NCBI RefSeq assembly: GCF_001262015.1
Contig: NZ_CP012075.1
Location: 496,001 to 560,000 of the forward strand
DNA: 64,000 bases
DNA from: Prevotella fusca JCM 17724
GTDB taxonomy: Bacteria; Bacteroidota; Bacteroidia; Bacteroidales; Bacteroidaceae
Reading direction: 5' to 3'
Shown: positions 1 through 64,000 of the stretch, one piece after another
How positions within the stretch are numbered: the stretch's first letter is position 1
Layout of the letters: every line of letters begins with the position of its first letter
Notes under the pieces: model-generated
Told to the model about the DNA's origin: nothing
The model's input: only the letters and a program-made list of their open reading frames with translations
Databases searched by the model: none
Made by a program: the position numbers and the translations under genes

Positions 1-590
1 GTCTCAATTCCGCAGCGTTTTTCCTTGTGAGGCGATTTTATATGTTGAGATGTCTTTTTCGGCTCTATGTGTTGTTATGAGGATTTTCGGGGCTTCCTGG
101 GTCTTGCCGAAGCATGGAATCCCCCACCCAAACCAATGGGGGATATGAGAACCACAAAGAAATGCTGCTTGTTCAAGGAATACTTCAGAATAGTATGCTT
201 TATTTGTATACAGGTTCAGAACGTTCTGTCTTCCTGTTCTCACCCATTTTGCCGGCACGCTGACAAAATGCAGGATAAAGGCTTTCAGCCTGCTTGTCTT
301 TTTCAACGGCTTGACCTTTTCGCTGATATGGCGGACGAGGTAGAGATAGAAGTTCTTCAGCATGGCGGTAACCATCATGAAAGCCATGTTCTCAGCCATG
401 GGGGAAAAGGGCTGATGTTCCAGTTATTCACATTGGTGTTTCCGTCACGGTTCTCACCTCCGACTATGATGCTCCCGATGGAAGCCCAGCCCGGGAAATA
501 ACCATGGTCCTGCCTGTAGGAATACTTTGCATCGAACTTGTGGACTGGAACAAACTGGTGGTCAAAGCCCAGGTCAACATGGCTGCCCGC
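1..590 (-). pseudogene. IS1380 transposase, C-terminal fragment
   Basis: The minus strand encodes an open C-terminal stretch (start Met at 399, MAENMAFMMVTAMLKNFY) followed by a basic segment LKAFILHFVSVPAKWVRTGR, which is the usual tail of IS1380 transposases (IS942/IS1169 type). Upstream of it, 400-590 encodes FVPVHKFDAKYSYRQDH and GGENRDGNTNVNN, normally much earlier in the protein. The region between, which should hold catalytic residues, is absent. No function is expected. Confidence 0.75.
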
Positions 591-598
591 CTTTATAA

Positions 599-1191
599 GG
601 CTCTCCCGTTAAATGCGTAGATAGGAAACAGAACAAAGGCTTATACACCTGTCTGGTATGACTATCCCAAAACAGACGATCTCACAAAAAGGGATAAAGC
701 ACAAGATAAGAATGCAGAAAAGGCAAATACTTACCATGTCCTTCCGTCTTCTACAAACAACTTTTTCCCATATCACCCAATGTTTGTAAACTATTTTCAT
801 GCAACCCAAAACCAATACATGGTCTTTTGGCTTTGAAAAGACGCCCAATTGGCTTGCAATAGACGCCCTTTTGAGGTCTAACTGACGCCCTTTTGAAGTC
901 CAATTAAGCACCTATTCTTGCACTGCTTTATAACTAACTGATTTACTGTTGGTTGCAAACTTGCTTTTTACACGTATTTTTGCCTTTATCTGTAGGTATT
1001 TTATCCGAAATTATGTCATGATTTTTCAATCTATTGTCTGCGGTTTCAAAGTATTAAAATGAAAAGGTTTTCTGCATGGGAGGATGATAATAAAGTAGGT
1101 AGCCAAGACCGTCTTGGCTGTCTTTTTGTATAATGCATAACTTCGGTTCTTCCGTTAAAGCTATACGAAAAACATCCACGCATTTAATGGT
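599..1191 (-). mobile_element. MITE copy A (~593 bp), inside IS1380 copy 1
   Basis: One of six related non-coding elements in the window (others at 8455, 20768, 27396, 39627 and 56873). The end at 599 reads GGCTCTCCCGTTAAATGCG and is preceded by CTTTATAA, the same 8-bp target site (reverse complement TTATAAAG) that flanks copy C. The opposite end, near 1191, has lost several bases and has no matching duplication. It contains the family's hairpin AGCCAAGACCGTCTTGGCT and the 11-bp repeat module followed by ACTGTTGGTTGCAAAC. It has no conserved ORF. Confidence 0.85.
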
Positions 1192-1339
1192 CCTGTAAGC
1201 GCATTGATGTCCTCAAGACATTCTCCACCACAAAGATAGCTGAAGAAGAGAGAACCCAGGATGCTTCCATGGCTGAAAGCCTTGCTGCTGCATCCGCGTC
1301 TGTCCAACATGGATTCAGTAAGTTTTTTCAAAGCCAGCG

Positions 1340-1442
1340 TTCGAACTAACGCCCTTTAAGCGTTCAAATAAGCCTTAGTTGCACGTCAATTGAGCCTTAT
1401 TTTATCAGACAGTAATATCATCAAATATAAGTTGGTAATTTA
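1340..1442 (+). repeat. 11-bp repeat array with downstream GTTGGTAATTT motif (array 1)
   Basis: Six units in strict 11-bp phase cover 1340-1405, for example GTTCAAATAAG (1362), CCTTAGTTGCA (1373) and CGTCAATTGAG (1384). The array probably had more units on the left, where the IS1380 remnant cuts it. At 1431, 27 nt after the array, comes GTTGGTAATTT, a degenerate version of the GTTrGTTGCAAA motif found about 30 nt after the other arrays. Function unknown. Confidence 0.7.
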
Positions 1443-1528
1443 TTAGGTTATCCACAGTTTTATGTGTTTATAATGATGTCTTTATTTCATGTTTATTCTA
1501 AGCTTAATGAATATTGTCAAGTATGAAA

Positions 1529-1577
1529 AGCCCTCATTAGTCTATCTACTTTAGCAAAAGAAAGACAAACGAGGGCT
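1529..1577 (-). terminator. Hairpin terminator downstream of the 65-aa ORF
   Basis: On the minus strand AGCCCTCGTTTGTCT pairs with AGACTAATGAGGGCT (13 of 15 pairs) around a ~19-nt loop and is followed by TTTTC. It lies just after the stop of the small ORF at 1594. Confidence 0.65.
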
Positions 1578-1593
1578 GTTATGAAAATATAGT

Positions 1594-1791
1594 TTAGAGT
1601 TTTCCAATCTCTGACAACAAGTCTGCTACATCTTCAGGGGTGTTGAACTGCATTCCCTCTTCCAGTTCTTCATCTGAGAGTTGATTAAGAAGTTCCTTAG
1701 CTGATAATTTATCAAAACGAAACTCACCACTGACATTGGTCTTAGCAAGCAAAATTATGAGAATTTGATGACGATATTCTTCTATTGACAT
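1594..1791 (-). CDS. Small hypothetical protein, 65 aa
   Basis: I do not recognise this family. The product starts MSIEEYRHQILIILLAK and is acidic and leucine-rich, mostly predicted helix (ELLNQLSDEELEEGMQF), with no signal peptide or membrane segment. It has its own hairpin terminator directly downstream, which supports it being a transcribed gene and not chance. It sits between the IS1380/MITE remnant and yaaA on the same strand as yaaA. It could be the remaining part of a longer gene, since the upstream 170 bp carry no clear partner. Confidence 0.5.
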   Translation of the reverse strand: MSIEEYRHQILIILLAKTNVSGEFRFDKLSAKELLNQLSDEELEEGMQFNTPEDVADLLSEIGKL

Positions 1792-1962
1792 AATTAACTT
1801 TTCATTTTATATTTTGAACTTTTATGATATGTATATCTATGAGTCATTGTACACATTCTGCCTTAATATATATTTTTTCAATACTGTATGAGCAAGCCAT
1901 GTTTTGCCCTTTTGAGAAGGAGGATATGTTCTTGCTGACTGTTTCTTCCTATATCAAAGGGA

Positions 1963-2727
1963 TTAAGGTTTTAATATAAAGTGCGGATGTGCTTCATCTC
2001 CATAGTCTTTATGATATAGAAAACTATCATACTCGAAACCAAGGAGATTATAGGGTGATGTAAGTTGGTTGCGGAGTATATAGCTTGTCATCGCACCACG
2101 ACAGCTCTTGGCATAGACGCTAACAGCCTTCAGACGGATACCTTGATCTACCATAAAGAGCGGCTGGATGACATGTACCTCCTTTAAAAGTCGTTTCCAG
2201 TCGAATAGATGCTGGAACTCTTCTGTAGCCAGATGTACAAGGATACCATCATCAGCTTTCACAGTTTCGATGAGTATATCTGTGAGGTGAGGCTTCCAAT
2301 ACGCAAACATATTTTTCCCTTCTGCTGAGGGAAGTTTGGCTTTACCCTCGAGACGATATGGATGAATAAGGTCTAATGGACGTAAGAGACCATAGAGAAA
2401 ACTTGTTATCCAGAGGTGTTTGTCAGCATAACGGAAGTCCTCTTGGCTAAAATCCTGCGCCTTGAGACATTTATATGCCTGCCCGTAGTAGGCAAGGAGG
2501 GCTGGGATAAATGATTCCTCATTGAAGAAGTCCTGATAGCGCAGTTTGTTCTCAAGTGCTATCTTTTCATTACATGGAATGGTTTTGGCAAGGTCTTCGA
2601 CGGAAAGTTCACCCAGTTCTAACGCCAGCTGCCCCGCTTCCTTTTGGAAACGAGGCAGGTGAGTGTCGGGAGTATGTACCGTTGTGGCACTGTTCATTAT
2701 CTTAGCGGATGCTAATAGTATCTGCAT
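1963..2727 (-). CDS. yaaA: YaaA-family peroxide stress protein (DUF328/UPF0246)
   Basis: The 254-residue product has normal length for YaaA and the family's landmarks: start MQILLASAKIM, a KLRYQDFF-like segment in the middle, HPYRLEGKAKL near residue 130, and a C-terminal NLLGFEYD segment. In E. coli YaaA is induced by OxyR and limits Fenton damage by lowering free intracellular iron; the biochemical activity is not settled. It is cytosolic. The gene appears monocistronic, in the same direction as the prolyl oligopeptidase upstream but separated from it by a long hairpin. Confidence 0.9.
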   Translation of the reverse strand: MQILLASAKIMNSATTVHTPDTHLPRFQKEAGQLALELGELSVEDLAKTIPCNEKIALENKLRYQDFFNEESFIPALLAYYGQAYKCLKAQDFSQEDFRYADKHLWITSFLYGLLRPLDLIHPYRLEGKAKLPSAEGKNMFAYWKPHLTDILIETVKADDGILVHLATEEFQHLFDWKRLLKEVHVIQPLFMVDQGIRLKAVSVYAKSCRGAMTSYILRNQLTSPYNLLGFEYDSFLYHKDYGDEAHPHFILKP

Positions 2728-2806
2728 TTGATTAGAATCTTAGGAGTTAAGGAGTGAAATAGAGTTAAGATAATATTTTTATACTTGCTATGATTTTAAC
2801 AGCTGG

Positions 2807-2866
2807 AGGAGTTAAGTCCTTGCCTGCTGTAAGCAGTCCCTACTGTAGCAAGGCGGTATAACTCCT
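2807..2866 (-). terminator. Long imperfect hairpin after the prolyl oligopeptidase gene
   Basis: AGGAGTTA at 2807 pairs with TAACTCCT at 2859, with inner pairing CCTTGC/GCAAGG. It follows the stop of the peptidase gene at 2875 by a few bases. The GGAGTTA/TAACTCC arms recur in other intergenic spaces (38.9-39.1 kb, 42.8 kb), so this is a repeat family member that may also end transcription. Confidence 0.5.
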
Positions 2867-2874
2867 CTGAACTT

Positions 2875-4989
2875 TTAATATTTCAATCCCATATTATAAA
2901 GGATGAAGCCATAGATATCAGCCTGTTCTTCTAATTGCTTAGACAATGGCTTACCACTTCCATGTCCCGCTTTGGTATCAATGCGGATGAGCGTCGGAGT
3001 GTCGGCAGCATTGGCTGCCTGTAGGGTAGCTGCAAACTTGAAAGAGTGAGCAGGTACAACGCGGTCATCATGGTCGGCAGTTGTTACCAGTGTAGCTGGA
3101 TATTTTGTGCCAGGACGGAGGTTGTGGAGTGGAGAGTAAGCACGAAGATAATCGAACATCTCCTTTGATTCTGCACTTGTTCCGTAGTCTGGTGCCCAGT
3201 TCCAACCGATAGTAAACTTATGATAGCGCAACATATCCATTACACCTACCTGTGGGATACATACCTTGAAGAGGTCAGGACGTTGTGTCATACAGGCACC
3301 TACGAGCAACCCACCATTTGAACCGCCTACGATGGCGAGGTAGTCCTTGCTTGTATATTTGTTCTCGATAAGCCATTCTCCAGCAGAAATGAAATCATTA
3401 AAAACATTCTGCTTCTGCATCTTTGTACCTGCAATGTGCCACTCCTCTCCATATTCGCTTCCACCACGTAGGCAAGCCTGTGCATAGATTCCACCATTCT
3501 CAATGAAAGGAATACGGATGGATGAGAAATATGGAGACATGGCTATGCTGAAACCACCATAACCATAGAGAAATACTGGGTTCTTGCCATTACGCTTTAA
3601 GCCTTTCTTGTAAGTGATGAAGAGTGGTATCTTAGTGCCATCCTTACTTGGATAGAATACCTGCTCGCATACATAATCAGACTCTTTGAACTTGACCTTT
3701 GGAGCAGCATAAACCTTGCTGTTGGCTGTGCTGAGGTCATACTGGTAGATAGTGGTTGGTACAGTGAATGAAGAGAAAGAATAGAAAACTTCTTTGCGGT
3801 CTTTCTCACCATAGAAACCAGCACTACCCAATGTCGGCAGTTTAATCTCAGAGAGTTGCTTTCCATCCATAGAATAAACATAGACGTGGCTGGATGCATC
3901 TTTCATATAGGTGAGTATTATCTTGCCATCAGCGAAAGTAACACCTTCAAGCATATCCTTGGACTCTGGCACAAGTGTCTTCCAATCGCTGAAACCAGGG
4001 TGCTTGAGGTCGGCAACCATGAGTCGGTTCTTCGGTGCACCATCATTGGTAAGGAAGTACATTTTATCACCGATGGTCTCAACAAGATTATACTGCAGAT
4101 CAAGATTGGAAGTCATCTGGATAAACTGGCTGTCAGGCTGGCGGAGGTCACGCACGTAGACTGTGTTACCGGAGCCTGCACCGCTTTCATAGAGGAACAT
4201 CATCGTTTCTTCTTCATTGACGCTGACAGAATAGAAGCGCATAGGGTTTGCCGGATTCTGATAGAAGAGGACATCTTCAGACTGTGGGGTGCCAATCTTG
4301 TGATAGTAAATCTTCTGGACTGAATTCACATTACTGAACTCATGTCCTTTCTGTGGTGTGTCATAGGAACTATAATAGAAGCCATCACCTTGCCACGCTG
4401 CACCAGAGAACTTTGCCCAAGTGATGTGGTCATCAAGAAGTTTTCCAGTCTTGGCATCCATAACATAGAATTCCTGCCAGTCACTTCCACTGCGTGAAAT
4501 AGCGTAAGCAGCATACTTGCCGTTATGAGAGAAGTAGATTCCCTTCAACGCAACGGTTCCATCTGTCGACAATTGATTGGGATTAAGGAATACACGTGCG
4601 TTCTTCTCGTCTCCAAGGCGGTCCATTATATAGAGTACGCTTTGGTTCTGTAGACCGTCATTCTTGTAGAAAAGCCACTTATCTATGGGTTTAATATAGG
4701 AAGGAGCTGATACTTTCTCATAATTTGCCAATTCCTTCATACGTTTCAGAAGTTTCCCACGGAACGGAATACGAGAAAGATATTCCTGTGTTACCTTGTT
4801 CTCAGCAGCTACCCATTCAGCTGTAGCTTTAGAACTGTCATTCTCTAACGGGCGATAAGGATCGGCAATCTGAACACCGAAATAGGTGTCTACAGTGCCA
4901 TCCTTTGGAGCTTGTGGATACGCCAGCTTCTGTGCCATAATGCTTGTAGCAGACAATAATGCTGCGGTCAGTAATACTTGTTTCTTCAT
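2875..4989 (-). CDS. Prolyl oligopeptidase, S9A family, secreted
   Basis: A 704-residue serine peptidase that cleaves after proline in short peptides. Residues 1-19 (MKKQVLLTAALLSATSIMA) form a signal peptide, so it acts in the periplasm, unlike the cytosolic mammalian enzyme. The N-terminal ~70-400 is the S9 beta-propeller; the C-terminal alpha/beta hydrolase has the catalytic triad: Ser557 in GGSNGGLL, Asp642 in ADHDDRVVP and His676 in KAGHGSGKP. Length and motifs are those of the S9A subfamily (flavobacterial prolyl endopeptidase type). It probably serves peptide feeding in an asaccharolytic or weakly saccharolytic anaerobe. Single gene, flanked by hairpins. Confidence 0.93.
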   Translation of the reverse strand: MKKQVLLTAALLSATSIMAQKLAYPQAPKDGTVDTYFGVQIADPYRPLENDSSKATAEWVAAENKVTQEYLSRIPFRGKLLKRMKELANYEKVSAPSYIKPIDKWLFYKNDGLQNQSVLYIMDRLGDEKNARVFLNPNQLSTDGTVALKGIYFSHNGKYAAYAISRSGSDWQEFYVMDAKTGKLLDDHITWAKFSGAAWQGDGFYYSSYDTPQKGHEFSNVNSVQKIYYHKIGTPQSEDVLFYQNPANPMRFYSVSVNEEETMMFLYESGAGSGNTVYVRDLRQPDSQFIQMTSNLDLQYNLVETIGDKMYFLTNDGAPKNRLMVADLKHPGFSDWKTLVPESKDMLEGVTFADGKIILTYMKDASSHVYVYSMDGKQLSEIKLPTLGSAGFYGEKDRKEVFYSFSSFTVPTTIYQYDLSTANSKVYAAPKVKFKESDYVCEQVFYPSKDGTKIPLFITYKKGLKRNGKNPVFLYGYGGFSIAMSPYFSSIRIPFIENGGIYAQACLRGGSEYGEEWHIAGTKMQKQNVFNDFISAGEWLIENKYTSKDYLAIVGGSNGGLLVGACMTQRPDLFKVCIPQVGVMDMLRYHKFTIGWNWAPDYGTSAESKEMFDYLRAYSPLHNLRPGTKYPATLVTTADHDDRVVPAHSFKFAATLQAANAADTPTLIRIDTKAGHGSGKPLSKQLEEQADIYGFILYNMGLKY

Positions 4990-5026
4990 ATAGTAAAGAT
5001 TTGAATGAATGTTAGTTGTTTGTGAA

Positions 5027-5059
5027 TTGGGCTAATTAGGCTAATAAGCCCAATTAGCC
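5027..5059 (-). terminator. Short hairpin between fcl and the peptidase gene
   Basis: TTGGGCT at 5027 can pair with AGCCCAA at 5047, and alternative pairing GGCTAAT/ATTAGCC exists in the same stretch. It follows the fcl stop at 5071 on the minus strand. There is no U-run, so terminator function is only suggested. Confidence 0.35.
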
Positions 5060-5070
5060 TGATAGGAAAC

Positions 5071-6273
5071 CTATTTCAAACTTTCTTGATACCACTCGTA
5101 GAGTTTCTCAACACCAGCTCCGATTTCTACTTTGTGCGTCCAGCCGAGACTGTGTAGTTTCTCTACATCAATGAGTTTGCGAGGAGTGCCATTTGGTTTC
5201 TCAGCATCCCAGACAATGTCTCCTTCAAAGCGAACAGTCTTCTTAACAAGTTCAGCAAGTTCCTTGATGGTAAGCTCCTTGCCTGTACCAACATTGATGT
5301 GGCAGTTACGAATTTCGCCCAATGATGGTATGGCACCACCACGACCTTCAGAATTATTGCGGTCAACTGCTCCGTCAATCTTTGCACCATAGAAAACACT
5401 TGAATACTTCTCAATGCCGATGATGTCCTTGAAGTCTACATTCAGCAGGACATGAACACTGGCATCAGCCATATCCTCACTCCAAAGGAATTCGCGTAGT
5501 GGACTACCGTCACCCCATAGGGTTACTTTGTTATTCTCGATGCCATAGAAAGCAAGTGCTTTCAAGATACGCTCCTCTGTATTCTTACCATCAACATTAC
5601 CCTCACCAATCTCAGCACGCAGCTTATCGGTTGGGTTAATTGGACGCTTAGCCATATCGTTACGGATAGCATCCCAGTCATCCTCATGAATAAGCTTAGC
5701 AAGATAAATCTTACGCATCATAGCTGGCATTACATGAGAGTTCTCCAAATGGAAATTATCATTAGGACCATAGAGGTTTGTTGGCATGACTGCTATGTAA
5801 TTAGTACCATACTGAAGGTTGTAGCTCTCACACATCTTCAGTCCAGCAATCTTGGCAATAGCATACTCCTCATTGCTATACTCCAATGGGGAAGTCAGCA
5901 GTGCATCCTCCCGCATTGGCTGTGGAGCATCCTTTGGATAGATACATGTACTACCAAGAAAGAGAAGTTTCTCTACTCCATGAAGGTAACTTTGCTCAAT
6001 GACATTGCACTGCATCTTCATGTTCTGCATGATGAAGTCTGCGCGATAGAGGAAGTTTGCCATAATACCTCCTACGAAAGCAGCTGCGAGAACAACTGCA
6101 TCAGGTTTCTCTTCATCAAAGAAACACTTTACAGCCTGCTGGTCTGTTAAATCCAGTTCTTTATGACTTCGTCCAACAAGATTCTTATATCCTCGCTGAA
6201 GGAGGTTGTTCCATATTGCTGAACCAACCAATCCGTTGTGTCCAGCGATGTATATCTTACTATTTTTGTTCAT
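5071..6273 (-). CDS. fcl: GDP-L-fucose synthase
   Basis: Epimerase-reductase that turns GDP-4-keto-6-deoxymannose, made by Gmd, into GDP-L-fucose with NADPH. It is an SDR of the extended type: the nucleotide motif GHNGLVGSA is at residues 12-20, the active-site YAIAK follows GSTCIYP, and NVGTGKELTIKEL lies in the C-terminal third. At 400 residues it is 70-80 longer than the E. coli enzyme; extra sequence sits around residues 190-235 (DDWDAIRNDMAKRP...) and again near 280-300. It is downstream of gmd with a 126-bp gap, so the two form an operon supplying fucose for surface glycans and for the O-glycans of Bacteroidota secreted proteins. Confidence 0.93.
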   Translation of the reverse strand: MNKNSKIYIAGHNGLVGSAIWNNLLQRGYKNLVGRSHKELDLTDQQAVKCFFDEEKPDAVVLAAAFVGGIMANFLYRADFIMQNMKMQCNVIEQSYLHGVEKLLFLGSTCIYPKDAPQPMREDALLTSPLEYSNEEYAIAKIAGLKMCESYNLQYGTNYIAVMPTNLYGPNDNFHLENSHVMPAMMRKIYLAKLIHEDDWDAIRNDMAKRPINPTDKLRAEIGEGNVDGKNTEERILKALAFYGIENNKVTLWGDGSPLREFLWSEDMADASVHVLLNVDFKDIIGIEKYSSVFYGAKIDGAVDRNNSEGRGGAIPSLGEIRNCHINVGTGKELTIKELAELVKKTVRFEGDIVWDAEKPNGTPRKLIDVEKLHSLGWTHKVEIGAGVEKLYEWYQESLK

Positions 6274-6399
6274 TGCATATTTTGTCGAATAGACTATAAA
6301 AAGTAATAATAGCTGATAGTAAGCGATGACAAGGAATCGCCAACTATCAGCATAAGCGGTAATTACCCCTCACCATAAGAGGGGGATGGAAAAAGAGTT

Positions 6400-7491
6400 T
6401 TACTTAACGATACCCTTCTCCAAATACTCAGCAAGGTTAGTTCTAACCTTTTCAGCTGCACCTTCAGATGCAACCTTAGCCATGTCGCTGTCCACCATAA
6501 TGTTGACAAGTTCCTCAAAGCTGGTGCTGTTAGGATTCCAACCGAGCTTCGCCTTTGCCTTTGTTGGGTCTCCCCAAAGGTTAACAACATCAGTAGGACG
6601 ATAGAAGTCTGGACTAACCTCAATAAGAACCTTTCCTGTAACCTTATCGATACCCTTCTCGTTCATACCCTCACCCTGGAATTCAAGCTCAATACCTACA
6701 CGCTTGAAAGCATAATAGCAGAAATCACGTACGCTGTGCTGAACACCGGTAGCTATGACGAAGTCTTCTGGCTTCTCCTGCTGAAGAATCAACCACATAC
6801 ACTCTACGTAATCCTTAGCATATCCCCAGTCACGAAGCGAACCGAGGTTGCCCAAATAGAGCTTGTCCTGCTTACCCTGCTTGATGCGTGCTGCAGCAAG
6901 TGTAATCTTACGGGTAACAAAGGTTTCGCCACGACGCTCACTCTCATGGTTGAAAAGAATACCAGAGCAGCAATACATATTGTAAGCCTCACGATATTCC
7001 TTTGTAATCCAGAAACCATACTGCTTAGCTACAGCGTATGGGCTGTAAGGGTGGAATGGAGTGTTCTCATTTTGTGGAACTTCCTCAACCTTACCATATA
7101 GCTCAGAGGTAGAAGCTTGGTAGATACGACAAGTCTCTGTCAAACCTAACTGACGAACTGCCTCCAAGATACGCAATACACCTACAGCATCAACGTCAGC
7201 AGTGAACTCTGGTGAGTCGAAACTAACCTGTACGTGACTCTGTGCTGCAAGGTTGTAAATCTCGTCAGGACGCACTCTGCTGATTACGCCGATGATACTC
7301 ATAGAGTCGCCAAGGTCGGCATAATGCAAATGGAAATTAGAACGTCCTTCCAAATGAGCAATTCGCTCACGGAAATCTACTGATGAACGACGGATTGTAC
7401 CATGCACATCATAACCTTTTTCGAGTAATAACTCTGCCAAATAGGAACCATCCTGACCAGTGATACCTGTAATAAGTGCTTTTTTCTGCAT
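6400..7491 (-). CDS. gmd: GDP-mannose 4,6-dehydratase
   Basis: First enzyme of GDP-fucose synthesis: oxidises and dehydrates GDP-mannose to GDP-4-keto-6-deoxy-mannose with a bound NADP. The 363-residue product has the Rossmann motif [19 protein letters not shown] at residues 8-26, the catalytic YAVAK after SPYS-type sequence ([12 protein letters not shown]), the STSELYG serine-glutamate segment, and [16 protein letters not shown] typical of GMD. The length is normal. It is the promoter-proximal gene of the gmd-fcl operon, with a TATCTTTG box 42 nt upstream of the start. Confidence 0.95.
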
Positions 7492-7532
7492 TGTATTTCT
7501 TTTAGCGTTTATAATTTTCTTAATGATTGGTA

Positions 7533-7540
7533 CAAAGATA
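7533..7540 (-). promoter_or_regulatory. Bacteroidota -7 box for gmd-fcl
   Basis: The minus strand reads TATCTTTG, a perfect TAnnTTTG, placed 42 nt upstream of the gmd start codon, a normal leader length. The -33 region is A+T-rich without a clear TTTG. Confidence 0.65.
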
Positions 7541-7898
7541 CAAATTATAATTTATATTTAAAGATTTTCGATGAATATAATATTTATATATTGTATTGTA
7601 TATCTTTTAAGAGAATGTAGAATGAGTAGATTATATGCTTAAATGAGACGTTGCAATCCTTTTCTGTGAAACTTTATGAGTGGCTTCACAAATTCTCGTA
7701 TCAGTTACAGATTATTAAAATACAAGCATGCAATCTATAGCTGTTGGAATAAAAAACAACTACTTATTAACTAAAATCTCCCACTTGTATAAAACCTTAC
7801 CGTAAGTCTTTGAAATAGAGGCGTAAAAATAAAGAAATGTCGATTATTTTTTGTATATTTGTATTACTAAACATCTGATATACAATATAATAACATTT
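7541..7898. other. A+T-rich intergenic region upstream of gmd
   Basis: This stretch separates gmd from a transposase remnant on the other strand. Apart from the gmd promoter and a TATATTTG box near 7854 that could drive the remnant, I see no gene, repeat or hairpin in it. Confidence 0.5.
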
Positions 7899-8313
7899 AT
7901 GAATGCAAATATACAACAGATTTCGGAATTGGAGAGGGTTCTAAGTGTTAAAAATGCAACAAACTGGTCCTTTCTATCACTCTTCGGCAAGTTTGCCCTT
8001 GGCGGAGTCCTGTCCAGACATTCCTTAGACAAGAAGCGTGGTGTAGACATAGTCCAGCTGACTCTCTTGCTCATCCTTTTCCGCATCAATCAGACGACGG
8101 TCGGAAGTATATATAATGACCGCTTCTACGATTTGCTTGAAACAGGAAAGAACTGCTACTACCGTCTCACGAACCGTGGCGAGATGAACTGGCGCATCCT
8201 CCTGTTAAGTATGGCCTGCCGCTTCTGGGCGATAATGCGGAAGCCCCATTGGATAGCAAATGCTACATCATTGACGATACACAGAGGAAAAAAGAGATTC
8301 CATCTTAACCCAA
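7899..8313 (+). pseudogene. IS4-superfamily transposase remnant, frameshifted and truncated
   Basis: The ORF opens MNANIQQISELERVLSVKNA and continues with DLLETGKNCYYRLTNRGEMNWR, a conserved N-terminal region of a Bacteroidota DDE transposase group. Near 8220 the frame shifts by one: the +1 frame gives APLDSKCYIIDDTQRKK, where IIDDT is the first catalytic Asp region, and then ends at a stop at about 8313. The catalytic remainder is absent. Dead element. Confidence 0.75.
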
Positions 8314-8454
8314 GTTTAACGGTCAAAATTATTTTTCATAAATTTTCAGGGTGTTTTGAGGACTGCCAATACCCTAAGTGTTTGATAATCAGATGTAGCG
8401 TTTTCTGAAGATGATCCAAATCTGATTTGTAGGACATCAGCATATCAATTTTTT

Positions 8455-9052
8455 GGTTCATCCGTTAAATGAGTGTACACTTTTCGTATAGCTTTAACGG
8501 AAGAACCGGAGTTATTATTAAATAAAAACATAGCCAAGACGGTCTTGGCTACCTACTTTATTATCATCCTCCGACACAGAAAACCTTTTCATGTCAATAC
8601 TGTGAAAAGGCAGACAATGGATTGAAAAATCATGACATAATTTCGAGTAAAACACCTACAGATAAAGGCTAAAACACGTGTAAAGAGCAAGTCTGCAACC
8701 AACAGTAAATCAGTTAGTTATAACGCAGTGCAAGAAAAGGTGCTTAATTGGACTTCAAAAGGGCGTTAGTTAGACCTCAAAAGGGCATCTATTGCAAGCC
8801 AATTGGGCGTCTTTTCAAAGTCAATAGACCATGTATTGGTTTTGAGTAGTTTGAAAATAGTTTACAAATATCGAGTGATATGGGAAGAAGTTGTTTGTAG
8901 AAGGCGAAAGGACATAGCATCTGTTAGCATTTTCTGCATTTTTATTTTGTGCATTATCCCTTTTTGTGAGACCATCTGATTTTGGATAGTCATACCATGC
9001 AGGTGTATAAGCCTTTATTCTGTTTCCAATCTATGCATTTAACGGAAGAACC
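8455..9052 (+). mobile_element. MITE copy B (598 bp)
   Basis: Ends are GGTTCATCCGTTAAATGAG and, on the other strand, GGTTCTTCCGTTAAATGCAT. It is flanked by a perfect 8-bp duplication AATTTTTT (8447-8454 and 9053-9060). It has the AGCCAAGACGGTCTTGGCT hairpin near 8532 and the 11-bp array at 8740-8827. It landed just upstream of the TTACTTTG promoter-like box of the IS1634-type remnant. 8-bp A+T-rich duplications and GG-TCTTC ends resemble ISL3-family elements, so mobilisation by an ISL3 transposase encoded elsewhere is inferred. Confidence 0.9.
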
Positions 9053-9074
9053 AATTTTTTGTTACTTTGCACCC

Positions 9075-9342
9075 ATGCACGCAAATGTACAGACACGTTT
9101 TAACCCGGCAACCGGCAATAAGGGTTCCTTATTATAGACTTAAGAAGTCATACCGTGATGTGCCCGGACATGTACATTCGCTCATCCTAATCAATATCGG
9201 TTTTGAGCCTTCTCTCACAGCCGTGCAGGTGCAGAAGATCGCTTTTGCATTGACAGAGCGTTTTAAGGACAGTGGCACTAATCCTTTGTTCGACAAGCAG
9301 CCGGAGGGACTTACGGCGAGATTGTACGATGATAGGTGTTAA
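9075..9342 (+). pseudogene. IS1634-type transposase, N-terminal remnant
   Basis: The start MHANVQTRFNPATGN is the usual N-terminus of Bacteroidota IS1634-like transposases. A frameshift and stop follow at about 9137; the next frame continues with YYRLKKSYRDVPGHVHSLIL and LTAVQVQKIAFALTERF and then ends. Only about 90 of 500-600 residues remain and no catalytic residues are present. Confidence 0.75.
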
Positions 9343-9400
9343 ACTTGGGCTAATATTAAAATGCTTATAATGAACCATCAAATATGTATAGAAAATAAAA

Positions 9401-9428
9401 GACCGCAGGAAAAACCTGCGGTCTTTTT
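9401..9428 (-). terminator. Bidirectional intrinsic terminator
   Basis: GACCGCAGG pairs perfectly with CCTGCGGTC around an A5 loop, flanked by T5 on one side and an A-rich run on the other. It terminates the rpmB-rpmG-DUF4295 operon on the minus strand and can also work on the plus strand. Confidence 0.9.
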
Positions 9429-9447
9429 GAATATATCTTTATAGAAA

Positions 9448-9606
9448 TTAATTCTTAAAGAAATCCTTGACAGCCTCATTTGGGACCATCTGCTCATCGA
9501 AAACGTAAGCGCCAGTCTTAGGGCTCTTAACCATCTTGATAACCTTTGAATATGCGCGACCATCCGTTGAACCTTCATGGAGGGTAGCGACCGCTTTCTT
9601 TGCCAT
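9448..9606 (-). CDS. DUF4295 family small basic protein
   Basis: The 52-residue product (MAKKAVATLHEGSTDGRAYS ... ending VKDFFKN) is a small basic protein found after rpmG across Bacteroidota. Its constant place with ribosomal protein genes suggests a ribosome-associated role, but no function is established. It starts 45 nt after the rpmG stop and is the last gene before the terminator at 9401. In many relatives ftsY comes next; here the operon ends and transposon debris follows. Confidence 0.85.
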   Translation of the reverse strand: MAKKAVATLHEGSTDGRAYSKVIKMVKSPKTGAYVFDEQMVPNEAVKDFFKN

Positions 9607-9651
9607 AGTTTAATCTGTTTTAACTATTAACTATACTCTTTGTGAGCGAGC

Positions 9652-9840
9652 TTACTTAATCTCCTTGTGAAGAGTTACCTTCTTAAGAACCGGATTATAC
9701 TTCTTGAGCTCAAGACGCTCTGGAGTATTCTTACGATTCTTTGTAGTCACGTAACGGCTTGTACCAGCCATACCACTATTCTTCATCTCGGTACATTCCA
9801 AGATAACTTGGACTCTGTTTCCTTTAGCTTTTTTTGCCAT
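9652..9840 (-). CDS. rpmG: Large ribosomal subunit protein bL33
   Basis: A 62-residue basic protein with the family sequence: N-terminal [18 protein letters not shown], then [24 protein letters not shown] and a C-terminal lysine-rich tail. Cysteine pairs of the zinc-binding form are missing except one Cys, so this is the zinc-free (C-minus) type. It follows rpmB by only 5 nt on the same strand and is certainly co-transcribed with it. Confidence 0.96.
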
Positions 9841-9845
9841 GATAT

Positions 9846-10109
9846 TTAGTCTCCTATTACCTTAATGTCCTTCCAGTCAACATAACCCTTGGAAACAGCC
9901 TGCTTGAGAGCTGCATCAAGACCTACCTTGTTAATAAGACGAAGACCAGCAGCACTAATCTTCAGCTCAATCCAGCAACCTTCCTCTACATAGTAGAACT
10001 TCTTGCTGAAGAGGTTAACATCAAAGCTTCTCTTTGTACGGTGCTTTGAGTGAGACACATTACAACCGAGCTGTGCCTTCTTTCCTGTGATTTGACAAAT
10101 CTTAGACAT
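9846..10109 (-). CDS. rpmB: Large ribosomal subunit protein bL28
   Basis: 87-residue ribosomal protein starting [20 protein letters not shown] and containing the family's [14 protein letters not shown] segment. The open frame extends 18 codons further upstream, but the promoter box at 10161 and the clear bL28 N-terminus show that translation starts at 10109. First gene of the rpmB-rpmG-DUF4295 operon. Confidence 0.96.
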
Positions 10110-10160
10110 TTCTATCTTTGTTTTGTGATTCGTTAATTGATACCTATTCCAAACAGGGTG

Positions 10161-10168
10161 CAAAATTA
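10161..10168 (-). promoter_or_regulatory. -7 box for the rpmB operon
   Basis: The minus strand reads TAATTTTG, matching TAnnTTTG, 52 nt upstream of the rpmB start at 10109. Confidence 0.6.
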
Positions 10169-10234
10169 CAAAAAAGTTTCAAATAAGCAAAACTTTCACT
10201 ACGATAATTGCTGATTTTAAGCTTTTTTGCAGGT

Positions 10235-10738
10235 TTATTCGGACTTTATATCCATATCATTCAGGAAATCAAGCATCAAACGAATAGCCTTATTAGTTGC
10301 AATGGCAAGGTTAATGTCACGTCCAAAGTCTTCTGTGAGCTTGAAGGTTCTTACCTCATCCTTGTTTCCATAAGCCAACCAGATTGTACCTACAGGATTA
10401 TCCTTTGTGCCACCACCAGGACCTGCAAAACCTGTTGATGCGATTGCAAAATCCACACCGATTGCTTTAATGGTACCCAGAACCATCTCACGGGCAACTT
10501 CCTCAGAGACAGCTGTCTGTTCCTCAAGAACTTCGTGAGAAACGCCGAGTAACTTTTCCTTAACCTCATCGGTATAGGCTACGACACCACCTTTATAATA
10601 ATCAGAAGAACCAGGAATGGCAATGATTGCCTCACTGATACGACCACCTGTGCAACTCTCTGCTGTACCAATTGTTAGTCCTGAAGCATAAAGGATGTCA
10701 CCAATCTGTCGAGATATAATCTTACTTTCAAAATCCAT
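10235..10738 (-). CDS. pncC: Nicotinamide-nucleotide amidase, PncC / CinA C-terminal domain
   Basis: Deamidates NMN to nicotinate mononucleotide in pyridine nucleotide salvage. The 167-residue protein is only the CinA C-terminal domain, without the N-terminal COG1058 pyrophosphatase domain, as in E. coli YgaD/PncC. The motif AESCTGG with the catalytic Ser is at about residues 26-32, and ASTGFAGPGGGT, another hallmark, at about 106-117. It lies 36 nt downstream of tsaD on the same strand and is probably co-transcribed. Confidence 0.92.
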   Translation of the reverse strand: MDFESKIISRQIGDILYASGLTIGTAESCTGGRISEAIIAIPGSSDYYKGGVVAYTDEVKEKLLGVSHEVLEEQTAVSEEVAREMVLGTIKAIGVDFAIASTGFAGPGGGTKDNPVGTIWLAYGNKDEVRTFKLTEDFGRDINLAIATNKAIRLMLDFLNDMDIKSE

Positions 10739-10774
10739 AATCTTTATTCTTTATAAGGGGCTTTTACTTTATTA

Positions 10775-11806
10775 TTACTCAAAGGTTACTTTACTGAACA
10801 CAGGGATATCCATCTGCGTAAAGTCGTTGTCCTTATACTTGAATGTTCCTACACTGGCAATCATGGCAGCATTATCAGTTGTATAACTGAACTTTGGTAT
10901 ATAGATTGTCCAGCCATAACGCTCAGCATGATCATGGAAAGCATTACGCAGACCATTATTAGCCGACACTCCACCAGCTACAGCAACATGCTTAATTCCA
11001 GTTTCTTTAACAGCTAAACGCAACTTCTTCATGAGTATGTCAACAATAGCATGCTCAAGGCTGGCAGCAATATCTTCTTTATGATGCTCGATAAAATCTG
11101 GATCATCCTCTACCCACTTTCTCATGTTGTACAAGAACGAAGTCTTTAGACCCGAGAAAGAGTAATCAAATCCTGCAACATTAGGTTCGGCAAACTTATA
11201 CGCTAACGGGTCTCCCTGACGTGCCAACCTGTCAATGATAGGACCACCAGGATACCCCAGCCCCATAACCTTTGAACACTTGTCAATCGCTTCACCAGCC
11301 GCATCGTCTATAGTCTGACCGAGTACCTCCATGTCATTATAGGCATTCACCTTGACTATCTGGGAGTTGCCACCAGATACCAAAAGACAGATGAATGGGA
11401 ACGGAGGCATGTGATTGTCGTCATCAGTTTCCTTGATAAAGTGCGCCATGACATGCCCCTGCAAGTGGTTCACCTCAATCATCGGAATACCCAATGAACG
11501 TGCAAAACCCTTTGCAAAGTTCACTCCTACCAACAGACTACCCATCAGTCCGGGACCACGTGTGAAAGCTATCGCCGACAGTTGCTCCTTTGTGATGCCT
11601 GCACGCTTCAAAGCCTGGTCAACAACAGGAACCACGTTCTGCTGATGAGCCCTTGAAGCAAGTTCCGGCACAACGCCTCCATAAGCCTTATGCACCTCCT
11701 GTGAGGCTGTGACATTACTGAGAATCACACCATTCTTCAACACGGCAGCACTTGTATCGTCACAGCTGCTTTCTATGCCTAATATATATATATTTCTTTC
11801 TTCCAT
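10775..11806 (-). CDS. tsaD: tRNA N6-adenosine threonylcarbamoyltransferase
   Basis: Transfers the threonylcarbamoyl group to A37 of ANN-decoding tRNAs, working with TsaB, TsaE and TsaC. The 343-residue ASKHA-fold protein has the N-terminal phosphate loop region LGIESSCDDTSAA, the metal-binding histidines in NHLQGHVMAHF, and AVAGGVSANNGLR near the C-terminus. Length is normal. It follows map by 36 nt and precedes pncC by 36 nt on the same strand, so map-tsaD-pncC looks like one transcription unit. Confidence 0.96.
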   Translation of the reverse strand: MEERNIYILGIESSCDDTSAAVLKNGVILSNVTASQEVHKAYGGVVPELASRAHQQNVVPVVDQALKRAGITKEQLSAIAFTRGPGLMGSLLVGVNFAKGFARSLGIPMIEVNHLQGHVMAHFIKETDDDNHMPPFPFICLLVSGGNSQIVKVNAYNDMEVLGQTIDDAAGEAIDKCSKVMGLGYPGGPIIDRLARQGDPLAYKFAEPNVAGFDYSFSGLKTSFLYNMRKWVEDDPDFIEHHKEDIAASLEHAIVDILMKKLRLAVKETGIKHVAVAGGVSANNGLRNAFHDHAERYGWTIYIPKFSYTTDNAAMIASVGTFKYKDNDFTQMDIPVFSKVTFE

Positions 11807-11842
11807 TTTCAGTTAGATTCTCTCCGAAGAGAACTAAGGACA

Positions 11843-12706
11843 TTAGTGTGTCAGAATTTCCAATCCATGCTCTGTCATCAGGAAGGTATGTTCCCACTGT
11901 GCAGAAGGCTTCTCGTCACCAGTGATGACTTCCCAACCGTATGGATCATCTGCATCAATAAAGACTTTCCAAGTTCCCATGTTAATCATCGGCTCAATGG
12001 TAAACACCATACCTGGAACAAGTAACATTCCAGTACCTCTATGCCCGAAGTGAACGATGTCAGGTTGTTCGTGGAACTCAACTCCTACACCATGACCACA
12101 AAGGTCACGAACAACACCATACCCGTTCTTCTCGGCATGCTTCTGGACAGCGTGACCTATATCACCGACAAAACAATATGGCTTGGCTGCTTCAGCTCCT
12201 ATCTCAAGGCATTCCTTAGCAACACGCACCAAACGTTCCTTCTCCGGGGTTGTCTTTCCACCAACGATGAACATACGACTTGCATCTGCAAAATAGCCAT
12301 CAACTATCGTTGTCATATCAACATTGATGATGTCACCTTCTTGAAGTACGTCTTCTTTCTTAGGAACACCATGGCATACCACCTCGTTGATACTTGTGCA
12401 GACGCTCTTAGGATATCCTTCATAATTCAGGCAGGCAGGGATTGCGTTATGATCCTTGCAATACTGCATGCAGATATCATCAATCTCCTGTGTGTTCATT
12501 CCCACATGTATAGCATCAGCAACAGCATCCAGACAGCCAGTATTGACCACTCCACTTCTCCGGATACCTTCAATCTGCTCAGGTGTCTTAATCATGTCAC
12601 GTGTAGGAACCAGTTTGCCCTTCTTCTCGAGAGCCATTATCTTTAAATCCATATCGGTAGGCTCCTGTCCCGGAAGACAATGCCATCTTTTCTTTTTCAA
12701 CTGCAT
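11843..12706 (-). CDS. map: Methionine aminopeptidase, type I
   Basis: Removes the initiator methionine from new proteins. The 287-residue protein is longer than the ~260 of E. coli because of a ~40-residue N-terminal extension (RWHCLPGQEPTDMDLKIM...) that is also seen in other Bacteroidota. Metal ligands are in DMTTIVDGYFADASRM, CGHGVGVEFHEQPDI, FTIEPMIN and AQWEHTFLMTE. Its promoter box is about 85 nt upstream. It is the first gene of a probable map-tsaD-pncC unit. Confidence 0.95.
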   Translation of the reverse strand: MQLKKKRWHCLPGQEPTDMDLKIMALEKKGKLVPTRDMIKTPEQIEGIRRSGVVNTGCLDAVADAIHVGMNTQEIDDICMQYCKDHNAIPACLNYEGYPKSVCTSINEVVCHGVPKKEDVLQEGDIINVDMTTIVDGYFADASRMFIVGGKTTPEKERLVRVAKECLEIGAEAAKPYCFVGDIGHAVQKHAEKNGYGVVRDLCGHGVGVEFHEQPDIVHFGHRGTGMLLVPGMVFTIEPMINMGTWKVFIDADDPYGWEVITGDEKPSAQWEHTFLMTEHGLEILTH

Positions 12707-12790
12707 ATCATCAATATTATCTTATTGCAATTATAAAGCAAACAAGTATAAGAAAAAAACTTATCTTCTTATATGCCTACTTAGTCTCTG

Positions 12791-12798
12791 CAAAAATA
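12791..12798 (-). promoter_or_regulatory. -7 box for map
   Basis: The minus strand reads TATTTTTG, matching TAnnTTTG, 85 nt upstream of the map start. Confidence 0.5.
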
Positions 12799-12845
12799 CT
12801 ATAATTCAAAGACATAACAAAATAATTCAAGTCCTTTCTTCCATA

Positions 12846-14268
12846 ACAATAGTCCGTTAAATTTTCGCGGTTTGCGAATCTTTCACCCAAAAGCCAACAG
12901 AAATTGTGGCAGAAAACAAATATGATAAGTATCTGAAAAAGAGTAGATTAAACAACAATATATAACATAATATAATCGGCTATCTCATTGAATTTCAGTA
13001 ACTTTATAGATGTAAAAAAAAAATAAAGTTTATGCTGACAACCAATTTGATTAGCCGATATATGAAGCTCTGCAAAGCAGCATTTAGTGCCGAAGATGGA
13101 GCAAAGTTAAACAAAAGTATCCAGACAAACGTCATGGAAATGCTTTTTCTTTTGATGGTCATCCCAAGGAGATGCAATTTCACGCAGATGGGACGCTATG
13201 GCAATCGTGGCGAGCAATGCTATCGGCAGACGGCAGAGCGTAGCGTGAACTGGCATGAGATGAATATGTGGCTGAGTGCTTTCGCCTTCAAACAAGGCAA
13301 GGGTCGCAATGCCATCGTCATAGACCCAATCTTCATCAAGAAGGCTGGGAAGCATACCCCATACGTGGGTACGTTCTGGTCGGGCTGTGCAGGTGCGGTA
13401 AAGCACGGTCTTGAGATCCTCGGCATCGGTGTGATAGACGTGGACCTGCATGAGTGCATGATGCTCAAGGCTGCGCAGACCACATTGGAAAAAGGCGGGG
13501 AGAAAAAAGAGATGAGCCTGTACGACAGGTATGCCAAGGTGTTGGAGGACGACAAGGTAACCTTACAGCGTATCTGCAAGGTTCTTGTCGCCGACTCAGC
13601 CTTCTCCAAGAGACCTTTCATCGACAGGGTAATGAAGATGGGATTCCATGTTGTGAGCCGCCTGCGTCATGACGCAGCCTTGTTCTACACATGGGACGGG
13701 GAACCCACGGGAAAGCCCGGCCGTCCCCGTGTCAAAGGTGACAAGATTGACGTGAGGAACATTGATATGTCTAAAGTCGAAATGCTTGAGCTGGAGGAGA
13801 CCTCCGGCAAGGTCTATGCGCTCAAGGCATGGTGCAAGTCCTTGCACAGGGTCGTTTCGCTTGTCATCCACGAGTTGCCTAATGGCAGTCGGCGCTTGTA
13901 TTTCTGTACGGATGAGAGCATGGACGGACGCGATGTGGTGGAGTATTACACCACACGTTTCCAAGAGGAGTTCTGCTTTCGCGACGCAAAGCAGTTCCTC
14001 GGCCTTACAGATTGTCAGGCACGCGACAAGAGAAAACTTGACTTTGCCTTCAACTCTTCATTCACGGCACTCAATGTGGCCAAAATCATGTGCAAGGAGC
14101 TTGGCACGTCCATCGGTCGACTTAAAGCGCAGATGGTCAATGCCTACTATGCGCAACGAATTATTGACGTGTTCGAGAAGAACCCGAACACGACATTAAA
14201 TAAAGAAAGTATTAATGAGATATTTAGTTTCGATACTGAAGCAGCATAAAATTTAACGGAGTATTGTA
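12846..14268 (+). mobile_element. Intact IS4-family insertion sequence
   Basis: The left end ACAATAGTCCGTTAAATTTT and the right end (reverse complement ACAATACTCCGTTAAATTTT) match at 19 of 20 positions. The element is about 1.42 kb, with one complete transposase gene and a 186-bp non-coding 5' region. No clear target duplication flanks these ends; if the true ends are CCGTTAAATTTT (12854, 14260), a 3-bp AGT repeat flanks them. The right side abuts another transposase remnant, so a rearrangement after insertion is possible. Confidence 0.75.
13032..14249 (+). CDS. IS4-family DDE transposase
   Basis: A 405-residue transposase. The first catalytic Asp is in AIVIDPIFIKKAGKH (residue ~98), the second in VLVADSAFSKRP (~189), and the Glu in the IS4 signature Y-x2-R-x3-E-x6-K, seen as YTTRFQEEFCFRDAK near residue 310. 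The frame is intact from start to stop, so it may be active. The G+C-richer coding sequence stands out from the A+T-rich flanks, in line with recent arrival. Confidence 0.9.
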   Translation: MLTTNLISRYMKLCKAAFSAEDGAKLNKSIQTNVMEMLFLLMVIPRRCNFTQMGRYGNRGEQCYRQTAERSVNWHEMNMWLSAFAFKQGKGRNAIVIDPIFIKKAGKHTPYVGTFWSGCAGAVKHGLEILGIGVIDVDLHECMMLKAAQTTLEKGGEKKEMSLYDRYAKVLEDDKVTLQRICKVLVADSAFSKRPFIDRVMKMGFHVVSRLRHDAALFYTWDGEPTGKPGRPRVKGDKIDVRNIDMSKVEMLELEETSGKVYALKAWCKSLHRVVSLVIHELPNGSRRLYFCTDESMDGRDVVEYYTTRFQEEFCFRDAKQFLGLTDCQARDKRKLDFAFNSSFTALNVAKIMCKELGTSIGRLKAQMVNAYYAQRIIDVFEKNPNTTLNKESINEIFSFDTEAA

Positions 14269-14468
14269 GCAGAGAGAGAGGCCTTTATCTCACGCGGAGA
14301 GTCTAAACGCATCATTACTGCATAAAGCATGACGACAAGATGATGCCATGCGTCAAACTTCTTTATATAGTGTTCACCTCCCAGGGCTTGGCTCAGAGAG
14401 AGGATTTCATCACTATTAAAATAGTTTAACAGTTGAGCATATAGCGGCTGTCCGATAAAAAAATATGA
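14262..14468 (-). pseudogene. DUF4372-type IS4 transposase, N-terminal remnant
   Basis: The minus strand encodes FIGQPLYAQLLNYFNSDEIL, then HYIKKFDAWHHLVVMLYAV and LDSPREIKASLSATI. This is the DUF4372 domain that opens many Bacteroidota IS4 transposases. It has no start codon and is cut at 14262 by the end of the intact IS4 element. No other part of this gene is visible on the far side of that element, so a deletion went along with the insertion. Confidence 0.75.
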
Positions 14469-14580
14469 TTTCGGTCTAAATGCTTAAATTACAAGGCTCT
14501 GCGATAAAACACAGGTCGTATAGGTAACGATTTAGAAATGAGCGAAGTGCACTGATACACAATATTTTGAATAGCCAAAG

Positions 14581-14642
14581 AACGCTCACTATTTCACTTA
14601 CAAAGATAACCCTTTTCGAGGAAAAGTGAGCGTTTTTTCATG
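14581..14642 (+). terminator. Inverted repeat followed by T-run
   Basis: GAACGCTCACTATTTC pairs with GAAAAGTGAGCGTT across a ~27-nt loop and is followed by T6. It could end transcription from the left or be an end of a lost mobile element. Confidence 0.45.
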
Positions 14643-14674
14643 TTTTTCTTCTTGTCAGTGAAAGAAAAAAGCGA

Positions 14675-15060
14675 TTATAGTCGTTGTGAGCGGTTACGAT
14701 GAATGAGCTGTTGCCGTACTCGTATCGCCACCTGCTTTTGGTGCATCTTTACTACGGTGCCATCATAGAAGCCATCTTGCGGAGCATCAAACAAATATTG
14801 CACAAAAGAGGTAGAAGCTATTAAAAAATCTCTGGATAAAACTTAGCTCCTCTTCATAGACCTTGATTTCTCGTTGTTGTTCTGAGATTGTTTTGTCTTT
14901 TCCCTTGATGGTATCCTATAAGAGAATCACCTTCCTACGGATTTCGTTCTTCTCCTTCTCTTTGAGGGGCGTTGTTGTCCTACCTTCTTTCTCTAATTCC
15001 GTAATACGCTCAAGTTCAGCGTTTCCAAAGAACGAGTAGAGAGTTCCTTCTACTCGCAGT
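14675..15060 (-). pseudogene. Remnant of a coiled-coil, mobilisation-like gene
   Basis: The minus strand, starting at the base after the giant ATPase stop codon, reads SKLRVEGTLYSFFGNAELER, then a charged helical stretch (ITELEKEGRT, KEKEKNEIRRK), an in-frame TAG, and GKDKTISEQQREIKVYEEEL. After a 1-nt frame slip it continues VQYLFDAPQDGFYDGTVVKM and ends at 14675. I cannot assign the family; the composition resembles the coiled-coil C-terminal half of mobilisation or conjugation proteins of Bacteroides elements. That the coding sense resumes exactly at the ATPase stop suggests the ATPase DNA replaced or entered the upstream part of this gene. Confidence 0.5.
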
Positions 15061-18000
15061 TTACTTAATGCTTTTATACGTAATTACATTTTCTCTAAAT
15101 AAATATGCTTCTGACGAACCCAAATCAACCATCCGGTTTAAAATCCAAATATAATCGTCAATTAGTTTTTTGTCGTTTTTGATTTTTGAAATGTGATTGT
15201 AGAAAAGTCTTTTAATCATTCTATCTGATGAAACTGATGTCAAAGATAACGAGGTCATAGGATTTGATTTGAAAACATCTGCCAGCCAACTGATACCTTC
15301 TGGTAAAAATTCTTTTCCACCAATTGTTGAAAACACATTTATTACTGATGAAGCATTGCTTTTTCCTTTTTCAAGAAATATTTTTTTGTAAAACTCTTTT
15401 TTTCCATTCAAAACACTCCAATTATTTTCATTGGGATTACCTTGATAATCCCATAGCAAATATCTAATGTCCAACAGAAGTTTTTGAATTAGCGGGTGTG
15501 TTCCATCACTTGGGATTAAATCAAACAGAACTTCCCATAGATTCCAAAAGTTGGTCTGTTGCTGTGAGTATTTTATTTGGTCTATTTTTAAATTTCCATT
15601 GTCATATAATTTCAATACAAAATAATCCAAAGTAGTATTCACAAATTGAAACAAATCGTCTCTTCCAAATCTTTGTCTTTGCGTATTTTTTGACAATGAA
15701 TTGACCAATGTAGTTAAAACAGATTTTGAAAAATCAAAATTTGCGTCCAAAAATAAATTGGCAAGATATTGTTCAATATCTGAAATTGATTCGTGATGAA
15801 ATTGTCGAGATTCTCTTCCTCTGTTATATGAATAATCTTCTTTTTTAGTTAAGTCGCCAAGAACTATCGGTAATATGTGGTTTATGAAATCTGTAAAATC
15901 TTTATCTGCTGTGTCGTATGGCGTAATTACAAAGGCTCTTGCAAGTAAATATCCCTCACACTTTTCTAAACTAATTTCTGAAAGGTCAAACTTTAAATTC
16001 TTATTGGATGAAATTTGTTGAACAAATTTTTCTTCCTTGTCCAGCACTTCCTTTAAACTATCTTCATCTTGGTGTCTATGAGATTTAGGATTAGCTTTTT
16101 TGTAACAAGCATACTTAATGAGACCAAGCCAAACCCTTTTTGCTTCATTAGGAAATTGTTTGAAAAATACTTCTCTAAAGTATTGTATGATTTTGTCAAA
16201 TTCGTGTTTAGCAAAGGGGGCAAATAGCATTGAAATTATCATTGCTATTATTCTGTCCCTATCTTCATCACCTTCCACATTTTCCATCAGCAAGTGAAAA
16301 GAAGATAAAGCAATATCTTTTTCCAGTATGTTGATGCTCATATTAAGGCTATGTTCTCTGTTAAATTTATATTGTAGAATAGAAACTATTGCATCAGTAA
16401 TTATTTCTATACACTTTGTTTTTTGCTCTTCATTTATGTTTGTTGAAAAATCTCTCAGTCCTAATACAGCTAACGTAATTGGTCTGTCATAAAGGATATT
16501 TAAGGATTTTGATGAAGAATATTGTTCATAGCAAGATAACCAAGATGAAAAATCAATAATTTCTTTCTTTTCGTAAGTTTTTGAAAGTTGTCCTGAAATA
16601 TTCAAAGACTTTGTATCTGCTTCAAAACTTTCTTTATTGGATTCAATAAACTTTACAACTTCATCATCGTATTCAGGTTGAATAGGAAAACCACCAAGTT
16701 TTTCATCATATTCTCCAACTTTTTGGTTTCTGATATCCATTTCAATTAAATTCTTTTTCCATATAACATCTTTACCATCATATTGTGCTTTTAGTTTGTC
16801 AATTATTTGGTGAATTTCTTTGTTTAATTTTCTAACATTAAATTGATAGTCTAAAATAAAATCTCGAAGCCCTCTTTGATATTTTTTTCTATGTGGAAGT
16901 TGATTTGATTCCAAACGCTCTTTTTGTGCAAATGAAATACGTCCATCCATTGAGGCAAGCACTGAGCTTTCTTGAAGTGCTCGACTTAAATCCCACTCAT
17001 AAAATTCCTTGACAGACAATAATGACAACATCGCCTCTTCAACTTCTCCGGGATAAGCAATAGCAACGCTCGTTAAAACCGCTATTGGAGCAATATTATT
17101 GCTGTTTTTAAGAACATAATCAAATATAAACTTCAAGTTCTCTCTACTAACATCTGTCTTTCTTTTAGCCGTTTCTAATAAAAACTTCTCAAGGCTCATT
17201 AGCAATGATTCCAATGCGTAGTTTGTAACGCTTAAACCTCTGTAAGCCGCCCATAATTCCCACGCCGCATATAGTTCTGTTTTTGTTCCGTCATTCTGTT
17301 CTATTTCAATTTGAGAAATTTTATGCTTATATTCACAAGTAGCGTTTACATAAAATTCAACCGAATAATTGATAAAATCAATGATGAACTTCAAACCAAC
17401 GATTGGATGAATCCACAATAAATTGTAAAAAGGCGTTTTGTAAATTCCCGAAGGGAAAAAGGAATGTCTATCTCTTATTCCCCAACATTCTTCATAACTC
17501 AAAGAATTCCTTGCCAATATGCCAAATCTATCTTCAGGAAAATCTTCTTTTTGGGGTGGTATATATTTCCAATTTTTCCAAGCTGTTTCAATAATCAATT
17601 CAGGCAATTCTTTTATCAAACGCAGGTTTCCTATACCTGAAAGACTACTTTCAATTACATTTTCGTAAAAAGAATTTAATCTCCAAGATTCCCGATTTTC
17701 TTTCTTGGTAAATGCTCTTGCAATAAGTTGTTTAATTTCTTCCTTTGAAATTGAAGCCAAGTCAAATAAAATTGAAATCAAGTTTGATGATTTACCTTTG
17801 ACATTTTCCTCTTGCCAAAATTCTTTTTCTTCTTCAACTTCTTTCAAATAGGTTAGGACAATAGATTTTGCCGCCTCTAATTCTGCGTTTTCAATTTTTT
17901 TGTATTGAAAAAGTAATCGGTAATACCAATTAGTGAGAAAATTGAGTATTGTAAGTTTTATTGATTCTAATTGAGTATTGTTCTTTTGAATAAAAAACAA

Positions 18001-20139
18001 TGCTTCTTTCCAACCCGAACCAATCGGCAAAAGCAAATTGCTGTTGTTCGTTTTTTGGTCGCTTTCTTTGCAGCAAGTTTTTATGATATGCAAACATCTA
18101 TTGAAGAAAACAGAGTTGTCTTCAAGAAGTTCTTTTTCAAAAGAAGTAAAAAATGAATTACTGTTTTCTGACTTAAATACAGCTACCAACAATTCATCTG
18201 CCCAATATTTCTCAATAGTTTGGTCAGCAATTGTTACCTTGATCAGTTCATTTATTTTACCATTGTTGTCAATTAAATAGTCTTCCACCCAAAGACGAAA
18301 TGCTCGTCTAATAGCCGGCTCGTTTCCTAAATTGTTGAAAAAATCTTTTGGATTTGGAAAGTCTTCAAACTTTGAAGAAACATATTTTACTAATGCCCAA
18401 TCTTCTAATATATCGTGAGTGGGAGAATACTTTCTGTTGTTGTTTTCCTGAAATACAATTTCATCATTTTCTAAACAGGCTATAGCCTCTGCATCAGACT
18501 TATCAGGTTTAGTAAAGAGTTTCATTTCCTTTGCTCTCTTTACTGCAATTTCTTTAAAGGCTTCTTCACGTTTAAGTGGAAGTCCATTTTTTGTATTGGT
18601 TGAATCTACAACTAATGAATTCCATAACTTGTCTTTAAACTCTGTCTGCGAAACATTAGCATAATCATCGTTTGTTTTACTAATTGCTAAGATTGAGAAG
18701 TCCAGATATTTTGGACTTTGCAACAACTTTTTGACTTTGTCGTTTTTTAGAACACTATTTAACTGCGGAAACTTTTCAGCTACAAGTTTTAATTCTTCTT
18801 CATTAAGCGTTGGAATGTCAATTATACATATATTGTCTTTATCAATACCAAATTTTAATGTAATTAAATCAATCGCATATTTCCGTGACGAAGCAATTAA
18901 TTTAATTTCTAGGTGCTCTTTAAGTAACGCTAATAACTGTTTAAAGGCACATTCGGGGTCTGCTTCCAATAGCTTTTCCAAGCTATCAACGAAAATAATT
19001 TTTTCAGGAATAAGGGAGATACATGAGAAAATATTTTGTATTGTTTCATTTACCCCTTGACTTGAGAAAACATTGGTGAGCGTAGATTCATTGAATTGGT
19101 CTGCTCTGAAAACAAACACACTTGCATTAGGATAATCTTTTTCAAGGATCTCTTTGATTTCAGCTGATTTCCCAACTCCAGGTTTTCCTGTCACAATCGT
19201 TAGTTGGGAATTACTTAGACCAACTAAAATTTTTTCTCTTAATTCTGATCGTTGTAAATGAAATTCGTTTTCTCCTTTTCCAATATAAGTTTTTATTGGT
19301 CGTAAAATCTCATTGCTGTCTGATTTAAGTTTTTCAACGGCTTTGAAGTATGGAGTTAAATGTGTGTTATCAAAATGCTGAAAGAAATCTTTATCTTTAA
19401 TACTTTCAAGTGTCACACTTCCACCATTTGGATTAAGCGTAGCAACATAAGCAAAAATACTGTCCCAAATATCTTTTTCGGTTGTTGCCGAATTTTTGTT
19501 TTTACTGAGCTTAATCAGATTGAGAAAATATGTTTTATCAATACTCCCTTCGTTTAGGAAATCATATTCCAAAACATCAACACATTTCAAAAACTCCCAA
19601 AGTTCTTTATCTGTCAAATATGTATTTTTATTTGCTTCTTTTAGCACCTCACGAAAAACATCTAATCGGTCTTTCTTTCCTTTTATCCTGTTTACTTCGG
19701 TAATAAAATCTGCTTCTGTTGCGTGATTTTTTGCCCAATTAAAAAGCGATTTAAGATGATTTCTTTCATCTTTAGTTAAACCATTCTTTATTATAATAAG
19801 TTTATCTTTTGATTTGTCAAAAATTGAAGTATTATTATAGTCTTTCCAAAAAGCATTAATTACCTCTTTGAATATTTCATTATCAACAGTAAATGATATA
19901 TCGTGTTTTACCTGAATCAATATACGATGTTCACCACTTGCTGATTTTGCCGTAACCATAAAATCATCAGTTTCATAGCCTCTGTTAGTTACTTGTAGTG
20001 CAACCTCCGATAATTCACCAGAATCAAGACATGGAGCATTACCATGAATGATAAGAGTTGTAAGAAACGCCGTTTGAACGAGTTGTTCAAAGTTTGTCCC
20101 ACCTCCTCCTTTTTGAAATACGCTTCCCTTTTGTGACAT
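15061..20139 (-). CDS. Giant nuclease-STAND-like ATPase, probable stand-alone antiphage defence protein
   Basis: 1692 residues, no signal peptide. Residues ~8-100 hold a PD-(D/E)xK-type nuclease: KGGGGTNFEQL with Glu18, then YETDDFMV (Asp58/59) and ILIQVKH (Gln76-x-Lys78), the arrangement of Cap4/DUF4297 or Mrr-like nucleases. After a helical linker, an ATPase follows: Walker A GKPGVGKS at 318-325, Walker B IIFVDSLEKL at 381-390, LIASSRK at 414-420, and a winged-helix-like YSPTHDILEDWALVKY near 570. The last ~1000 residues are helical, without a family I recognise, fitting a ligand-sensing solenoid. This effector-ATPase-sensor order is that of Avs-type STAND defence proteins, known to detect phage proteins and then degrade DNA. 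It is alone on its strand, very A+T-rich, and surrounded by IS debris. Membership in a named Avs class is not shown; function is inference. Confidence 0.7.
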   Translation of the reverse strand: MSQKGSVFQKGGGGTNFEQLVQTAFLTTLIIHGNAPCLDSGELSEVALQVTNRGYETDDFMVTAKSASGEHRILIQVKHDISFTVDNEIFKEVINAFWKDYNNTSIFDKSKDKLIIIKNGLTKDERNHLKSLFNWAKNHATEADFITEVNRIKGKKDRLDVFREVLKEANKNTYLTDKELWEFLKCVDVLEYDFLNEGSIDKTYFLNLIKLSKNKNSATTEKDIWDSIFAYVATLNPNGGSVTLESIKDKDFFQHFDNTHLTPYFKAVEKLKSDSNEILRPIKTYIGKGENEFHLQRSELREKILVGLSNSQLTIVTGKPGVGKSAEIKEILEKDYPNASVFVFRADQFNESTLTNVFSSQGVNETIQNIFSCISLIPEKIIFVDSLEKLLEADPECAFKQLLALLKEHLEIKLIASSRKYAIDLITLKFGIDKDNICIIDIPTLNEEELKLVAEKFPQLNSVLKNDKVKKLLQSPKYLDFSILAISKTNDDYANVSQTEFKDKLWNSLVVDSTNTKNGLPLKREEAFKEIAVKRAKEMKLFTKPDKSDAEAIACLENDEIVFQENNNRKYSPTHDILEDWALVKYVSSKFEDFPNPKDFFNNLGNEPAIRRAFRLWVEDYLIDNNGKINELIKVTIADQTIEKYWADELLVAVFKSENSNSFFTSFEKELLEDNSVFFNRCLHIIKTCCKESDQKTNNSNLLLPIGSGWKEALFFIQKNNTQLESIKLTILNFLTNWYYRLLFQYKKIENAELEAAKSIVLTYLKEVEEEKEFWQEENVKGKSSNLISILFDLASISKEEIKQLIARAFTKKENRESWRLNSFYENVIESSLSGIGNLRLIKELPELIIETAWKNWKYIPPQKEDFPEDRFGILARNSLSYEECWGIRDRHSFFPSGIYKTPFYNLLWIHPIVGLKFIIDFINYSVEFYVNATCEYKHKISQIEIEQNDGTKTELYAAWELWAAYRGLSVTNYALESLLMSLEKFLLETAKRKTDVSRENLKFIFDYVLKNSNNIAPIAVLTSVAIAYPGEVEEAMLSLLSVKEFYEWDLSRALQESSVLASMDGRISFAQKERLESNQLPHRKKYQRGLRDFILDYQFNVRKLNKEIHQIIDKLKAQYDGKDVIWKKNLIEMDIRNQKVGEYDEKLGGFPIQPEYDDEVVKFIESNKESFEADTKSLNISGQLSKTYEKKEIIDFSSWLSCYEQYSSSKSLNILYDRPITLAVLGLRDFSTNINEEQKTKCIEIITDAIVSILQYKFNREHSLNMSINILEKDIALSSFHLLMENVEGDEDRDRIIAMIISMLFAPFAKHEFDKIIQYFREVFFKQFPNEAKRVWLGLIKYACYKKANPKSHRHQDEDSLKEVLDKEEKFVQQISSNKNLKFDLSEISLEKCEGYLLARAFVITPYDTADKDFTDFINHILPIVLGDLTKKEDYSYNRGRESRQFHHESISDIEQYLANLFLDANFDFSKSVLTTLVNSLSKNTQRQRFGRDDLFQFVNTTLDYFVLKLYDNGNLKIDQIKYSQQQTNFWNLWEVLFDLIPSDGTHPLIQKLLLDIRYLLWDYQGNPNENNWSVLNGKKEFYKKIFLEKGKSNASSVINVFSTIGGKEFLPEGISWLADVFKSNPMTSLSLTSVSSDRMIKRLFYNHISKIKNDKKLIDDYIWILNRMVDLGSSEAYLFRENVITYKSIK

Positions 20140-20357
20140 ATTAATTTATCCCTTTAGTATCCTCCCCATTTTAGACAACAGGTTGGTGTTTATTTTACTG
20201 TTACAAACCTACTTTTTTTCCTTTCCCTTAATTCCGCAGCATAATTTCTTGTGAGAAATCCAAGTGCCTGAGAAACAAAGTCCTCAAAACACTTGGATAA
20301 GTCAGAATTTTCACCTATCTTAGTGCAACAAACATAACAAGCAAGCAAAAATCTGAC

Positions 20358-20744
20358 ATGACAAAGGTAGCAATTAAAAACGAGAATATCACTTCTTTCG
20401 GAGGATTTTATCACATCATGGACGTTTTTTCAAAGTTGGGCTTTGAAAAACTTACCGAATCCGTGTTGGGCAGACGCGGATGCAGCGGCAAGGCATTCAG
20501 CCATGGAAGCATTCCAGGCTCTCTCTTCTTCAGCTACCTTTGTGGTGGGGATTGCCTTGAGGACATCAATGCGCTTATTGGGCAGTTCAAGCAGAGACCT
20601 GGTACGCTGTTACCCGGTGCCGACACCGTGGGGCGCGGACTGAAGGAGCTTGCCGAAGAGAATATTGTCTATAAGAGCGAAACCTCCGGCAGGTCTTATA
20701 GTTTCAACACTGCAGAGAAGCTGAACACCTTACTTTACGGATGA
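20358..20744 (+). pseudogene. IS1380 transposase, N-terminal fragment
   Basis: 128 residues: MTKVAIKNENITSFGGFYHI, then a conserved CGGDCLEDINALIGQF segment and a GADTVGRGLKEL motif typical of IS1380 transposases near residue 90. A stop codon ends the frame, and 23 bp later MITE C begins. The continuation past the MITE (DLDFYHQFVPAHKFDAKYSY) shows where the original frame went. Non-functional. Confidence 0.8.
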
Positions 20745-20767
20745 TACGGAGAATGGGGCTTATAAAG

Positions 20768-21366
20768 GGTTCTTCCATTAAAAGCGTGGATGTTTTTCGT
20801 ATAGCTTTAACGGAAGAAGCTGAAGTTATGCATTAAATAAAAACATAGCCAAGACCGCCTTGTCTACCTACTTTATTATCATCCTCCGATGCAGAAAACC
20901 TTTTCATGTAAATACTTTGAAAATGCAGACAAGGGATTGAAAAATCATGACATAATTTCGGATAAAATATCAACAGATAAAGATAAAAATACGTGTAAAA
21001 AGCAAGTTTGCAACCAGCAGTAAATCAATCAGTTATAAGGTAGTGCAAAAAAGGTGCTTAATTGGACTTCAAAAGGGCGTCAGTTAGACCTCAAAAGGGC
21101 GTCTTTTGCAAGTCAATTGGGCGTCTTTTAGAAGCCAAGAGACCATGTATTGGTCTTGAACTGCATGAAAATAGTTTACAAACATTGATTGATATGGGAA
21201 TAAGTTGTTTGTAGAAGACGGAAAGACACGGTATCTGTTTGCCTTTTCTGCATTTTTATTTTGTGCTCTATCCCTTTTTGTGAGACCGTCTATTTTTGGA
21301 TAGTCATACCAGACAGGTGTATAAGCCTTTGTTCTGTTTCCTATCTACGTATTTAACGGGAGAGCC
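20768..21366 (+). mobile_element. MITE copy C (599 bp), inside IS1380 copy 2
   Basis: Ends GGTTCTTCCATTAAAAGCG and, reversed, GGCTCTCCCGTTAAATACG, flanked by a perfect 8-bp duplication TTATAAAG (20760-20767, 21367-21374). Copy A sits at the same base of the other IS1380 copy with the same duplication and the same GGCTCTCCC end variant, so both descend from one insertion. The internal hairpin is decayed here (AGCCAAGACCGCCTTGTCT). Confidence 0.9.
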
Positions 21367-21369
21367 TTA

Positions 21370-21922
21370 TAAAGGCGGGCAGTCATGTTGACCTGGACTT
21401 TTACCACCAGTTTGTTCCTGCCCACAAGTTCGATGCAAAGTATTCCTACAGGCAGGACCATGGTTATTTCCAGGGCTGGGCTTCCATCGGGGGCATCATA
21501 GTCGGAGGTGAGAACCGTGACGGAAACACCAATGTGAATAACTGAAATATATGCCCTTTTCCCTCATGGCTGAGAACATGGCTTTCATGATGGTTACTGC
21601 CATACTGAAGAACTTCTATCTCGTCCGCCATATCAGCGAAAAGGTCAAGCCTTTGAAAAAGACAAGCAGGCTGAAAGCCTTTATCCTGCATTTTGTCAGC
21701 GTGCCGGCAAAATGGGTGCAAACAGGAAGGCGGAACGTTCTGAACCTGTATACAAACAAAGCATACTATTCTGAGGTATTCCTTGAACAAGCAGCATTTC
21801 TTTGTGGTTCTCATATTCCCCATTGGTTTGGGTGGGGGATTTCATGCATAGGCAAGACCCAGGAAGCCTCGAAAATCCCCATATCAACATATAGAGCCCC
21901 AAAAAGACATCTCAACACATAA
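21370..21922 (+). pseudogene. IS1380 transposase, middle and C-terminal fragment
   Basis: Coding sense resumes after the MITE with FYHQFVPAHKFDAKYSYRQD and GGENRDGNTNVNN, reaches a stop at about 21543, and then jumps to the C-terminal MAENMAFMMVTAILKNFY and FILHFVSVPAKWVQTGR. The missing middle holds the catalytic core. The identical joint is present in copy 1. Confidence 0.75.
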
Positions 21923-21958
21923 AATCGCCTCACAAGAAAAAACGATGCGGAATTGAGG

Positions 21959-22871
21959 TCTTTTATCAAACGCAGGAACTTACGGCTTCCAGCAACATTA
22001 CAACGCTCACCTACATTGACAAAAGATATTTCAGGAGACAGCCCGGAACTGCTCAAGCCCCGACAGGATCATCTCCTTCGGAGCATCAACAGGCACATGC
22101 GTTTTCTTTCCTTCAACTATCCTGGTGTAACCAGCAATGAACTCTTCAGTTGTCCCACAACAGCCGCCTATGATATTTACAAGACCATCATCTACAAAAG
22201 CAGCCATCTGTGACACCATTGTGTCAGCTGTCTCGTCATATAACCCCATTGTATTAGGCAATCCGGCATTGGGATGAACACTGATGAAATAAGGTGCTTT
22301 AGCCGCCAGCTCTTTAAGATAAGGGCGCATTTGTTCTACACCGAACGAACAGTTCAAGCCAACAGAAAAGATTGGATAAGAAGAAACTGAGGCAAGAAAG
22401 GCATCGAGTGTCTGCCCACTGAGTTGTTCTGCCAGAAAGGTCAGTAATCGTCACTGACAGCATGACAGGCAGGTCAACACCAGCTTTCTGCATCTCTGAC
22501 AATGAAGCATCAATGGCAACCTTTGCATTAAGCGTATCAAAGATTGTTTCAATCAAGACAGCGTCAATCCCACCTTCTATCATTGCAGCGACCTGTTCAC
22601 TGTAAGCAGCAAACAGGGAATCGTATGTAAGGTCACGCTTGGCAGGGTCGCTGACATCAGGCGACATAGAACACGTCTTGTTCGTAGGACCAATACTACC
22701 TGCAACGAAACGAGGCTTATCAGTTGTAGAAAACTCATCAGCACACTCACGGGCAATCCTTGCACCTTCAAAGGCTATATCACGTGAAAAGTTCTCCATG
22801 TGATAATCCCCTTGGGAAATACGCTGGGCAGAAAATGTGTTTGTGCTGATAATGTCTGCACCAGCTGCTAA
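21959..22871 (-). pseudogene. metH: metH fragment (cobalamin-dependent methionine synthase)
   Basis: The minus strand encodes DYLAAGADIISTNTFSAQRI and then most of the homocysteine S-methyltransferase domain, including the zinc-site segments LNCSFGVEQMRPYLKEL and IGGCCGTT, and ends in the start of the pterin domain, [20 protein letters not shown] one-base insertion (AACAACTC for AACACTC) near 22440 breaks the frame. The first ~60 residues are missing at the IS5 end and everything beyond the pterin start is missing at the IS1380 end. It cannot make MetH; an intact copy elsewhere is possible. Confidence 0.9.
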
Positions 22872-24305
22872 ATAGTCGTTCCTTAAAAAGCCCATTTTGT
22901 CGAAAAGTCAACCAAAACTGACTTTTCGATGATAGTTTTTGTAAAGCACAAAAGAGCTCTCATAGCTCTTCTGAAGTTATATGCTGCAGCTGCCAGCATT
23001 ATATTCATAGCATCCCCTTTCACACCTTTATAAAAGTTGCGAGATAATCTGTAATCACTTTTAAGATGTCCTATGGTAGGCTCTATTCCTGCCCGCTTGC
23101 AAAACAGTTTGTGTTTCTTTTTCTTTTGATAGTAACTATCTTTGTCTTTAGGGGCTTGTGGTATGAGTATTTTTGTTGTTCCAACCAGATCTGTTCCTCT
23201 ATATCCTCTGTCTCCTGCCAAGTTATCAATGCGCTTGCCTGTCATTCTTTCGGTTTGTTGTAAGGATGCTTCTATGGTATGCCCATCATATTCATTCCTA
23301 AAAGAAACGGCAGCAAGAATAATTCCTGATAGCGAACGGATAAAGGAAGCTTTGTTGCCAAACTCATACTTCTTATGTTCCTTACCCTTACTGATGCATT
23401 GTACTTCAGGCTCGTGAAGAGAATATATCTTATTACGACTGTTACGTTTTTGAGAAAGGACCTTATAGAAGAGCTCAAACATCTTTTCATAGCCTTTCCT
23501 GTCAGGAAGATTACGGTCAGGTTCTCTGACCAAACGACCGGCTATGGTGCGCAGACTCCGGTCAGCCTTGACAGCCTTCCTGTGACTCCTGGGGTGATTG
23601 CGAAAACGTTGGTTGCGAGAGATTGCTTTCAGTGTCCTTTGGTAGCTCTGACGTAAAGGAAGTTTCTTCTCACGAACGATTTTGAGCACTCGATTGATTA
23701 TCTTTTTATGCAACTTCGCATCCGTTGGGTAAGTGATATTCTTCTCCTGTACCGTAGAATCTATAAAAGCTGTGTTAAAATGATCCTCATTATCATTCTC
23801 AGTATTGACACGGATGCTCTCAGCAAGAATGACTTCAATTCCTTCTTCGCCTATACGATTGCGGAAGTGAACCAAATCAGAAGCTTCGCAAGGTTCTTTA
23901 GGAAGAAACTCCAGTTGACCACAGAAATACTGATAATAAGCATTTTCACTCCACTGTAAAACAACACTTTCGTCAGAGATATTACGCAAGTGTTTCAAGA
24001 TTAAAAGTCCGCACATCAAACGAATAGGATGCGCAGGGCGACCATTTGTACTACAATACAAACGAGAGAAGGAGTTTTCAAATCTACGCCAGTTGATTTT
24101 ATTACCAAGCGTATAAAGGGGGTGATTGTGATTGAGCATATCCTCTAAGGAAGAGAATAATGATAATTGATTAGAGGTCCTTTTTAACATATATTTCTGC
24201 AAGTTTTATACTGTAAAGGTACAAAAACTTGCAGAAATATACAAATAAATAGAGAGATAATTAACTGTAAATCAGTATAATATAATGTATTTAAGGAACG
24301 ACTAT
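22872..24305 (-). mobile_element. Intact IS5-family insertion sequence bridging metH and cas1 fragments
   Basis: Perfect 16-bp inverted ends ATAGTCGTTCCTTAAA at both sides (22872 and, reversed, 24305). It holds one intact transposase gene. If the ends are taken as GTCGTTCCTTAAA, only a 2-bp TA flanks both sides. The host DNA on the left is metH and on the right is cas1, neither with its other half present, so the element probably mediated a deletion or fusion. Confidence 0.85.
22883..24202 (-). CDS. IS5-family transposase (DUF772 plus DDE domain)
   Basis: 439 residues. N-terminal DUF772 region: LYTLGNKINWRRFENSFSRL, then HPIRLMCGLLILKHLRNISD and WSENAYYQYFCG. Catalytic Asp residues are in NTAFIDSTVQEKNITYP and NLAGDRGYRGTDL; the third residue lies in the C-terminal GIEPTIGHLKSDYRLSRN segment. 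The frame is intact and probably active. Its C-terminal coding end reaches to within 11 bp of the element end. Confidence 0.9.
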   Translation of the reverse strand: MQKYMLKRTSNQLSLFSSLEDMLNHNHPLYTLGNKINWRRFENSFSRLYCSTNGRPAHPIRLMCGLLILKHLRNISDESVVLQWSENAYYQYFCGQLEFLPKEPCEASDLVHFRNRIGEEGIEVILAESIRVNTENDNEDHFNTAFIDSTVQEKNITYPTDAKLHKKIINRVLKIVREKKLPLRQSYQRTLKAISRNQRFRNHPRSHRKAVKADRSLRTIAGRLVREPDRNLPDRKGYEKMFELFYKVLSQKRNSRNKIYSLHEPEVQCISKGKEHKKYEFGNKASFIRSLSGIILAAVSFRNEYDGHTIEASLQQTERMTGKRIDNLAGDRGYRGTDLVGTTKILIPQAPKDKDSYYQKKKKHKLFCKRAGIEPTIGHLKSDYRLSRNFYKGVKGDAMNIMLAAAAYNFRRAMRALLCFTKTIIEKSVLVDFSTKWAF

Positions 24306-24867
<562 letters not shown>

Positions 24868-25329
24868 TCTATACACCTCGAAGTATAAGTATCCAATGCA
24901 TATATGCCACTACAAAGATAATCCCATTATTTTATAAGCATCCAATATTATCCGTCTTGGCACTTTACACCAAACCAACGATTTTTTTTGTAAGGATACT
25001 TCGGATTTCAAACAAAAAAAAGACTCATTCATATTCAATAGGAAAAAGAAAGAACAGCACGCTATCCATCTGTCTTTTCACTTTAAAACTGAAACAATCC
25101 GTAGGAATACGCAACTATGCATATCTACGGATTGTCATTTAAAGAACCTTGGCTGACTGATTCTGCATCTCCTCAGCATAACTAAATACCTGTTTCTACA
25201 TTTAAACACATTCTATAAAATCTTTGGCAATAAATTCTTTTTATGAATGCAGTCAGCTCTTTGTTCTTTTATTTTTACAAACACTACTCATCTGTAGTAT
25301 CTAAGACAGCGTGAAACATTCCTGCATCT
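24868..25329. other. Intergenic region after cas2; no CRISPR array
   Basis: In type II-C loci the array normally follows cas2. I see no direct repeats of 30-47 bp here, only A+T-rich sequence and two loose TATAAGyATCCAAT matches about 50 bp apart. One perfect 11-bp hairpin is present (next entry). Confidence 0.6.
25094..25135. terminator. Perfect 11-bp stem hairpin
   Basis: ACAATCCGTAG (25094) and CTACGGATTGT (25125) pair perfectly with a 20-nt loop. It lies between convergent cas2 and the outer membrane gene and could be a terminator; there is no strong T-run. Confidence 0.4.
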
Positions 25330-26109
25330 TTAAAAACGATAACCAAATCCAAGATTAAGATAGATGGGGTAAAGCCCAAAACTGATAGTCTTGAACCCAC
25401 TTTCAAAGATGTCATTGAATGCCCACGTGAGGTCTGCATTTACTGTAAAATGGTTGAAAGCACGCCATGTTGTTCCCAATTGCCCACCCCATTGGAAGTG
25501 ACGAAGGTTGGAAGAGAAGTCGTAAGAAGCAGTACTACCATCAGTGAAAGAAAGTTTTTCACCTACTGGCGTTCCTTCCCTCAGATAACCGTCACTCACA
25601 TGACCAGAGAACTCACCGTCCAGCTTGATGGATGAATACAGACCTGCACGCATCTTCCATCGCTCATTGATGCGATAATTCGCCACAAGAGGGATAGTTA
25701 AAAGCGTTGTGTTGTAGTTTGTCTTCACATAACCCGTCCAGTAACCAGCCACACGACTACCGTCATTGATAATCTCCATGCTGTAGTTCTTTACCGTCGC
25801 TCCTGTTATCATGCCTTTCTCTTCAAACTTCAGTCCAGCAGAAATACCCCACTTCCGGTCATTGCCAAGCCATTTGGTCACCGTTCCTTCCAATGTCCCA
25901 TTTAACTTCGGGCTGTAACTGTTTATCTTTCTGATTTCTACAGGAAGAGGAAGAGGTGAAACACCACCAAAGTTTATACCAGCTTTTACCTCATATTCCC
26001 ATCCATTATACTCTGAAACAGTTAGAAGCTGTGTGCGATCCGTCTGTGCCAGAGCTGTAATTGTGTAGCTTAAAGCTGCAATTGCGATTGTTATAATTCG
26101 TTGTTTCAT
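25330..26109 (-). CDS. Outer membrane beta-barrel protein, PorT/OMP_b-brl family
   Basis: 259 residues with a signal peptide (MKQRIITIAIAALSYTITALA) and alternating amphipathic strands ending in an aromatic residue (LNLGFGYRF), the C-terminal signal for outer membrane insertion. The early motif YEVKAGINFGG is common in Bacteroidota small barrels. It lies downstream of a PCMD lipoprotein gene (47-nt gap, same strand), and such barrel-PCMD pairs are frequent in this phylum. The specific role is unknown. Confidence 0.8.
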   Translation of the reverse strand: MKQRIITIAIAALSYTITALAQTDRTQLLTVSEYNGWEYEVKAGINFGGVSPLPLPVEIRKINSYSPKLNGTLEGTVTKWLGNDRKWGISAGLKFEEKGMITGATVKNYSMEIINDGSRVAGYWTGYVKTNYNTTLLTIPLVANYRINERWKMRAGLYSSIKLDGEFSGHVSDGYLREGTPVGEKLSFTDGSTASYDFSSNLRHFQWGGQLGTTWRAFNHFTVNADLTWAFNDIFESGFKTISFGLYPIYLNLGFGYRF

Positions 26110-26155
26110 TTGTCTTATTTATCATTAATGTCACATTGTTATTTCCGTCCCCCAT

Positions 26156-27238
26156 CTATTCTGAGAACAGCTGCAGCTCGTCAACATATAGCGTACTGCC
26201 AATGGCACCATTGAATGTTGCTCCATCTTTACTTGATGACATGATAATCGCAAGACTATACTTACCATTCTTCAGTTTCTCAGTATCAACAGTACGCCCA
26301 TTCACCGGCTCGAATGGTATGGCGAAACGGACCCAGTCATCAGTCTCCTTCCAGTCTTTGAGCTGTGCAAGGAGGACGATACGGTCACTTGTAAGTGAGT
26401 TGGTTCCATCAAGATAATCAACTCCATCACCTGTTTCAAACAATACGGCATAGATTGCCAGACTGTCTTTTCTATCTTTAATTTCCTTTTTATTCTTGTC
26501 TTGGAACTTCGCACCGGCCTTATACTTATAGTATCCGATAAGCTGCTTGGGTACTTTATGGAAAGGAAGACCGAAGTGGGTTGACTTTGCGGCATTCTTC
26601 AAATCAATCTGAAATGTACCAATAAAGAGATTACCAGCTGCAATGGGAGCACCGAACATGGCACCAAGAAAGCCTGTGCTCACTGTTGTCAGCTTTACGC
26701 ATTTCCCTTTGTATCCATCTTCCGCCTGGCTTGTAGGAAAGTCAGAAGCATTACTGCTGCCCAAGGTAAAAGCTACACCAGCATTCCCGCTACCCCACTC
26801 TATGGTGTTACCATCATAAGTCTTGTCAATGAAAGTATGGTATTTGTTTCCTGCACCTTCCTTGAGCGTCTCAAAGTGATAGTCCGTTGCAACGTCATTG
26901 GTTACAAACGCAACCTTGTAGGTCTTCTTCCACTGTCCGTCCTGTGACGTTACCGTATAGTTCTTTGGCTGTGTAAAATCTAATTCTGTACCACTTTCCG
27001 GTTCTATCTTAGCACCTTCGGTGATATTGAATTTCGGTGATAGATGGCTCAGGTCTTCCCATCCATTCACGTAGAAAAGTACTTCATTATTCGTTATAAC
27101 CGGCTTTCGTATAAGCGTTGTTCCATCAACTGTCACTCCAGTGATATCAGCTTCAGAATTTAAAGCCTCTTCCTTGATGCAGGAAGAAAGTAATACTCCT
27201 GCCACCATGACAAGAGACATTGATCTAATTAACTTCAT
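26156..27238 (-). CDS. PCMD-domain lipoprotein
   Basis: 360 residues. Signal peptide with lipobox LLSSC (Cys about residue 20), then an N-terminal Ig-like domain (residues ~35-110, ending KNYTVTSQDGQWKKTYKVAF) and a C-terminal PCMD domain (putative carbohydrate metabolism, PF13201), recognised by WGSGNAGVAFTLG, GKCVKLTT and FGLPFHKVPKQLIGYYKYK. The C-terminal domain is a jelly-roll of carbohydrate-binding type; it is probably a surface lipoprotein. It is the first gene of a two-gene unit with the barrel protein. Confidence 0.85.
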   Translation of the reverse strand: MKLIRSMSLVMVAGVLLSSCIKEEALNSEADITGVTVDGTTLIRKPVITNNEVLFYVNGWEDLSHLSPKFNITEGAKIEPESGTELDFTQPKNYTVTSQDGQWKKTYKVAFVTNDVATDYHFETLKEGAGNKYHTFIDKTYDGNTIEWGSGNAGVAFTLGSSNASDFPTSQAEDGYKGKCVKLTTVSTGFLGAMFGAPIAAGNLFIGTFQIDLKNAAKSTHFGLPFHKVPKQLIGYYKYKAGAKFQDKNKKEIKDRKDSLAIYAVLFETGDGVDYLDGTNSLTSDRIVLLAQLKDWKETDDWVRFAIPFEPVNGRTVDTEKLKNGKYSLAIIMSSSKDGATFNGAIGSTLYVDELQLFSE

Positions 27239-27395
27239 TAGATTATCTTATTAAATATTTTAAAACACTAATTTCCTGTGCAAAGGTAAATAAAAAAACT
27301 TACGTAGCAAAGAATCACGGGTATATAGCCGTTACTGTAAAACCTGTTACAATTGGATTTAAATACAGGCTTGAAAGCTATATCTCAATATATAT

Positions 27396-27982
27396 GGGTC
27401 TTCCGTTAAATGCGTAGATTGGAAACAGAATAAAGGATTATACACCTGCATGGTATGACTATCCAAAATCAGATGGTCTCATGGATAAAGTACAAGATAA
27501 AAATGCTGAAAACAAATACCATGTCTTTCCATCTTCAACAAACAACTTATTCCCATATCAACCAATGTTTGTAAACTATTTTCATGCAACTCAAAGCTAA
27601 CACATGGTCTTTTGGCTTTGAAAAGACGCCCAATTGGCTTGCAATAGATGCCCTTTTGAAGCCTTACTGACGCCCTTTTGAAGTCCAATTAAGCACCTTT
27701 TCTTGCACGACTTTATAAATGATTGATTTACTGTTGGTTGCAAACTTGCTTTTTACACGTGTTTTTGCCTTTATCTGTAGGTGTTTTACCCGAAATTATG
27801 TCATGATTATTCAATCTGTCGTCTGCATTTTCAAAATATTAAAATGAAAAGGTTTTCTGCGTCGGAGGATGATAATAAAGTAGATAGCCAAGACGGTCTT
27901 GGCTGTCTTTTTGTTAAATGCATAACTTCAGGTCTTCCGTTAAAGCCATACGAAAAGCATCCTCGCTTTTAACGGATAAACC
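27396..27982 (-). mobile_element. MITE copy D (587 bp)
   Basis: Flanked by a perfect 8-bp duplication ATATATAT (27388-27395, 27983-27990). Ends GGGTCTTCCGTTAAATGCG and GGTTTATCCGTTAAAAGCG. It is in the same orientation as copy A. The 11-bp array covers about 27616-27703, followed 30 nt later by GTTGGTTGCAAAC, and the AGCCAAGACGGTCTTGGCT hairpin lies near 27884. It sits directly upstream of the SDR promoter. Confidence 0.92.
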
Positions 27983-28024
27983 ATATATATCGGCATAACA
28001 GCTGTATCTATCAATTAAAAAATG

Positions 28025-28032
28025 TAACTTTG
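28025..28032 (+). promoter_or_regulatory. -7 box for the SDR gene
   Basis: TAACTTTG matches TAnnTTTG and lies 40 nt before the start codon at 28072, 35 bp from the right flank of MITE D. The -33 region would fall within the original flank next to the MITE. Confidence 0.65.
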
Positions 28033-28071
28033 CATCCATAATGTATCACCTTGATAAAACAGAAAACAAGT

Positions 28072-28779
28072 ATGAAAAAAGTATTGGTAACAGGTGCAAA
28101 CAAAGGAATCGGCTACGGCATCTGTAAGTTTTTAGGTAAAAACGGCTGGCAGGTAATCGTCGGTGCGCGCAACAGCAAACGTGCAGAAGATGCAATGAAG
28201 ACTCTGAAAGCTGAGGGAGCAGACGTGATTGGCTGGCAATATGTGAACCTTTCGGATAATACTTCCTTAGAACAAACGGCTAAGGAGATAAAGGAAAAAT
28301 ATTATGACTTGGAACTTCTGGTAAACAATGCGGGCATTCCCGGTGACATGGAAATGGCAAGTTATGATTCGGAAATGCAGGATGTAGCAGAGACCATACA
28401 GGTAAACTATGTCGGTACATTCTGCCTGACAAAGGCACTTACCCCCTTGTTGTCGGCCAATAAAGGGCGGATAGTGAATATTACGGTTCCTTCCGAGGTT
28501 AGTCCTTATTGGCATCCGATGTCCTATGTAGCCAGTAAAGCAGCACAGAATGCAATGACAAGCATCATGGCAATGGAGTTTGAGAAAAACAATATACCTG
28601 TTGAAATCTTCAATATACATCCAGGTGCAACGACAACTGACCTGAACAATCATTACACCGGACCAGGCTCTCATTCCATAGATGTGGTCAGTGAGAAGAT
28701 TGCTGCAGTCATTAATGACGGCAAGAAACACCAAGGCGAGTTCATTGAACTATATCCTATTGTAGATGAAGGACGCTAA
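28072..28779 (+). CDS. Short-chain dehydrogenase/reductase
   Basis: 235-residue classical SDR. Cofactor motif TGANKGIGYG at residues 7-16 (NADP preference is suggested by the basic residues after ARNSKR), NNAG at about 85, and the active-site YVASK at about 153, followed by PGATTTDL. The start at 28072 (MKKVLVTGANKG) fits the promoter; the open frame begins 7 codons earlier. It resembles carbonyl-reductase-like SDRs; the substrate cannot be read from sequence. Single gene. Confidence 0.88.
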   Translation: MKKVLVTGANKGIGYGICKFLGKNGWQVIVGARNSKRAEDAMKTLKAEGADVIGWQYVNLSDNTSLEQTAKEIKEKYYDLELLVNNAGIPGDMEMASYDSEMQDVAETIQVNYVGTFCLTKALTPLLSANKGRIVNITVPSEVSPYWHPMSYVASKAAQNAMTSIMAMEFEKNNIPVEIFNIHPGATTTDLNNHYTGPGSHSIDVVSEKIAAVINDGKKHQGEFIELYPIVDEGR

Positions 28780-28815
28780 TCCAGTATAAAGAAACTACAC
28801 TTTCACGGAATTCTT

Positions 28816-28888
28816 TTCATGAAAAGAAATATTTATCTTCACGAAAAAAAATATTTTTCTTCATGAAAAGAAATATTTATCGTCATGA
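28816..28888 (+). repeat. 22-bp A+T-rich tandem repeat with internal symmetry
   Basis: Three and a half units of 22 bp: TCATGAAAAGAAATATTTAT at 28820 and again at 28864, with the middle unit TTCACGAAAAAAAATATTTT, then a partial GTCATGAAGATAA. Each unit carries the palindromic ATGAA/TTCAT and AAATATTT cores. It lies between the convergent SDR and rluA genes, where it might affect transcription ends. Confidence 0.75.
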
Positions 28889-28943
28889 AGATAATTCGCT
28901 GTAACCGCTTTCCATAATACTTCCAGCTTGCCCCGGATAAGCA

Positions 28944-29615
28944 TTAAAAGCTACCTATAGCCTGCCAAAGAGTGTCATTTGGCAAGGGTGACTCTATACA
29001 TATTGTCTCCTTTGAAACGGGATGGATGAACTCGACACGGTGACTCAACAGACAGATACTACCATCAGGATTAGAACGTGGGGCACCATATTTCAAGTCA
29101 CCTTTTATAGGACAATCCATATTAGACAGTTGACAGCGGATCTGATGATGGCGACCTGTCATGAGGTTAATCTCAAGTAACGTGTAACGGTCAGACTGAT
29201 TGATTACCTTATAATGCAGGATAGACTTCTTGGAAGTCGGCACTTGATGATTATAAGCGTAACTCTTATTCTGCCGCTCGTTACGCACAAGCCAGTCGGT
29301 CAGTGTTGCCTCCGGCTCGAAAGGCGGACGTGTAACTATTGCCCAATAGGTTTTATGCACCTCACCATTGCGGAACATATTGTTTAACCTTATGAGTGCT
29401 TTTGAAGTCTTGGCAAAGATAACCAATCCTGCTACGGGACGATCCAGCCTATGAACAACACCCAGAAACACGTTGCCGGGTTTCTGGTATTTCTCTTTTA
29501 TCCATCGTTTGACAATCTCAGACAATGGTTCGTCGCCCGACTTGTCACCTTGGACAATCTCGCCTGCTTCCTTGTAGACGATTATAATGTGGTTATCTTC
29601 GTAAAGTACTTCCAT
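28944..29615 (-). CDS. RluA-family pseudouridine synthase
   Basis: 223 residues, the catalytic domain only, without the N-terminal S4 domain of RluC/RluD. The catalytic Asp is in VHRLDRPVAGLVIFAKTSKA (around residue 57); other family marks are LLEINLMTGRHHQIRCQLS and GDLKYGAP. It isomerises uridine in rRNA or tRNA; which site cannot be told. Single gene, convergent with the SDR. Confidence 0.9.
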   Translation of the reverse strand: MEVLYEDNHIIIVYKEAGEIVQGDKSGDEPLSEIVKRWIKEKYQKPGNVFLGVVHRLDRPVAGLVIFAKTSKALIRLNNMFRNGEVHKTYWAIVTRPPFEPEATLTDWLVRNERQNKSYAYNHQVPTSKKSILHYKVINQSDRYTLLEINLMTGRHHQIRCQLSNMDCPIKGDLKYGAPRSNPDGSICLLSHRVEFIHPVSKETICIESPLPNDTLWQAIGSF

Positions 29616-29879
29616 AGCAAGAAATGTCTTTCCAAAGGATGTGTTAAAATGATAATCGATTTCAAAAAGAGATACACAGCTCCTGTGTCTGTTATCACGC
29701 TACAATAGCAGATACAAGAGCCGTATGTCCGTTTTTATATGTTATGCTGTTTGGGCGAGATATACCTTTCAAAGATATAGGCATCAGCATTATAGAGCAA
29801 ACTGTATCTACATCCCTACAGCTTATATCCTCCTCACCATTCCAATGTCTGATGACCATTGGGCTGGGAGGAAAAGGAT

Positions 29880-30626
29880 TTACATATTCATGCCACCATC
29901 AACCTGGATAACCTGACCAGTAACATAGCTTGACAGATCAGAACCAAGGTAAACAGCAGTGTTGGCAATATCTTCAACAGTACCGCCACGACGGAGAGGA
30001 ATCTTTGAGATCCATTCCTTGCGGATATCCTGTGGCAAAGCCTGTGTCATAGCAGTATCAATGAAACCAGGAGCAATAGCATTAGCACGGATTCCCTTAG
30101 GTCCCATCTCCTGACCAACACTCTTTGCCAAAGCAATAAGACCAGCTTTTGAAGCTGCATAGTTAGCCTGACCAGCATTGCCATGAACACCAACAACACT
30201 TGCCATGTTGATAATGCTACCGCTACGCTGACGCATCATTACAGGTATGGAAGCGTGAATGAAGTTGAAAGCACTCTTGAGGTTTACTGCAATGACTGCG
30301 TCCCACTGCTGCTCTGTCATACGAAGCATAAGACCGTCTTTTGTAATACCAGCGTTGTTTACAAGAATATCGATAGAGCCGAACTCCTCCTTAACCTGCT
30401 TTACAACCTCTTCTGTCTGTGCAAAGTCGGCAGCATTACTTGCATAAGCCTTTGCCTTTACACCCTTGGCAGCAATCTCTGCTTCGGTAGCCTTACCGTT
30501 CTCATCAATAACGAGGTCAGTAAATGCAACATTTGCACCTTCCTCTGCGAACTTCAATGCGATTGCCTTACCAATACCGCGCGCAGCACCTGTAATAAGG
30601 GCTGTCTTACCTTCCAATAATTTCAT
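29880..30626 (-). CDS. fabG: 3-oxoacyl-[acyl-carrier-protein] reductase
   Basis: NADPH-dependent reduction of 3-oxoacyl-ACP in fatty acid elongation. 248 residues with TGAARGIGKAIALKFAEEGANV at 12-33, NNAGITKDGLMLRM near 90, Ser-Tyr-Lys triad in INMASVVG and YAASKAGL, and the C-terminal VTGQVIQVDGGMNM typical of FabG. The gene is 120 nt downstream of a TetR regulator on the same strand, so the two may be co-transcribed and the regulator may control lipid synthesis. Confidence 0.94.
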   Translation of the reverse strand: MKLLEGKTALITGAARGIGKAIALKFAEEGANVAFTDLVIDENGKATEAEIAAKGVKAKAYASNAADFAQTEEVVKQVKEEFGSIDILVNNAGITKDGLMLRMTEQQWDAVIAVNLKSAFNFIHASIPVMMRQRSGSIINMASVVGVHGNAGQANYAASKAGLIALAKSVGQEMGPKGIRANAIAPGFIDTAMTQALPQDIRKEWISKIPLRRGGTVEDIANTAVYLGSDLSSYVTGQVIQVDGGMNM

Positions 30627-30746
30627 GTTGTTTTTATTTATATTGTTAGTTTATAAGTTTTAAGTTTACAAACAGACGGGTTGACAAGATACCTGACAAA
30701 TCAACATGTCATCTGAATATCCTCTCCTATCTCTTTGAAAAAAGAT

Positions 30747-31340
30747 TTATTTCAACCCACTTTTTCCTAATGCACCATATACAACCTTTGCTACAAGTGG
30801 ACGTGAAGATTCTTCTGTCAATCCATGTCCCAAACGACCATAGATGAACGGAACCTCAAGCCCCTTGATACAATAATGGGTAATGTCAGCAACCAATTCT
30901 ACGTTATCAATATCAAACTCTCCATCTTCCTTGGCATCAGAATAAACCTTGCGGAAGAGTTCTATCTCATCCTCATCAAAGTTCTTGCGAACTTTCTCCA
31001 CCATCCAAATATTGCGGAAGAACTCTGCACGTAGGTTACCATTACGCATAACAGTCTCCTTTATCATACTAAGATGTGTATAAATAAGTTCGATGATCTT
31101 ATCCTGAGGGCTGATTTTCTTTGCTGCAACTTCATCCAACTTGTCCGACAAACGCTCCAACTCCGATTCAATCACGGCATAATACACATCATCCTTACTC
31201 TTGAAATAAGTATAAAGTGTGCGCCTGCCCTTTCCTGAAGCCTTCGCAATATCGTTCATCGTCGTGTTGGCAATGCCGTTCTTTGCAAAGAGCTGGCGCG
31301 CTACATCAACAAGTTTTTGTCTGGTCTTCGATATTGACAT
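30747..31340 (-). CDS. TetR/AcrR-family transcriptional regulator
   Basis: 197 residues from MSISKTRQKLVDVARQLFAK. The helix-turn-helix is at about residues 24-45 (NTTMNDIAKASGKGRRTLYTYFKSK), followed by a helical ligand domain. The open frame extends 27 codons upstream, but the TACTTTTG box at 31391 would lie inside that extension, so the start at 31340 is preferred. Directly upstream of fabG, which suggests control of fatty-acid genes by an acyl ligand; this is inference from position. Confidence 0.9.
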   Translation of the reverse strand: MSISKTRQKLVDVARQLFAKNGIANTTMNDIAKASGKGRRTLYTYFKSKDDVYYAVIESELERLSDKLDEVAAKKISPQDKIIELIYTHLSMIKETVMRNGNLRAEFFRNIWMVEKVRKNFDEDEIELFRKVYSDAKEDGEFDIDNVELVADITHYCIKGLEVPFIYGRLGHGLTEESSRPLVAKVVYGALGKSGLK

Positions 31341-31390
31341 ACCTCTTTTATTTATCTGTTTTACGATTTGCACATTACAAATCCTATGTG

Positions 31391-31398
31391 CAAAAGTA
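31391..31398 (-). promoter_or_regulatory. -7 box for tetR-fabG
   Basis: The minus strand reads TACTTTTG, matching TAnnTTTG, 51 nt upstream of the preferred tetR start. Confidence 0.6.
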
Positions 31399-32350
31399 TA
31401 GATTATATCCGATATTCGCAAATTTAAACGAACAAAAGTTTATCTTTTTTAATCTTTTTATCCAATCAGTTGTTCGTTTTTACGGTTGAAAACATCTGTA
31501 CATTCTACAGTATCATTTTAGAAACAAAAGCGTCAAGAACTTATATTCAGACGAAATCGCCCAATACGATACACTTCTTCTTACAGTATGAAGATAAAAC
31601 AGTTTTTGGTTAAGTAATAGAACATTCTGCCACTAATCATCTTAATTGTTTTGAAAAATGCAAAGCTATATGCAGCTTTAAGCTGACGATAGAAAGAAAC
31701 ATATAATAAGTGAAAGAAAAAGATGAACGGAAAGGTTGTCTGACATAAGGCAACATCATAAAGAACAATGTTTACAGTACAGCCTATAATTTGTTTGGGA
31801 GCAAAAGACGCTGTGAACAGTATCATGTGCTTATAGGTTATGTAATAAAAAATCATCACAGACAAAAGCGCATTGATGCTTACTTGCGTTCCTATAAAGG
31901 CTTAACTGCCGTTCAATTAAGCCTTAGTTACGTTCCAATTAGTGCTTAGTTGCAGTATAATTAAGCACCTTTTCCCATGAAGATTTATATCCACATGATT
32001 ACATGTTAGTTACAAATCTAATAGGAAAAGCATTTCTATGTAGAGCTTCTGGTTCTTTTATGTGTTTATTTTATAAGGAAATTTCCTCTCTCCTGCCAGT
32101 GTGTTACCAGTGCCTGCACAATGATTTTCTTAGACCATAATCAGAACTTCCACTAAATATCAACAACGCCATTCTTTCTTAATACTATACCAAGTCGTAA
32201 AAGAGCAGCTTAGCCTGCATGATATTAAAAAAATTATCCCCCGATTCACATCGAGGGATAACAACAACACAAACACAAAATAAAGCAGGATACACCTGCA
32301 ATACTGTTTTGCTTACTAATCTAGACTTTATTAATCGTAAAAAATGATTC
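31399..32350. other. Long intergenic region between tetR and galE
   Basis: About 950 bp without a convincing gene. A 94-codon minus-strand frame at 31581-31865 is hydrophobic and low in complexity (FIFFFHLLYVSF), has no visible relatives or start signals, and is probably chance. The region holds 11-bp array 2 at 31889-32016. Between 32230 and 32290 there is a loose hairpin (ATCCCCCGATTCAC/GAGGGAT) that could end transcripts from galE. Confidence 0.5.
31889..32016 (+). repeat. 11-bp repeat array (8 units) with GTTAGTTACAAA motif (array 2)
   Basis: Eight units in exact 11-bp phase from 31889 to 31976; for example GCTTAACTGCC (31900), CCTTAGTTACG (31922), GCTTAGTTGCA (31944), and the terminal unit CACCTTTTCCC (31966). 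Odd and even units differ consistently, so there is a 22-bp higher order. GTTAGTTACAAA begins at 32005, about 29 nt after the array end. This copy is not inside a MITE. Confidence 0.85.
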
Positions 32351-33388
32351 TTACATAACACCGTCAGCTCTCAGCTTCTCTTGCCACTTCCAGGCAGATG
32401 CAAGAACGTCTGCCAGCGGCGTGTCAGCCTTCCAGCCCAAGACGGTATTGGCTTTGGTACAGTCGCCCCAAATCTTCTCAATGTCGCCTTCACGACGTGG
32501 ACCAAATTTCCAGTTCACTTTTACACCAGTAGCCTTTTCAAAGGTATCAACAATCTCCTTGGTAGAATTGCCACTACCTGTACCAATATTGAAATATTCT
32601 ATCTTCTCAGTGTCTTGGTCAAGTACACGTGCCATGGCAGCAACGTGAGCTTTTGCCAAATCCACAACATAAATATAATCACGGATACATGTTCCGTCTG
32701 GTGTGTCGTAGTCGTTACCGAAAATCGTCAACTCTTTTCTGATTCCCATAGCTGTCTGTGTAACAAAAGGAATCAAGTTGTTAGGCACACCGTTTGGCAA
32801 CTCACCAATCAAGGCAGATGGATGAGCGCCGATAGGATTGAAATATCTCAAGACAATGCTCTTGACATTTGCACCACTATGGATATAATCAAGGATTATC
32901 TGCTCATTGATTTCCTTTGTATTACCGTATGGAGAAGTTGCCTTCTGATGAGGTGCATCTTCTGTAACAGGCAGGTTCTCAGGTTTTGGCTGTCCGTAGA
33001 CTGTACAAGAACTTGAGAAGATAATGCCCTTTACATTATATTCCGGCATAAGCTCCAGAAGATTCACCAGTGAAATAATGTTGTTCCTGTAATACATCAA
33101 AGGCAACTGAACACTCTCACCGACTGCCTTGGAAGCTGCAAAGTGGATAATACCCTCTATCTTCGGGTATTTGCGGAAGACATTTTCTGTAGCCTCACGG
33201 TCACGAAGGTCTACCTGCTCAAATGCCGGGCGTACCCCCGTTATCTTCTCTATACCATCCAACACTTCAATTTTCGAGTTGGACAGGTCGTCAACAATAA
33301 CGACATCATATCCAGCCTCAATCAGTTCAACACTCGTGTGTGAACCAATAAATCCTGTTCCACCAGTGACAAGAATTGTTTGTTTCAT
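32351..33388 (-). CDS. galE: UDP-glucose 4-epimerase
   Basis: Interconverts UDP-glucose and UDP-galactose with bound NAD in the Leloir pathway and for glycan precursors. 345 residues with GGTGFIGSHTSVELIEAGYD at 8-27, SSSCTVYG (Ser/Thr of the active site) and YGNTKEI (Tyr-x3-Lys) and the RDYIYVVDLA segment. Normal length. An IS4 element begins 15 bp upstream of its start codon and separates it from its natural promoter at 34785. Confidence 0.95.
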   Translation of the reverse strand: MKQTILVTGGTGFIGSHTSVELIEAGYDVVIVDDLSNSKIEVLDGIEKITGVRPAFEQVDLRDREATENVFRKYPKIEGIIHFAASKAVGESVQLPLMYYRNNIISLVNLLELMPEYNVKGIIFSSSCTVYGQPKPENLPVTEDAPHQKATSPYGNTKEINEQIILDYIHSGANVKSIVLRYFNPIGAHPSALIGELPNGVPNNLIPFVTQTAMGIRKELTIFGNDYDTPDGTCIRDYIYVVDLAKAHVAAMARVLDQDTEKIEYFNIGTGSGNSTKEIVDTFEKATGVKVNWKFGPRREGDIEKIWGDCTKANTVLGWKADTPLADVLASAWKWQEKLRADGVM

Positions 33389-33403
33389 TTTCTTTAGTTT
33401 TTT

Positions 33404-34735
33404 TACTAGTGATGCAATAATTTTAAATTAAACTTCATATATCCCTTTATTAATAAGGGTTTCAGATCGTTCTTTGATTTTTTGATTTGAAAATGACAGC
33501 GTAACTTTGCAACCAAAACTGCATTGTTATGAACGTCGGTCGATATGTGTTTTCACAAGTTGTGAAGTACATACCTCGTTATCAGTTCGACAAGTGCGTG
33601 AAGAAGTACCGTGGCGACTGGCATGTCAAGGATTTGACTTGTTACAACCAGCTTCTGCACCTTTTGTTTGGACAGCTGACGAGTTGTGATTCTCTACGGG
33701 ACATCTGCCTGTGTCTTGGTGCCCACAAGGACATCCTCTACCATCTTGGATTTGGCAACACGGTCAACCAGTCATCACTTTCCCGAGCTAACGACAATCG
33801 GGATTACCGCATCTATGAGGAGTTTGGCATCTATATGATAAATCTGGTAAGACCTTTATACACAAGGACCTCGATACCAGATGTCACTATAGACAACGTA
33901 CTTTACTCCCTCGATTCCACGACCATCTCCACAAGTGTCAAACTTGCGACATGGGCTTTAGGAAGATACAACAAGGGGGCGGTGAAGATGCACACTCTGC
34001 TTGACTTGCGCGGGAGCATTCCAGCAAACATCCACATCACGGATGGCAGATGGCATGACAGCAACGAACTTGAACTGACTGCGCCGGAGCCTCTTGCCTT
34101 CTATATGATGGACAAGGCCTATGTTGACTTCGATGAGTTCTTTCGCTTCCATTTGGCTGGAGCCTATTGGGTTACCAGACCGAAGGACAACATGAAATAC
34201 GAGATTATTGGTCATAGAAAAGACTTCTCCCGAGAGGATGGTATTCGAGGCGACTTTACCATTCGCTTGACTCAGCCAAAGACTCATGCACTTTACCCTG
34301 AGCCTTTCAGGGCAGTCTGCCACTATGATGAGGAGACGTGTGAAGAAATAGTGTTCATCACTAACAACTTCGAGATCAGCGCAGTGGAAGTGTCCGTCCT
34401 GTATAGGCACAGATGGGACATAGAGGTGTTCTTCAAGTGGATAAAGCAGAACATTGTCGTGAAGACCTTGTGGGGGTATTCCGAGAATGCAGTCCGAATC
34501 CATCTCTGGGTTGCAGTCATCGCCTATCTGCTTGTTGCAAGAATAAAGGCGGACAACAAAAGCCCATACACCATTACGGAAGTGGCAACGCTGATAAGAG
34601 TTTCTGCTTTGGAGAAAACTCACCTCAGAGATTTAATCACTAAGCCGAGAACCTCTGTCATTTACAATCAATATGTCAAAGAACTACCTCTATTTGATAA
34701 TATGTAAAACTTAACGCGATTTTATCGCATCAGTA
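33404..34735 (+). mobile_element. Intact IS4-family element inserted upstream of galE
   Basis: The ends TACTAGTGATGCAATA and, reversed, TACTGATGCGATA are imperfect inverted repeats. A 12-bp near-duplication flanks them: CTTTAGTTTTTT (33392-33403) and CTATAGTTTTTT (34736-34747), 11 of 12 matching, in the size range known for IS4. 1.33 kb with one intact transposase transcribed away from galE. Confidence 0.8.
33529..34707 (+). CDS. IS4-family transposase (DUF4372 plus DDE domain)
   Basis: 392 residues. N-terminal DUF4372 domain (GRYVFSQVVKYIPRYQF, then LRDICLCLGAHKDILYHLG), then the DDE core: Asp in LYSLDSTTIS (~129), Asp in FYMMDKAYVDF (~195), and Glu in the Y-x2-R-x3-E-x6-K signature YRHRWDIEVFFKWIK (~295). 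A TAACTTTG box at 33497-33504 lies 25 nt upstream of the start. The frame is intact, so probably active. Confidence 0.92.
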   Translation: MNVGRYVFSQVVKYIPRYQFDKCVKKYRGDWHVKDLTCYNQLLHLLFGQLTSCDSLRDICLCLGAHKDILYHLGFGNTVNQSSLSRANDNRDYRIYEEFGIYMINLVRPLYTRTSIPDVTIDNVLYSLDSTTISTSVKLATWALGRYNKGAVKMHTLLDLRGSIPANIHITDGRWHDSNELELTAPEPLAFYMMDKAYVDFDEFFRFHLAGAYWVTRPKDNMKYEIIGHRKDFSREDGIRGDFTIRLTQPKTHALYPEPFRAVCHYDEETCEEIVFITNNFEISAVEVSVLYRHRWDIEVFFKWIKQNIVVKTLWGYSENAVRIHLWVAVIAYLLVARIKADNKSPYTITEVATLIRVSALEKTHLRDLITKPRTSVIYNQYVKELPLFDNM

Positions 34736-34784
34736 CTATAGTTTTTTCTTTAGTTAGGCTGATCTGTAACTATCAGTTATGCTG

Positions 34785-34792
34785 CAAAGATA
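34785..34792 (-). promoter_or_regulatory. Displaced galE promoter -7 box
   Basis: The minus strand reads TATCTTTG, a perfect TAnnTTTG. Without the IS4 element it would be about 50-55 nt upstream of galE. The 1.33-kb insertion now separates the two, so galE needs read-through or a promoter in the IS end. Confidence 0.6.
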
Positions 34793-34865
34793 ATGTTTTT
34801 TTTATAACCTTCAAAAAAAGAGCGTAAAAAAGTACGTACCTCTTTACAAAATCGAAAACTTTTTG

Positions 34866-34873
34866 TATATTTG
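34866..34873 (+). promoter_or_regulatory. -7 box for the 148-aa gene and T9SS plug gene
   Basis: TATATTTG matches TAnnTTTG, 32 nt before the start codon at 34905. It is divergent from the displaced galE promoter. Confidence 0.65.
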
Positions 34874-34904
34874 CCATTGTTATAAAATAAATACATACCA
34901 AGAC

Positions 34905-35351
34905 ATGACAGAGACCGGACAGACTCAGCAACAGATCGAGCGCTTTCTGAAGAAAGTTGCACAGAAATTCACCGCTACAGATTGTGACATGCCTATGACT
35001 GATATTCATTTACGTGCTTCACAGGACAGTGGCGATCTTATGGCTTTTGATGACAGTGATGTTGAAATCACCCGCTGTGTCATTACACAATGGATTGACA
35101 ACAAGAGCGACAACTTCTATCAGGAAGCAGCTGCTACTCTGCGCTCGGAGCTTAATCGGATCAAAAACATTATAGACAATCTTTCTGTCATGAAACCCTA
35201 TAGTTTCATTCTTGAAGATGATGACAAGAATAATGTTGCTGAACTTTATCTTGTTGATGATGACATTGCCATTATTGGGGGAGACCTCATGGAGGGCTTG
35301 GACAAGGAGCTTGACGGCTTCCTGCAAGACTTATTGAGCAGAGAAGAATGA
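34905..35351 (+). CDS. Conserved hypothetical protein upstream of DUF5103 gene
   Basis: 148 residues (MTETGQTQQQIERFLKKVAQ...), acidic, soluble, mixed alpha/beta, with no motif I can name. The open frame starts 14 codons earlier but overlaps the promoter, so the start at 34905 is preferred. Its stop overlaps the start of the DUF5103 gene (ATGA), so the two are translationally coupled. A cytosolic partner of unknown role. Confidence 0.7.
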   Translation: MTETGQTQQQIERFLKKVAQKFTATDCDMPMTDIHLRASQDSGDLMAFDDSDVEITRCVITQWIDNKSDNFYQEAAATLRSELNRIKNIIDNLSVMKPYSFILEDDDKNNVAELYLVDDDIAIIGGDLMEGLDKELDGFLQDLLSREE

Positions 35352-36625
35352 AACAAAGGGTCTTAACATTCCTCTGTTGCCTGGCTTGTCTTTTTCCTGC
35401 CTCGGTCTCTGCACAGCGGCATGAGATAAATGATGCGAATATACGCTCTCTGAAGGTGATAGCAAACCAGAAATGGCTGGATTTGCCTGTAATGGTGCTC
35501 AACTCGGGAAGAATTAGCATTGACTTCGATGATTTAACGCATACTTATCGTCGTCTGACTTACCGTTTGGAGCATTGTGAGGCGGACTGGAAACCTTCTA
35601 CAGGACTGTTTGAGAGTGATGTCGTAGATGGTTTCATTTCCGGAAACACAATAGATGATGTCAAGGAATCTACACTGACAAATACACTTTACACACATTA
35701 TCATCTGGATATTCCCAATGACAAATGCCGTCCTAAGCTGTCTGGCAATTATCGTTTGTATATATATGATGATAACGAACCGGAAGTCCCTTTACTGACG
35801 GCTTGCTTCATGCTTACAGAACCTGCAGGACGGTCAATGGGAGTAAGGCTGAATATTACTTCGCAGACTGACCTGTCCATCAACAGTAAGCACCAACAAG
35901 TTGAGATGCAAGTGGACTATGGGAATTATACCGTAAGTAATCCTCAGCAACAAATCAAGACTGTTGTAATGCAGAACCGCAACTGGCTTGAGGCACGATG
36001 GAACAGTAAACCGCAATATGTCATGGCAAACGAATTGCGTTGGACACATAACCAGGATTACATTTTCCGGGCAGGGAATGAGTATAGGAAGTTTGAGATA
36101 CTATCAACAGATGTCACGTCTATGGGGGTTGACCGGATTGGATGGGATGGTAAGGACTATCATGCTTATCTCTTTCCCGCATTGCCCCTGCTGAATTATA
36201 TTTATGACGAGGATGCTGACGGTGCGTTTCTTATCCGCAACTCAGACAACATAGAAGTAAATACCACCAGCGACTACATGCTGACACACTTCCAGCTTAA
36301 CACTCCCTCACCCTATCCTTACAGAATATTCTTGAATGGTGACTGGACTTACGATCGTTTGCTTCCTGAATATGAGATGACTTATAATTCTACAGAGAAA
36401 TGCTATGAAGCTGTGGTTCCATTGAAGTTCGGTTATTACAACTACCAGTTCCTTGCCGTAAACGAACAAGGAAAACCTGCTGCTTTCAGCGTAGACAACA
36501 GTCATTATCAAACGGAAAACAGTTATCAGGCACTTGTTTATTTCCGTCCACAAGGAGGAAGAACAGACAAACTTGTTGGATATGCAAATGTAAAGTTTAT
36601 AAAAAACAAAAGCATCGAGGACTAA
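35348..36625 (+). CDS. DUF5103 protein, type IX secretion system Plug
   Basis: 425 residues with a signal peptide (MKQRVLTFLCCLACLFPASVSA). The body matches DUF5103, the Plug protein described with SprA of the type IX secretion translocon: NIRSLKVIANQKWLDLPVM at the start, a PRxNGDWTYDRL-like FLNGDWTYDRLLPEYEMTY segment near 330, and KFGYYNYQFL near 365. In structures of the translocon Plug blocks the periplasmic opening of the SprA barrel. Expected location is the inner face of the outer membrane. Confidence 0.85.
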   Translation: MKQRVLTFLCCLACLFPASVSAQRHEINDANIRSLKVIANQKWLDLPVMVLNSGRISIDFDDLTHTYRRLTYRLEHCEADWKPSTGLFESDVVDGFISGNTIDDVKESTLTNTLYTHYHLDIPNDKCRPKLSGNYRLYIYDDNEPEVPLLTACFMLTEPAGRSMGVRLNITSQTDLSINSKHQQVEMQVDYGNYTVSNPQQQIKTVVMQNRNWLEARWNSKPQYVMANELRWTHNQDYIFRAGNEYRKFEILSTDVTSMGVDRIGWDGKDYHAYLFPALPLLNYIYDEDADGAFLIRNSDNIEVNTTSDYMLTHFQLNTPSPYPYRIFLNGDWTYDRLLPEYEMTYNSTEKCYEAVVPLKFGYYNYQFLAVNEQGKPAAFSVDNSHYQTENSYQALVYFRPQGGRTDKLVGYANVKFIKNKSIED

Positions 36626-36940
36626 ACGCAGTAATGCTATAATCCCTATGCTGTAAAAGGATATAACACCTTTTATCCGATAGATTATCTTTTAGTGCTG
36701 TCCTGTAAACATTTCCCGTATAAATTAGTCATAGGCGTCTTACTATGACATGAATAATCATAATAACCCTTTCTTCCCGTTTTCGGCTGATGTGTTGCTG
36801 CCCATCACACGTGGTGGTGTTGGTAAACACCATTGGTGTTGAACACTAATCACTTTGCGATATGTTGCCGGAATACAGACATCTTTTACTTACCAAGCAG
36901 AGTTATACTACCAAAAGTAAACAAAACTTATTTGAGATTG
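36626..36940. other. Intergenic region between convergent genes with short hairpin repeats
   Basis: No gene. At 36815-36832 TGGTGTT-GGTA-AACACCA forms a 7-bp hairpin, and the GGTGTTG motif recurs at 36836; this is the sort of small palindromic repeat often seen between Prevotella genes. A terminator function for the DUF5103 unit is possible. Confidence 0.5.
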
Positions 36941-37369
36941 TCATCTAAACTCTATTAAGCGAAACACCTCTCCCTCCAAACCTATAATAGAATCAACACC
37001 AATCCTCTTTCCGTTGTCCATGAGTATCATGCGCTCACTGTCACGAATAGCCTTGACAACACCTGTAACAGTAAGATAACTTCCACCTTCCTTGTGTGCA
37101 TCAGGCTGGAAATAAGTAATTGAAACAGTCGGACGTTCTGCTAAATTAGAGAAAAGAATCGAGAGCTTGCGGTCCAGCAGCTCTCGGTCATCCTCCATCA
37201 TCTCAACTTTCGGACTTGTATAGCGTGCCGTTTCCGCGACAACTTCCCCATAACTGGTAAGGGCTGCAAAGGGTGCAAACTGTGCTGCACGACTATAGAG
37301 CCTCATCTGCGGATGCCGCTTTGAAACGTGATGCGGAAGATGGATTATATCATCGTAATTATCTGTCAT
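36941..37369 (-). CDS. YolD-like protein
   Basis: 142 residues with the YolD-like (PF08863) start HVSKRHPQMRLYSRAAQFAP and FAALTSYGEVVAETAR, then an SH3-like C-terminal half with DNGKRIGVDSIIGLEG. YolD-like proteins are encoded beside Y-family polymerases in Firmicutes and Bacteroidota and are thought to modulate them. Its start overlaps the polymerase stop by 4 nt (ATGA), so the pair is coupled. Confidence 0.85.
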   Translation of the reverse strand: MTDNYDDIIHLPHHVSKRHPQMRLYSRAAQFAPFAALTSYGEVVAETARYTSPKVEMMEDDRELLDRKLSILFSNLAERPTVSITYFQPDAHKEGGSYLTVTGVVKAIRDSERMILMDNGKRIGVDSIIGLEGEVFRLIEFR

Positions 37370-38886
37370 GCCTTATGTCCTCCTATCTGTTTGTTTCGAT
37401 CCCTTGCCGTTGACCCTTCATCAAAGTTCAACCCACGGAGCAGAGAATTCTTTCCAAATCTGTTTTTGATGTTGATAATGGTTTCCTGTATCCTTCGTTC
37501 ACGTACCAACTCAGCTGCTTCTACCTCCTGTTCCCTCCTCACTGCTTCATAATCAGTAAACATATCAAGCTCAACAGGTTTATGTGTCTTTTGTTTCATC
37601 CGTTCTTCGCTAATGACGTGATTTGTTGAGATACTCAGTCTTCTGATTAATAATCTTTTGTCAACAACCTCGTCATAAAGTGCAAGAACAGCCTCCCCAA
37701 TTAGGCGGGCGGAAGACGTAAAGCGATGAAGATTGGCTGTTCCGTGAGCACTCTTCGGCACTTTACGTCCATACCAGTCAACTGCGACAGGACCAGCATA
37801 TCCCTTTCCAGCTGATGACGTCAAACTTTCACGGTCGTAACCAACGTACAAAACGAGTTGGTCTGTTACACAACGTTTCTCTACCAAGTCCAGCGCAATG
37901 GCATCTGCCATCTCCTGCACTACGACTCTTGCCTTACGAAAAGTGTAAGCATCCTGTAGCACCTGACCACTGCTCATCGAACAACTCTCCGGTCGATAAG
38001 CCTTGACCATCTCCATCGTACAGGGTTCCCATCCCCAAGCATGATCAATAAGCAGCTCTGCATTTACTCCAAAAAGTTTATAGAGCAGTTCCTCCTGATG
38101 GATGGAACAACGTGCAATCTTGCCCATCGTGTCAATACCATAGGAATACAGACGCTGTGCTATACCCCTTCCTACACGCCAGAAGTCTGTAAGCGGACGA
38201 TGATTCCAAAGTTTCTCACGATAGCTTTTCTCATCCAATTCGGCAATACGCACGCCGTCCTTATCGGCAGGAATATGCTTTGCAACAATATCCATCGCTA
38301 CCTTACAAAGATACATGTTCGTGCCTATGCCCGCAGTTGCTGTAATACCCGTCTCACGCAAGACATCACGTATCATCTTCCTTGCCAGTTCATGGGCAGT
38401 CATCCGATAGCTGTAAAGGTAAGAAGTAGCATCGATAAACACCTCGTCTATTGAATACACATGTATGTCTTCTGGTGCAATATACCGCAGATAGACATTG
38501 TATATCTTCGCACTGTACTGGATATAATGCGCCATACGGGGCATAGCTGTCACATAATCGACTGCCCAGTCTGGGTGTTGTTCCAGTTCTTTTGCATCGT
38601 ATGACTTTCCTGTAAACGTTTTTCCCGCTGAAGTTCTCCGTTCCTCATTGACCTCTCTCAGACGTTGTACGACCTCAAACAGACGTGCACGCCCAGGCAG
38701 ACCGTATGCTTTCAGAGAAGGTGACACGGCAAGACAGATGGTCTTTTCCGTCCTCCCCACATCAGCAACGACAAGATTGGTCGTCATCGGATCAAGTTCA
38801 CGTCCCACACATTCCACACTTGCATAGAACGATTTAAGGTCTATAGCAATGTAAGTTCTACTGGATGATTTTCTCGATGAAGACAT
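37366..38886 (-). CDS. Y-family DNA polymerase, UmuC/UvrX-like
   Basis: 506 residues. Translesion polymerase: first catalytic motif IDLKSFYASVEC near residue 15 (Asp), second SIDEVFIDAT (Asp-Glu) near 147, helix-hairpin-helix region around 240, and little-finger domain around 290-420. It begins with a Ser-rich tail. The sequence is of the YqjW/UvrX type, not E. coli DinB. Operon with the YolD-like gene suggests damage-inducible mutagenesis; no LexA box was identified. Confidence 0.9.
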   Translation of the reverse strand: MSSSRKSSSRTYIAIDLKSFYASVECVGRELDPMTTNLVVADVGRTEKTICLAVSPSLKAYGLPGRARLFEVVQRLREVNEERRTSAGKTFTGKSYDAKELEQHPDWAVDYVTAMPRMAHYIQYSAKIYNVYLRYIAPEDIHVYSIDEVFIDATSYLYSYRMTAHELARKMIRDVLRETGITATAGIGTNMYLCKVAMDIVAKHIPADKDGVRIAELDEKSYREKLWNHRPLTDFWRVGRGIAQRLYSYGIDTMGKIARCSIHQEELLYKLFGVNAELLIDHAWGWEPCTMEMVKAYRPESCSMSSGQVLQDAYTFRKARVVVQEMADAIALDLVEKRCVTDQLVLYVGYDRESLTSSAGKGYAGPVAVDWYGRKVPKSAHGTANLHRFTSSARLIGEAVLALYDEVVDKRLLIRRLSISTNHVISEERMKQKTHKPVELDMFTDYEAVRREQEVEAAELVRERRIQETIINIKNRFGKNSLLRGLNFDEGSTARDRNKQIGGHKA

Positions 38887-39131
38887 TGATAGCAGGAGTG
38901 AAAGGAAATTAAAGGGGTTAAGATTATATTTTACTGGAAGTTAGAAAGACCAAAGGAGTTATATCGAGTCAAGACAAGACAACAGCTTGTTGGAAGTTAG
39001 AGGAGTCAAAGGGAATTAAAAGACTTTAGTCGTTACCTTCTACTTATGAAAAAGACTCAGAAACAAAGTATTGCCCCAACTTCTTTAACTCCTTTACTCC
39101 ATCAACTTCTCTCACTCACTGTTACACTCCT
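38887..39131. repeat. Intergenic repeats with GGAGTTA/TAACTCC arms
   Basis: The stretch contains repeated GAAGTTAGA/GGAGTyA units on one side (38938, 38989) and AACTTCTTTAACTCCTTTAC on the other (39078), so long imperfect hairpins can form. Related arms occur at 2807-2866 and 42782-42870. No gene is visible. Confidence 0.55.
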
Positions 39132-39530
39132 TTAATAATCCTTCTCAGTGTAAGTTTCATCCAGCAACACCTTCGACGGAGCTTTGCCAGAATGATAAGT
39201 ATATCTGAAATTGAAGCCGGCATCCTTGTAAGCCTTTGTACCAGGGTCAGCCTTCAAAGCATCGCCTAAGGCTTTCCTTAACTCTGACCTTTTCGCAACA
39301 ATGACCTGTTCATTGTCAGCCTTGTCCAAAAGTGTATGATAGTAATGAATCGTACGGGAAGAGGCTTCAAACACCATACTGTCCATTCGGGTATCATTAA
39401 CCACTGGTGTTGGGCATTTCTTCTCCGTGTATTCCTTACATTCCTGTGCCGCCCTTTCCTCCAAGCTACCGTGACAGGCAGTGAGAGAGAGCAGCAGTAC
39501 ACCTGCATAAAATAACTGTTTCATTCTCAT
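39132..39530 (-). CDS. Small lipoprotein of unknown function
   Basis: 132 residues. Signal peptide with lipobox LSLTAC, Cys about residue 19, then SLEERAAQECKEYTEKKCPT. The rest is alpha/beta with a C-terminal FNFRYTYHSGKAPSKVLLDE segment. The sequence resembles uncharacterised lipoproteins of Prevotella/Bacteroides; no function can be given. The second Met (39524) may be the true start. Faces the outer or inner membrane as a lipid-anchored protein. Confidence 0.75.
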   Translation of the reverse strand: MRMKQLFYAGVLLLSLTACHGSLEERAAQECKEYTEKKCPTPVVNDTRMDSMVFEASSRTIHYYHTLLDKADNEQVIVAKRSELRKALGDALKADPGTKAYKDAGFNFRYTYHSGKAPSKVLLDETYTEKDY

Positions 39531-39626
39531 TCAACTAATATTAAAAGTGGTTCAGAATACTCATACAAAGAAAACACTCTTTATATATCCCTCACCGAAT
39601 ATCTGTTGCAAAGATAAGAAAAAATA

Positions 39627-40242
39627 GATTCTTCTGTTAAATGCGTAGACACTTTTCGTATAGCTTTAACAAAAGAACCGAAATTATGCATTATACAAAA
39701 AGACAGCCAAGACAGTCTTGGCTGTCTTTTTTATTATCATCCTCCGACACAGAAAACCTTTTCATTTTAATACTTTGAAAACGCAGGCAATAGATTGAAA
39801 AATCATGACATAATTTCGGATAAAATATCTACAGATAAAGGCAAAAATACGTGTAAAAAGCAAGTTTGCAACCAACAGGAAATCAGTTGGTTATAAACCC
39901 GTGCAAGAAAAGGTGCTTAATTGGACTTCAAAAGGGCGTCAGTTAGACCTCAAAAGGGCATCTATTGCAAGTCAATTGGGCGTCTTTTAGAAGCCAACAG
40001 AGCATATATTGGTTTTGAGTTGCATGAAAATAGTTTACAGACTCCGATTGACACGGGAATAAGTTGTTCATAGAAGACTGAAAGACATGGTAACGGGTAG
40101 ACATCGTTCTCATTTGCCTTTTCTGCATTTTTATTTTGTGCTTTATCCTCCTTTGTGAGCCCATCTGATTTTGGATAGTCATACCATGCAAGCGTATAAG
40201 CCTTTATTCTATTTCCAATTCCATGCATTTAACGGAAGAACC
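39627..40242 (+). mobile_element. MITE copy E (616 bp)
   Basis: Flanked by AAAAAATA (39619-39626) and AAAAATTA (40243-40250), an 8-bp duplication with one mismatch. Ends GATTCTTCTGTTAAATGCG and GGTTCTTCCGTTAAATGCAT. Its central hairpin is the best in the family: 39697-39713 pairs perfectly with 39715-39731, 17 bp with A-run and T-run, i.e. a bidirectional terminator shape. The 11-bp array is at about 39912-40000. It lies 52 bp upstream of the lepA -7 box. Confidence 0.92.
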
Positions 40243-40294
40243 AAAAATTAGGTAATTTCTTATTTTAACATTCTTAATTCTCAATAATTATGAC

Positions 40295-40302
40295 TATATT
40301 TG
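40295..40302 (+). promoter_or_regulatory. -7 box for lepA
   Basis: TATATTTG matches TAnnTTTG, 25 nt before the lepA start at 40327. Its -33 region lies just downstream of the MITE E flank. Confidence 0.7.
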
Positions 40303-40326
40303 CACTTTGAAAATATAGACAAACTG

Positions 40327-42108
40327 ATGAATCATATAAGAAATTTCTGCATTATTGCCCATATCGACCATGGTAAGTCAACCTTGGCGGATCGTCTTCT
40401 TGAATACACTCAGACGATTAAGATAACAGGAGGGCAGATGCTTGATGATATGGATTTGGAGCGTGAACGTGGCATTACCATTAAGAGTCATGCTATCCAG
40501 ATGGAGTACACGTCAGACAAGGAGAAATATGTTCTGAATCTTATTGATACTCCGGGGCACGTCGACTTCTCCTACGAAGTATCACGAAGCATTGCAGCAT
40601 GCGAAGGAGCTCTACTCATCGTCGATGCAACGCAGGGAGTACAGGCACAGACCATCTCCAATCTCTATATGGCAATCGACCACAACTTGGAGATTATCCC
40701 TGTCATCAACAAGATTGACATGCCAAATGCCATGCCAGAAGAGGTTGAGGACGAAATTATTGACCTTATAGGATGTGACCCGGAAGACATTATCCGTGCC
40801 AGTGGAAAGACAGGCGAGGGTGTGCCAGAGATTCTTGAAGCCATTGTCAAGCGTATTCCTGCACCAACAGGAGACACCAAGGCACCGTTGCAGGCACTCA
40901 TCTTCGACTCCATCTTCAATTCTTTCCGTGGTATCATCACACTCTGCAAGGTTGAAAATGGCGTCATTAGAAAAGGCGACAAGGTAAAGTTTGTACAGAC
41001 AGGAATGGAATACACAGCTGATGAAGTTGGTGTGTTGAAGATGAACATGCTCCCAACCCAACAACTGTCAACAGGTGAAGTTGGATACATTATCTCAGGT
41101 ATAAAGAATGCAACAGAGGTAAAGGTGGGTGATACCGTTACCCACATAAACAACCCATGCCAACAGGCCATTGAGGGATTCCAAGAGGTTAAGTCGATGG
41201 TCTTCGCAGGAGTCTACCCTATTGACCCGAATGATTATGAGGGGCTCCGTGCTTCATTGGAGAAACTCCAGCTCAATGACGCAGCACTTACATTCCAGCC
41301 AGAGAGCTCACAGGCACTGGGCTTCGGTTTCCGTTGTGGTTTCTTGGGATTGCTCCACATGGAGATTATTCAGGAACGACTGGACCGTGAGTTCAATATG
41401 GATGTCATCACTACCGTACCTAACGTAAGCTACATGGTGTATGACAAGCAAGGAAATGAAAAAGAAGTGCATAATCCATCAGGACTGCCTGACCAGACAA
41501 TGATTGATCACATTGAAGAGCCTTATATCAGAGCATCTATCATTACATCAAGTGAGTACATCGGTCCTATCATGACACTCTGTCTTGACAAGCGAGGTGA
41601 GCTCGTCAGCCAGAACTACGTGAGTGGAAACCGCTTGGAACTCATCTTCATGATTCCATTGGGCGAGATTGTTATTGACTTCTATGACAAGCTAAAGAGC
41701 ATCTCCAAGGGATATGCTTCCTTTGACTATCATATCGACTCGTTCCGTCCTTCCAAACTGGCAAAACTCGACATCCTTCTAAACGGAGAACCAGTCGATG
41801 CACTTTCAACACTGACACACGAAAGCAATGCCGTCGTATTCGGAAGAAGAATGTGCGAGAAGCTGAAAGACCTGATTCCACGTCAGCAGTTTGATATTGC
41901 CATCCAGGCGGCAATTGGTGCCAAGATTGTTGCACGAGAGACCGTAAAACAGGTGCGCAAGGACGTTACAGCCAAGTGTTATGGTGGTGACATCAGCCGC
42001 AAGCGCAAACTTCTGGAGAAGCAGAAGAAAGGTAAGAAACGCATGAAACAGATTGGAAACGTACAGGTTCCACAAAAAGCATTCCTTGCAGTATTGAAAT
42101 TGGACTAA
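40327..42108 (+). CDS. lepA: Elongation factor 4 (LepA)
   Basis: 593-residue translational GTPase that acts in ribosome back-translocation and assembly. G1 [18 protein letters not shown] at residues 10-27, G2 in [10 protein letters not shown]3 [13 protein letters not shown]4 NKID, and the LepA-specific C-terminal domain ending [17 protein letters not shown]. The frame extends 9 codons upstream to 40300, but that start lies on the promoter; [16 protein letters not shown] at 40327 is the correct start. 29 nt before a Crp-like gene, which may be read through. Confidence 0.96.
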
Positions 42109-42137
42109 AATTCAAAGAAATAAGAAAGGATAGGAAA

Positions 42138-42737
42138 ATGAAAGAATTGGTAAACGACACCAGGGATATTGCACGTGAATTAGCACGTAAATACAGTACG
42201 ATGACCCATGACGAATTGGATGTACTTGAAAGTATCCTCGTACCAATGAAATTTGCCAAAGGACAGATGATCCTCAGTGAAGGTGAAACCTGCAAGCACT
42301 TCTATTATATTGAGAGAGGACTTATACGCCAGTTCTATTTCAAGAACGGGAAGCAGATTACCGAGCATTTAGGAGAGGACCGAAGCATCTTCATGTGTAT
42401 AGAAAGTCTTTTCCGTGAAGAGCCTACTAAACTACAGGTGGAGGCTTTAGAGCCGACTTTGGTTTATGCTTTGCCTAAACACAAGCTGGAGCAGGTGGCA
42501 CTTCATAATGTAAACATCCAGATTCTCTACCGTAAGATACTGGAAGAGAGTCTTATCACCTCACAGATTCACGCTGACCTTGTACGCTTTGAGACTGCAC
42601 AGGCACGCTATAAGCGAATGTGCAAACTTAATCCTCAGGTTGTCTTACGTGCGCCACTGGTCTATATTGCCAGCTACCTACAGATGACACCTGAGACTTT
42701 AAGCCGTGTCCGCTCATCAACATTGCTTGATGACTGA
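42138..42737 (+). CDS. Crp/Fnr-family transcriptional regulator
   Basis: 199 residues. A cNMP-binding-like beta-roll at about 30-120 (VPMKFAKGQMILSEGETCKH, YYIERGLIRQFYF) and a short C-terminal helix-turn-helix (LVYIASYLQMTPETLSRVRS). It lacks the canonical Arg-Ser cAMP phosphate-binding cassette and FNR cysteines, so the ligand is unknown. Many such proteins in Bacteroidota respond to redox or nutrient signals. Starts 29 nt after lepA. Confidence 0.87.
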   Translation: MKELVNDTRDIARELARKYSTMTHDELDVLESILVPMKFAKGQMILSEGETCKHFYYIERGLIRQFYFKNGKQITEHLGEDRSIFMCIESLFREEPTKLQVEALEPTLVYALPKHKLEQVALHNVNIQILYRKILEESLITSQIHADLVRFETAQARYKRMCKLNPQVVLRAPLVYIASYLQMTPETLSRVRSSTLLDD

Positions 42738-42781
42738 CCAGGCTGTGTACCAGACAGAAATCATCAAGGAACACCCATAAG

Positions 42782-42870
42782 AAGTTAGAGGAATTAAGCA
42801 ATTACCTTATTATCTGCAGATTGAAGCAGATGATAGAAGAAGGTAATGGCTTAATTCCTCTAACTCCTTT
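42782..42870 (+). terminator. Long inverted repeat after the Crp-like gene
   Basis: AGTTAGAGGAATTAAG (42783) pairs perfectly with CTTAATTCCTCTAACT (42850); inner arms ATTACCTT/AAGGTAAT extend it. It is followed by CCTTTTATTC. It sits between convergent genes and shares the GGAGTTA-type arms with other intergenic hairpins. Confidence 0.6.
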
Positions 42871-42945
42871 TATTCTATATGACACCTTATATTGTTAGGA
42901 CATGACATGTAAAGAACACTTACAAACCAAACAATCCGTTCTGCC

Positions 42946-44976
42946 TTACTCTTCCAATGCTCCTGCATAACTGACAATCCTCCCCTCGCTTGTTACACCT
43001 TCAATAACAAGGCGATACCCCGAACGACAGACAGAAGGCAACAGCAATCGGAAAGAACGCCCACGCAAAGAAGGCAACCACACTGGGATGCGCTGGTTGG
43101 GAGTAAAACATTCCGGAACTTGATAGCCTAAAGTTGTAAATATCTTCGTGTTCGTCAGCGGAACATCATCAGTCTTGAAATCACCTTTCTTTGTCGTTAT
43201 AGAGATGACACCCATACCACCAATGGCTCCCCAGATAACCGTAGAGCCGCCCTTGAAAACATCTACTCTTTCAACATCCGCCATCTGGATATTGTCTAAG
43301 TCATAATCCTCATTGACAAATATCCCATCTATCGCAACCGCTGCGGGACGTCTGCCTCCAACCGTCGCACCACCTCGCACATAACACTTTCCCAAATCCA
43401 CCGTCACACCGGGAATCCTGCGTAACAGTTCATGCAGACAGGTTGCCCCGATACTTTCAATATCCCGCAACCCAAAGGAAAAATCGGCTGTCCGGGCATA
43501 AGCATCGGAACGGGAAGCATACGCCGGTTGGTGGCTGAATACATGAACCTCATCCATCAGGACACCATCTTTCGGCATATCCAGCATAGCATCAACGCGT
43601 GTTGTGTCATGCTCCGTCCATTCAAACGAGGGGAACTGCCCTGCATAAGGAGGGAAGTCTTCCTCATCCAGTAACAGCTTCACCCACGATTTTCCAGCCT
43701 TTGTAAACGCATTCAGAACATATTGTGTCCCTTCAGGAAAGTCCATTCCCTCAAAAGAAAAGCGTCCTTGCGCATCGGTCTTTGCCATTGCATAAAAACC
43801 TTTGTCGGGTGAAATGAGATTTACGACTCCTTCTTTTATCGGTTTATGACCAATCAGTGTCTCAACCCTTCCTCGTATCACAGCCGTTTTTTCTATGCCA
43901 ATCCGCCCCTTCTTACAGCCTCCTCGGATTACGTCGTCCATTCGATACCGTTTCCAGTTACAGCCGCCAGCCAATCCTTCAGCTTCTTTACTTGACAAAA
44001 TAGATGCCGGTTCTTCCGGACACCCAGCTACATCCATATCAAACAGCAAATGGGAAAGGATATTCGACCGTCCTTTCACATCATTCATACCTGCATATTC
44101 CACACGCACAGAGACATCCATTGTCTCTCCTTCCCGCAATCCATCTGCCGTAATAAGACAAGGAAGCATTCCGTCATCAGTAGTATCTGAAGCATCCCAC
44201 TTCGCTGAAATCGCACAATGTTCTTTCTCCGGGTACAAAAAAAACAGTTTCTCAACGACTGTTTTCAAGTTTCCGTCAAGAAGTTGAAAAGAGTAAATAC
44301 CACCTTGGGAAAGACTATCTCTACAGAGAATGACATCCTTTCCTTCACTTATCTTTCCAAAGTAAAGTGGAATGGAACGACAGTGTACAAATAACCTGTA
44401 TTCGTTCTTTACAATATTATTTCCACTACTAATACTTACTTTAACACTATTACTTAATCTTTTTACATTCAGATATATATCTATTTTACTAAAACTTTCA
44501 CTTAAAGTATCATCATACTTAAAAGGCAAGAGCTTTCCATGTCCGCCGATAAAGATACTTTTCAGACTTTCATATCCTTCTAAGTTCAACATATTCTGCG
44601 TATAGCTACGTAACATATAACGTCCTTTCGCCACCCCTTCCGGAATGTCTATATACCCCACGAAGTCCTGATTACTCCGCAACAGACGTACACGTTTCAC
44701 AACAAGGCGTTCCGGGTTAAGGAGTTCAACATATACATAACGGCTCATACTATCTGTTTGATGAACCACAGCATTCACCAGAAAGACACGCAGATTAATC
44801 CTCTGTCCTGCCTGATAGCTGTCTGCATCGGTAAAGACGTATGTCTTCTCCTGTGGGAACAACTGTACCTGTCGAAGAATACGGCTCAAAAGGACGTTGT
44901 CAGTCTGCGCATACAATGCTGTATGAACACATATCAGTAATATGGTGAAAAGTAGTTTTCTCATATACATGGGCAT
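42946..44976 (-). CDS. MG2-like/TonB-plug surface protein
   Basis: 676 residues. Signal peptide (MRKLLFTILLICVHTALYA, start may be the third Met at 44964), an alpha-2-macroglobulin MG2-like domain near 35-130 (EKTYVFTDADSYQAGQRINL), a carboxypeptidase-regulatory domain near 365-440 (VRGRVETLIGHKPIKEGVVN-like), and a TonB-receptor plug domain near 520-610 (GATCLHELLRRIPGVTVD, FKGGSTVIWGAIGGMGVISI). It lacks a 22-strand barrel, so it is not a transporter itself; such plug-only proteins in Bacteroidota are thought to be part of outer membrane assemblies. Role unknown. Confidence 0.8.
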   Translation of the reverse strand: MPMYMRKLLFTILLICVHTALYAQTDNVLLSRILRQVQLFPQEKTYVFTDADSYQAGQRINLRVFLVNAVVHQTDSMSRYVYVELLNPERLVVKRVRLLRSNQDFVGYIDIPEGVAKGRYMLRSYTQNMLNLEGYESLKSIFIGGHGKLLPFKYDDTLSESFSKIDIYLNVKRLSNSVKVSISSGNNIVKNEYRLFVHCRSIPLYFGKISEGKDVILCRDSLSQGGIYSFQLLDGNLKTVVEKLFFLYPEKEHCAISAKWDASDTTDDGMLPCLITADGLREGETMDVSVRVEYAGMNDVKGRSNILSHLLFDMDVAGCPEEPASILSSKEAEGLAGGCNWKRYRMDDVIRGGCKKGRIGIEKTAVIRGRVETLIGHKPIKEGVVNLISPDKGFYAMAKTDAQGRFSFEGMDFPEGTQYVLNAFTKAGKSWVKLLLDEEDFPPYAGQFPSFEWTEHDTTRVDAMLDMPKDGVLMDEVHVFSHQPAYASRSDAYARTADFSFGLRDIESIGATCLHELLRRIPGVTVDLGKCYVRGGATVGGRRPAAVAIDGIFVNEDYDLDNIQMADVERVDVFKGGSTVIWGAIGGMGVISITTKKGDFKTDDVPLTNTKIFTTLGYQVPECFTPNQRIPVWLPSLRGRSFRLLLPSVCRSGYRLVIEGVTSEGRIVSYAGALEE

Positions 44977-45274
44977 CAGTTAGTCTGTCTCTACATTAGG
45001 TTCTCGGTAACGAAAGTAATTGTCTGTAGAGTTTTATGCAAACTTACATAAAAATCTTAAATTAAACATCAGTAAGATGAAAAAAACACGCTCTTTAAAA
45101 AAAATATACGAATAATAATAATCAAAACAAACGTTCTATCCGCTCTATACGATAAGAAACAACTGTATTTTAAAGACAGGATAAAGACTATACATATAAC
45201 TCAGAAATCTACTTCATGAAACATTATTTGTCATAATAAAATCATAACAGGAAATCTGTTGATGATGATTTGCA

Positions 45275-45402
45275 CTCAAATTAAGCCCAAACTGTCGGTC
45301 AAAAGATGCTTAATTGAAGCCTAACTAAGGCTTAATTGAGATCCAACTAAGCACCTTTTCTTGCATAGTCTCATAACTGACTGATTAACTGTTAGTTGCA
45401 AA
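45275..45402 (+). repeat. 11-bp repeat array (8 units) with GTTAGTTGCAAA motif (array 3)
   Basis: Eight units in 11-bp phase from 45275 to 45362. Clear units are GCTTAATTGAA (45308), GCTTAATTGAG (45330), and the terminal CACCTTTTCTT (45352); even units are of the GCCTAACTAAG type (45319). GTTAGTTGCAAA begins at 45391, 29-30 nt after the array. Same architecture as array 2 and as the module inside the MITEs. Confidence 0.87.
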
Positions 45403-45646
45403 TTATAGGAATAACCCTTTAAATCAATGTCCTTATAAGAAAACAACAACTTGTTTTGTAAAACAATTTCAAACCAGCATATTACCATCTTTAAGGAGCA
45501 CTAAAGCAGCTATCAAGCGATAATAGACTTTACTCTAAGCGACATTTGCTACTGTTCCCTCCTTTGGAGGGGCTGGAGGAGATTTTGTTTTGAAAACATC
45601 TTCAAAGGTTCTGCCCCCATACTGTCCATATTACAGAAACATTTTG

Positions 45647-45654
45647 TAAATTTG
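45647..45654 (+). promoter_or_regulatory. -7 box for mutS2
   Basis: TAAATTTG matches TAnnTTTG; it would give a leader of about 110 nt before the mutS2 start at 45770. Confidence 0.5.
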
Positions 45655-45769
45655 CAGTTCAAAAGACTGTAGCAGGCAAGACAAATAAGGATTGTGCAAC
45701 CATACAGGTTGCTTGCAATAACTACACTGCTACAAATGCCTGCAAATAACGCAAAGAGAAGATAAAACA

Positions 45770-48478
45770 ATGATATATCCCAAGAACTTTGAGCAGAAGA
45801 TTGGTTTCACGGAGGTGCGCTCACTCCTGCGTGCACGCTGCCTGTCGCCTTTAGGCAAGGAACGGATTGATGCGATGAGCTTTTCTACTGATGCCACACA
45901 GGTAAATACTTGGATGGAAGAAATCAGAGAGTTTCGTAGAATACAAGAAGGACAGGACGACTTTCCATTAGATAATTTCTTTGATGTACGCGAAAGTGTG
46001 GCACGGATTCGCTTGGAAGGAACCCACATGGAAGTGGAAGAACTCTTTGATTTGAAGCGTTCATTAGAGACAATCATTGCTATTGTGAACTTTCTGAGTC
46101 GTGGAGAAGAGACCGAACAGGGCGAAGTACGACATTACTACCCTACTCTCTATAATCTTGCAGATGGCATTGCCACCTTCCCATTGCTTGTTCAGCGCAT
46201 TTCACAGATTATCGACAAATTCGGCAAGATGCGTGACAACGCCTCACCAGAACTGCTCCAGATACGTCGAGAGCTTGCCCGCATAGAGGGAAGTATCTCA
46301 CGGACACTATACGGAATTCTACGTGCTGCACAGGGAGAAGGACTTGTTGAGAAGGATGTTACACCTACCTTGCGTGACGGCAGAGTGGTCATCCCGGTTG
46401 CACCGGGCTTGAAACGTAAGATTTCGGGTATTGTACACGATGAAAGTGCTACGGGTAGGACGGTTTATATTGAGCCTACCGAAGTTGTTGAAGCTAATAA
46501 TAAGATTCGTGAACTTGAGAATGAGGAGCGAAGAGAGATGATTCGTATCCTCACAGACTTTGCCAAAAAGGTACGTCCGAACGTGCGCGAGATTCTTGAC
46601 TCATACAATCTTATGGCTTCAGTAGACTTCATTCGTGCGAAAGCTGAGCTTGCCAGACTCTTTAAGAGCTTTGAGCCTCAGGTGGCTGATACGCCTCATA
46701 TTGATTGGATAAGAGCCATCCATCCTCTGCTTCAACTGTCTTTGGAAAGAAAGAATAATAAGAAGGTAAATTCTTCATTATCTGAGAGTAATGAAGAAAT
46801 AGATAAAGTTTCTAATGAAGTTGAAAACAAGCAAGAGTACGATACAATATTAGAGGAAGAGAACGAGACACGTAATGTTCCTTCAAGTGTTGTCCCTCTC
46901 GACATTCAACTCACCAATGACAAACATCTGTTGATTATCTCTGGTCCGAATGCTGGTGGTAAATCTGTTTGTCTGAAGACGGTAGGACTGCTTCAGTATA
47001 TGCTTCAGTGTGGTCTTTCCATCCCTGTTGGTGACCGTTCTACAACTGGTATCTTTACGGATATTATGATAGACATCGGTGATGAGCAAAGCATTGAGAA
47101 TGATCTCAGCACCTATTCTTCTCACTTGATGAATATGAAGATAATGATGCGTCGTGCTTCTGATCGTACGCTTATCCTCATTGATGAGTTTGGAACAGGT
47201 ACAGAACCACAGATTGGCGGAGCCATTGCAGAGTCAGTTTTACGTCAGTTCTGGCGGAAACATGCTTGGGCGGTGATTACAACCCACTATCAAAATCTTA
47301 AGCATTTTGCAGAAGAACATCCGGGAACAGCCAATGGTGCGATGCTCTATGACCGTCACGAAATGCGCCCACTCTTCCAGTTAGCCATCGGCAGACCGGG
47401 CAGTTCATTCGCTATTGAGATTGCTCGAAAGACAGGAATACCAGAGGAAGTTATCCGTGATGCATCAGAGATAGTTGGCTCTGATTATATCCAGAGTGAC
47501 AAATACTTACAGGATATTGTTCGAGATAAACGTTATTGGGAAAACAAACGTCAGACCATTCACAGCCACGAGAAGGAGCTGGAGAAGCGCATCAGTCAAT
47601 ATGAAAAAGATATTGCAGCATTAGAACAAAGTCGTAAGGAGATTCTCAATCGTGCCAAGGCACAAGCTGAAGAGATTATCAAGGAGAGTAACCGCCGTAT
47701 AGAAAACGCTATCCGTGAAATCAGAGAGAAGCAGGCTGAGAAGGAGGAAACCAAACGTATTCGTCAGGAACTGGCTGCTTATGAAGCAGGATTGACGGAT
47801 GGAGGCAAGACTGAAAAGGCTGATTCATCCAATAAGAAGAAACTAAAAAGTAGCGGATTACTCTCTGATGACGACTTCCAGAAGAAGGTTGATAAGATCA
47901 AGAGCCGAAAAGAACGCCACGAACAGCATCTGAAGGAAAAGACAAGCAAGCAACAAGCAGCTGCCGAAGCATTGAAGAATGCTGTGCGTAAACAGCAAGG
48001 TGGAGGTATTGTTATGGCTGGTGATTCTGTGCGGATAAAGGGTCTTACGACCGTTGGAAAGGTTGAATCAATTGAAGGAAAGCAGGCAACGGTGATCTTT
48101 GGAGGAATGAGAACAAAGATGGCTGTAAGCCGTCTGGAGCACGTAGACACAGCTACTATTCAGCCTGAACAAAAGCAATTCCAAGCATATAATTATAGCC
48201 GTGAGACACGTGAGACCATTGACAAGCATCGCAATCAGTTCCATCAAGAGTTGGATGTACGTGGCATGAGGGCTGATGAAGCCTTGAACCAGGTGCAATA
48301 CTTTATAGACGATGCCATCCTTGTTGGGGCAAGTCAGGTGCGTGTTCTTCATGGAAAGGGCAATGGAATACTTCGTCAGCTAATCCGACAGTACCTTGGC
48401 AGTGTTCCTAACGTTACAAACTATCGCGATGAACACGTACAGTTTGGTGGCGCAGGTATAACGGTTGTGGAGCTATAA
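45770..48478 (+). CDS. mutS2: Endonuclease MutS2
   Basis: 902-residue MutS-family ATPase that limits homologous recombination or rescues collided ribosomes; it is not part of mismatch repair. N-terminal lever and clamp region 1-310, Walker A ISGPNAGGKSVCLKTVGLLQ near 390, Walker B LILIDEFGTGTEP near 465, long coiled coil ~590-690, and a C-terminal Smr domain (HQELDVRGMRADEALN, VLHGKGNGILRQLIRQYL). It is ~115 residues longer than the Bacillus protein, partly because of an acidic low-complexity insert at about 325-370 (SLSESNEEIDKVSNEVENK...) just before the ATPase. Single gene. Confidence 0.95.
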   Translation: MIYPKNFEQKIGFTEVRSLLRARCLSPLGKERIDAMSFSTDATQVNTWMEEIREFRRIQEGQDDFPLDNFFDVRESVARIRLEGTHMEVEELFDLKRSLETIIAIVNFLSRGEETEQGEVRHYYPTLYNLADGIATFPLLVQRISQIIDKFGKMRDNASPELLQIRRELARIEGSISRTLYGILRAAQGEGLVEKDVTPTLRDGRVVIPVAPGLKRKISGIVHDESATGRTVYIEPTEVVEANNKIRELENEERREMIRILTDFAKKVRPNVREILDSYNLMASVDFIRAKAELARLFKSFEPQVADTPHIDWIRAIHPLLQLSLERKNNKKVNSSLSESNEEIDKVSNEVENKQEYDTILEEENETRNVPSSVVPLDIQLTNDKHLLIISGPNAGGKSVCLKTVGLLQYMLQCGLSIPVGDRSTTGIFTDIMIDIGDEQSIENDLSTYSSHLMNMKIMMRRASDRTLILIDEFGTGTEPQIGGAIAESVLRQFWRKHAWAVITTHYQNLKHFAEEHPGTANGAMLYDRHEMRPLFQLAIGRPGSSFAIEIARKTGIPEEVIRDASEIVGSDYIQSDKYLQDIVRDKRYWENKRQTIHSHEKELEKRISQYEKDIAALEQSRKEILNRAKAQAEEIIKESNRRIENAIREIREKQAEKEETKRIRQELAAYEAGLTDGGKTEKADSSNKKKLKSSGLLSDDDFQKKVDKIKSRKERHEQHLKEKTSKQQAAAEALKNAVRKQQGGGIVMAGDSVRIKGLTTVGKVESIEGKQATVIFGGMRTKMAVSRLEHVDTATIQPEQKQFQAYNYSRETRETIDKHRNQFHQELDVRGMRADEALNQVQYFIDDAILVGASQVRVLHGKGNGILRQLIRQYLGSVPNVTNYRDEHVQFGGAGITVVEL

Positions 48479-48587
48479 GTTAGTTGACAAGTAAACAAGT
48501 TCAGGAGTTTACGAGTTGATTGCTTTATTCTATGACAGATAAAAAGTATAGGCAATAAATTGATAGTGCAAGCGTTAGAATATTAAT

Positions 48588-50681
48588 ATGAACTACCTAA
48601 GGCTTTTACACATACTTCGCAGACAGAGACAGAATCTTCTCTTAGCTGTTGGTGTCACTATGATGCTGACTGCATGCGGTATAGATAGAAACATAAAGAA
48701 AGGTGAAAAACACCTTTCCTTGGGCGAGTATTATGACGCTGCGACCCAATTTAAGACCGCTTATCAGCGTACATCACCTAAAGATAGACGTCAACGTGGA
48801 GAGTTATCTTTGAAGATGGCTGGATGTTACGAGCGTATTTCGTCATCTCAACGAGCAATCGCTGCCTATAGAAATGCCATTCGTTATAAATTGGACAATG
48901 GTGAGACGCATAAGCGTTTGGCTGACAATCTGATGAAGGAAGGTAGCTATGCGGAGGCTGTTAAGGAATATCGAATAGCACTTGATTCGATGCCTAACAA
49001 TCAACTCATTGCTCAAAAAATGCAGACTGCACCAATAGCTGCAGGCGTGAAAGAGCGTGGTTCAAAGTATATTGTGAAGCGAATGGACGTGTTAAACTCA
49101 CGCCGACAGGATTATTCACCAATGCTTTTCGGTGATAAATACGAACAGCTGTATTTCACTTCAACACGAAATGAAGCGAAAGGCGACGAATTGAGTGGTA
49201 TTACGGGTGCAAAGGCTGGCGACATATTCCTTAGTGAAAAGGATGATAAAGGCAAATGGAGTACCCCAAAGGCTATTGAGTCTGCATTGAATACAGAGGC
49301 TGATGAGGGAACACCTGCTTTCTCAGTAGATGGTAGGGAGATGTATATCACACAGTGTTTGACTGACCCCAGCTATCCTCGTTATGCCCAGATTGCTGTC
49401 AGCAATCGTTCTGATGCAGCCTGGGGAAAGGCTACAAAGTTGGAAATCAGCCGTGACACACTGTCGAGCTTTGCCCATCCTGCAGTTTCACCAGATGGCA
49501 ACTGGCTTTATTTCACCAGTGATATGCCAGGCGGGAAAGGTGGTCTTGATATTTGGCGTGTACGTCTTACAGGTGGTACAACGGGAGGTGTTGAAAATCT
49601 TGGAGAGCCTATCAATACACCCGGAGACGAAGAGTTCCCTACTTTCCGACCAAATGGTGACCTTTATTTCTCAAGTAACGGACATGGTGGATTGGGTGGT
49701 CTTGACATCTTTATAGCTAAGGTTGGCTATGACCGGCGCTATCACTTAGAACATCCGGGATTCCCCCTTAACTCGCAAGGTGACGACTTTGGTATGACTT
49801 TCGAGGGCATTCACAATCGTGGTTTCTTCTCTTCAAACCGTGGTGACGGGCGTGGCTGGGACCATATTTATAGTTTTGAACTCCCAGAAATCATTCAGAC
49901 CGTCAAGGGATGGGTCTATGAAATGGATGGTTATGAGTTACCAGCTGCACAGATATTCATGGTAGGTGATGATGGAACCAATAAGAAGTTAGCTGTCAAA
50001 GGAGATGGCTCTTTCGAGCAGGAAGTACAACCCGGTGTTAATTATATCTTCCTTGCAACCTGCAATGGTTACTTAAATCATAAAGAAGAAATAAAGGTGG
50101 GTACAGTTGAAAACTCCAAGGTACATACGCTTCAGTTTGCTTTAGCAGGAATAAATGTACCTGTATTGATTGATAACATCTTCTATGACTTTGACAAAGC
50201 GACACTTCGTCCAGAATCAGAGAAGGCTTTGGATGCTCTTGTTAACCTACTCAAAGAGAATCCAAACGTAACGATTGAACTTTCAGCCCACACCGATTAC
50301 GTTGGTTCAGCTGATTATAACAAACGCCTTTCACAACGACGTGCAGATGCTGTAGTGGCTTATCTTACCACACATGGTATCGTTAAAGAACGTCTCACGC
50401 CTGTTGGATATGGCAAGGAGCGTCCTAAGAAGATTCGCAAGAAGGTCACAGAGAAGTATTCTTGGTTGAAGGAAAACGATGTACTTACCGAAGAATTCAT
50501 CAAGAAGATCGATAAGGAGAAGCAAGAGATAGCCAATCAATTGAACCGTCGAACTGAGTTTACGGTCCTTCGTACCACATACGGTATGTTTGATGAGAAG
50601 GGAAATCTCAAGCAACAACCAAGACCTAAGAAGAAAGACAGTCTCGATGATGATGGAATGATAATTATTGACATTCCCTAA
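48588..50681 (+). CDS. PorE-like OmpA-family lipoprotein (type IX secretion)
   Basis: 697 residues. Lipobox LTAC with Cys30, a TPR region at 35-140, a WD40/PD40 beta-propeller at ~170-415 (SPDGNWLYFTSDMPGGKGGL, FRPNGDLYFSSNGHGGLGGL), a carboxypeptidase-regulatory domain ~430-510, and a C-terminal OmpA domain (FYDFDKATLRPESEKALDAL, LSAHTDYVGSADYNKRLSQR). This TPR-propeller-CRD-OmpA order is that of P. gingivalis PorE, which binds peptidoglycan and anchors the T9SS. The stop is 5 nt before the next gene. Confidence 0.85.
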   Translation: MNYLRLLHILRRQRQNLLLAVGVTMMLTACGIDRNIKKGEKHLSLGEYYDAATQFKTAYQRTSPKDRRQRGELSLKMAGCYERISSSQRAIAAYRNAIRYKLDNGETHKRLADNLMKEGSYAEAVKEYRIALDSMPNNQLIAQKMQTAPIAAGVKERGSKYIVKRMDVLNSRRQDYSPMLFGDKYEQLYFTSTRNEAKGDELSGITGAKAGDIFLSEKDDKGKWSTPKAIESALNTEADEGTPAFSVDGREMYITQCLTDPSYPRYAQIAVSNRSDAAWGKATKLEISRDTLSSFAHPAVSPDGNWLYFTSDMPGGKGGLDIWRVRLTGGTTGGVENLGEPINTPGDEEFPTFRPNGDLYFSSNGHGGLGGLDIFIAKVGYDRRYHLEHPGFPLNSQGDDFGMTFEGIHNRGFFSSNRGDGRGWDHIYSFELPEIIQTVKGWVYEMDGYELPAAQIFMVGDDGTNKKLAVKGDGSFEQEVQPGVNYIFLATCNGYLNHKEEIKVGTVENSKVHTLQFALAGINVPVLIDNIFYDFDKATLRPESEKALDALVNLLKENPNVTIELSAHTDYVGSADYNKRLSQRRADAVVAYLTTHGIVKERLTPVGYGKERPKKIRKKVTEKYSWLKENDVLTEEFIKKIDKEKQEIANQLNRRTEFTVLRTTYGMFDEKGNLKQQPRPKKKDSLDDDGMIIIDIP

Positions 50682-50686
50682 GCGAT

Positions 50687-52090
50687 ATGACAAAAGATTA
50701 TAGCCAACCATATCAGGCAACACAATCTCCTTGTTCTTTTGCCCATGACGAGCAAGAAACAAGAGATGTAGAAGAAGTAGAAAAGAAACTTCCTCTTGCC
50801 TTTACGGCTTATACTCGTAACCTTTTCGGAGATGAACTCTATCAAATATTTCTGAAAGGGTTGCAAGCAATTCCTCCTGTAAGTATCCGTCTTAATCCTT
50901 TTAAGTTGTCCGAGGGAACGAATAAGATTAATCCTGAGTTAAGTCCTCGACCCATTCCTTGGTGCAAAGAAGGCTTCTGGTTGGAAACAAGACCTAACTT
51001 TACGTTCGACCCACTACTCCATGCCGGAGTTTATTACGTGCAGGAAGCATCGTCTATGTTTCTATCTCATGTACTGCAACACTGGGTAAAACAGCCTGTT
51101 ATGGTACTCGATCTTTGTGCTGCACCAGGTGGGAAAACAACTTGCACACGTACTTCTTTGCCTGCAGGTTCTTTCCTTTTCTCTAATGAACCGATAGGAA
51201 AACGAGCACAGATATTGGCAGAGAACGTTCAAAAGTTTGGTCATGAGGATGTTGTTGTTACAAATAATTATCCCCGTGATTATAAGAAATCAAAGCTAAT
51301 TTTCGATGCCATCATAGCTGATGTACCTTGCTCAGGAGAAGGAATGTTCCGCAAAGACCCACAATCTATTGAGGAATGGACCCCACAGAATGTGGAGAAC
51401 TGCTGGCAGCTACAGCGTAGTATCATTGCAGACATATGGGACAACCTGAAGCCTGGGGGTATTCTCATCTATTCCACCTGCACCTTCAATGCCCACGAAG
51501 ATGAAGAGAATATTGCGTGGATTCTCAACGAATATGATGCAAAACTCCTCTCTGTGCCCACAGAAGAAGCATGGAATATAACAGGTTCACTCATCGGTAA
51601 CCCACTCAAGGATGGTCAGGAGTTTCCTGTCTATCGTTTTATCCCGGGCAAGACACGTGGAGAAGGAATCTTTATGGCTATCATTCGTAAACGTGGAGAG
51701 AATCAAGCTCTCAAGTATAAGACAACTGTAAACTCCGACAAAGCTGTCACTGAAGCACATAAACGTCTCCGCATACTTTCACATGGTGTAAAAGAAGGTA
51801 TACAAAAAGGGAAAACTATCATACCAGACCATACATTAGCTCTCTCCCTCTCAACTGACAAAACTGCTTATCCTAATGTAGAAGTTGATTACCAGACAGC
51901 CATCGCCTATCTTCGACACGAGGCCATCGTATTATCTTCTGAAGCCCCACGTGGCATAGTTCTTCTTACTTATAAAGAACATCCAATAGGTTTTGCAAAG
52001 AACCTCGGCAACCGTGCCAACAATCTCTATCCACAGGAATGGCGCATAAAGAGTACACATATCCCAAACGAACCTCTGGTGCTTCTGTAA
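50687..52090 (+). CDS. rRNA cytosine-C5 methyltransferase, RsmF/NOL1 family
   Basis: 467 residues. SAM-binding DLCAAPGGKTT near 139, proline-cysteine motif VPCSGEGMFRKDP near 217 and catalytic-Cys motif IYSTCTFNAHEDEENIAWIL near 262. The C-terminal ~130 residues form the RsmF-type PUA-like extension (LGNRANNLYPQEWRIKS). Methylates a cytosine in 16S rRNA. It starts 5 nt after porE, so they share a transcript; an ATG further in, MAFTAY-like, is not needed. Confidence 0.9.
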   Translation: MTKDYSQPYQATQSPCSFAHDEQETRDVEEVEKKLPLAFTAYTRNLFGDELYQIFLKGLQAIPPVSIRLNPFKLSEGTNKINPELSPRPIPWCKEGFWLETRPNFTFDPLLHAGVYYVQEASSMFLSHVLQHWVKQPVMVLDLCAAPGGKTTCTRTSLPAGSFLFSNEPIGKRAQILAENVQKFGHEDVVVTNNYPRDYKKSKLIFDAIIADVPCSGEGMFRKDPQSIEEWTPQNVENCWQLQRSIIADIWDNLKPGGILIYSTCTFNAHEDEENIAWILNEYDAKLLSVPTEEAWNITGSLIGNPLKDGQEFPVYRFIPGKTRGEGIFMAIIRKRGENQALKYKTTVNSDKAVTEAHKRLRILSHGVKEGIQKGKTIIPDHTLALSLSTDKTAYPNVEVDYQTAIAYLRHEAIVLSSEAPRGIVLLTYKEHPIGFAKNLGNRANNLYPQEWRIKSTHIPNEPLVLL

Positions 52091-52160
52091 CATAAAAGAA
52101 GATAAGAATAAACTTAAAAATGATATACCCCTGCAATATCTAAGAAATAAATAGACTATT

Positions 52161-52955
52161 ATGCAACAATATTTAAACCTCCTCAACCGCATCCTTACAG
52201 AAGGAACACAGAAAGGTGACAGAACAGGAACGGGAACTTTATCTATTTTTGGTCATCAGATGCGCTTTGATTTGCGCGATGGCTTTCCACTGCTGACTAC
52301 CAAGAAGCTGCATTTGAAAAGTATTATTTATGAATTACTATGGTTCTTACGTGGCGATACGAATGTGCGCTACCTACAGGAACATGGTGTAAGAATATGG
52401 AATGAGTGGGCTGATGAAAACGGAGATCTCGGTCCTGTCTATGGTCATCAGTGGCGTTCATGGCCTGATTATAAAGGAGGTACTATTGATCAGATTAAGA
52501 ATGTAGTCGATATGATCAAGCATAATCCTGATTCACGTCGTATGTTAGTTACTGCATGGAACCCAGCAGAAGTGGATAACATGGCTCTTCCACCTTGTCA
52601 CTGTCTCTTCCAATTCTATGTTGCTGATGGTAGATTATCACTCCAACTCTATCAGCGTTCAGCTGACAGCTTCCTCGGTGTGCCGTTTAATATTGCTTCA
52701 TACGCTCTTCTTCTGCAGATGATAGCACAGGTAACAGGGCTTGAGCCGGGTGATTTTATCCATACTACTGGCGACACACATCTCTATATGAACCACCTTG
52801 AGCAGGCTAAACTACAGCTTACACGTGAACCACGTCCACTTCCAAAGATGAAGATTAATCCTGATGTTAAGGATATCTTCGACTTCAAGTTTGAAGACTT
52901 TGAACTGACTGATTACGACCCGTTGCCACATATACCGGGAGTCGTTGCAGTGTAA
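52161..52955 (+). CDS. thyA: Thymidylate synthase
   Basis: 264 residues, the size of E. coli ThyA. Makes dTMP from dUMP with methylene-THF. The dUMP-site [20 protein letters not shown], the catalytic Cys in [12 protein letters not shown], the [20 protein letters not shown] segment and the C-terminal PGVVAV are all present. Together with folA 170 bp downstream it forms the standard thyA-folA pair: the DHF made here is reduced by FolA. Confidence 0.97.
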
Positions 52956-52959
52956 AAAG

Positions 52960-53112
52960 CCTCCCTCAACCCCTCCAAAAGGAGGGGAGTGCAAATAGGA
53001 GGTAGTTTATCTCTTAGCTTTAAAGTCAATTATAGTAGCCAAGAACTTTATATCCTTCACCAACCTGATAGCCTAATAGGCACTCCCCTCCTTTGGAGGG
53101 GTTGGGGGGAGG
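52960..53112. repeat. 33-bp inverted repeat in the thyA-folA spacer
   Basis: Arms 52960-52992 and 53080-53112 are almost perfectly complementary; each arm is itself a CCCCTCC-AAA-GGAGGGG hairpin. The same core occurs near 45557. This is a type of G+C-rich intergenic repeat that is frequent in Bacteroidota draft genomes. It could attenuate read-through from thyA to folA. Confidence 0.7.
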
Positions 53113-53127
53113 TTCTTAAACACAATT

Positions 53128-53613
53128 ATGGAAATAAATATTATTGCAGCAGTAGCAGCCAATCGCGCCATTGGCTATCAGAATGATATGGTCTATTTCA
53201 TTAGCGAAGACCTAAAACGTTTTAAACAACTAACAACGGGACACACCGTTATCATGGGACGTAAGACATTCCATTCACTACCAAAAGGCGCCCTGCCTAA
53301 TCGTAGGAACATTGTACTTAGTAGAACGGAAACAGACTTCCCTGGTTGTGATGTCTATTCTTCACTCGATGAAGCTCTCAAGCATATTGGTGCAGAAGAA
53401 CAGGCTTTCATCATTGGCGGAGCAAGTCTTTATAAGGAGGCTCTCACCATTGCAGACCGACTCTATCTTACCGAGATAGCAGCTATCCCCCCACATGCTG
53501 ACGTCTTCTTCCCTGCTTATGACGATGGAAGATGGACTGTAGAATCACGTGAAGAACGCCCTGCGACAGATAACAATCCTGCTTATGCTTTCGTAAATTA
53601 TGTGCGGAAATAA
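53128..53613 (+). CDS. folA: Dihydrofolate reductase
   Basis: 161 residues. Reduces DHF to THF with NADPH. N-terminal INIIAAVAANRAIGYQNDMV, substrate Glu/Asp region ISEDLKRFKQLTTGHTVIMG, and GGASLYKEAL are standard for bacterial DHFR. Length normal. Probably co-expressed with thyA, although a large hairpin lies between. Confidence 0.96.
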   Translation: MEINIIAAVAANRAIGYQNDMVYFISEDLKRFKQLTTGHTVIMGRKTFHSLPKGALPNRRNIVLSRTETDFPGCDVYSSLDEALKHIGAEEQAFIIGGASLYKEALTIADRLYLTEIAAIPPHADVFFPAYDDGRWTVESREERPATDNNPAYAFVNYVRK

Positions 53614-53625
53614 GCCTCATCCCCA

Positions 53626-53805
53626 GAGGGTGTGTCAAAATGCAAATTAATAACTTGATAACTTTCAAACTATAAGTATTTTTTCTTAAAAGCAAAGAAA
53701 AAGACCATTTCTTTACTCAAAATCGAGTACAGAAATGGTCATTTTTAATGAATTGTTTCAAACTGTAAGATTATCAAAATGGTATATGCATTTAGACACT
53801 CCCTC
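53626..53805. mobile_element. 180-bp MITE-like element with internal hairpin
   Basis: Ends GAGGGTGTGTCAAAATGCA (53626) and, reversed from 53805, GAGGGAGTGTCTAAATGCA form imperfect inverted repeats. Inside, GACCATTTCTTTACTC pairs with GAGTACAGAAATGGTC (one mismatch) around AAAATC, with A and T runs outside, i.e. terminator-like in both directions. No target duplication is visible. Non-coding. Confidence 0.65.
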
Positions 53806-53842
53806 AATAACAAACTGACCCATGATAAGTCAATCAATGAAT

Positions 53843-53883
53843 AAAGGCAGCAGTAACGGAGTAGCCCGTTTACTGCTGCCTTT
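53843..53883 (-). terminator. Terminator for ribH
   Basis: AAAGGCAGCAGTAA pairs perfectly with TTACTGCTGCCTTT around a loop of 13 nt. It lies 24 nt after the ribH stop on the minus strand, with A/T flanks that give a U-run in that direction. Confidence 0.8.
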
Positions 53884-53906
53884 AAATTATTTGTTAAACT
53901 GCCCGT

Positions 53907-54383
53907 TTAGAACTTTGCCATCTTAATAGCATCGATAGCACACTCATCCCCCTTGTTTCCAAGTCTGCCACCGCTGCGGTCCTTAGCCTGCTGCAGGTTG
54001 TCAGTAGTAAGAAGACCATAGATGACAGGGATGTTCTGCGATGCGTTGAGGCGTGCTATGCCGTATGTAACACCTTCACAGATATAGTCGAAGTGAGGCG
54101 TTTCACCACGAATAACACTTCCAAGAATGATAACAGCATCAAAACCGTCATTCTTAGTCATCATCTGTGCACCGTAAATAAGTTCAAAGCTACCTGGGAC
54201 AGTCTTGATATGAATATTCTCTGGGATAGCACCATGCTTCTCAAGTGTTTTTACAGCACCATCAAGCAACGCACCAGTAATCTCCGGGTTCCATTCAGCT
54301 ACGACAATGCCGAAACACATGTTGCTTGCGTCAGGTACGCTCTGTGCATCGTAGTCGGATAAATGATGAAGTTCTGTTGCCAT
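53907..54383 (-). CDS. ribH: 6,7-dimethyl-8-ribityllumazine synthase
   Basis: 158 residues. Condenses ribitylamino-uracil with dihydroxybutanone phosphate in riboflavin synthesis, as an icosahedral or pentameric assembly. Landmarks: [33 protein letters not shown] and [13 protein letters not shown], with the phosphate and proton-transfer residues (Arg, His) in the last. It follows the TPR membrane gene by 6 nt on the same strand. Confidence 0.95.
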
Positions 54384-54389
54384 AACTGC

Positions 54390-55064
54390 TTAGTTGGAAG
54401 CACGCTCAATGTACTTGTCAATATCCTGATAGACAGGAGAGTTGACGTAAGTCTTCTTGATATCCTTGTAGATTTCAAGTGCTTCAGCCTTCTTTCCCTC
54501 ACTTTCAAGGAGGATGCCAGCCTTGCGCAATGCCAGAGGAGCGATACTGAGGTTGGTATTGTCAGCTGCTTCAGAGTTAGCCATCTTTGCTGCTTTCTTG
54601 AAGCACTCAACAGCCTTGTCGTTCTGGTTGTTGTTGGCATAGATGTCACCAAGTGCCATCTGTGATGCCGGACTGATCATCTCATCGTTGGATGTGCTGA
54701 ACTTTTCTGCATTCTCCAATGCCTTTGCCCAGTTTGGTTTAGACTGGTGAGCATAGCAAAGTGCTACATAAAGGTTTGCAAGATTGCCGGCGTCAGTGCT
54801 GCTGTAGTCGCTCTGTACCTTCTGGAAACCGGCAAGTGCCTGGTCATACTGCTGACTGTTGAAGAGCATCTGGCTCTTAGCCAACTCTGTGCTTGCTTCA
54901 GCCTCATGAGGAGCAGAGATATAGTTCTTGTAAAGGATAACACCTGCTACGACTACGACGACAGCAACTAAGGCGATAAGGAAAGGCTTCTTGTATTTCA
55001 AGAAAGCGGCTTCAGAATTGTTAAGGGTATCTTCGTATGTACCCTGTTCTTTGTTGTTTACCAT
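54390..55064 (-). CDS. Membrane-anchored TPR protein (YfgM-like)
   Basis: 224 residues. One transmembrane helix near 27-47 (KPFLIALVAVVVVVAGVILY) with a short cytosolic N-terminus, then tetratricopeptide repeats to the end (AKSQMLFNSQQYDQALAGFQ, ALGDIYANNNQNDKAVECFK, ALEIYKDIKKTY). It resembles YfgM, a SecYEG-associated chaperone, but in Bacteroidota the function is not known. It is the first gene of a unit with ribH, with a TAATTTTG box 59 nt upstream. Confidence 0.85.
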   Translation of the reverse strand: MVNNKEQGTYEDTLNNSEAAFLKYKKPFLIALVAVVVVVAGVILYKNYISAPHEAEASTELAKSQMLFNSQQYDQALAGFQKVQSDYSSTDAGNLANLYVALCYAHQSKPNWAKALENAEKFSTSNDEMISPASQMALGDIYANNNQNDKAVECFKKAAKMANSEAADNTNLSIAPLALRKAGILLESEGKKAEALEIYKDIKKTYVNSPVYQDIDKYIERASN

Positions 55065-55122
55065 TTTTATGTTATGATGTTTTTATTTTATTCCAATCTG
55101 TAAGGTGCGTATTATAGCGGGA

Positions 55123-55130
55123 CAAAATTA
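55123..55130 (-). promoter_or_regulatory. -7 box for the TPR-ribH unit
   Basis: The minus strand reads TAATTTTG, matching TAnnTTTG, 59 nt upstream of the TPR gene start. Confidence 0.55.
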
Positions 55131-55194
55131 ATCAAAAAGTTGCATATATTGAAATTTATCAACGACTTTTTTCTTTTATTGAAAGGAAATGAGT

Positions 55195-55202
55195 TAACTT
55201 TG
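55195..55202 (+). promoter_or_regulatory. -7 box for recF
   Basis: TAACTTTG matches TAnnTTTG. It is divergent from the TPR promoter and gives a ~155-nt leader to recF at 55363. Confidence 0.55.
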
Positions 55203-55362
55203 CAGGGAAAGGAAAGATGTATGTGGATTTTAAGATGTTATAGGATAAAGCCTGATGTTTTTTCAGGGAGGAAGTCTTACCACTGGCTTATCTTTCTGTG
55301 TAATTGTAGGGAATGCAGATTCCAATCATTCCCTTGACTCCAAAAGTTATAAAACAAACACG

Positions 55363-56469
55363 ATGCAATTAGACAAGCTATCCATCATAAACTATAAGAA
55401 CATACAGGCGGCAACGTTGGATTTGTCACCCAAGCTCAACTGTTTCATCGGGCATAATGGTGAGGGAAAGACCAATCTCCTTGATGCTGTTTATTACCTC
55501 TCATTCTGCAAGAGTGCTTTCAATCCAAAGGACTCGGAGGTGATGCGCCATGAAGCAGATTATTTTGTGTTGGAAGGCGATTACACCACTGATGCCGGTG
55601 AGCATGAGCAGGTGTATTGTGGGATGAAACGTGGTACGAAGAAGCATTTTAAGCGTAACAAGAAGGAATACAGGCGATTGTCTCAGCATATCGGACTGGT
55701 ACCGTTGATATTTGTTTCTCCTGCCGATGCGACGCTCATTGAAGGGGGAAGTGAAGAACGGCGGAAGCTGATGGATGTTGTTATTTCACAGTATGATACA
55801 CCTTATATAGAGTCACTCAGTCGGTACAACAAGGCGTTGCAACAGCGTAACAGCCTGTTGAAACAGGAGGAAGAACCCGATTCAACACTTTTGGAACTGC
55901 TTGAGATGCAGATGGCAGAGCATGGCGAAGTTGTCTATAGAAAACGTGCAGCCTTTGTGGAAGAGCTTATGCCTGTTTTCCAACGTATCTATCAGACCAT
56001 CTGCAGTGACCGTGAACAGGTGTCGCTCGAATATGTCTCGCATTGTCAGCGTGGTAGCTTGCTGGATGTTATACAACGTGACCGTGCAAAAGACCGTATC
56101 ATGGGCTATTCGCTTCATGGTACGCACAAGGATGATTTGGTCATGAAACTTGGAGGATATCCAATGAAACGGGAAGGAAGTCAGGGACAGAACAAGACGT
56201 ATGTACTGGCTTTGAAGCTCGCACAGTTTGATTTTCTGCGCCGTACGGCTGGTAACAACACTCCGCTGCTATTGCTTGACGACATCTTCGATAAACTTGA
56301 CAGCAGTCGGGTGGAACAGATTGTGCGCCTTGTTTCCGGGGATGATTTCGGTCAGATATTCATTACCGATACTAACCGTGACCATTTAGATAAGATTCTG
56401 CAGGGAAGCGGATTCTGTTATAAACTGTTCTCTGTGGAAGGTGGAGAAATCAATGAAAGGGAAGGGTAA
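55363..56469 (+). CDS. recF: DNA replication and repair protein RecF
   Basis: 368 residues. SMC-like ATPase that helps load RecA at gaps. Walker A FIGHNGEGKTNLLDAVYYLS near 30-49, signature SQGQNKTYVLALKLAQ near 270, Walker B LLLLDDIFDKLD near 305. The open frame reaches 36 codons further upstream, but the extension does not resemble RecF and the N-terminus MQLDKLSIINYKNIQ is standard, so the start is 55363. The dciA gene starts 5 nt after the stop. Confidence 0.95.
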   Translation: MQLDKLSIINYKNIQAATLDLSPKLNCFIGHNGEGKTNLLDAVYYLSFCKSAFNPKDSEVMRHEADYFVLEGDYTTDAGEHEQVYCGMKRGTKKHFKRNKKEYRRLSQHIGLVPLIFVSPADATLIEGGSEERRKLMDVVISQYDTPYIESLSRYNKALQQRNSLLKQEEEPDSTLLELLEMQMAEHGEVVYRKRAAFVEELMPVFQRIYQTICSDREQVSLEYVSHCQRGSLLDVIQRDRAKDRIMGYSLHGTHKDDLVMKLGGYPMKREGSQGQNKTYVLALKLAQFDFLRRTAGNNTPLLLLDDIFDKLDSSRVEQIVRLVSGDDFGQIFITDTNRDHLDKILQGSGFCYKLFSVEGGEINEREG

Positions 56470-56474
56470 GGCTT

Positions 56475-56765
56475 ATGTTCAGAAGGAAAGTACAGCCATT
56501 GGATGATGTTCTCAATCAGTTCCTACGACAGGGGGGACTTGAGTCTCCGCTGTTGCAGAAGCGTGTCGTGGATGCCTGGGATACAGTGGCGGGATCTGCA
56601 GTTGCACGTTACACGCAGGAGAAATTTATCCGAAATCAGACCTTGTTTGTAAAGATAACGAACCCAGCCTTGCGTGCTGACCTCAGTATGATGCAGTCAG
56701 AACTGGTGCAGAAACTCAATGCAGCGGTAGGATCAATGGTTATAACCGAAGTGAGATTATATTAA
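56475..56765 (+). CDS. DciA/DUF721 family protein
   Basis: 96 residues with the DUF721 pattern: a short basic N-terminus (MFRRKVQPLDDVLNQFLRQ), VVDAWDTVAGSAVARYTQ and LFVKITNPALRADLSMMQ. DUF721 proteins include DciA, the ancestral loader of the replicative helicase. The recF-dciA order is common in Bacteroidota. The C-terminus is short, with no extra disordered tail. Confidence 0.9.
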   Translation: MFRRKVQPLDDVLNQFLRQGGLESPLLQKRVVDAWDTVAGSAVARYTQEKFIRNQTLFVKITNPALRADLSMMQSELVQKLNAAVGSMVITEVRLY

Positions 56766-56872
56766 GAAAGCACAGATTAAAAATGAAGGATGGAAAAACA
56801 GGATAATATTCCTCAATCCCAGCCCTTTTCCCATAGAGGGGAAGTAAATATCATGAGGGTCTCCATTCATTT

Positions 56873-57473
56873 GGTTCATCCGTTAAATGCGTGGACACTT
56901 TTCGTATAGCTTTAGCGGAAGAAGCGAAGTTATTCATTAAATAGAAACATAGCCAAGACGGTCTTGTCTACCTACTTTATTATCATCCTCCGACACAGAA
57001 AACCCTTTCATATCAATACTTTGGAAACACGCAAGCAACAGATTGAAAAATCATGACATAATTTCGGATAAAATATCTACAGATAAAGGCAAAAACACAT
57101 GTAAAAAGCAAGTCTGCAACCAACAGTAAATCAATTAGTTATAATGTAGTGCAAGAAAAGGTGCCTAATTGGACTTCAAAAGGGCGTCAGTTAGACCTCA
57201 AAAGGGCATCTATTGCAAGCCAATTGGGCGTCTTTTAGAAGCCTAAAGACCATGTGTTGGCTTTGAACTGTATGAAAATAGTTTACAAACGTTGGTTGGT
57301 ATGGGAATAATTTGTTTGTAGAAGACGGAAAGACATGGTATCTGTTTGACTTTTCTGCCTTTTATCCTGTGCTTTATCCCTTTTTGTGAGACCATTTGAT
57401 TTTGGATAACTATACCATACAAGGTGTATAAGCCTTTGTTCTTTTTCCAATCTACGCATTTAACGGAAGAATC
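56873..57473 (+). mobile_element. MITE copy F (601 bp)
   Basis: Flanked by a perfect 8-bp duplication ATTCATTT (56865-56872, 57474-57481). Ends GGTTCATCCGTTAAATGCG and GATTCTTCCGTTAAATGCG. The 11-bp array lies at 57161-57248 in eight units (e.g. GACTTCAAAAG at 57172, GACCTCAAAAG at 57194). It is downstream of dciA with no gene at risk. Confidence 0.92.
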
Positions 57474-57481
57474 ATTCATTT

Positions 57482-57804
57482 GGGGAGTATTATCTTCATT
57501 TCAAATCATTTACGTAGATTATTTTAAATCAGAGAGTTGAAAAACCTTTTGGGTTGCTGTTTGATAGATTAGAAGAACAATAGTCACGTTTCAGGAATCC
57601 AATAGGATTTATGAACAAATGAAAGCGAATTCTCTTAATGGTTGATTTGGGATTATTACGTCATTGATTGATAAAACATGATTTGGATGTAATTTTAAGC
57701 AGCATAGTTGATTTTTTGGAGGGAAGTTAATGCTGGATATGGTTTTATGAGTCTTTGTTTTATTCTGAATAACTGTAACTTTGTCATTGTGAAGTAATAG
57801 TTGA
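57482..57804. other. Intergenic DNA without recognisable content
   Basis: About 320 bp between MITE F and the convergent protease gene. It is A+T-rich. I see no gene, hairpin or repeat related to the others. Confidence 0.5.
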
Positions 57805-58647
57805 TTATTTCAATATGAATATACTTTTTTTCTTGTAGTCTAAAACAAATGTCTTTCCCCATAGAAAAGAGGCATTGACACGTGGTTCTACATTTCCATC
57901 CAAAACAAAATCTAACAAGAAAATGTTTTGATCGATTTCCATGCTGACTTTTTCAGCGAGTCCCACTTTCTTAATCGTTATTTTGTGGGCTATATCTCCA
58001 CGCATACTTTCAATTTGCTTCGTTGCTGTAACTCCGAAGTTCATTGGTAGATAATTATGTTTGCTGCCAGTATCAAGAAGTATTCGTGTTTTCTTTCCTG
58101 ATATTTTGCCATTCAGATAAATAAAGTTCAAAGCTGCATCCTTATAATTCTCGTGGTTTTTCCATTTGATTGCACTTTGGATTTTAGGCAATGTTTTTTT
58201 TATGTGAGTTAGAATATTCTTTTTCAAGTCAAAGCACCATAGCTCTTCTTTCAGTATGCTTCCTCCTAAAATGAATTTAGGAGCATGTTCTTGAAATTTA
58301 CCAGCCAGGTCAATAACATAACATCGTGTTTCGGGGTAGACAAGACCTCCTACAGAGATACTGTCTAAGTTTAAGACAAAAGATTTAATCTTACCTGATG
58401 CGTAGCCTATTGCCGCATTACTTTCTGTTGATATGATATGGCATGAGTCCGCTGCAAAGGTAGAGTCTATAACGCAAACTGAAGCTCCAGTATCTATTAA
58501 TGCCTGAACATTTTGTGTAGTTCCATTATGTGAAACCGTCACATTGGTGTACATAAAGTAGTCTTTTATAGTCAAGGCGTTCTGTGCATGAAGACAAAGT
58601 GCCAATGACATAAGCAAGCTAAAGATAAGTAAGGAACGGTATTTCAT
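57805..58647 (-). CDS. Retropepsin-like aspartyl protease family protein
   Basis: 280 residues with a signal peptide (LLIFSLLMSLALCLHA). Two aspartyl-protease-like motifs: ALIDTGASVCVIDS near 50-62 and RILLDTGSKHNYLP near 190-203, i.e. one per lobe, as in two-lobed retropepsin-like proteins of Bacteroidota. Expected in the periplasm. The substrate is unknown and protease activity is not certain. Confidence 0.8.
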   Translation of the reverse strand: MKYRSLLIFSLLMSLALCLHAQNALTIKDYFMYTNVTVSHNGTTQNVQALIDTGASVCVIDSTFAADSCHIISTESNAAIGYASGKIKSFVLNLDSISVGGLVYPETRCYVIDLAGKFQEHAPKFILGGSILKEELWCFDLKKNILTHIKKTLPKIQSAIKWKNHENYKDAALNFIYLNGKISGKKTRILLDTGSKHNYLPMNFGVTATKQIESMRGDIAHKITIKKVGLAEKVSMEIDQNIFLLDFVLDGNVEPRVNASFLWGKTFVLDYKKKSIFILK

Positions 58648-58731
58648 AACTATATATTTTTGTGATTTCTGCCTAAAGAATTACATCATATTGAACAGGA
58701 ATAAACAGTTTCACGCCTTTCAGTTACAAGT

Positions 58732-58884
58732 TTAAGTATAGTTCTGATATTTCTTTCTCAATATATTCAGCTGTTTCATCGGAATAGTTTGCAACTTTTT
58801 CCCTTTATGGATATATGAAACCTCGTCGCAGACATCGATCAGGGCAGAGATGATATGCGATGACAGAGCGGTCTTGTTCCACAT
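58732..58884 (-). pseudogene. ABC transporter ATPase, C-terminal remnant
   Basis: The minus strand encodes SSHIISALIDVCDEVSYIHK and a short tail ending LRKKYQNYT and a stop. SSH-x-x-x-E/V-x-CDEVSYI-x-G is the H-loop and following region of BcrA-like drug-export ATPases. Walker motifs are absent; the sequence upstream of 58885 is unrelated. Only ~50 residues survive. Confidence 0.65.
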
Positions 58885-59310
58885 CTTGATGTTGTTAACT
58901 AATGCAAAGATATAAAATTAAAAATGATATATGATGACAAGATAGTATCTTGGTGAGTTGCCGATAAATATTCCACTGATGAAGAATCCAAACAAGACTA
59001 TCAGTGGAATGAACACTTTTAGTTCTTTTAAAAGCCGTATCAGTGTCCTTAATCGAAGGTGTAGATATAATCCTATCATTTAGTTTGTAACCTGGTTATT
59101 TATAGTAATCATCTTGGATAGTACAAAGGTACATTAGATATTTTATGCTTTCCAGGAAAGTATGTTAAATTACATGAACACTGTATGGAAGTTACATTAT
59201 AATTATGCTATTTCTTTCTGCGGAATAGTTACATCTGTGTTATTTGGTCATATATTGCATAGTGTAGTTGGCTTGGAATGTATATTTGGCATAAGCATAT
59301 CTTGAAGTAT
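58885..59310. other. Intergenic DNA upstream of array 4
   Basis: About 425 bp, A+T-rich. I see no ORF with support, no hairpin with a T-run and no copy of the MITE ends. Confidence 0.45.
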
Positions 59311-59439
59311 AAGTAACTCAAATCGTTTGTCAGGAGAGCATAAGGTTTAATCAGAGACGAGCTAACGAGCTTTTACAATGCAACTAAGTACTTCTTCTCG
59401 TATTAGTTTGTAATATATTGATAGTCTATTGGTTGCAAA
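59311..59439 (+). repeat. 11-bp repeat array (8 units, degenerate) with ATTGGTTGCAAA motif (array 4)
   Basis: Eight 11-bp steps ending in the terminal unit GTACTTCTTCT (59388), homologous to GCACCTTTTCT of the other arrays. Recognisable units: AGACGAGCTAA (59355), AATGCAACTAA (59377). The fixed motif ATTGGTTGCAAAC begins at 59428, 30 nt after the array. This is the most diverged copy, and it keeps the spacing. Confidence 0.7.
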
Positions 59440-59588
59440 CTTGTTGGAAAGTGACGTGATAGTTTTTCTGGTTTTATCCTCCAAAATTCTGGAGTGGTAT
59501 ATAGAAGCGAGCTTGTGAGGAACCTTTTTACCCTTTTCTGTTTTTGCTTTTTTACCTTTCTAAAGTCTTCTATTCCATTTTTTTTGTG

Positions 59589-59596
59589 TTACTTTG
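59589..59596 (+). promoter_or_regulatory. Probable -7 box for the TamB-like gene
   Basis: TTACTTTG is one base from TAnnTTTG and lies about 72-90 nt before the possible starts at 59668-59686. Confidence 0.4.
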
Positions 59597-59667
59597 CAGT
59601 CTATTATTTAAATTTGCTGATGTTTTAATCCTGTCATATAAGGTATATATTCTTGGGAAAGCTATCA

Positions 59668-62600
59668 ATGACTAATGTAATGAACATGAAAAAGGGCTTG
59701 AAGTGGCTGGTTGCCATTGTGACAACTCCAGTCATATTGTTTCTTGTCCTTGTTGCCCTGCTTTACTGTCCACCTGTACAAAACTGGGCTGTAAAGCATG
59801 TGGCAGCGTATGTTTCAGAAAGTACGGGGATGGAAGTAAGCCTTGAACGCATCACCCTCTCCTTCCCTTTAGACCTCCAGTTGGATGGGTTAAAGATACT
59901 TCGGCAGAACGACTCCATTCTGACCAGGAAAGATACGGTGGCTGATGTGCGCCGTCTGGTGGCAAATGTAGACCTGCTGCCATTGTTTGAGAGTAGGGTG
60001 GAAGTAAACGAACTGACATTTACACAGCTGAAAGCAAATACAGTCAATCTTATAGGCGACCTCCGTATTCGTGGAGATTTGCAGCGTCTGCACATTGTGA
60101 GCCATGCTGTAAACCTTGTCGGTGATTCTATTCGTGTGAACAAAGCCGACATAGAGGGGGGCTGGATAGATATTGCGTTGGGTGATACTGTTCCCGAAGA
60201 CCCGAACAAGCAGAAACCTCTGTGGCGTGTCAACATAGACCAGCTCAATATAGCCAGAACCGACTTCCACCTTCACATGCCTGGTGACACGATGAGTGTT
60301 CGTGCCAATTTCAAGAAGGCAATGGTTCAAGGAACAGAACTCTTGCTGCATGATAACATCTACAAGGTGGCGAATGTGGACTGGCAAGGAGGTGAATTGG
60401 ACTATGACCAGAATTTTGTCCGCCATACTGGTGCAGGTTTTGATGCAGCACACATTGCCATGCGTGACATTAATCTTGGTATGGATTCTTTTCTGTATGC
60501 TGCTCCTGAGATACGACTACGGGTGCGCACTGCCAATATGCGCGAGCAAAGTGGACTTGTAGTGAAGGATTTTCGTGGAGTATTCTCAATGGATTCTACG
60601 AGTATTAGTCTACCAGAGCTATATTTCCGTCTTCCTGAAACTGAACTCTCTGGGCGTTTCAAGATGGATATGAACGCCTTTGATGATACGGATCCAGGGC
60701 AGTTCTCAACTCGGATGGATGGTTATTTGAGTTTGTCAGACCTCCGACCATTCCTTACCTCTATACCTAAGAATGTTTATCAAGCAATTCCTGCAAGCCG
60801 GATAACAGTACAGGGGTTACTTGAAGGAAATCTTCGTTCGGCTTCGTTCCGACAGCTTCGGTTGGCTATGCCTGGTCATTTCGACCTTACGGGTACAGGC
60901 TGGGTTGCTGATATGATGGCTGGTACTGGTCATTTTCGTAGTGATTTAAGATTGAAAGGAACGGCAACCGACCTGAGTTTTGTTTCTAAGTTGCTGCCAC
61001 GTGATATGCGTAAAATGATTGCTTTCCCACGTGGAGTAGGTGTAAATGGTAATATTCATGTCCGTAAGACGCTTTACACTGGTAATGTACTTTTGACGCA
61101 AGGTGGCGGTCGCATTCATGTAGATGGTGCTTATAATACGGATACAGAACTTTATCGACTTACAGCTGATGCTACAGCGTTCCCTCTCCAGCTGTTCCTA
61201 CCCAGCATGGAACTATCAGCGTTCTCCGGGACAGTGAAGACACAAGGTCGTGGAACTGATTTCCTAAATCCGAAGTCATCTACGAACCTCAGTTTATGTA
61301 TCCGTAGTTTTAAATATGGAAAGTATGTACTTGATGGTCTGAATGGTGATATTTCCAAGCATGGAGAGCTGTTGTCGGCACATGTTAAGAGTACGAATCG
61401 GATGTTAGGTGGCGACTTTACCTATAAAGGAAAGTTAAAGTCAAAACTTGTCGATGGACATTTGCGTGGCTGGTTGCATAGGGTGGATCTGCATGCAATG
61501 GGACTAATGGAAGAGAAGTATGTTGTTTCCACCTGGGCAGATGTTGATGTGCAATCAGATATGGGAGACAATCATCATGTGGCTGGTCCACTTCACTCGT
61601 TCCGACTTTCACAGGAAGGTGGAAAGAAGCCCCGTCTTCTTGCGGCTGGAAATTTTGATATACGGGCTGATGTGCGCTCTGGTAATCTTGATGCTCATGT
61701 AAAAGGAAATCTTTCCCAAGCTGATTTGCAGGCTCTTGGATTTATAGATAAGCATTATCTGACCTCAGCTGCAGCTGATCTTTCTCTTCATTCTGACATG
61801 AAGGATTACTATGCTGTGGACGGATATGTAGACAATCTTGTGCTAAGTGAACTGCGAAAAGGTGAGAGTGTGACATTGGCAGAAGGAAGTTTCAAAGTAG
61901 ATGCTACGATGCGTGGCAATCAGATAGACGGCTCTGTCAATGGAGTATTCCCACGTGTAGACCTTTATCAGTTGGGGGTTGTGGACAAGGCTATGTCAAG
62001 TAGTTTTACAGCTAACACGTCATTCTCTATGTCGGGGAAGGATGACATGAACGTCCGTGGTATGATAGGAGGCCTGCGTGTTACCGACCAGCATCACACT
62101 TATACACCGGGTGACGTGAACATAGACCTTATGAGTCGACGCGATACAGTACATACTGTTGTGAGTGGTGGGGATTTCCATCTCAGTACGGCTTTCAATA
62201 GCAGTGTGAATCAGTTGGCAGAGTCGGGACAAAGAATCTACAAGACACTACGGGAACAGCTCACAAACCGTCGCATTGATCAGTCGGCTATACTTCGCCA
62301 GTTGCCTACGGGACATTTTACGCTCCATAGTGGGCGTGACAACCTGTTCTGTAATTTACTTACACAGGAAGGATATACTTTCAGTCAGGCTGATATTAAT
62401 GTTACTTCCTCACCCATGAAGGGACTTGATGGGCGGATAAGTATTGACTCGTTGGTGTATAATGATGTGCATCTTGACAGCATTAGAGCCGACCTTTCCA
62501 GCGTTGATGGACAGCTTAATTATACTTTGTCGTTGAAGAACTCCCCAGCTAATATCTATCCTTATCATGGTTATCTGCAGGGTACTCTCTATGAGCATGG

Positions 62601-64000
62601 GCTAAAGACGCATGCGACAATCCTTGACAATAAGGGAAAGACTGGTTTTGACTTAGCTCTACAGGCTGCAATGAAAGGTAGGGGAATACAGCTTTCAATC
62701 ACATCTCCCCAGGCAATATTAGGTTATAAGTCGTTTGCTGTCAATGATTCAAACTATTTCTATATCGGGCGTGACCGTCGTCTGTCAGCTAATCTGCGTC
62801 TTCAGGCAGCTGATGGGACAGGTTTGCTCGTTTCAACAGAGGATGCTGATACGACCTCTCTGCAGAATGTTACGCTTTCAATGAACCATTTTGAACTGGG
62901 CAGCCTCTTTGCAGTATTACCTTTCGCACCGAAGATGTCTGGTGTGATGGATGGTGACTATCACCTTATCCAGACGGATAAAGAACTTACCGTGTCAAGT
63001 GATTTGACCATCAGGAACCTTGTTTATGAGAATAGTCCTATGGGAGATGTGGGCACGCAGTTTGTATATATGCCTAAGGGGGATGGTTCACACTATGTTG
63101 ACGGTATCATAACGCAGGACGGAAAGGAAGTTGGATTGCTCTCAGGAACCTATAACAATGAAGGTGCAGGTCTGTTGGACGCAACTTTGGAAATGAACCA
63201 TTTTCCATTGAATTACGTGAATGGTTTTGTTCCCGACCAGCTTGTCGGTCTTGAGGGAACAGGAGAAGGAACGCTGACGGTAAAAGGTCCGCTGAACAAG
63301 CTGGATGTAAACGGGGAGGTTTACCTTGATTCATCTTACTTGGTGAGCATTCCTTACGGCATAAAGATGCGCTTTGCAGACGACCCCGTCCTAATACGCA
63401 ACAGCCATATAGCGTTCGAGAACTTTGAACTCTTTGCAAGTAATGGTGCACCACTTGATATTGCAGGGTATTTGGATTTCTCAAGTCTCTATAATATGAA
63501 ACTTGATGCACGGATGAGAGCAAAGAACTTCCAGGTCATCAATGCAAAGAAAAACCCTCGTTCTGAGGTGTATGGCAAGGCTTTCGTTGACTTCATGGGG
63601 CATGTTAGAGGACCTCTGACTAATCTGCAACTGGGTGGTAAACTTGATGTTCTGGGTAATACGGATATAACCTATGTGGTGCGTGACGGTACGTTGACCA
63701 CTGATGATGAGTTGAAAGACCTCGTCCATTTCACCAACTTCAATGATTCTACGCTTGATGTTGTCAAGCGTCCGGATATTACTGGTTTTACGATGGCTCT
63801 TGAGGTAGATGTTGATGAGCAGGCGCATGTGTTCTGTGCGCTGAATGCTGACCAGTCTAATTATGTCGATTTCTTTGGAGGTGGTAATCTTCTTCTGAAC
63901 TATGACCCGACGAATGGAGTACAGGTCCGTGGACGATATACGCTGAGTGATGGTAAGATGAAGTATTCACTGCCTGTAATACCACTGCGTACATTCAATA
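59668..64000 (+). CDS. TamB/AsmA-like translocation and assembly protein (runs off window)
   Basis: The frame is open from 59668 to the window end, more than 1440 residues, without a stop. ATGs at 59668, 59680 and 59686 are in frame; MKKGLKWL (59686) looks best. One N-terminal membrane anchor (LVAIVTTPVILFLVLVALLY) is followed by PPVQNWAVKHVAAYVSESTG, the AsmA-like start, and very long beta-rich sequence of repeated short strands (e.g. GVSGNIHV, ALDIAGYLDFS) as in TamB, a periplasm-spanning lipid-transfer beta-groove. The DUF490 C-terminus (…GNLLLNYDPTNGVQVRGRYT) has begun. Known partner in this phylum is a TamA/BamA-like Omp85 protein. Confidence 0.88.
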   Translation, partial: MTNVMNMKKGLKWLVAIVTTPVILFLVLVALLYCPPVQNWAVKHVAAYVSESTGMEVSLERITLSFPLDLQLDGLKILRQNDSILTRKDTVADVRRLVANVDLLPLFESRVEVNELTFTQLKANTVNLIGDLRIRGDLQRLHIVSHAVNLVGDSIRVNKADIEGGWIDIALGDTVPEDPNKQKPLWRVNIDQLNIARTDFHLHMPGDTMSVRANFKKAMVQGTELLLHDNIYKVANVDWQGGELDYDQNFVRHTGAGFDAAHIAMRDINLGMDSFLYAAPEIRLRVRTANMREQSGLVVKDFRGVFSMDSTSISLPELYFRLPETELSGRFKMDMNAFDDTDPGQFSTRMDGYLSLSDLRPFLTSIPKNVYQAIPASRITVQGLLEGNLRSASFRQLRLAMPGHFDLTGTGWVADMMAGTGHFRSDLRLKGTATDLSFVSKLLPRDMRKMIAFPRGVGVNGNIHVRKTLYTGNVLLTQGGGRIHVDGAYNTDTELYRLTADATAFPLQLFLPSMELSAFSGTVKTQGRGTDFLNPKSSTNLSLCIRSFKYGKYVLDGLNGDISKHGELLSAHVKSTNRMLGGDFTYKGKLKSKLVDGHLRGWLHRVDLHAMGLMEEKYVVSTWADVDVQSDMGDNHHVAGPLHSFRLSQEGGKKPRLLAAGNFDIRADVRSGNLDAHVKGNLSQADLQALGFIDKHYLTSAAADLSLHSDMKDYYAVDGYVDNLVLSELRKGESVTLAEGSFKVDATMRGNQIDGSVNGVFPRVDLYQLGVVDKAMSSSFTANTSFSMSGKDDMNVRGMIGGLRVTDQHHTYTPGDVNIDLMSRRDTVHTVVSGGDFHLSTAFNSSVNQLAESGQRIYKTLREQLTNRRIDQSAILRQLPTGHFTLHSGRDNLFCNLLTQEGYTFSQADINVTSSPMKGLDGRISIDSLVYNDVHLDSIRADLSSVDGQLNYTLSLKNSPANIYPYHGYLQGTLYEHGLKTHATILDNKGKTGFDLALQAAMKGRGIQLSITSPQAILGYKSFAVNDSNYFYIGRDRRLSANLRLQAADGTGLLVSTEDADTTSLQNVTLSMNHFELGSLFAVLPFAPKMSGVMDGDYHLIQTDKELTVSSDLTIRNLVYENSPMGDVGTQFVYMPKGDGSHYVDGIITQDGKEVGLLSGTYNNEGAGLLDATLEMNHFPLNYVNGFVPDQLVGLEGTGEGTLTVKGPLNKLDVNGEVYLDSSYLVSIPYGIKMRFADDPVLIRNSHIAFENFELFASNGAPLDIAGYLDFSSLYNMKLDARMRAKNFQVINAKKNPRSEVYGKAFVDFMGHVRGPLTNLQLGGKLDVLGNTDITYVVRDGTLTTDDELKDLVHFTNFNDSTLDVVKRPDITGFTMALEVDVDEQAHVFCALNADQSNYVDFFGGGNLLLNYDPTNGVQVRGRYTLSDGKMKYSLPVIPLRTFN

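Follow-up and report, generated by a model that had tools for sequence, protein, structure and literature searches.

The stretch at 31889-32016 (+ strand) is a single copy of a repeated intergenic DNA module in Prevotella. It consists of imperfect palindromes with a period of 22 bp, or two helical turns, followed by a spacer and then GTTAGTTACAAA. Across sequence families and species, arrays of this kind keep their geometry and not their sequence. Our best guess, with a probability of roughly 40%, is that they are DNA-shaping elements at gene ends that are bound by a putative protein. By "the window" we mean the entire 64,000-nucleotide stretch that we analysed, which is C2:496001-560000 of a 3.26 Mb genome (contigs of 1.83 and 1.43 Mb).

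Copies and anatomy of the element

The marked module belongs to a stand-alone element at 31836-32095 (+), which has a left end (TTATGTAATAAAAAATCA), the array, the closing motif, and a right end. We built a profile from 26 copies that had no clear MITE marks. In the window, it found nine elements at full length, of which three stand alone and six lie inside MITEs of about 600 bp. The stand-alone elements, all on the + strand, are the one at 31836-32095 (138.1 bits, E = 3.3e-41); the one at 45223-45480, which is upstream of mutS2 and is the best preserved in the window (186.8 bits); and the one at 59237-59520, whose array is decayed (83.6 bits). All three were among the 26 training sequences, so their own scores are raised by construction. 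The MITE-internal elements are at 779-1032 (+, 124.4 bits; also supported by the MITE alignment), 8619-8872 (-, 128.0 bits), 20932-21185 (-, 114.7 bits, in a MITE inserted into an IS copy), 27564-27818 (+, 123.7 bits), 39794-40040 (-, 129.9 bits), and 57041-57292 (-, 115.7 bits). With up to one mismatch, the closing motif GTTRGTTGCAAA matches the window 10 times, versus 1.0 expected, and 9 of these 10 matches are within copies of the element. Shuffled sequence does not reproduce the element: none was found in 3.2 Mb of dinucleotide-shuffled sequence, which corresponds to 50 shuffles of the window.

An earlier note on this DNA, made from the sequence alone, described four independent loci that share eight 11-bp units, a spacer, and a fixed motif. 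Its description fits 31889-32016 and 45275-45402, both of which sit in longer elements. The lag-22 identity is 0.56 at the first of these (reached by 0 of 2,000 base shuffles) and 0.48 at the second (reached by about 2 of 2,000; P = 0.001). The other two loci belong to the same single family, but they do not have the full architecture. At 59311, the phase is not significant: the lag-22 identity is 0.34 (P = 0.066), which we take to mean that the array there has decayed, and neither lag 11 (P = 0.63) nor the palindrome chain (P = 0.95) stands out. At 1340-1442, the lag-22 identity is 0.47 (P = 0.001, 2,000 base shuffles), and the closing motif has no match with up to one mismatch. This array (profile match at 1320-1399, +, 15.2 bits) adjoins an IS/MITE copy; since it abuts sequence matching the IS copy at 1190-1354, it looks truncated. 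Nor are the four loci independent: all of them derive from one repeat, as paralogs.

The neighbor of the decayed element at 59237 is a retropepsin-like aspartic protease (57805-58647; Pfam PF13650 and PF13975), and the neighbor protein of this site has no match in 6 related genomes at E = 1e-20. Elsewhere in the window are a very long open reading frame (15061-20139, 1,692 amino acids) with only a weak AAA match and an IS4-family transposase (33529-34707; NCBIfam NF033592, 220 bits).

Counting loci genome-wide, as the earlier note proposed, gave a high number. A DNA search matched all 40 of the candidates that were scored, out of 214. For the 17-base closing piece, there are 175 matches with up to 3 mismatches (24 for the reversed pattern) and 152 with up to 2 mismatches (0 for the reversed pattern). 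R1, a sequence-only model from 27 copies, has at least 150 matches in this genome: all 150 of the candidates that were scored, out of 1,647. We collected 74 full-length copies, of which 27 stand alone, 34 are in MITEs, and 13 are in neither alignment. The stand-alone class was defined by a score of at least 140 bits and by having no MITE marks. The marked copy, at 138 bits, is just below this cutoff and outside the 27-copy alignment; it is among the 13 unaligned copies, as is the copy at 59237 (84 bits).

Alignment of the 27 copies shows that the true period of the array is 22 bp. Identity is 0.52 at a lag of 22, 0.40 at 11, and 0.41 at 33. Among the remaining lags between 8 and 35, it is 0.32-0.35 for 10, 12, 21, 23, and 34 and drops to 0.15-0.28 for the rest. 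Palindrome centers fall every 11 bp. The array is a tandem row of imperfect 17-bp palindromes, one per 22 bp, of the kind CAANNRRG-N-CYYNNTTG (our own summary). The palindrome formula CAANNRRGNCYYNNTTG, which is also our summary, matches the window 12 times when one mismatch is allowed, versus 2.7 expected. The 11-bp units that the earlier note took for the basic repeat are actually half-sites of these 22-bp repeats. The two alternating types of unit that it saw do exist, but they are the two half-sites of the palindrome. Mixed half-sites are common, and the last palindrome of the array is asymmetric (CAANTAAGCACCTTTT). The helical phase of the array, and the fixed order of array, spacer, and motif, are both supported.

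The consensus for the stand-alone element is about 246 bp long and reads TTTTGTCATAATATTTCA ... array ... TTATAAC...GTTACAAAC ... TTATGTAAATATATTTCA. The copies are 245-248 bp long in 25 of 27 cases (the others are 238 and 253 bp), and the segment made up of array and tail measures 143 nt in 24 copies and 144 nt in the other three. Choosing copies by score favors those without indels, so these constant lengths are suggestive only.

The stand-alone element has no terminal inverted repeats; in the 27 copies, its ends are direct (TTTTGTCATAATATTTCA and TTATGTAAATATATTTCA). The MITE does have them, although they are imperfect: the 34 copies align over about 600 bp, and their consensus starts with GGTTCTTCCGTTAAATGCG and ends in an imperfect complement of it. 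Several copies of the MITE sit at one point inside IS copies. At the insertion point, 10 bp are shared by two uninterrupted IS copies (L178 and L186), a sign of a probable target duplication of about 10 bp; both represent the same point and one event only, and the ends of BLAST alignments can overrun by chance. In the IS copy at P. denticola locus L189, two transposase pieces match IS1380 (NCBIfam, below the curated cutoff). The IS copies in the window at 20226-21959 and 3-1354 (IS1380-like, below the NCBIfam cutoff) are interrupted by the MITE at a point identical to that in further IS copies of this genome (L171, L021, and L181). From these sequences, it looks as if the IS and the MITE spread jointly.

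Geometry across sequence families and species

We scanned for five successive palindromes at a fixed spacing (arm 9, mean of at least 0.60; the threshold is our choice), regardless of their sequence. In 864 kb of this genome, there were 9, 13, 21, 29, 75, 19, 2, 7, and 2 chains at spacings of 7 to 15 bp, and after the bases were shuffled within 200-bp blocks, there was 1 chain at a spacing of 11. In 800 kb of another genome from the genus, G171, there were 65 chains at 11 bp versus 4-24 at other spacings (4 after shuffling). Six Prevotella that lack or nearly lack the family of the marked element had 8 chains at 11 bp in 88 kb, versus 0-1 at other spacings and 2 after shuffling; these 8 chains are from 4 of the 6 loci, with 5 intergenic and 3 in long open reading frames. 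The surroundings of mutS2 (59 kb, from four species with the family) gave 6 chains at 11 bp, 0-1 at other spacings, and 1 after shuffling, and 200 kb of P. bivia gave 6 chains at 11 bp and 0-3 elsewhere. Outside of Prevotella, the signal is weak or absent: Segatella and other Prevotellaceae had 5 chains at 11 bp in 189 kb (0-3 elsewhere), loci from other Bacteroidales had 1 chain in 83 kb (0-2 elsewhere), and S. buccae, with 2 chains in 200 kb and up to 2 elsewhere, had no clear signal.

Tandem Repeats Finder (TRF) gives a similar picture. Repeats with a period of 22 make up 99 of 165 intergenic rows in the 864 kb of this genome, 70 of 206 in G171, 5 of 20 in P. bivia, and 1 of 5 in S. buccae, where rows may overlap and include MITE copies. 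Inside open reading frames, 22 is not among the five most common periods. The 78 non-overlapping period-22 arrays in this genome (at any location) fall into 19 groups at 17/22 identity, nine of which have a single array; in G171, 52 such arrays form 18 groups. The units are more palindromic than shuffled units in this genome (0.688 vs. 0.582, P = 5e-7) and in G171 (0.679 vs. 0.575, P = 2e-5). The window itself contains two arrays from other families: one at 28816-28889 (TTCATGAAAAGAAATATTTATC; TRF, 3.4 copies; palindrome chain of 0.82) with the same 22-bp period, and one from a third family at approximately 36780-36880 (GGTGTTGGTAAACACCATTGGTG...; palindrome chain of 0.60 at a spacing of 11 bp). 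The largest TRF group in this genome (27 of the 78 arrays, with seed AAAAGAAATATTTTTCATCGTG) is of the same kind as the array at 28816-28889. The proposal in the earlier note that geometry persists while bases diverge holds more widely than was claimed, across sequence families and species.

The copy number of the marked element's family varies between species. At E ≤ 1e-3, with up to 150 candidates scored per genome, R1 had 56 matches in P. jejuni, 112 in P. denticola, 130 in P. multiformis, 83 in P. histicola, 6 in P. veroralis, 3 in P. vespertina, 1 weak match in Segatella buccae, and none in the remaining eight of the 15 genomes. (P. jejuni is the nearest of the named relatives listed for this genome's MutS2 protein, at 93%, and very near records may have been omitted. 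This would make the organism an oral-type Prevotella, probably from the P. melaninogenica group.) Among 397 other genomes from the genus, the pattern for the closing piece had 17-20 matches in G171, G185, and G386 and at most 4 in the others; R1 had at least 150 matches in each of these three. We had considered the arrays of G171 to be a pure "dialect switch," and we withdrew this idea because the same family occurs in the window's genome (44 profile matches in 864 kb).

The element is at mutS2 in four species, as it is upstream of this gene in P. denticola, P. multiformis, and P. jejuni as well (in P. jejuni, as judged by eye), and further intergenic regions are shared. The version at mutS2 in P. 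jejuni has similar end motifs, tail, and spacing, with units of the kind CAAGAACATGCCCTTCTTG. In P. jejuni itself, all 40 of the candidates for this version that were scored, out of 212, matched. Elsewhere, it has 1 weak match in the window's genome, 1 stronger match in P. multiformis, 16 weak rows in P. histicola, and no match in three other genomes searched. P. denticola has two classes of elements, with and without the end motifs, and the class without them has CAANNAAGGCCTNNTTG; in P. histicola, 2 of 5 copies have units of the kind AAAAGGGCATCTTTT. Other versions of the array are found in P. jejuni, P. denticola, P. histicola, and P. bivia. In our reading, the unit sequence differs between species in both half-sites together. 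Another type of repeat, with several similar short stretches (CTCCTTTTCACTCCC...), lies beside an array in P. jejuni (locus L249, 980-2330).

Some individual sites are not shared. In partial data weighted towards element loci, 28 of 34 P. jejuni copies had no two-sided flank match. Of the six sites that could be compared, the window's genome has an element at three and not at the other three, one of which (C1:506538) carries an array from the third family. Conversely, P. jejuni has no element between the genes that correspond to the marked site at 31836 (as judged by eye). Together with the decayed copy at 59311, this empty site implies that individual copies are dispensable. Copies at orthologous sites are no closer to each other than to other copies (ranks of 10, 7, and 4 of 14, and 7, 2, and 4 of 11, from a lenient alignment in which shuffled sequences reach 0.62 identity). 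Shared positions therefore do not prove inheritance, and we rejected orthologous inheritance of copies as an explanation. In G171, all 3 of 3 sites were shared, which is within chance, as 35 of 74 convergent intergenic regions are occupied (0.47 cubed = 0.10).

Location, orientation, and known repeats

Arrays are almost always intergenic: long open reading frames account for about 80% of bases, and 71 of the 74 arrays in this genome and 62 of the 65 in G171 are found elsewhere. Stand-alone copies favor regions between convergent genes (16 of 27 copies vs. 33 of 130 intergenic regions above 250 bp, P = 0.001; genes are simple open reading frame calls, with cutoffs of 80 amino acids for the copies and 100 for the background). 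Across 864 contiguous kb of this genome, where we counted intergenic regions from 120 bp upwards, the profile places elements in 17 of the 74 convergent regions, in 12 of the 81 divergent ones, and in 19 of the 193 tandem ones. The nine best stand-alone copies from the same 864 kb show no clear bias (3 of 74, 2 of 81, and 4 of 193). In G171, two families combined occupy 35 of 74 convergent, 23 of 76 divergent, and 28 of 191 tandem regions. For arrays from TRF, the convergent bias has P = 0.013 in this genome and is weak in G171 (P = 0.09).

A link to replication, another suggestion of the earlier note, seemed plausible by eye and was rejected by a GC-skew test. With replichores drawn from the GC skew of 20-kb samples, 11 copies are co-oriented and 17 are anti-oriented (P = 0.34; 28 of the top 35 copies could be assigned). 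In a wider set, 53 are co-oriented and 68 are anti-oriented (P = 0.20; 121 of 150 copies assigned).

We compared the arrays to several known systems. Plasmid iterons and parC-type partition arrays are helix-phased repeats of sites for cooperative binding, and they occur at one locus per replicon, beside the gene for their own protein. In contrast, the Prevotella arrays occupy dozens to hundreds of loci and belong to many sequence families. REP/BIME and REPIN elements are biased towards the 3' ends of genes, and we know of no exact 22-bp tandem phase in them. REP/BIME and REPIN elements are also numerous, intergenic, and palindromic, with lineage-specific sequence (PMC2817692, PMC3733652). Unlike the arrays in Prevotella, REPs are palindromes of 20-40 bp. 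Furthermore, the Y1 tyrosine transposase (PF01797) was found in 0 of the 7 element-bearing genomes that we searched, and we rejected REPIN/REP elements with a RAYT on this basis. PF01797 is present in 3 of 4 genomes without element matches and in 5 of 14 control genomes.

BrickBuilt, a MITE of Porphyromonas gingivalis, is also from the Bacteroidales, and it is reported to be always intergenic and to have internal tandem repeats of about two turns (PMC4596501). It is a single sequence family whose 23-nt direct repeats number 1-22.8, whose terminal repeats are of the GAGACCTTTGCA type, and which has 19 copies in one strain; the main text contains no word starting with "palindrom" (PMC4596501). 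The Prevotella arrays have a period of 22 instead of 23 and, in their MITE, different terminal inverted repeats from the ISPg1/ISPg9 type that this source gives for BrickBuilt (PMC4596501). Helical phasing has also been tied to DNA shape and nucleoid structure through the genome-wide periodicity of A-tracts at 10-11 bp (PMC3940949). That periodicity is a diffuse statistical signal (PMC3940949), while the arrays in Prevotella are discrete rows of palindromes. Finally, CRISPR arrays have near-identical repeats with unique spacers, while these units are degenerate and run head to tail without spacers.

Competing explanations

A row of dimers on one face of the helix would need what the arrays provide, namely sites with mirror symmetry and a spacing of exactly two turns. 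In our preferred explanation, the element is dispersed non-coding DNA with a core of about 17-bp imperfect palindromes every 22 bp. A putative dimeric protein would sit on one face at every second turn, and the dimers, binding cooperatively, might bend or bridge the DNA. From its location at gene ends, we suspect that the element has a structural, topological, or insulating role: it could be a spacer that holds or absorbs supercoils or that blocks read-through. The MITE of about 600 bp would be a vehicle that carries the same module. The analysis shows the geometry, the number of copies, the preference for intergenic and convergent locations, the variety of sequence families, and an absence of conserved RNA pairing; the protein, its binding, and any effects on topology or transcription are inferred. 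A cooperative protein-binding array was also among the options in the earlier note. Against binding, a search that covered one transposase family found no binding protein, the sites vary and the last of them lacks symmetry, some copies have decayed, the marked site is empty in P. jejuni, the signal outside of Prevotella is weak or absent, and the placement bias is weak in some sets.

The main rival explains much of the same data. The arrays could be selfish or passive repeats, with no function for the host, that were spread by a copying process and survive where they do the least harm, chiefly between convergent genes; the 22-bp palindromes would perhaps arise through a polymerase or recombinase whose step size is fixed. 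We view this as a serious possibility, at somewhat worse than even odds. Selfish repeats would account for a high and lineage-specific copy number (the three genomes of 397 that stand out), for P. jejuni having its own version with just one weak match in the window's genome, for orthologous copies being no more alike than others, for the empty site in P. jejuni, and for the module also riding in a true MITE. But copying alone leaves unexplained why exactly 22 bp and palindromy are common to many families, and copies that have diverged to about 70% identity still hold their length and phase (although these were picked by score). Neither the row of dimers nor selfish repeats yet accounts for a single step size across many families. 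A further rival, in which every stand-alone array would be left over from an old MITE copy, would fit with the MITE holding the whole element at the same spacing. The earlier note had raised it, and we consider it very unlikely: 27 of 28 copies with at least 140 bits lack the MITE marks that we searched for within 250 bp, the aligned flanks of the 27 stand-alone copies have no consensus beyond about 246 bp, and the same geometry recurs in array families that differ from the MITE's.

The element might instead act as RNA, in the form of a transcribed array of hairpins that terminates or protects transcripts. The palindromes are able to fold, and either strand of 31875-32020 folds better than its shuffles (z = -3.3 and -4.4). 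Arrays from the other families gave z = -4.8 at 28805-28900 and z = -2.8 at 36780-36880. Terminator-like matches lie inside 5 of 16 convergent copies (vs. 2.2 when shuffled) and 9 of 27 copies overall (vs. 3.6). For terminators that read into the element, the counts of 4 and 5 of the 16 convergent copies, versus 1.2 and 3.0 in shuffles, do not point clearly either way. However, folding is not significant at 45275-45410 (z = -1.7 and -1.8) or at 59300-59445 (z = +0.4 and +1.6), and RNA hairpins do not require an exact step of 22 bp. RNAalifold gave a consensus of -1.28 kcal/mol for 27 copies, none of the 10 pairs showed a change in both partners, and nothing in the window matched a curated Rfam family at the gathering threshold. 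Given the lack of compensatory changes, we rejected a structured RNA family, which the earlier note had also suggested, and we think that a role as RNA is unlikely.

A bolder idea is that the arrays form a class of regulatory or architectural DNA in Prevotella that is defined by its geometry and not by its sequence: short intergenic rows of palindromes at every two turns, with many interchangeable families, each perhaps with its own fast-evolving putative dimeric binder, and with different "dialects" of one constant architecture in sister species. This idea is tentative, and we are more inclined to doubt it than to accept it. Our search of the literature, which covered mainly open-access papers, found no description of such arrays in Prevotella. 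Intergenic repeats are usually defined by their sequence, but here the invariant is the two-turn spacing and the mirror symmetry. Such an invariant would suggest that some protein, or some process that makes DNA, measures turns of the helix. The scan for geometry is a way to find elements that are missed by sequence searches. The arrays also connect gene ends with DNA topology in a way that can be tested, and they do so in bacteria that are a major group in the human mouth and gut.
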